Shown: one piece after another, positions 1-14,803 of the stretch
Numbering within the stretch: position 1 is the stretch's first letter
Layout of the letters: the number at the start of each line of letters is the position of its first letter
DNA from: Clostridiales bacterium
GTDB lineage: Bacteria > Bacillota > Clostridia > Saccharofermentanales > Saccharofermentanaceae
NCBI GenBank assembly: GCA_017612755.1
Contig: JAGAFH010000194.1
Location: 1-14,803 of the forward strand
Reading direction: 5' to 3'
DNA: 14,803 nucleotides
Position numbers and translations under genes: made by a program
The notes under the pieces: generated by a model
Told to the model about the DNA's origin: nothing
The model's database searches: none
What the model saw: the letters and a program-made list of their open reading frames with translations, nothing else

Positions 1-152
1 ATCTCAGAAACTCTGATAAAGCTGCTGCACTTTTTCTTACAGTCACTGCATACATATTCCTTATTCTTGATCTTGTCCCTGCTCATAGGGCCGCACTCTG
101 CACCACAGAGACAACATGTCTGCTTACCGAATAGATTACTGAAAAATCCCAT
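1..152 (-). CDS. DUF4428-like zinc-ribbon protein, 3' part outside window
   Basis: Reading the minus strand from the ATG at 152 gives 50 residues beginning MGFFSNLFGK and still open at the window edge. It has two cysteine pairs, C13-x2-C16 and C35-x2-C38, with extra Cys at 14, 20 and 42, the pattern of a small zinc ribbon. The opening resembles the DUF4428 family, in which a short N-terminal Zn-ribbon precedes other domains such as PH-like or short disordered tails; this family link is from memory of the consensus. A GGGAGG ribosome binding site lies at 161-166, eight bases from the start, which fixes the start codon. The gene is divergent from the RND exporter and shares its upstream region. 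The C-terminus and function are not visible. Confidence 0.75.
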   Translation of the reverse strand, partial: MGFFSNLFGKQTCCLCGAECGPMSRDKIKNKEYVCSDCKKKCSSFIRVSE

Positions 153-188
153 TTTGAAAACCTCCCGCTTTCTGGTTGTTATACCGTA

Positions 189-217
189 ATTATATCGGCC
201 CCCTTTTTGTGAGTAAT
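189..217 (-). promoter_or_regulatory. possible promoter for the zinc-ribbon gene
   Basis: On the minus strand a perfect TATAAT occurs at 194-189. The best -35 match 17 bp upstream (ATTACT, 217-212) is poor, three of six. The position, about 40 bases before the start codon, is sensible. An imperfectly placed inverted repeat AATCAT/ATGATT (215-220 and 229-234) overlaps the -35 area and could be an operator, but it is only 6 bp per arm. Confidence 0.35.
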
Positions 218-263
218 CATACATAAGGATGATTTTTTACAAGAAATCGAAAATAATACATAT

Positions 264-294
264 TTGACATCGCACTCGTAAAATGTCAGATAAT
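264..294 (+). promoter_or_regulatory. candidate sigma-A promoter for the RND gene
   Basis: A perfect TTGACA (264-269) is followed after 19 bp by GATAAT (289-294), five of six to TATAAT. The spacer is slightly long. It would give a leader of roughly 115 nt before the exporter start. The surrounding sequence is much more AT-rich than the coding regions, as expected for a promoter region. Confidence 0.45.
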
Positions 295-361
295 TCATCT
301 TTTCTCATCCTTTTCCCCAAATGAGATTAATTCTTTATTAATTAATAATAAAAAGATTGAA

Positions 362-389
362 TTGTTAACATACCCCTTGCTATTATTAT
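362..389 (+). promoter_or_regulatory. alternative proximal promoter for the RND gene
   Basis: TTGTTA (362-367) and TATTAT (384-389), 16 bp apart, are a four-of-six and five-of-six match to the sigma-A elements. Transcription would begin near 396, leaving a short leader that contains the GGAGGT ribosome binding site at 405-410. It competes with the TTGACA promoter further upstream; the sequence alone does not decide which is used. Confidence 0.3.
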
Positions 390-416
390 CAAGGTCTTTA
401 AGACGGAGGTCTTTTG

Positions 417-3400
417 ATGGAAAAACTGAGCGTAAAAAAGCCTTTTACCGTACTTGTCGCAACGATAATCATCATTGCGATGGGCTTTGTTTCGCTCACC
501 CATCTCTCCATGGACCTTCTTCCGGAGATCGACCTTCCCTATCTTATCGTTATAACCGCATATCCCGGAGCCAGCCCCGAAAAGATCGAGGACTCCGTTA
601 CCGTACCCATCGAAAACACCCTGGGTACCATCAACGGCATCAAGAACGTGTCTTCCACCAGTTCCGAGGACTACTCGGTAGTACAGCTGGAATTTGAAGA
701 CGGCACCGATATGAACGCGGCCACGGTCCGAGTGTCCGGAGCCCTCAACCAGCTGGAGTCTTCCCTTCCTGACGGAGCCATGACACCCAGCATCCTGGAG
801 ATCTCCCTGGATATGTTCGCCACCATGTATGTGGCGGTAGAAAAGGACGGCTACGATATATATGAACTTACAGACTTTGTTAACTACGAAGTCATTCCCT
901 ATATCTCAAGACAGGAAGGCGTCGCCAGCGTCACCACCGTAGGTCTGGTGGAAAAGAGCATCCAGGTGGAACTCAGCCAGGACAAGATCGATGCCCTCAA
1001 CGAGGACATCCTTCAGAAGACCAACGACTCCCTGGCAGATGCCCAGGAGATGCTGGACGATGCAAATGAACAGCTGGAAGATGCCCAGGCAGAACTTGAT
1101 TCAGCACAGGCAGGATTCGGAAATACTTTATCATCTACGCTCTTTTCCCAGCTGAACCTTCAGTCGGGAGATATGGCAGATGACCTGAAGGACGGCATAT
1201 CCCTTCTGAGGCAGCGGCTTTCCGCCTTAAGCTCAGGCCTGGATTCCGCCAGTACAACTGCAGATTCATCCCTGGCTACAGCCCAGGAAAATGTGGATGA
1301 TACCCTGGAGACATTAAATGCGGCCATCAAGCTTCAGACTGATGCCCAGGAGATCCTGACAGCCGCCCAGGAAAATGCGGATACCACCCAGGCAAACCTG
1401 GATGCCGCCACCTTCGCCCAGGATTCGGAAGAATACCTGGCACTTCTCCAGACTGTGACAGATGCCCAGACGGACCTTCAGCTGGCCCAGGATACTTACG
1501 ACCAGGCTTCCGAAGAAGTGGCTTCCGCCCAGACCGCCTACGACAGCGCGGTAGCGGCGCTGACCCAGGCTTCCATGGAAGGCCTCGGACTTACGCCGGA
1601 GCAGGCCGCCACCCTTATGGAAGATATCGCTGACCTGAATGATGACTTGAGCGACGCCTCCGACAACATCAACGGAGATACGGTGACAGATCTTGTCAGC
1701 ACGACCACAAACCTGGCAAGCCTTCTGGCAAGAGCTTCAAATATAATCACCCAGATCAGAAATGCCGACCCTCTCGGAACTATGGCCGATTCCCTGGACA
1801 ATGCGGATTCATCCCTTTCCGGAGTCAGTGATATGGTGGATTCCATCCCTGAGATGATCACGGGACTTCAGACCATGACTTCAGGTCTTACCCAGGCCCA
1901 GCTGGATGCGGCAGTCGCCTTCTCTACAGCTTCCGTACAGCTCTCGGATGCCAGGACACAGCTGGATGCTGCCCAGGCCCAGTATGATGCAGCAAGGGAG
2001 GAAGCTCTCAAGAGCGCAAACGTAGACGACTTTATTACTCCCCAGACACTTTCCCAGCTTATATATGCCCAGAACTTCTCCATGCCTATCGGATATATCG
2101 ATGACGAGGAAGATAACTCCTGGCTCCTCAGAGTGGGAGACGAGTTCGGAAGTGCGGAAGATATCGCCTCCTCCCTTCTTATGGACAATGACATTATCGG
2201 TACAATAAGGCTGGAGGATATCGCCGATATCACGGTGATTGACAATGCCGATGACAGCTATACGAAGCTCAACGGATCAGACGGCATCATCCTCTGTATC
2301 TACAAATCATCCAGCGCAGGAACAAATGACGTTTCAAAACTCTGTAATAAAGCCTTCGACACCCTGGCGGAGGATAACCCGGGGATGCACACCATCAATC
2401 TGGTGGACCAGGGAGTCTACATCTCCATGATCGTGGAGAGCGTTTTCCAGAGCATCATCATAGGCGCCCTACTGGCCATAATCATCCTGGCCATCTTCCT
2501 TAGGGATGTGAAACCGACTATCGTAGTCGCCATCTCCATTCCCCTTTCCGTACTCCTGGCTATAGTCCTTATGTACTTTACGGGACTGGAACTTAATATG
2601 ATGACATTGTCGGGCCTGTCCCTGGGTATAGGAATGCTGGTAGACAACTCGGTAGTCGTAATGGAGAATATCTTCAGGCTCAGGGGAAGGGGACTTCCCG
2701 CGCCCAGGGCCGCAGTACAGGGAGCAAAGCAGGTCAGAGGCTCCATCATCGCCTCTACCCTTACCACCATCTGTGTATTCTTCCCTGCCGTTTTCGCTAC
2801 GGGAACGGTCAAATCTCTTCTCTATCCTCTGGCCCTTTCGGTAGGCTACTGTCTGGTGGCTTCCCTTGTTATCGCCATGAGCGTAGTGCCGGCTTCCTGT
2901 TCCACTATCATGAAAAACACCACCCCCAAGGAGCATAAGCTTTTCGACAAGGTACTGGGGGTTTACGGCAAGAGCCTTTCCTGGTGCCTCAGATTTAAAG
3001 TAGTGCCCCTCATCATAGCCGTATCCCTTCTGGCCTTCTCCGTTTATGAAGTACTCCGGATGGGTATCGTATATATACCGGAGATAACGACTAACGAACT
3101 TAACATAACCATCGTCACCCCTGAGGAGATGACCCGTGAGGAGTCTTATCTCAAAGTTGACGAGATAATGGATGATATCCTTTCCGTTCAGGGCATAAAC
3201 GATATCGGTATCATGGACTCCGGAAGCACCACCAGCTTCCTGATGGCAGGTCTTTCCGACGACTCTTACGGGACATATGTATGCTACGCCCTGGCCGATG
3301 AGGGAGCCTCAGCCGAAAAGATGGCCCAGATCAGTTCAGATATTGAGAGCGCCACCTCAGATTCCGGATGTAAGATCACGGTCGAGACAGACTCCATGGG

Positions 3401-4700
3401 ATCCATGTCGTCCATGATGGGATCTTCCGGAGTATCGGTCCTGATCTACGGCAATAACTATGACGAACTTGAGCGGATCAGCGGAGATGTAAGGGAGATC
3501 TTAGAAGGACAGGAAGGACTTACCAAAGTGAGGGATTCCTTCGGCGAGGGAGATCCCACCCTTCAGGTCATCGTCGACCGTGACGCCGCCATGAGATATG
3601 GTCTTACGGTAGCCCAGATCTATGCCGGAATCGCAGGTCACACTTCCACATCAGTCACAGCCACCACCGTCACCATCGACGGCACCGAGATGAAGGTCAA
3701 TATCGTAGACAATACAGATACCATCACAAAAGAAGACCTGATGGATATAGAATTCGAAGAAGTGGATATGACCGGAGGAGCTGATACGGCCGACTATTCC
3801 GATATGGCTTCCGCCTTTGAGGATATGACGGAAGATGATGAGACTGATGAAGCTGAAGAAGAGGCCGCAGAAGAGGAAGAGGAGGAAGAAGAGAGCAAGA
3901 TCCACACCCTTTCAGAGTTTGCGGAAGTCATAGAGACCACATCCTCATCCTCCATCTCGAGAGAGAACCTCACCAGATATGTAACTGTTTCCGCTTCGGT
4001 GGAAGAAGGATATAATGCGACCCTTATCTCAAGAGAGCTGGGACCTAAGCTCGATGATTACAACGAGACCCTGGACAGAGGTTACTCAGTTGAGATCTCC
4101 GGCGAGTCCACGGAAGTCATGGAGATGGTAGTCCAGATGCTGGAGATGGCGGCTCTTGCCCTCCTGTTCATCTACCTGATCATGGTAGCCCAGTTCCAGA
4201 GCCTCCTGTCGCCCCTTATCATCCTGTTCACTATCCCCCTTGCCTTTACAGGAGGTCTTATCGGACTTCTTATTACAGGCATTCCCCTGTCCATGCTGTC
4301 CCTTCTGGGATTTGTCGTGCTGATGGGAACAGTCGTTAATAACGGTATCGTTTTCGTCGACTATGTAAACAGGCTCCGTATCGGCGGCCTTGAGAGAAGA
4401 GAGGCCCTTGTGGCCACAGGTATCACCAGGATGAGGCCTATCCTGATGACGGCCCTTACCACCATCCTCGCCATGTCCATGATGATCTTCGGATCCGGAA
4501 TGGCTTCCCAGCTGGGACGGGGAATGGCAGTGGTCATTGCGGCCGGACTTCTTTACGCCACCTTCATGACACTTTACATCGTACCCGTAATGTACGATAT
4601 ACTCTTTAAGAAGCAGCCCCTGGACGTAGATGTAGGTTCCGACATCGATGAGGCCATAAACGATGCGGCAGATTACCTTCAATCACATGCAAAAGCCTGA
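417..4700 (+). CDS. RND-family efflux transporter permease with long coiled-coil insertion
   Basis: A 1427-residue inner-membrane transporter of the RND superfamily (AcrB/HAE1-like). TM1 is at about residues 9-30, followed by a porter-type loop (YPGASPEKIED, residues ~50-60). TM2-TM6 begin near residue 671, and the C-terminal TM bundle runs from ~1240 to the end. The TM4 signature reads GMLVDNSVVVMEN, with D743-N744 where AcrB has two Asp. The TM10 site has N1308-N1309, where AcrB has Lys-Asn. Between ~199 and ~545 the first extracytoplasmic loop carries a ~345-residue Ala/Gln/Asp-rich helical insertion, so the protein is far longer than the usual ~1040 residues. A Glu-rich tract lies at ~1140-1160 in the second loop. 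I chose ATG 417 because GGAGGT at 405-410 is spaced six bases from it; a TTG codon at 414 sits too close. No adaptor (HlyD-type) or outer-membrane partner gene is nearby. Substrate unknown; drugs, lipids or peptides are possible. Confidence 0.93.
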   Translation: MEKLSVKKPFTVLVATIIIIAMGFVSLTHLSMDLLPEIDLPYLIVITAYPGASPEKIEDSVTVPIENTLGTINGIKNVSSTSSEDYSVVQLEFEDGTDMNAATVRVSGALNQLESSLPDGAMTPSILEISLDMFATMYVAVEKDGYDIYELTDFVNYEVIPYISRQEGVASVTTVGLVEKSIQVELSQDKIDALNEDILQKTNDSLADAQEMLDDANEQLEDAQAELDSAQAGFGNTLSSTLFSQLNLQSGDMADDLKDGISLLRQRLSALSSGLDSASTTADSSLATAQENVDDTLETLNAAIKLQTDAQEILTAAQENADTTQANLDAATFAQDSEEYLALLQTVTDAQTDLQLAQDTYDQASEEVASAQTAYDSAVAALTQASMEGLGLTPEQAATLMEDIADLNDDLSDASDNINGDTVTDLVSTTTNLASLLARASNIITQIRNADPLGTMADSLDNADSSLSGVSDMVDSIPEMITGLQTMTSGLTQAQLDAAVAFSTASVQLSDARTQLDAAQAQYDAAREEALKSANVDDFITPQTLSQLIYAQNFSMPIGYIDDEEDNSWLLRVGDEFGSAEDIASSLLMDNDIIGTIRLEDIADITVIDNADDSYTKLNGSDGIILCIYKSSSAGTNDVSKLCNKAFDTLAEDNPGMHTINLVDQGVYISMIVESVFQSIIIGALLAIIILAIFLRDVKPTIVVAISIPLSVLLAIVLMYFTGLELNMMTLSGLSLGIGMLVDNSVVVMENIFRLRGRGLPAPRAAVQGAKQVRGSIIASTLTTICVFFPAVFATGTVKSLLYPLALSVGYCLVASLVIAMSVVPASCSTIMKNTTPKEHKLFDKVLGVYGKSLSWCLRFKVVPLIIAVSLLAFSVYEVLRMGIVYIPEITTNELNITIVTPEEMTREESYLKVDEIMDDILSVQGINDIGIMDSGSTTSFLMAGLSDDSYGTYVCYALADEGASAEKMAQISSDIESATSDSGCKITVETDSMGSMSSMMGSSGVSVLIYGNNYDELERISGDVREILEGQEGLTKVRDSFGEGDPTLQVIVDRDAAMRYGLTVAQIYAGIAGHTSTSVTATTVTIDGTEMKVNIVDNTDTITKEDLMDIEFEEVDMTGGADTADYSDMASAFEDMTEDDETDEAEEEAAEEEEEEEESKIHTLSEFAEVIETTSSSSISRENLTRYVTVSASVEEGYNATLISRELGPKLDDYNETLDRGYSVEISGESTEVMEMVVQMLEMAALALLFIYLIMVAQFQSLLSPLIILFTIPLAFTGGLIGLLITGIPLSMLSLLGFVVLMGTVVNNGIVFVDYVNRLRIGGLERREALVATGITRMRPILMTALTTILAMSMMIFGSGMASQLGRGMAVVIAAGLLYATFMTLYIVPVMYDILFKKQPLDVDVGSDIDEAINDAADYLQSHAKA

Positions 4701-4739
4701 TAATTATGGTCATTTTCACGATACGGGCTTTCCTCCCTG

Positions 4740-4758
4740 CGGTGTTAAAATAACATCG
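4740..4758 (+). repeat. 8-bp hairpin between RND and BMP-like genes
   Basis: The 81-bp gap between the two plus-strand genes holds an inverted repeat, CGGTGTTA / TAACATCG, with a three-base AAA loop and one G-T pair. It ends 9 bases before the AGAAGGGA ribosome binding site of the next gene. No T-run follows, so it is not a classical terminator. It may modulate translation or mRNA stability of the downstream pair, or be chance. Confidence 0.4.
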
Positions 4759-4781
4759 CCTGAAGAAAGAAGGGACAGATA

Positions 4782-6758
4782 ATGCCAACTACTAACGAAG
4801 ATTATCTTAAAGCCAGGAAACTGGGAAACAAGGAATATCAGAAGGCCTTAAGCGAAGGCCACTATCCTTACCTGCCCGCTCTTGACTATATGGTGGGCAG
4901 CAGGACTACCATGATCGAGGAATCCGTGGGAACAAGGGAGATCCCTCTGTATCTCGTAGTCGGTACCGAGACAAAAGGCCGTCAGGACGCTTTTGCCAGA
5001 AACTTCATGCCTCTCTTAGGCCCTGAGACGGAGTTCGCCGCCAAGTGGATGAGCCTTATGAACTACCAGACGGAGCACGGTATCGACGATGCCATCAAGG
5101 TCACCGAGTTCATGGGCAAGTTCTATGTTGGCGAGGGAAACAAAAGGGTATCTGTCCTTAAGTTCCTGGAGCAGCCCACTATCCTTGCGACAGTAACAAG
5201 AGTACTGCCTCCCAAGTCCGACGACCCGGAGGTGATCATCTACTACGAATTTCTTAAGTTCTTCAAGTGCACCTCTATATACGACATTACCTTCTCCGAG
5301 CCCGGCTGCTACGACAAACTGGCGGAAGCCATGGGAAAGGACCTGGAGGAACCCTGGGACGAAGATACGCTCATGGATCTTAAGTCCGCATTCTATAACT
5401 TCACCCTTGCATATCTGGCAGGGGGCGGAAAGACCTTGTCCATCACGGTAGGAGATGCATTTCTTATCTATATCGGCATCTACAAATACGAGAGCCTGAT
5501 AAACACTCCTCCCGATGAGATCAAAAAGAATCTCACCCCCATCTGGCAGGAGATCAGGATCAAGGCCAACGGTGACCAGATAGCTTTCTCCGAGGAGCCC
5601 CAGCTTCAGAAGAAGAATGCGATCCCCATCATCGACACCCTCATTAAGAAGCCTTCCTACAGCGAAAAGAACCCTCTTAAGGTGCTTTTCCTCTACGAGG
5701 GAGATTCCAATAAATCCAGATGGGTAAACGGCCATGAAGAAGGAAGAAAATATCTGGAGGCCGCTTTCCCCGGCATAGTTAAGACCCTTACCTGCGAATG
5801 CAGCGTTGAAGAGGAGGAGTTCGACGAAGCTATCGATGCGGCAGCTGATGACGGCGCAGATCTTATCATCACCACCTCCCCGGTCCAGATGGAACCGGCC
5901 CTGAGCGCCGCCGTAAGACATCCCAACGTGAAGTTCCTGAACTGTTCCGTACATCTGTCCCACGGTCTTGTGAGGACTTACTACGGAAGGATGTACGAAG
6001 CCAAGTTCGTACTGGGAGTCATCGCCGCCACCCTGGCAAAAGACCACAGGATCGGATATGTATCCACCTATCCCATCTGCGGCAATATCGCCAACATAAA
6101 CGCCTTTGCCATCGGAGCCCAGATGATCGACCCCGAAGCAAAGATCTATCTCACCTGGTCCTGCCTTAAGGAGGGATACTGGAGAGAGTACATAAAGGAA
6201 AACGATCTGAGACTTGTGTCGGGACCTGACCTTATCAAGCCCCAGAACAAGAGCGATAACGAGTATGGCCTATATTCCGTTGACGACAACGGAGAGATAA
6301 CCAACCTGGCCTTCCCGGTCTGGAACTGGGGTAAGTACTACGAGCTCATAGTCCAGACTATCCTGAATAATGCCTGGGATGCCGAATCGGCTACCGGGGA
6401 AGGAGATGTTAAGGACAAGGCTGTCAACTACTGGTGGGGCATGACCTCGGGCGTTATCGACGTATTCCGCTGCGACACCATCCCCTATGCCACCAATAAG
6501 ATGGCATCGGCCATAAGAAAGACTATAACAGCTGATATCTGTAATCCCTTTGACGGAGAGCTCAGATCCCAGGAAGGCATAATAAAAAATGCCACAAGTC
6601 CCAGGCTTTCCAACGAAGAGATCATCAACATGAACTGGCTCAATGACAATGTCATAGGTTCCATTCCGACTTTCGAGGAGTTGACCGAAAATGCCCAGAA
6701 GACAGTTAAGGCCAACGGAATGCCTATCGTCGGAAGAGGAGGATCTGCAGCAACATGA
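4782..6758 (+). CDS. Cytoplasmic ParB-like / BMP-family (PnrA-like) fusion protein
   Basis: A 658-residue protein with two recognisable parts. Residues ~50-150 look like a ParB/Srx-type fold: a conserved LVVGTETKGRQDAFARNF stretch (57-74), then FYVGEGNKRVSVLKFL (114-129), close to the ParB box that reads G-x-R-R-x-x-A in classical members. A helical linker with an aromatic-rich segment follows (150-290). From K300 (KVLFLYEGD) to about 640 the sequence follows the BMP/PnrA/Med periplasmic-binding fold (PF02608), including a DDGADLIITTSP segment and a repeat around GVIAATLAKDHRIGYV. Known BMP proteins are lipoproteins that bind nucleosides for ABC import; this one has no signal peptide, no lipobox Cys and no transporter genes beside it, so it is probably cytoplasmic. 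The ATG is supported by AGAAGGGA at 4767-4774. It overlaps the phosphoesterase gene by 4 bp. I recall similar full-length proteins in Clostridia annotated only as BMP-family; the role is unknown to me. Confidence 0.85.
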   Translation: MPTTNEDYLKARKLGNKEYQKALSEGHYPYLPALDYMVGSRTTMIEESVGTREIPLYLVVGTETKGRQDAFARNFMPLLGPETEFAAKWMSLMNYQTEHGIDDAIKVTEFMGKFYVGEGNKRVSVLKFLEQPTILATVTRVLPPKSDDPEVIIYYEFLKFFKCTSIYDITFSEPGCYDKLAEAMGKDLEEPWDEDTLMDLKSAFYNFTLAYLAGGGKTLSITVGDAFLIYIGIYKYESLINTPPDEIKKNLTPIWQEIRIKANGDQIAFSEEPQLQKKNAIPIIDTLIKKPSYSEKNPLKVLFLYEGDSNKSRWVNGHEEGRKYLEAAFPGIVKTLTCECSVEEEEFDEAIDAAADDGADLIITTSPVQMEPALSAAVRHPNVKFLNCSVHLSHGLVRTYYGRMYEAKFVLGVIAATLAKDHRIGYVSTYPICGNIANINAFAIGAQMIDPEAKIYLTWSCLKEGYWREYIKENDLRLVSGPDLIKPQNKSDNEYGLYSVDDNGEITNLAFPVWNWGKYYELIVQTILNNAWDAESATGEGDVKDKAVNYWWGMTSGVIDVFRCDTIPYATNKMASAIRKTITADICNPFDGELRSQEGIIKNATSPRLSNEEIINMNWLNDNVIGSIPTFEELTENAQKTVKANGMPIVGRGGSAAT

Positions 6759-7360
6759 AGATCTTAGTAGTCGCAGACATCGAAGACAGACGTCTCTACG
6801 ACTTCTTCCGGAAAGACCGGGTGGAGGGAGTTGAGCTCATCGTCTCCTGCGGAGATGTTAAGAGTGACTACCTGGATTTTCTCATGACTATGGTAGGCGC
6901 CCCCATGATCTACATTATGGGTAACCACGACGATGATTTTATAAAGAAGCCCCCTCTGGGCGGCATCTGTATCGAAGATAAGATCTACAGGTTCAAAGGA
7001 TACAATTTTGCCGGTCTGGGCGGATGCCTCCGTTATAACAACAGGGTCAAGAATATGTACTCCCCTTTTGATATGAACTTCAGGGCTTCAAGACTTGCCG
7101 CCAAGTCCGCCTTAAGAGGAGGTATAGATGTTCTGGTGACCCACGCTCCCGCCAAGGGATACGGGGATCTGGAAGACCTGCCCCACAGGGGATTCGAAGC
7201 ATTCAACAGGCTTATGAAGATCACAATGCCCAGGTATATGGTCCACGGCCATGTCCATAAGAATTATGCCATGAACGTAAAGACTGAGACGGTCCACGAA
7301 AGCGGCACCGTCATCGTAAATGCCTACGGTTACCAAATAATAGAATTGCCGGATAAGTAA
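6755..7360 (+). CDS. Calcineurin-like metallophosphoesterase, YfcE/MJ0936-like size
   Basis: A 201-residue single-domain phosphoesterase. The metal-binding blocks appear in the right order: D8-x-E10 near the N-terminus (normally D-x-H), GDV at 33-35, GNHD at 56-59, THAP with H130, and HGHVH at 164-168. The only departure is Glu in place of the first-block His. I recall other Clostridia members of this subfamily with an acidic residue there, so it is probably a subfamily trait and not a broken gene. The enzyme likely hydrolyses a phosphodiester or phosphomonoester in the cytoplasm; the substrate cannot be read from the sequence. Its ATG overlaps the stop of the ParB-like/BMP gene (ATGA), with GGAGG at 6738-6742 twelve bases upstream, so translation is likely coupled. 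This close pairing suggests a shared ligand, possibly a nucleoside or nucleotide. Confidence 0.9.
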   Translation: MKILVVADIEDRRLYDFFRKDRVEGVELIVSCGDVKSDYLDFLMTMVGAPMIYIMGNHDDDFIKKPPLGGICIEDKIYRFKGYNFAGLGGCLRYNNRVKNMYSPFDMNFRASRLAAKSALRGGIDVLVTHAPAKGYGDLEDLPHRGFEAFNRLMKITMPRYMVHGHVHKNYAMNVKTETVHESGTVIVNAYGYQIIELPDK

Positions 7361-7370
7361 CTCTCAAAAA

Positions 7371-7390
7371 GATTCTCAGATTTGAGAATC
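7371..7390 (-). terminator. weak backup terminator hairpin
   Basis: GATTCTCA (7371-7378) and TGAGAATC (7383-7390) form a perfect 8-bp stem with a four-base loop. On the minus strand the stem is followed by a run of five T (7370-7366). It could stop leftward transcripts that pass the main terminator. On the plus strand there is no T-run after it. It begins 10 bases after the phosphoesterase stop. Confidence 0.45.
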
Positions 7391-7422
7391 AAAACCGGCT
7401 TTTCCGGGAATTGTTACAGATA

Positions 7423-7438
7423 TTCCCCAATCGGGGAA
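7423..7438. repeat. short GC-rich hairpin in convergent intergenic region
   Basis: TTCCCC (7423-7428) and GGGGAA (7433-7438) pair around a four-base AATC loop. There is no T-run on either side. It sits between the AT-rich hairpin at 7371-7390 and the main terminator, and may protect the 3' end of one of the convergent messages. Confidence 0.45.
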
Positions 7439-7449
7439 CGAAATTGCAA

Positions 7450-7494
7450 AAAACAGGGAATCCTTCCGCTATTGCGGAAAAGATTCCCTGTTTT
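7450..7494. terminator. strong bidirectional Rho-independent terminator
   Basis: A long hairpin with an outer 13-bp arm pair, AAAACAGGGAATC (7450-7462) and GATTCCCTGTTTT (7482-7494), and an inner 6-bp stem TTCCGC/GCGGAA (7464-7469 and 7474-7479) around a TATT loop. The arms end in A-run and T-run, so it terminates in both directions. It separates the plus-strand RND/BMP/phosphoesterase genes from the convergent minus-strand genes and lies 28 bases past the stop of the esterase gene. Confidence 0.88.
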
Positions 7495-7522
7495 AGTGCG
7501 AATCTATTAGTTTTTGGGGAAT

Positions 7523-9121
7523 TTAGTAGAATTCTCCTATCGTATTGTCCAGCGTAGCGCTGAAGGGAGCGGCAGCCAGGCCGGTATCGGTTATGAGATT
7601 GGCCATGCCGTAGCTGAAGAATGCATATCTGACGCCGTATGCCACATCTACTTCACTGCAGTTGATAAGGACGGTCTTTCCGTCGAAATCCACAGAGGCG
7701 GAAGCAGGATGGAACTGTCCCCTTTCATCTTCGATCTCAAAGGGAGATTCATCCACCGTAAACTTAGGATGGAAATTAAGATGGGAGAAGTCACCTTCAA
7801 ATGTGATCTCCACACCGTCTCCCCTTCTTACATCCACCACATAAGGAGCTACTGCGGGAAGGTTTTCCTGACCGTAGACAAATCTCAAAGCCAAATGGGC
7901 CAGTCTTTCACCCGGTGTCTTCTTGTCACATGGGTGGATATTGTTGAACTCGCCACAGTCGGCAAGGACTGCCATATAGGTATTGGGAACAGTCCTCTCC
8001 ACCTTATGCTGCTGGGCCCGGAGCTTGGGCCACTTAAGATCGTCGTATCCCATGAACTTTCTGTCCCTGGTGGTATACATGGGAAGCTGGCAGAATATAA
8101 AAGGCATATCCCAATTGCAGAACATATCCCTCCACTCCTCGATAAGAGTGGTAAATACAGCTGCATACTCATCTGCATGATCTTCCGCATCAGTCTCTCC
8201 CTGGTAGAAGATGACGCCCTTAACGGAATAGGGAACTATCCTTAAGACCATAGTGTCGAAAAGAGCTCCCGGCCGTCTGTCGGAAAGATAACCGCAGGGA
8301 GGCGGCCAGGCGCCGGAACCGATCTCTTTTTCCGCATCTCCGTATGTGATGTAGGGATTCTTCTTAAGGAGCCTGTTGAGCCTTACCATGTGGGCATCGT
8401 TCTCAGCATCGTACTCCTTTTTCATCTCAAGGTATTCTTCTTCTGAAAAGCGGGAAGCCTGTCTGTCGAACTCAGTTATATACGCCTTCCCTTCCTTGGT
8501 CCTCATAAGGGAATCGATACTCTGCCAGCAGGCGATATTGGTGCCTCCCAGATAGCATCCGATGATGCCGATATGAAGATCCTCCTCCGAATCCTTAAGG
8601 ACTTCAAGGACCTTCTTAGCAAAATAGAAGGCAACAGCGCTCATGTTCCCGCAGGTGTCTTTATTGATAACGTCCCAACGGGACTCTTCTTCAGCTCTTG
8701 CCTGTTCCTCATTATAGTTTCCGAAAGCGGGAATGTTATAGAAGTGGATATTGGTCTCGGGACATCTGGGAACGATCATGGATGCAAACTCGCTTCTTAT
8801 GAGCGGGTATTCCATATTGCTCTGACCGCCGGCGATCCAGACCTCGCCGATATATACGTTTTCGAGGATCTCTTCTTTTTCCCTTGTGGCCTTTACGGAA
8901 AGGGTGTAGGGACCGCCCTTGGGAAGGGGAGGCAGTTCCACCAGGAAAGATCCTTCATTACTGATCTGCCTTGTCTCGCCCTTGGCAACCACTGCTCCGG
9001 ACTTATCCGTCAGGCTGCAGCGAACCACCTTGGAGGCGGTCTTTTTTGTCTCACCGAATACTCTTATGTCAGTGTCCCTCTGGAACACCATATTATCTTT
9101 AAATATCCCGTTAAGCTTCAT
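7523..9121 (-). CDS. Sialate O-acetylesterase-type SGNH hydrolase
   Basis: A 532-residue carbohydrate esterase-like protein (SASA domain, PF03629). The nucleophile block is GGQSNMEY with S101; a second block GCYLGGTN is at 188-195; YQGETD is at 306-311; and a C-terminal D388...NIHP (H396) block supplies the likely acid and base. These are the expected SGNH landmarks in order. Family members remove O-acetyl groups from sialic acid or from acetylated plant polysaccharide fragments. There is no signal peptide, so this copy probably acts on imported oligosaccharides in the cytoplasm. I chose the ATG at 9121 because AAAGGA lies nine bases upstream and the protein then begins MKLNGIF, as relatives do; an in-frame ATG at 9157 would add 12 Lys-rich residues with its AGGA only two bases away. 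It is the last minus-strand gene before the bidirectional terminator. Confidence 0.9.
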   Translation of the reverse strand: MKLNGIFKDNMVFQRDTDIRVFGETKKTASKVVRCSLTDKSGAVVAKGETRQISNEGSFLVELPPLPKGGPYTLSVKATREKEEILENVYIGEVWIAGGQSNMEYPLIRSEFASMIVPRCPETNIHFYNIPAFGNYNEEQARAEEESRWDVINKDTCGNMSAVAFYFAKKVLEVLKDSEEDLHIGIIGCYLGGTNIACWQSIDSLMRTKEGKAYITEFDRQASRFSEEEYLEMKKEYDAENDAHMVRLNRLLKKNPYITYGDAEKEIGSGAWPPPCGYLSDRRPGALFDTMVLRIVPYSVKGVIFYQGETDAEDHADEYAAVFTTLIEEWRDMFCNWDMPFIFCQLPMYTTRDRKFMGYDDLKWPKLRAQQHKVERTVPNTYMAVLADCGEFNNIHPCDKKTPGERLAHLALRFVYGQENLPAVAPYVVDVRRGDGVEITFEGDFSHLNFHPKFTVDESPFEIEDERGQFHPASASVDFDGKTVLINCSEVDVAYGVRYAFFSYGMANLITDTGLAAAPFSATLDNTIGEFY

Positions 9122-9168
9122 AGTCGTTTTTCCTTTACGAGCTTTTTTAGTAATCATGTTCCTACTGA

Positions 9169-9194
9169 GTTATGCGATCCCCAAAATGCATAAC
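9169..9194. repeat. 7-bp inverted repeat upstream of the esterase gene
   Basis: GTTATGC (9169-9175) and GCATAAC (9188-9194) are perfect inverted arms 12 bp apart. They lie in the 108-bp gap between the SCP2-like gene and the esterase start, the widest gap in the minus-strand cluster. The spacing suits either a regulator operator or a loose mRNA hairpin. I see no convincing -35/-10 pair in this gap. Confidence 0.4.
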
Positions 9195-9229
9195 GCAGGC
9201 AAACCTCATCCCCCCAAGGATGTCAGCCG

Positions 9230-9547
9230 TTAGAACACAGCTCTGATAAAGAGAACGGCAGCTGCAGCGTCTCCGTTGATCCTGACGCTTCCGTCAGCTA
9301 TAGCATTATAGATGTCCTTCTTCCCGTTTAAGATATCGGCAAAGACCTTTGCGGAAGAGTCGATATAGAAAGATGCATCGTTATATTCGTATGGCGCAAC
9401 TTCGGCTGTTTTGTCCTCGACCCTGACATAGAGAGGAGAGCTCTCATCGATAGTGATCTGGGTCGCCACAAAGTTGTCGGAGAAAGACGCCTTTGATACC
9501 TTGTCTTTAACACCTTTGTAGATGCTTGCAAAATCAGTAGTTACCAT
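9230..9547 (-). CDS. Small SCP2-like (sterol carrier fold) protein
   Basis: A 105-residue stand-alone protein matching the SCP2 lipid-transfer fold (PF02036) in its general pattern: a helix-rich N-terminus, a beta segment SPLYVRVEDKTAEVAPYEYN (about residues 37-56), and the C-terminal GSVRINGDAAAAVLFIRAVF-like helix that closes the lipid cavity in the family. In bacteria such proteins usually bind fatty-acyl chains or other hydrophobic ligands, as sterols are normally absent. No signal peptide or membrane segment is present. CACCTCT at 9554-9560 gives an AGAGGTG ribosome binding site six bases from the ATG. The gene follows the ABC-F gene by 38 bp and probably shares its transcript. The assignment is by pattern; the ligand is unknown. 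Confidence 0.75.
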   Translation of the reverse strand: MVTTDFASIYKGVKDKVSKASFSDNFVATQITIDESSPLYVRVEDKTAEVAPYEYNDASFYIDSSAKVFADILNGKKDIYNAIADGSVRINGDAAAAVLFIRAVF

Positions 9548-9585
9548 TTAAGTCACCTCTGCTTTCTGAAAGCTCCATAGCCCGA

Positions 9586-11190
9586 TTATACCACCCCGGA
9601 GGCGCGCCACTCAAGGTAATCATCGTATTCCATACGCTTGTCGATGATACCCTCAGGTACGATTTCGATGATCCTGTTGGCTACCGTATTTACCAGCTCA
9701 CGGTCGTGGGAATAAAAGAGGATAGAGCCCGGGAATTTCTTGATACCTTCGTTCAGAGCCGTTATGGCCTCCAGATCCAGATGGTTGGTGGGATCGTCGA
9801 AGATAAGGACGTTGGCATTTACCAGCATCTGCCTTGAGAGCATGCATCTCACCTTCTCTCCTCCCGAGAGGACGCTGGCCTTCTTAAGGGCCTCCTCGCC
9901 GGAGAAGAGCATCCTTCCCAGAAAGCCTCTTACATAACTTTCGTTCTGGTCCTTGGAATACTGCCTCAGCCAGTCTACCAAAGTCAGGTCGCAGTCATCG
10001 AAAAACTCCGAATTGTCCTTGGGCAGATAAGATCTGGAAGTAGTGACGCCCCACTTGACCTCTCCCTGATACTCCTCTTCGGGACATACTCCCGCCAGGA
10101 TATCGAGAAGCTGGGTAATGGCCACCTCGTCCTTACTTACGATACCTATACGGTCACCTTTTTCCATAGTGAAAGAGATATCGTTTAAAGTCTGTCTCCT
10201 CCCCTTCTCAGCCGTCAGGTTCCTTACGAAAAGAACATCATTTCCGATCTCCCTCTCCTGGGTAAAGGAGATGAAGGGATATCTTCTTGAAGACTGGGTG
10301 ACCTCGGGAAGCTCCAGGTTCTCAAGGAGCTTCTTACGGCTGGTAGCCTGCTTCGATTTGGAAGCGTTGGCGGAGAACCTGGCAATGAATTCCTGAAGTT
10401 CTTTCCTTCTGGCTTCGATCTTCTTTGTCTGGTCCTTAAGCTGCCTTAAGGACAGCTGGGTATATTCGTACCAGAAATCGTAGTTGCCCTGGAAGAGGGT
10501 GACCTTACTGAAGTCGATATCCACGATGTGGGTACATACCTTATTGAGAAAATGCCTGTCGTGGGAAACTACCAGGACGCAGTTCTCATAGTCCATGAGA
10601 TAGTTCTCCAGCCAGCGGCAGCTGTTAAGATCCAGGTGGTTTGTAGGCTCGTCAAGAAGAAGATAATCCGGATTTCCGAAAAGTGCCTGGGCCAGGAGCA
10701 CCTTCACCTTCTGTCCTCCGGTCAGATCCTTCATGGGACGCTCATAGAAATCAGCTCCCAGGCCCAGACCCTGAAGGAGCATCTCCGCATTGGCCTCGGC
10801 AGACCATCCGTCCAGCTCGGCAAACTCGCCTTCCAGTTCACCCAGAAGGATGCCGTCTTCGTCGTTGAAGTCTGTCTTGGAGTAGAGCCTCTCCTTTTCG
10901 CACATGATCTCATAGAGCCTTTTATGGCCCATGATGACTGTCTGCCTTACGTTAAATTCATCGTACTTAAAGTGGTCCTGCTCCAGGACTGCCAGGCGCT
11001 CGTTCTTGGGGATGTTTACAAATCCCTTCTGGGGCTCTATCTCTCCTGAGATTATCTTCAGGAAAGTGGATTTTCCCGCTCCGTTGGCTCCGATTATCCC
11101 GTAGCAATATCCCTTGTTGAACTGGATATTTACGCCCTCGAAGAGTTTACGGGCGCCAAAACGGAGCCCTACGTTTGATACATCGATCAT
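9586..11190 (-). CDS. ABC-F family ATPase, YkpA/YbiT type
   Basis: A 534-residue soluble protein with two ABC ATPase domains and no membrane segments, the ABC-F layout; members bind the ribosome and act in translation or antibiotic protection. NBD1 is intact: Walker A GANGAGKS (34-41), signature LTGGQ (156-160), Walker B with E181, switch H210. A charged linker follows (about 245-290). NBD2 is degenerate: the Walker A position reads GIVSKDEVAITQ (349-360) with no GKS/T, the signature is LSGGE (441-445), and Walker B ends in D465-D466 instead of Asp-Glu. The C-terminal stretch around KWGVTTS and PKDNSEFF matches what I recall of Bacillus YkpA and E. coli YbiT. Nothing points to a resistance role. 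The ATG at 11190 overlaps the SDR stop by 4 bp, so the two are coupled. Confidence 0.92.
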   Translation of the reverse strand: MIDVSNVGLRFGARKLFEGVNIQFNKGYCYGIIGANGAGKSTFLKIISGEIEPQKGFVNIPKNERLAVLEQDHFKYDEFNVRQTVIMGHKRLYEIMCEKERLYSKTDFNDEDGILLGELEGEFAELDGWSAEANAEMLLQGLGLGADFYERPMKDLTGGQKVKVLLAQALFGNPDYLLLDEPTNHLDLNSCRWLENYLMDYENCVLVVSHDRHFLNKVCTHIVDIDFSKVTLFQGNYDFWYEYTQLSLRQLKDQTKKIEARRKELQEFIARFSANASKSKQATSRKKLLENLELPEVTQSSRRYPFISFTQEREIGNDVLFVRNLTAEKGRRQTLNDISFTMEKGDRIGIVSKDEVAITQLLDILAGVCPEEEYQGEVKWGVTTSRSYLPKDNSEFFDDCDLTLVDWLRQYSKDQNESYVRGFLGRMLFSGEEALKKASVLSGGEKVRCMLSRQMLVNANVLIFDDPTNHLDLEAITALNEGIKKFPGSILFYSHDRELVNTVANRIIEIVPEGIIDKRMEYDDYLEWRASGVV

Positions 11191-12041
11191 TTAGCTGTTT
11201 CTCCTTCATTGCCGGCTTTGTTCAGGGCTGCCCCTTCCATCCTGATGATCCAATAAGAAGGAACTATCTTGGATACCAGGTGCAAAGCCTTCTGTGAGAT
11301 CCCGTAGACAAACATATGCCTTCCGGCTTTGGAGGCCCGGAGAGAGGCTTTTGCGAGTTTGCCGGGATCGGCCGACACATATTTTCTAAATCCGGTAAAG
11401 TCCTTTGACTTTCCGTCTGTTGCAAGCTGTTCAAATTCCGTCCTGACGGGTCCCGGGCACACGGTAGTGACAGCGATGCCCTGGGGGCGGAGCTCCATAT
11501 CCAAAGCTCTCGAAAAGGACACTACGAAAGACTTGGAAGCGGCATAAGATGCAAATCCCGGCTGGGGGAGAAATGCCGCAGAGGAAGCGATATTAATGAT
11601 CCTGGGGCCGTCCTTTCTCGAAAAGGGAGAAGTCCGGGAGATCATATAGGGAAGGCAGATCCTGGTAAGGACCGACAGGCCGGTGCAGTTAAGATCGAGA
11701 GTATCTTCAAGATCCCCGGCTGGCCTGTCCGCAACAGGGCCCTTCTTCCCCAGCCCTGCGCAGTTGATAAGAAGTCCTATCCGGGGATCCTCCTGCTTAA
11801 GAAGATCCTCTATCTTATCAACAGAAGACGACAGGTCACAGGGAACTACCCTGATCCTGTCGTCTGAAAGCTTTTCTTTAAGTTCGAGAAGTCTGGACTC
11901 ACGTCTTGCAACTATCCAGATCTCTTCGAGGGGGGATCCTCCGAAAAGGCCCTTATCCTCAGCCACATACTTTACAAAGGACTCTCCGATACCGGAAGAT
12001 GCCCCGGTTATTATGGCAATGTTTTTCCTCTTATCCTCCAT
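11187..12041 (-). CDS. Short-chain dehydrogenase/reductase (SDR family)
   Basis: A 284-residue classical SDR with a Rossmann fold binding NAD(P)H. The nucleotide-binding motif is TGASSGIG (12-19), the NCAG stretch is at 93-96, and the catalytic set is N118, S154, Y166 and K170 (YAASK). PGPVRTEF at 196-203 is the usual post-catalytic segment. An R47-R48 pair after the second strand suggests NADPH preference, though this is only a tendency. The best resemblance is to the broad DltE/YqjQ-like group of cytoplasmic oxidoreductases, whose substrates are mostly unknown. I chose the ATG at 12041; an in-frame TTG at 12047 is also possible because AGAGG lies ten bases before it. The gene starts 14 bp after the membrane scaffold gene stops and overlaps the ABC-F gene by four bases. 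Confidence 0.9.
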   Translation of the reverse strand: MEDKRKNIAIITGASSGIGESFVKYVAEDKGLFGGSPLEEIWIVARRESRLLELKEKLSDDRIRVVPCDLSSSVDKIEDLLKQEDPRIGLLINCAGLGKKGPVADRPAGDLEDTLDLNCTGLSVLTRICLPYMISRTSPFSRKDGPRIINIASSAAFLPQPGFASYAASKSFVVSFSRALDMELRPQGIAVTTVCPGPVRTEFEQLATDGKSKDFTGFRKYVSADPGKLAKASLRASKAGRHMFVYGISQKALHLVSKIVPSYWIIRMEGAALNKAGNEGETAK

Positions 12042-12055
12042 CTGCAAGACAGCTC

Positions 12056-14803
12056 TTACCTCTTAAAGAACCCGAACAGTCCGCCTCTGGAAGATCCGTT
12101 GTCTTCAGAAGGAGCAGGCTCCTGCGGAGCGCTGTTGTGCTTGAAAGGGTCGATCTCCGGCTTGGTCTTTTCCGCAGGGATAGGAGCCAGAGGAGTAAAT
12201 GTCTTTCTTACGGGAGCAGGCGCTTCCTCAAGACTGGGAGCAGCAAGAGCGGCTGTAAGACTGATCTTCGCAGGTTCTTCAACCTTCGGGGAAACAGCCT
12301 CGGGCTGATGTTCTGCCTCAGCCTTCATGGCAGCCGCATGGTTGACTGATGCGCTGGCAGGTCTCTTGATGGGAGCCTTAAGTCCGTTGGGTGCTGTATC
12401 ATCCTTGCTGCTGATAGGCTTGAAAGGAGATTCCTCCTTCTTTATGGGCATGACACCGTTGAAGATGCCTACGACAGGTACATGGTTAGCAGGAGCAGAA
12501 GGAGCGGGTGCGGGAGTTTCAGGTTCTGCCTCTTCCTCTGCGGGAGCCGCAAAGGGAGATCCGTTGTGAGGCCTCTTGATGGGGGCCTTCTGGGCGGGCT
12601 TGAAAGGATTTGCTCTTTCAGGCTCTTTCTTTTCGATGACAGGAGGCACTATCGCAGTAGCAATGGAAGGTGCATACTCCTGGTTCTCCAGCTGCTTTCT
12701 GAAAGTGACGGCTGCAGCAGTGCTGGGCTGGGATCTGTCAAAGACGATCTCGTCAGCAGATCTGCATCCGGACAGGGGTTCTTCCCTGACCTTATTCTCC
12801 AGGGATTCGCCTGTGGGATTGATGGGAGTGGAAGGCGTTGCGATCCTCTTTTCTGAGGACGATGAGGCAGCCTTTCCTACACGCATGGGAGATCTGGTAG
12901 GAGCCGCAGGTTCTGCACTCCTGGAAGGAGCTGCAGGCTTAGGAGTCTCAACTGCCTTGGCAGGTGCCGGTGCTGCGGGCCTGGGGTTCGAAAAGGGACT
13001 GGGAGATGCAGAAGAGTCCTTACGTGCAAAAGGGGAAGGACGGTCTTCCTTATCTTCTTCAGGCGCTTTAGGAGCCATGGGCTTAAAGGGAGAAGGTGCG
13101 CCGGGATCTCTCTTTGCAAAAGGCGAGCCGGCTGAAGGAGTGACCGGAGCTGCTGCAGGTGCAGCAAAAGGCGACGGTGCGGCCGAAGGTTCAGCTGAAG
13201 GTGCAGGACGGTTGAAAGGCGATCCTGCAGATGCAGTGATCCCCGAATCCGTGCTCTGTGTCTGTGTCTTCTCCTCAGCTCCTGCAGCCATTGCTACAGT
13301 CCTGTTGGAGGACATGCTCTTAGGTCTCTTGATGGGGGGCTTGGGAGCAGGTCCTGAAGTCTTGATCACCGGTTTATCTGCGTTCATTCTTGTACTGTCC
13401 GACGGACCTTTATCAGAGGGGTCCGTCTTCCTTTCTTCTTTTTTCTCTCCCTCTGCTTCAGCGGCTGCTGCCATTGCAACAGCTCTGTTGGAAGACAGGG
13501 ATTTGGGTCTCTTGATAGGTGCTTTCAGCCCGGGGGCTGCAGATGTGGTCTTATTGGCTGCTGCCTTTTCGGCAGCTTTCTTCTTGGCAAGTTCGGCAAG
13601 TTCTGCTGCAGACTTTTCTCCGACCTTTGCAGCTCCTCTGGGAGCGGGCTTGGAAAGAGCCGGCTTAGATGCAGCCTTGGGAGCCGTCTTAGGAGCTTCC
13701 GTCTTCTGCTCAACTATTCCGGCAGCTGCGGAAGCAGCGGCAGCCTCGGCGGCCTTTGCAGCCTCCCGTGCAGCAATTGCTTTCTCCTCAGCCTTGATCC
13801 TGGCCATTTCAGCCATCTCGGCAGCTGTCTTGTTTCCTACATTGGCCGTGCCCTTAGGCTTGGATACGGGAGCTGCAGGCTTGGTCCCTGCAGGAGCGGC
13901 GCCCTTAGATACGGGAGCAGCTGTCTTGGCAGGTGCGGAGGAAGGCCTCTTGATGGGAGCCTTAAGTCCGTTATATGCAGGAGTTCCTGAAGAAGACGAA
14001 GGCTTCATCTCCTTATCGGCAGCCCTGGCAGCAGGTGTATTGGAATACATGGGTCTGATAGACGCAGTATTGGATTTCTTGAGATAACCGTTCACCACCT
14101 CAGGGCCGTCAGCCTGGGGTATGGGTGTACCCTTGGAAGGACGTATCTTCTCGGCAACAGTTCCGATGATCCCTCCGGGAATGAAATAATAAGCGATGTC
14201 CTTGCCGGACATTTTCTCTTTCTTTAGCTGGCGGTATCTGAATACGCATGCCCCGAGAAGAGCCAGCACTACCAGGATCCACCAGGGGAAACGGAAGTTT
14301 CCGTCTTCATCCACAGGCTTGAGCATTCCTGCAGCCTTGGGATAATGGGTAGGTGTGGGAGTAGCTGTTACTTCGGAACCGTCCTCAGCTATAACGATGA
14401 TGGGCTCCTCTGTTTCAGAAGTCTCAGCCGCATCAGATGTTTCAGATGTCTCTGATGTCTCAGAGGTCTCGGATGTTTCGGAAGTAGCAGATGTCTGTGT
14501 CGTCTCTACTGCATCCTCGTCATCGTCATCATCATCCTCGTCGTCGTCATCATTGGACGAACTGCTGTTTCCGGAATCAGCGGGAACAGGAGTATTTGTA
14601 GCCGCTGCCGTAGTAGGCTTAGGCGTATTAGTAGGCTTGGGAGTATTCGTAGCCGTCGCAGGCTTAGGTGTAGGGGTATTTGTAGCCGTAGGCTTGGGGG
14701 TGTTGGTAGGTGTTGGATCAGGATCATCTATATCGAGATCAGTGATATAAGCATCATACAAGTCATCGCAACTGTCATTTTTACCAATGTATATACCATA
14801 TGC
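12056..14803 (-). CDS. Membrane-anchored surface protein with long repetitive cytoplasmic tail, 5' end outside window
   Basis: The frame is open to the window edge, giving at least 915 residues; a TTG at 14761 lacks a ribosome binding site and residues upstream of it (YGIYIGKNDSCDD) look like the end of a folded domain, so the real start is outside. Read from the N-terminus: a Thr/Pro stalk (14588-14714), a Ser/Asp/Glu run (14514-14556), SET repeats (14413-14496), a single membrane helix beginning WWILVVLALLG (about 14240-14284), then basic RYRQLKKEK, implying the stalk is outside and the tail inside. The tail is about 720 residues of Ala/Pro/Ser/Lys-rich, probably disordered sequence. It carries five PIKRP motifs, ten [SND]PF motifs, two VGxKxAAE(L/M)AE(L/M)A segments and a final GLFGFFKR. 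I do not recognise the missing N-terminal domain. Trypsin-like or other sensor domains are known ahead of similar stalks in Lachnospiraceae, but nothing here proves it. Confidence 0.8.
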   Translation of the reverse strand, partial: AYGIYIGKNDSCDDLYDAYITDLDIDDPDPTPTNTPKPTATNTPTPKPATATNTPKPTNTPKPTTAAATNTPVPADSGNSSSSNDDDDEDDDDDDEDAVETTQTSATSETSETSETSETSETSDAAETSETEEPIIVIAEDGSEVTATPTPTHYPKAAGMLKPVDEDGNFRFPWWILVVLALLGACVFRYRQLKKEKMSGKDIAYYFIPGGIIGTVAEKIRPSKGTPIPQADGPEVVNGYLKKSNTASIRPMYSNTPAARAADKEMKPSSSSGTPAYNGLKAPIKRPSSAPAKTAAPVSKGAAPAGTKPAAPVSKPKGTANVGNKTAAEMAEMARIKAEEKAIAAREAAKAAEAAAASAAAGIVEQKTEAPKTAPKAASKPALSKPAPRGAAKVGEKSAAELAELAKKKAAEKAAANKTTSAAPGLKAPIKRPKSLSSNRAVAMAAAAEAEGEKKEERKTDPSDKGPSDSTRMNADKPVIKTSGPAPKPPIKRPKSMSSNRTVAMAAGAEEKTQTQSTDSGITASAGSPFNRPAPSAEPSAAPSPFAAPAAAPVTPSAGSPFAKRDPGAPSPFKPMAPKAPEEDKEDRPSPFARKDSSASPSPFSNPRPAAPAPAKAVETPKPAAPSRSAEPAAPTRSPMRVGKAASSSSEKRIATPSTPINPTGESLENKVREEPLSGCRSADEIVFDRSQPSTAAAVTFRKQLENQEYAPSIATAIVPPVIEKKEPERANPFKPAQKAPIKRPHNGSPFAAPAEEEAEPETPAPAPSAPANHVPVVGIFNGVMPIKKEESPFKPISSKDDTAPNGLKAPIKRPASASVNHAAAMKAEAEHQPEAVSPKVEEPAKISLTAALAAPSLEEAPAPVRKTFTPLAPIPAEKTKPEIDPFKHNSAPQEPAPSEDNGSSRGGLFGFFKR
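12143..13222 (-). repeat. Ten [SND]PF short motifs in the cytoplasmic tail
   Basis: Between these positions the tail contains eight SPF, one NPF and one DPF tripeptide, mostly followed by Lys, Ala or Asn and then Pro or Arg (SPFKP, SPFAAP, NPFKP, DPFKH). Spacing is irregular, from about 14 residues within the densest part to over 100. They look like short linear binding motifs and not a folded repeat. Confidence 0.7.
12359..13969 (-). repeat. Five PIKRP motif repeats in the cytoplasmic tail
   Basis: PIKRP is encoded at 13943-13957, 13505-13519, 13322-13336, 12569-12583 and 12359-12373. Three copies extend to the same order, PIKRP-x-S-x-S-x-N then A-M-A/K-A and an acidic end, about 25 residues. 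Four are preceded by KA, and three of these by GLKA. The nucleotide sequence is similar but not identical between copies, so these are old duplications held by selection. Confidence 0.8.
14413..14496 (-). repeat. 9-bp degenerate tandem repeat encoding SET triplets
   Basis: About nine tandem 9-bp units resembling GATGTCTCA on the plus strand encode repeated Glu/Asp-Thr-Ser on the minus strand. Third-position changes between units keep the amino acids nearly constant. The array is in frame in the extracellular stalk, so slippage would change length by whole triplets and not break the gene. Confidence 0.75.
14588..14714 (-). repeat. Thr/Pro/Lys stalk repeat
   Basis: Repeated words of the form GTATTNGTAG and GGCTTNGG on the plus strand encode TNTPKPT-like units on the minus strand, followed toward the membrane by a Ser-rich and Asp-rich run at 14514-14556. 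Such Pro/Thr linkers typically span the Gram-positive wall, often O-glycosylated. The composition is seen; the role is inferred. Confidence 0.75.

Follow-up and report, generated by a model that had tools for sequence, protein, structure and literature searches.

A ParB-like/BMP fusion protein without an export signal and its neighbouring metallophosphoesterase: a candidate intracellular sensing pair of gut and rumen bacteria

The window analysed here, a stretch of 14,803 nucleotides, comes from a Clostridia genome (G000; 1.83 Mb in 240 contigs, 70% complete), which, among named organisms, is closest to Saccharofermentans sp. and further clostridia of rumen and gut. It carries a gene for a fusion protein, followed on the same strand by a gene for a metallophosphoesterase (MPE) (Table 1). 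The original prediction described this two-gene layout with an ATGA overlap, and both open reading frames and the overlap at 6755-6758 were confirmed. The overlap suggests translational coupling of the fusion and the MPE, and a purine-rich, ribosome-binding-like stretch precedes both starts. The strong hairpin behind the MPE gene is probably a terminator that separates two genes converging on it.

Table 1. Coordinates of the two genes, their domains and the adjoining signals in the window
Feature	Position	Strand	Details
Fusion gene	4782..6758	+	658 aa; ParB/Srx-like domain, helical linker, BMP domain; without signal peptide
Predicted ParB/sulfiredoxin-fold domain, residues 46-144	4917..5213	+	structure model
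Box I, residues 61-67, G61-T62-x-T64-x-G66-R67	4962..4982	+	joint alignment
Box II (P-motif-like), E118-G-N-K-R122	5133..5147	+	alignments
Helical region, residues 150-265	5229..5576	+	predicted model; without clear fold match
BMP (PnrA/AtzT-like) ligand-binding domain, residues 296-629	5667..6668	+	Pfam and fold
Ribosome-binding-like AGAGGAGG upstream of MPE start	6735..6742	+	sequence
Stop/start overlap ATGA of fusion and MPE genes	6755..6758	+	sequence
MPE gene	6755..7360	+	201 aa; motif I D8-x-E10, not D-x-H
Strong hairpin 3' of MPE	7450..7494	.	76-nt stretch, -33.2 kcal/mol, z -7.6

A Pfam scan of the window assigned the neighbours of the pair to the RND permease, esterase, SCP2-like, ABC-F and SDR families. 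The RND permease gene ends 81 bases upstream of the fusion gene. This clostridial permease (414-4700, + strand) has a long Gln/Asp/Ala-rich, coiled-coil-like insert in its N-terminal half, located by eye at about residues 200-530. On the - strand, positions 12056-14803 encode a long protein rich in Pro, Ala and Ser. It has a single probable membrane segment and a low-complexity tail, in which the short motif [AP]PIKRP occurs five times.

The C-terminal part of the fusion belongs to the BMP family. Pfam PF02608 covers residues 300-459 (E 4.5e-18), and the true extent of the domain is approximately 296-629. The solute-binding proteins AtzT and Brucella BMP 3s99 are closest to it. Unlike these, the BMP domain of the fusion sits behind a ParB-like domain, lacks a signal peptide and does not conserve the base-reading residues. 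Databases name such fusions 'BMP family ABC transporter substrate-binding protein', a name that speaks for a misannotated exported transport protein. We compared the N-terminal 60 residues of 81 family rows (80 have an intact start and one, L031, is cut) with those of 16 ordinary BMP lipoproteins of related genomes, which came from the same search. The top 19-residue hydropathy was 1.2 in the family and 1.69-2.76 in the controls, so that a signal-like hydrophobic stretch was absent from all 80 intact starts and present in 16/16 controls. One loose lipobox pattern over the same 60 residues matched 1/81 family rows versus 16/16 controls, and the sole family match (L107) has no hydrophobic stretch. 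These data bear out the original view that the BMP domain carries neither signal peptide nor lipobox. No ABC permease gene was found by the Pfam scan among the window neighbours, and of the 80 best loci of the ranked scan described below, 19 have an ABC-ATPase cluster at some point within 9 kb. We reject the exported transporter, which is hardly credible with the hydrophobic start absent in the 80 intact rows.

The binding pocket was compared with that of AtzT, a protein that retained guanine through purification. The stacking position Tyr45 of AtzT corresponds to W314, a tryptophan in 119/119 family sequences. For Ser97, Glu165, Trp194, Asn218 and Asn220 of AtzT, no conserved counterparts were found in the family, where these positions vary or are unaligned. 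W467 fitted as the counterpart of Trp194 in a close set of sequences, but it is kept in 49/117 of a wide set and was dropped. The nucleoside ligand that had been proposed is thus not supported, since the Tyr45 equivalent is the only invariant one among these AtzT positions, and we reject a nucleoside as the demonstrated ligand. Because the base-reading residues are not conserved, the BMP pocket could hold other ligands or be structural.

For residues 1-290 of the window protein, Pfam gave no match. PF02195 (ParB_N) stays below the Pfam cut-off, with 3/39 members at E<=1 (best 0.062) and none for the window protein, and hhalign assigned the N-terminal domain a probability of 10.8% to ParB and 0.3% to DUF1015. 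The sequence similarity to ParB is accordingly weak. In the predicted model of the fusion (pLDDT 89-90), however, residues 46-144 match ParB, Noc, sulfiredoxin (Srx), SerK and SbnI, and 32 of the top 36 fold-match rows are ParB, Noc, KorB, PadC, Srx, SerK or SbnI. Like these proteins, the fusion combines the predicted fold with a GxxR P motif. A ParB-like domain with a GEGNKR box in front of the BMP domain had been foreseen; residues 117-122 read GEGNKR, and the predicted N-terminal fold is ParB/Srx over residues 46-144.

The ParB-like domain has near-invariant residues. G119 and R122 of the GxxR motif occur in 119/119 family sequences, as does E118, the SerK/DUF1015-like acid preceding the motif; position 118 is Asp in 18 aligned non-BMP relatives. 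When 57 sequences are aligned jointly (39 BMP fusions, 11 long relatives whose tails bear Cys, 2 minimal and 5 short ones), all 57 retain G61, [ST]62 and R67 of box I, [ED]118-G119-[NH]120-[KH]121-R122 of box II, and V123. The corresponding motif is A-G-E-R-R in ParB, D-G-H-H-R in DUF1015 (the exact string in 11/20 sampled) and E-G-N-K-R in the window family. The Glu of the ParB GERR motif is catalytic for hydrolysis. Unlike in ParB, this position (residue 120) is replaced in the fusion, being Asn in 117/119 and His in 2/119 sequences. An acid-G-x-x-R motif that lacks the catalytic Glu suggests either phosphotransfer or a tightly bound NTP, and we infer from this motif pattern that NTP binding or phosphotransfer as in SerK/Srx would be favoured over a ParB-type CTP clamp.

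A CTP-dependent DNA clamp like ParB, with the ligand domain as an accessory, would account for the predicted ParB fold and the GxxR motif. However, the Pfam scan found neither a helix-turn-helix (HTH) nor a ParB dimerisation domain in the window protein, with Bmp alone above cut-off. A clamp is unlikely because the hydrolysis Glu is replaced (N120) and the SerK/DUF1015-like acid is retained (E118); on these grounds we regard it as very improbable and reject it. Nucleotide preference is not reliably predicted by sequence or AlphaFold3, according to section 9 of a survey of ParB-fold proteins (PMC12704722).

The second protein of the pair matches Pfam Metallophos_2 (E 1.8e-9; 38.2 bits against a cut-off of 27), as do the calcineurin-like MPEs YfcE, MPPED2 and Dbr1, and it falls far below the YfcE cut-off (22 of 56 bits). 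Unlike those enzymes, which have D-x-H as motif I, the window MPE has D-x-E, and some relatives have D-x-I, D-x-V or D-x-R. E10 occupies the position of the His of other MPEs in 70/79 sequences. D-x-E is also found in convergently placed MPE copies, and the MPEs adjoining non-BMP partners carry D-x-E, D-x-V, D-x-I or D-x-R. D8, D34, N57, H58, H130, H166 and H168 are invariant in 35 aligned rows; among them are six of the seven usual metal-ligand positions of MPEs. Because motif I lacks its canonical His, the activity of the predicted phosphoesterase is not assured.

We then ask how constantly the two genes occur together. Among near relatives, the MPE gene adjoins the fusion gene in 13/13 loci with room for it, the window included, and one more locus is cut. 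A ranked scan of GTDB genomes gave at least 590 stretches encoding a relative, of which the best 80 were kept; this set shares some loci with the near relatives. In 78 of these 80, the MPE lies downstream on the same strand, no more than 159 bases away; the remaining two loci reach a contig edge, giving 78/78 testable loci. Named carriers among the ranked loci include Lachnospiraceae, Collinsella, Olsenella, Solobacterium and Mogibacterium. An unranked class sample of 391 genomes contained 39 with a full-length fusion, at 41 places that were all examined; a partial match of 375 aa (G582) was left out of the count. Here the MPE is downstream on the same strand at 16 places, convergent tail-to-tail at 20, upstream on the same strand at 1 and unlinked at 3, and one place lies at a contig end, so that the MPE adjoins the fusion at 37/40 testable places. 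At G541 the downstream, same-strand MPE follows after a gap of 457 bases. The genomes of the three unlinked places have the MPE elsewhere. The neighbourhood survey that the original prediction had proposed thus found the MPE nearly always beside the fusion. Neither outcome that the prediction had named as refuting it, an N-terminal fold unrelated to ParB/Srx or homologues seldom next to the phosphoesterase gene, was observed.

Co-occurrence in the class sample agrees with this: both genes are present in 38 genomes, the fusion only in 1, the MPE only in 3 and neither in 349 (the Fisher value of 4e-48 ignores relatedness and is not usable as a probability). The lone fusion-only case is a gene that runs off its contig, and one of the three MPE-only genomes (G527) has a weaker match. 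A quick LG+G4 tree, rough and with long-branch warnings, gave 5 changes of arrangement. Exceptions were found as well. A paralogue clade of 616-630 aa (L179-L182) lacks an adjacent MPE in 4/4 cases, in genomes that also hold the main pair, and a fusion in G611 has no adjacent MPE. In two of the genomes with the paralogue, it adjoins what appears by eye to be a MATE-type exporter gene.

A third conserved gene of the system was also considered. Clusters of opposite-strand reading frames over the fusion or the MPE gene (54, 38, 20 and 15 loci) were set aside as antisense frames. Among the best 80 loci, the commonest flanking family occurs at no more than 5/77 loci upstream of the fusion and no more than 5/74 downstream of the MPE, and a third gene was therefore rejected. 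The same result bears on the possibility of an anti-phage defence pair, as no neighbour family is conserved around these loci. The MPE does match the PADLOC defence candidate PDC-S10 (E 5.2e-15), and box II gives a weak match to PD-Lambda-5_A (E 1.4e-4), but PDC-S10 is a candidate model only and perhaps a general MPE. We consider a defence role improbable.

One lineage has a DUF402 gene directly upstream of the fusion gene, at 9/41 class-sample places (for example L228 and L183). Three such genes, one from G653, were scanned against Pfam and the others were found by their profile. Among solved structures, SA1684 is their closest relative (E 0.019). In G653 (L226), the MPE and the upstream DUF402 gene are kept and the fusion is missing, which looks like a loss of the fusion gene.

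The DUF402 family includes NtdP, whose NCBIfam name is nucleoside tri-diphosphate phosphatase. Together with the best PDB matches of the MPE profile, MPPED2 (E 5e-6) and lariat debranching enzyme (5e-5), which are phosphodiesterases, this neighbour would fit a processing of nucleotide or RNA damage. The MPE would then belong to the phosphodiesterases of the MPPED/Dbr1 branch, with the ParB-like protein as NTP-dependent partner and the BMP domain as sensor of a purine-like product. However, the likeness to MPPED2 and Dbr1 lies mainly in C-terminal metal motifs common to many MPEs, and the DUF402 gene is lineage-specific and scores 20.8 bits against the NtdP cut-off of 280. Such a role appears quite doubtful to us.

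Searches across the phylum changed the view of which domain is central. The profile of the N-terminal domain gave 26 matches in 398 phylum genomes, two of which (L135, L136) were judged chance and dropped before counting. Five are BMP fusions, 13 lack BMP and have an adjacent MPE (L116-L126, L131, L134), and six are mostly short ParB-like proteins without an MPE within the 1-1.5 kb examined. Four of the 13 non-BMP proteins were scanned against Pfam (L116, L121, L122, L124); 4Fe-4S matches were found in three, L116 has a four-Cys tail without such a match, and DUF4032 matched weakly in three of the four. Searching from the MPE, we found its clade (E 5e-60 or better) in 25/398 phylum genomes. 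A ParB-like partner adjoins it in 20/25, comprising 5 BMP fusions, 13 long partners with 4 to 10 Cys per chain and 2 minimal partners of about 200 aa. The other five MPEs have no adjacent partner; four of these genomes have a short ParB-like gene elsewhere, and in G059 the phylum search found no ParB-like gene despite the MPE.

Two side observations concern the relatives of this domain. L127, L128, L130, L132 and L133 are very short ParB-like proteins (125-170 aa) with a DGHHR box, and in 4/5 of their genomes an unlinked MPE is present. A search from a 4Fe-4S member found this ParB-like domain also in fusions with Lrp/AsnC ligand-binding domains (PF01037); such fusions make up most of proteins P0250-P0360, and the named ones are mostly from Deltaproteobacteria, with one from Anaerolineae.

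The constant core is thus the ParB/Srx-like domain plus the MPE, and BMP looks like one exchangeable input domain. The original prediction had placed BMP at the centre, a view that does not hold, as the same MPE family also pairs with ParB-like proteins without BMP. Because Cys-rich or 4Fe-4S tails, or nothing, replace BMP elsewhere, we read BMP as the input and the MPE as the output shared by all lineages, and we regard this exchange as the strongest pointer to the mechanism. The exchange also bears on a serious rival, in which a SerK-like ParB/Srx kinase phosphorylates the ligand held by BMP and the MPE takes the phosphate off again. A fixed kinase substrate is contrary to a C-terminal domain that varies under the same MPE family. 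In addition, residue 63, which a rough range alignment places only roughly opposite SerK E30, is mostly Lys (28/39) and not Glu. We regard these opposed enzymes as unlikely, if by no means negligible.

We tentatively favour a cytoplasmic sensor switch, at somewhat less than even chances, in which ligand binding by the BMP fold and NTP binding by the predicted ParB/Srx fold would jointly control or feed the MPE. It starts from two genes, no export signal, near-invariant ParB-like residues, and a pairing that persists through reorientation and C-terminal exchange. The folds are predicted, and from them we infer each further step. A small molecule of the cytoplasm would be the ligand of the BMP-fold domain, and the predicted ParB/Srx-fold domain would take up an NTP. 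Once occupied by its ligand, the BMP cleft may shift the NTP state of the ParB-like domain, by analogy with the periplasmic-binding-protein-like folds that gate LacI/PurR; the output of LacI/PurR is an HTH, and here it would be the ParB-like domain and a separate MPE. The NTP state could then turn the MPE on or off, or provide its substrate. A wider reading of modular signalling is possible, although we hold it to be rather unlikely: an NTP-binding ParB/Srx relay and an atypical MPE would be joined to exchangeable sensors, BMP for a metabolite, 4Fe-4S for redox and possibly Lrp/AsnC-type domains in other phyla, with the window as the metabolite-sensing version.

Literature searches found no description of a ParB-like/BMP protein paired with an MPE, and as far as these searches reach, a modular system of relay and MPE is undescribed. 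The 2025 survey PMC12704722 covers ParB-fold fusions with PF02195 as query; none of the words 'BMP', 'periplasmic' and 'phosphoesterase' occurs in its main text. Unlike the ParB-fold proteins surveyed there, the fusion falls under the PF02195 cut-off, has a BMP partner and has a dedicated MPE. Because the family scores under this cut-off, the survey probably missed it.

Many gut and rumen bacteria encode, beside the same phosphoesterase gene, a protein free of an export signal that combines a BMP domain with a predicted ParB-like nucleotide-binding fold, and the pair would probably act as a switch sensing an intracellular small molecule. Since the pairing is kept across operon, reversed and convergent layouts and through C-terminal exchange, it suggests that a ParB-fold protein and a phosphoesterase work together as partners. 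The system is compact, with two proteins of 658 and 201 aa, and its NTP, ligand and substrate are directly testable. It would extend the ParB-fold repertoire beyond chromosome segregation, and indicates a likely non-transport role for a large group of genes named as transporter proteins in databases.
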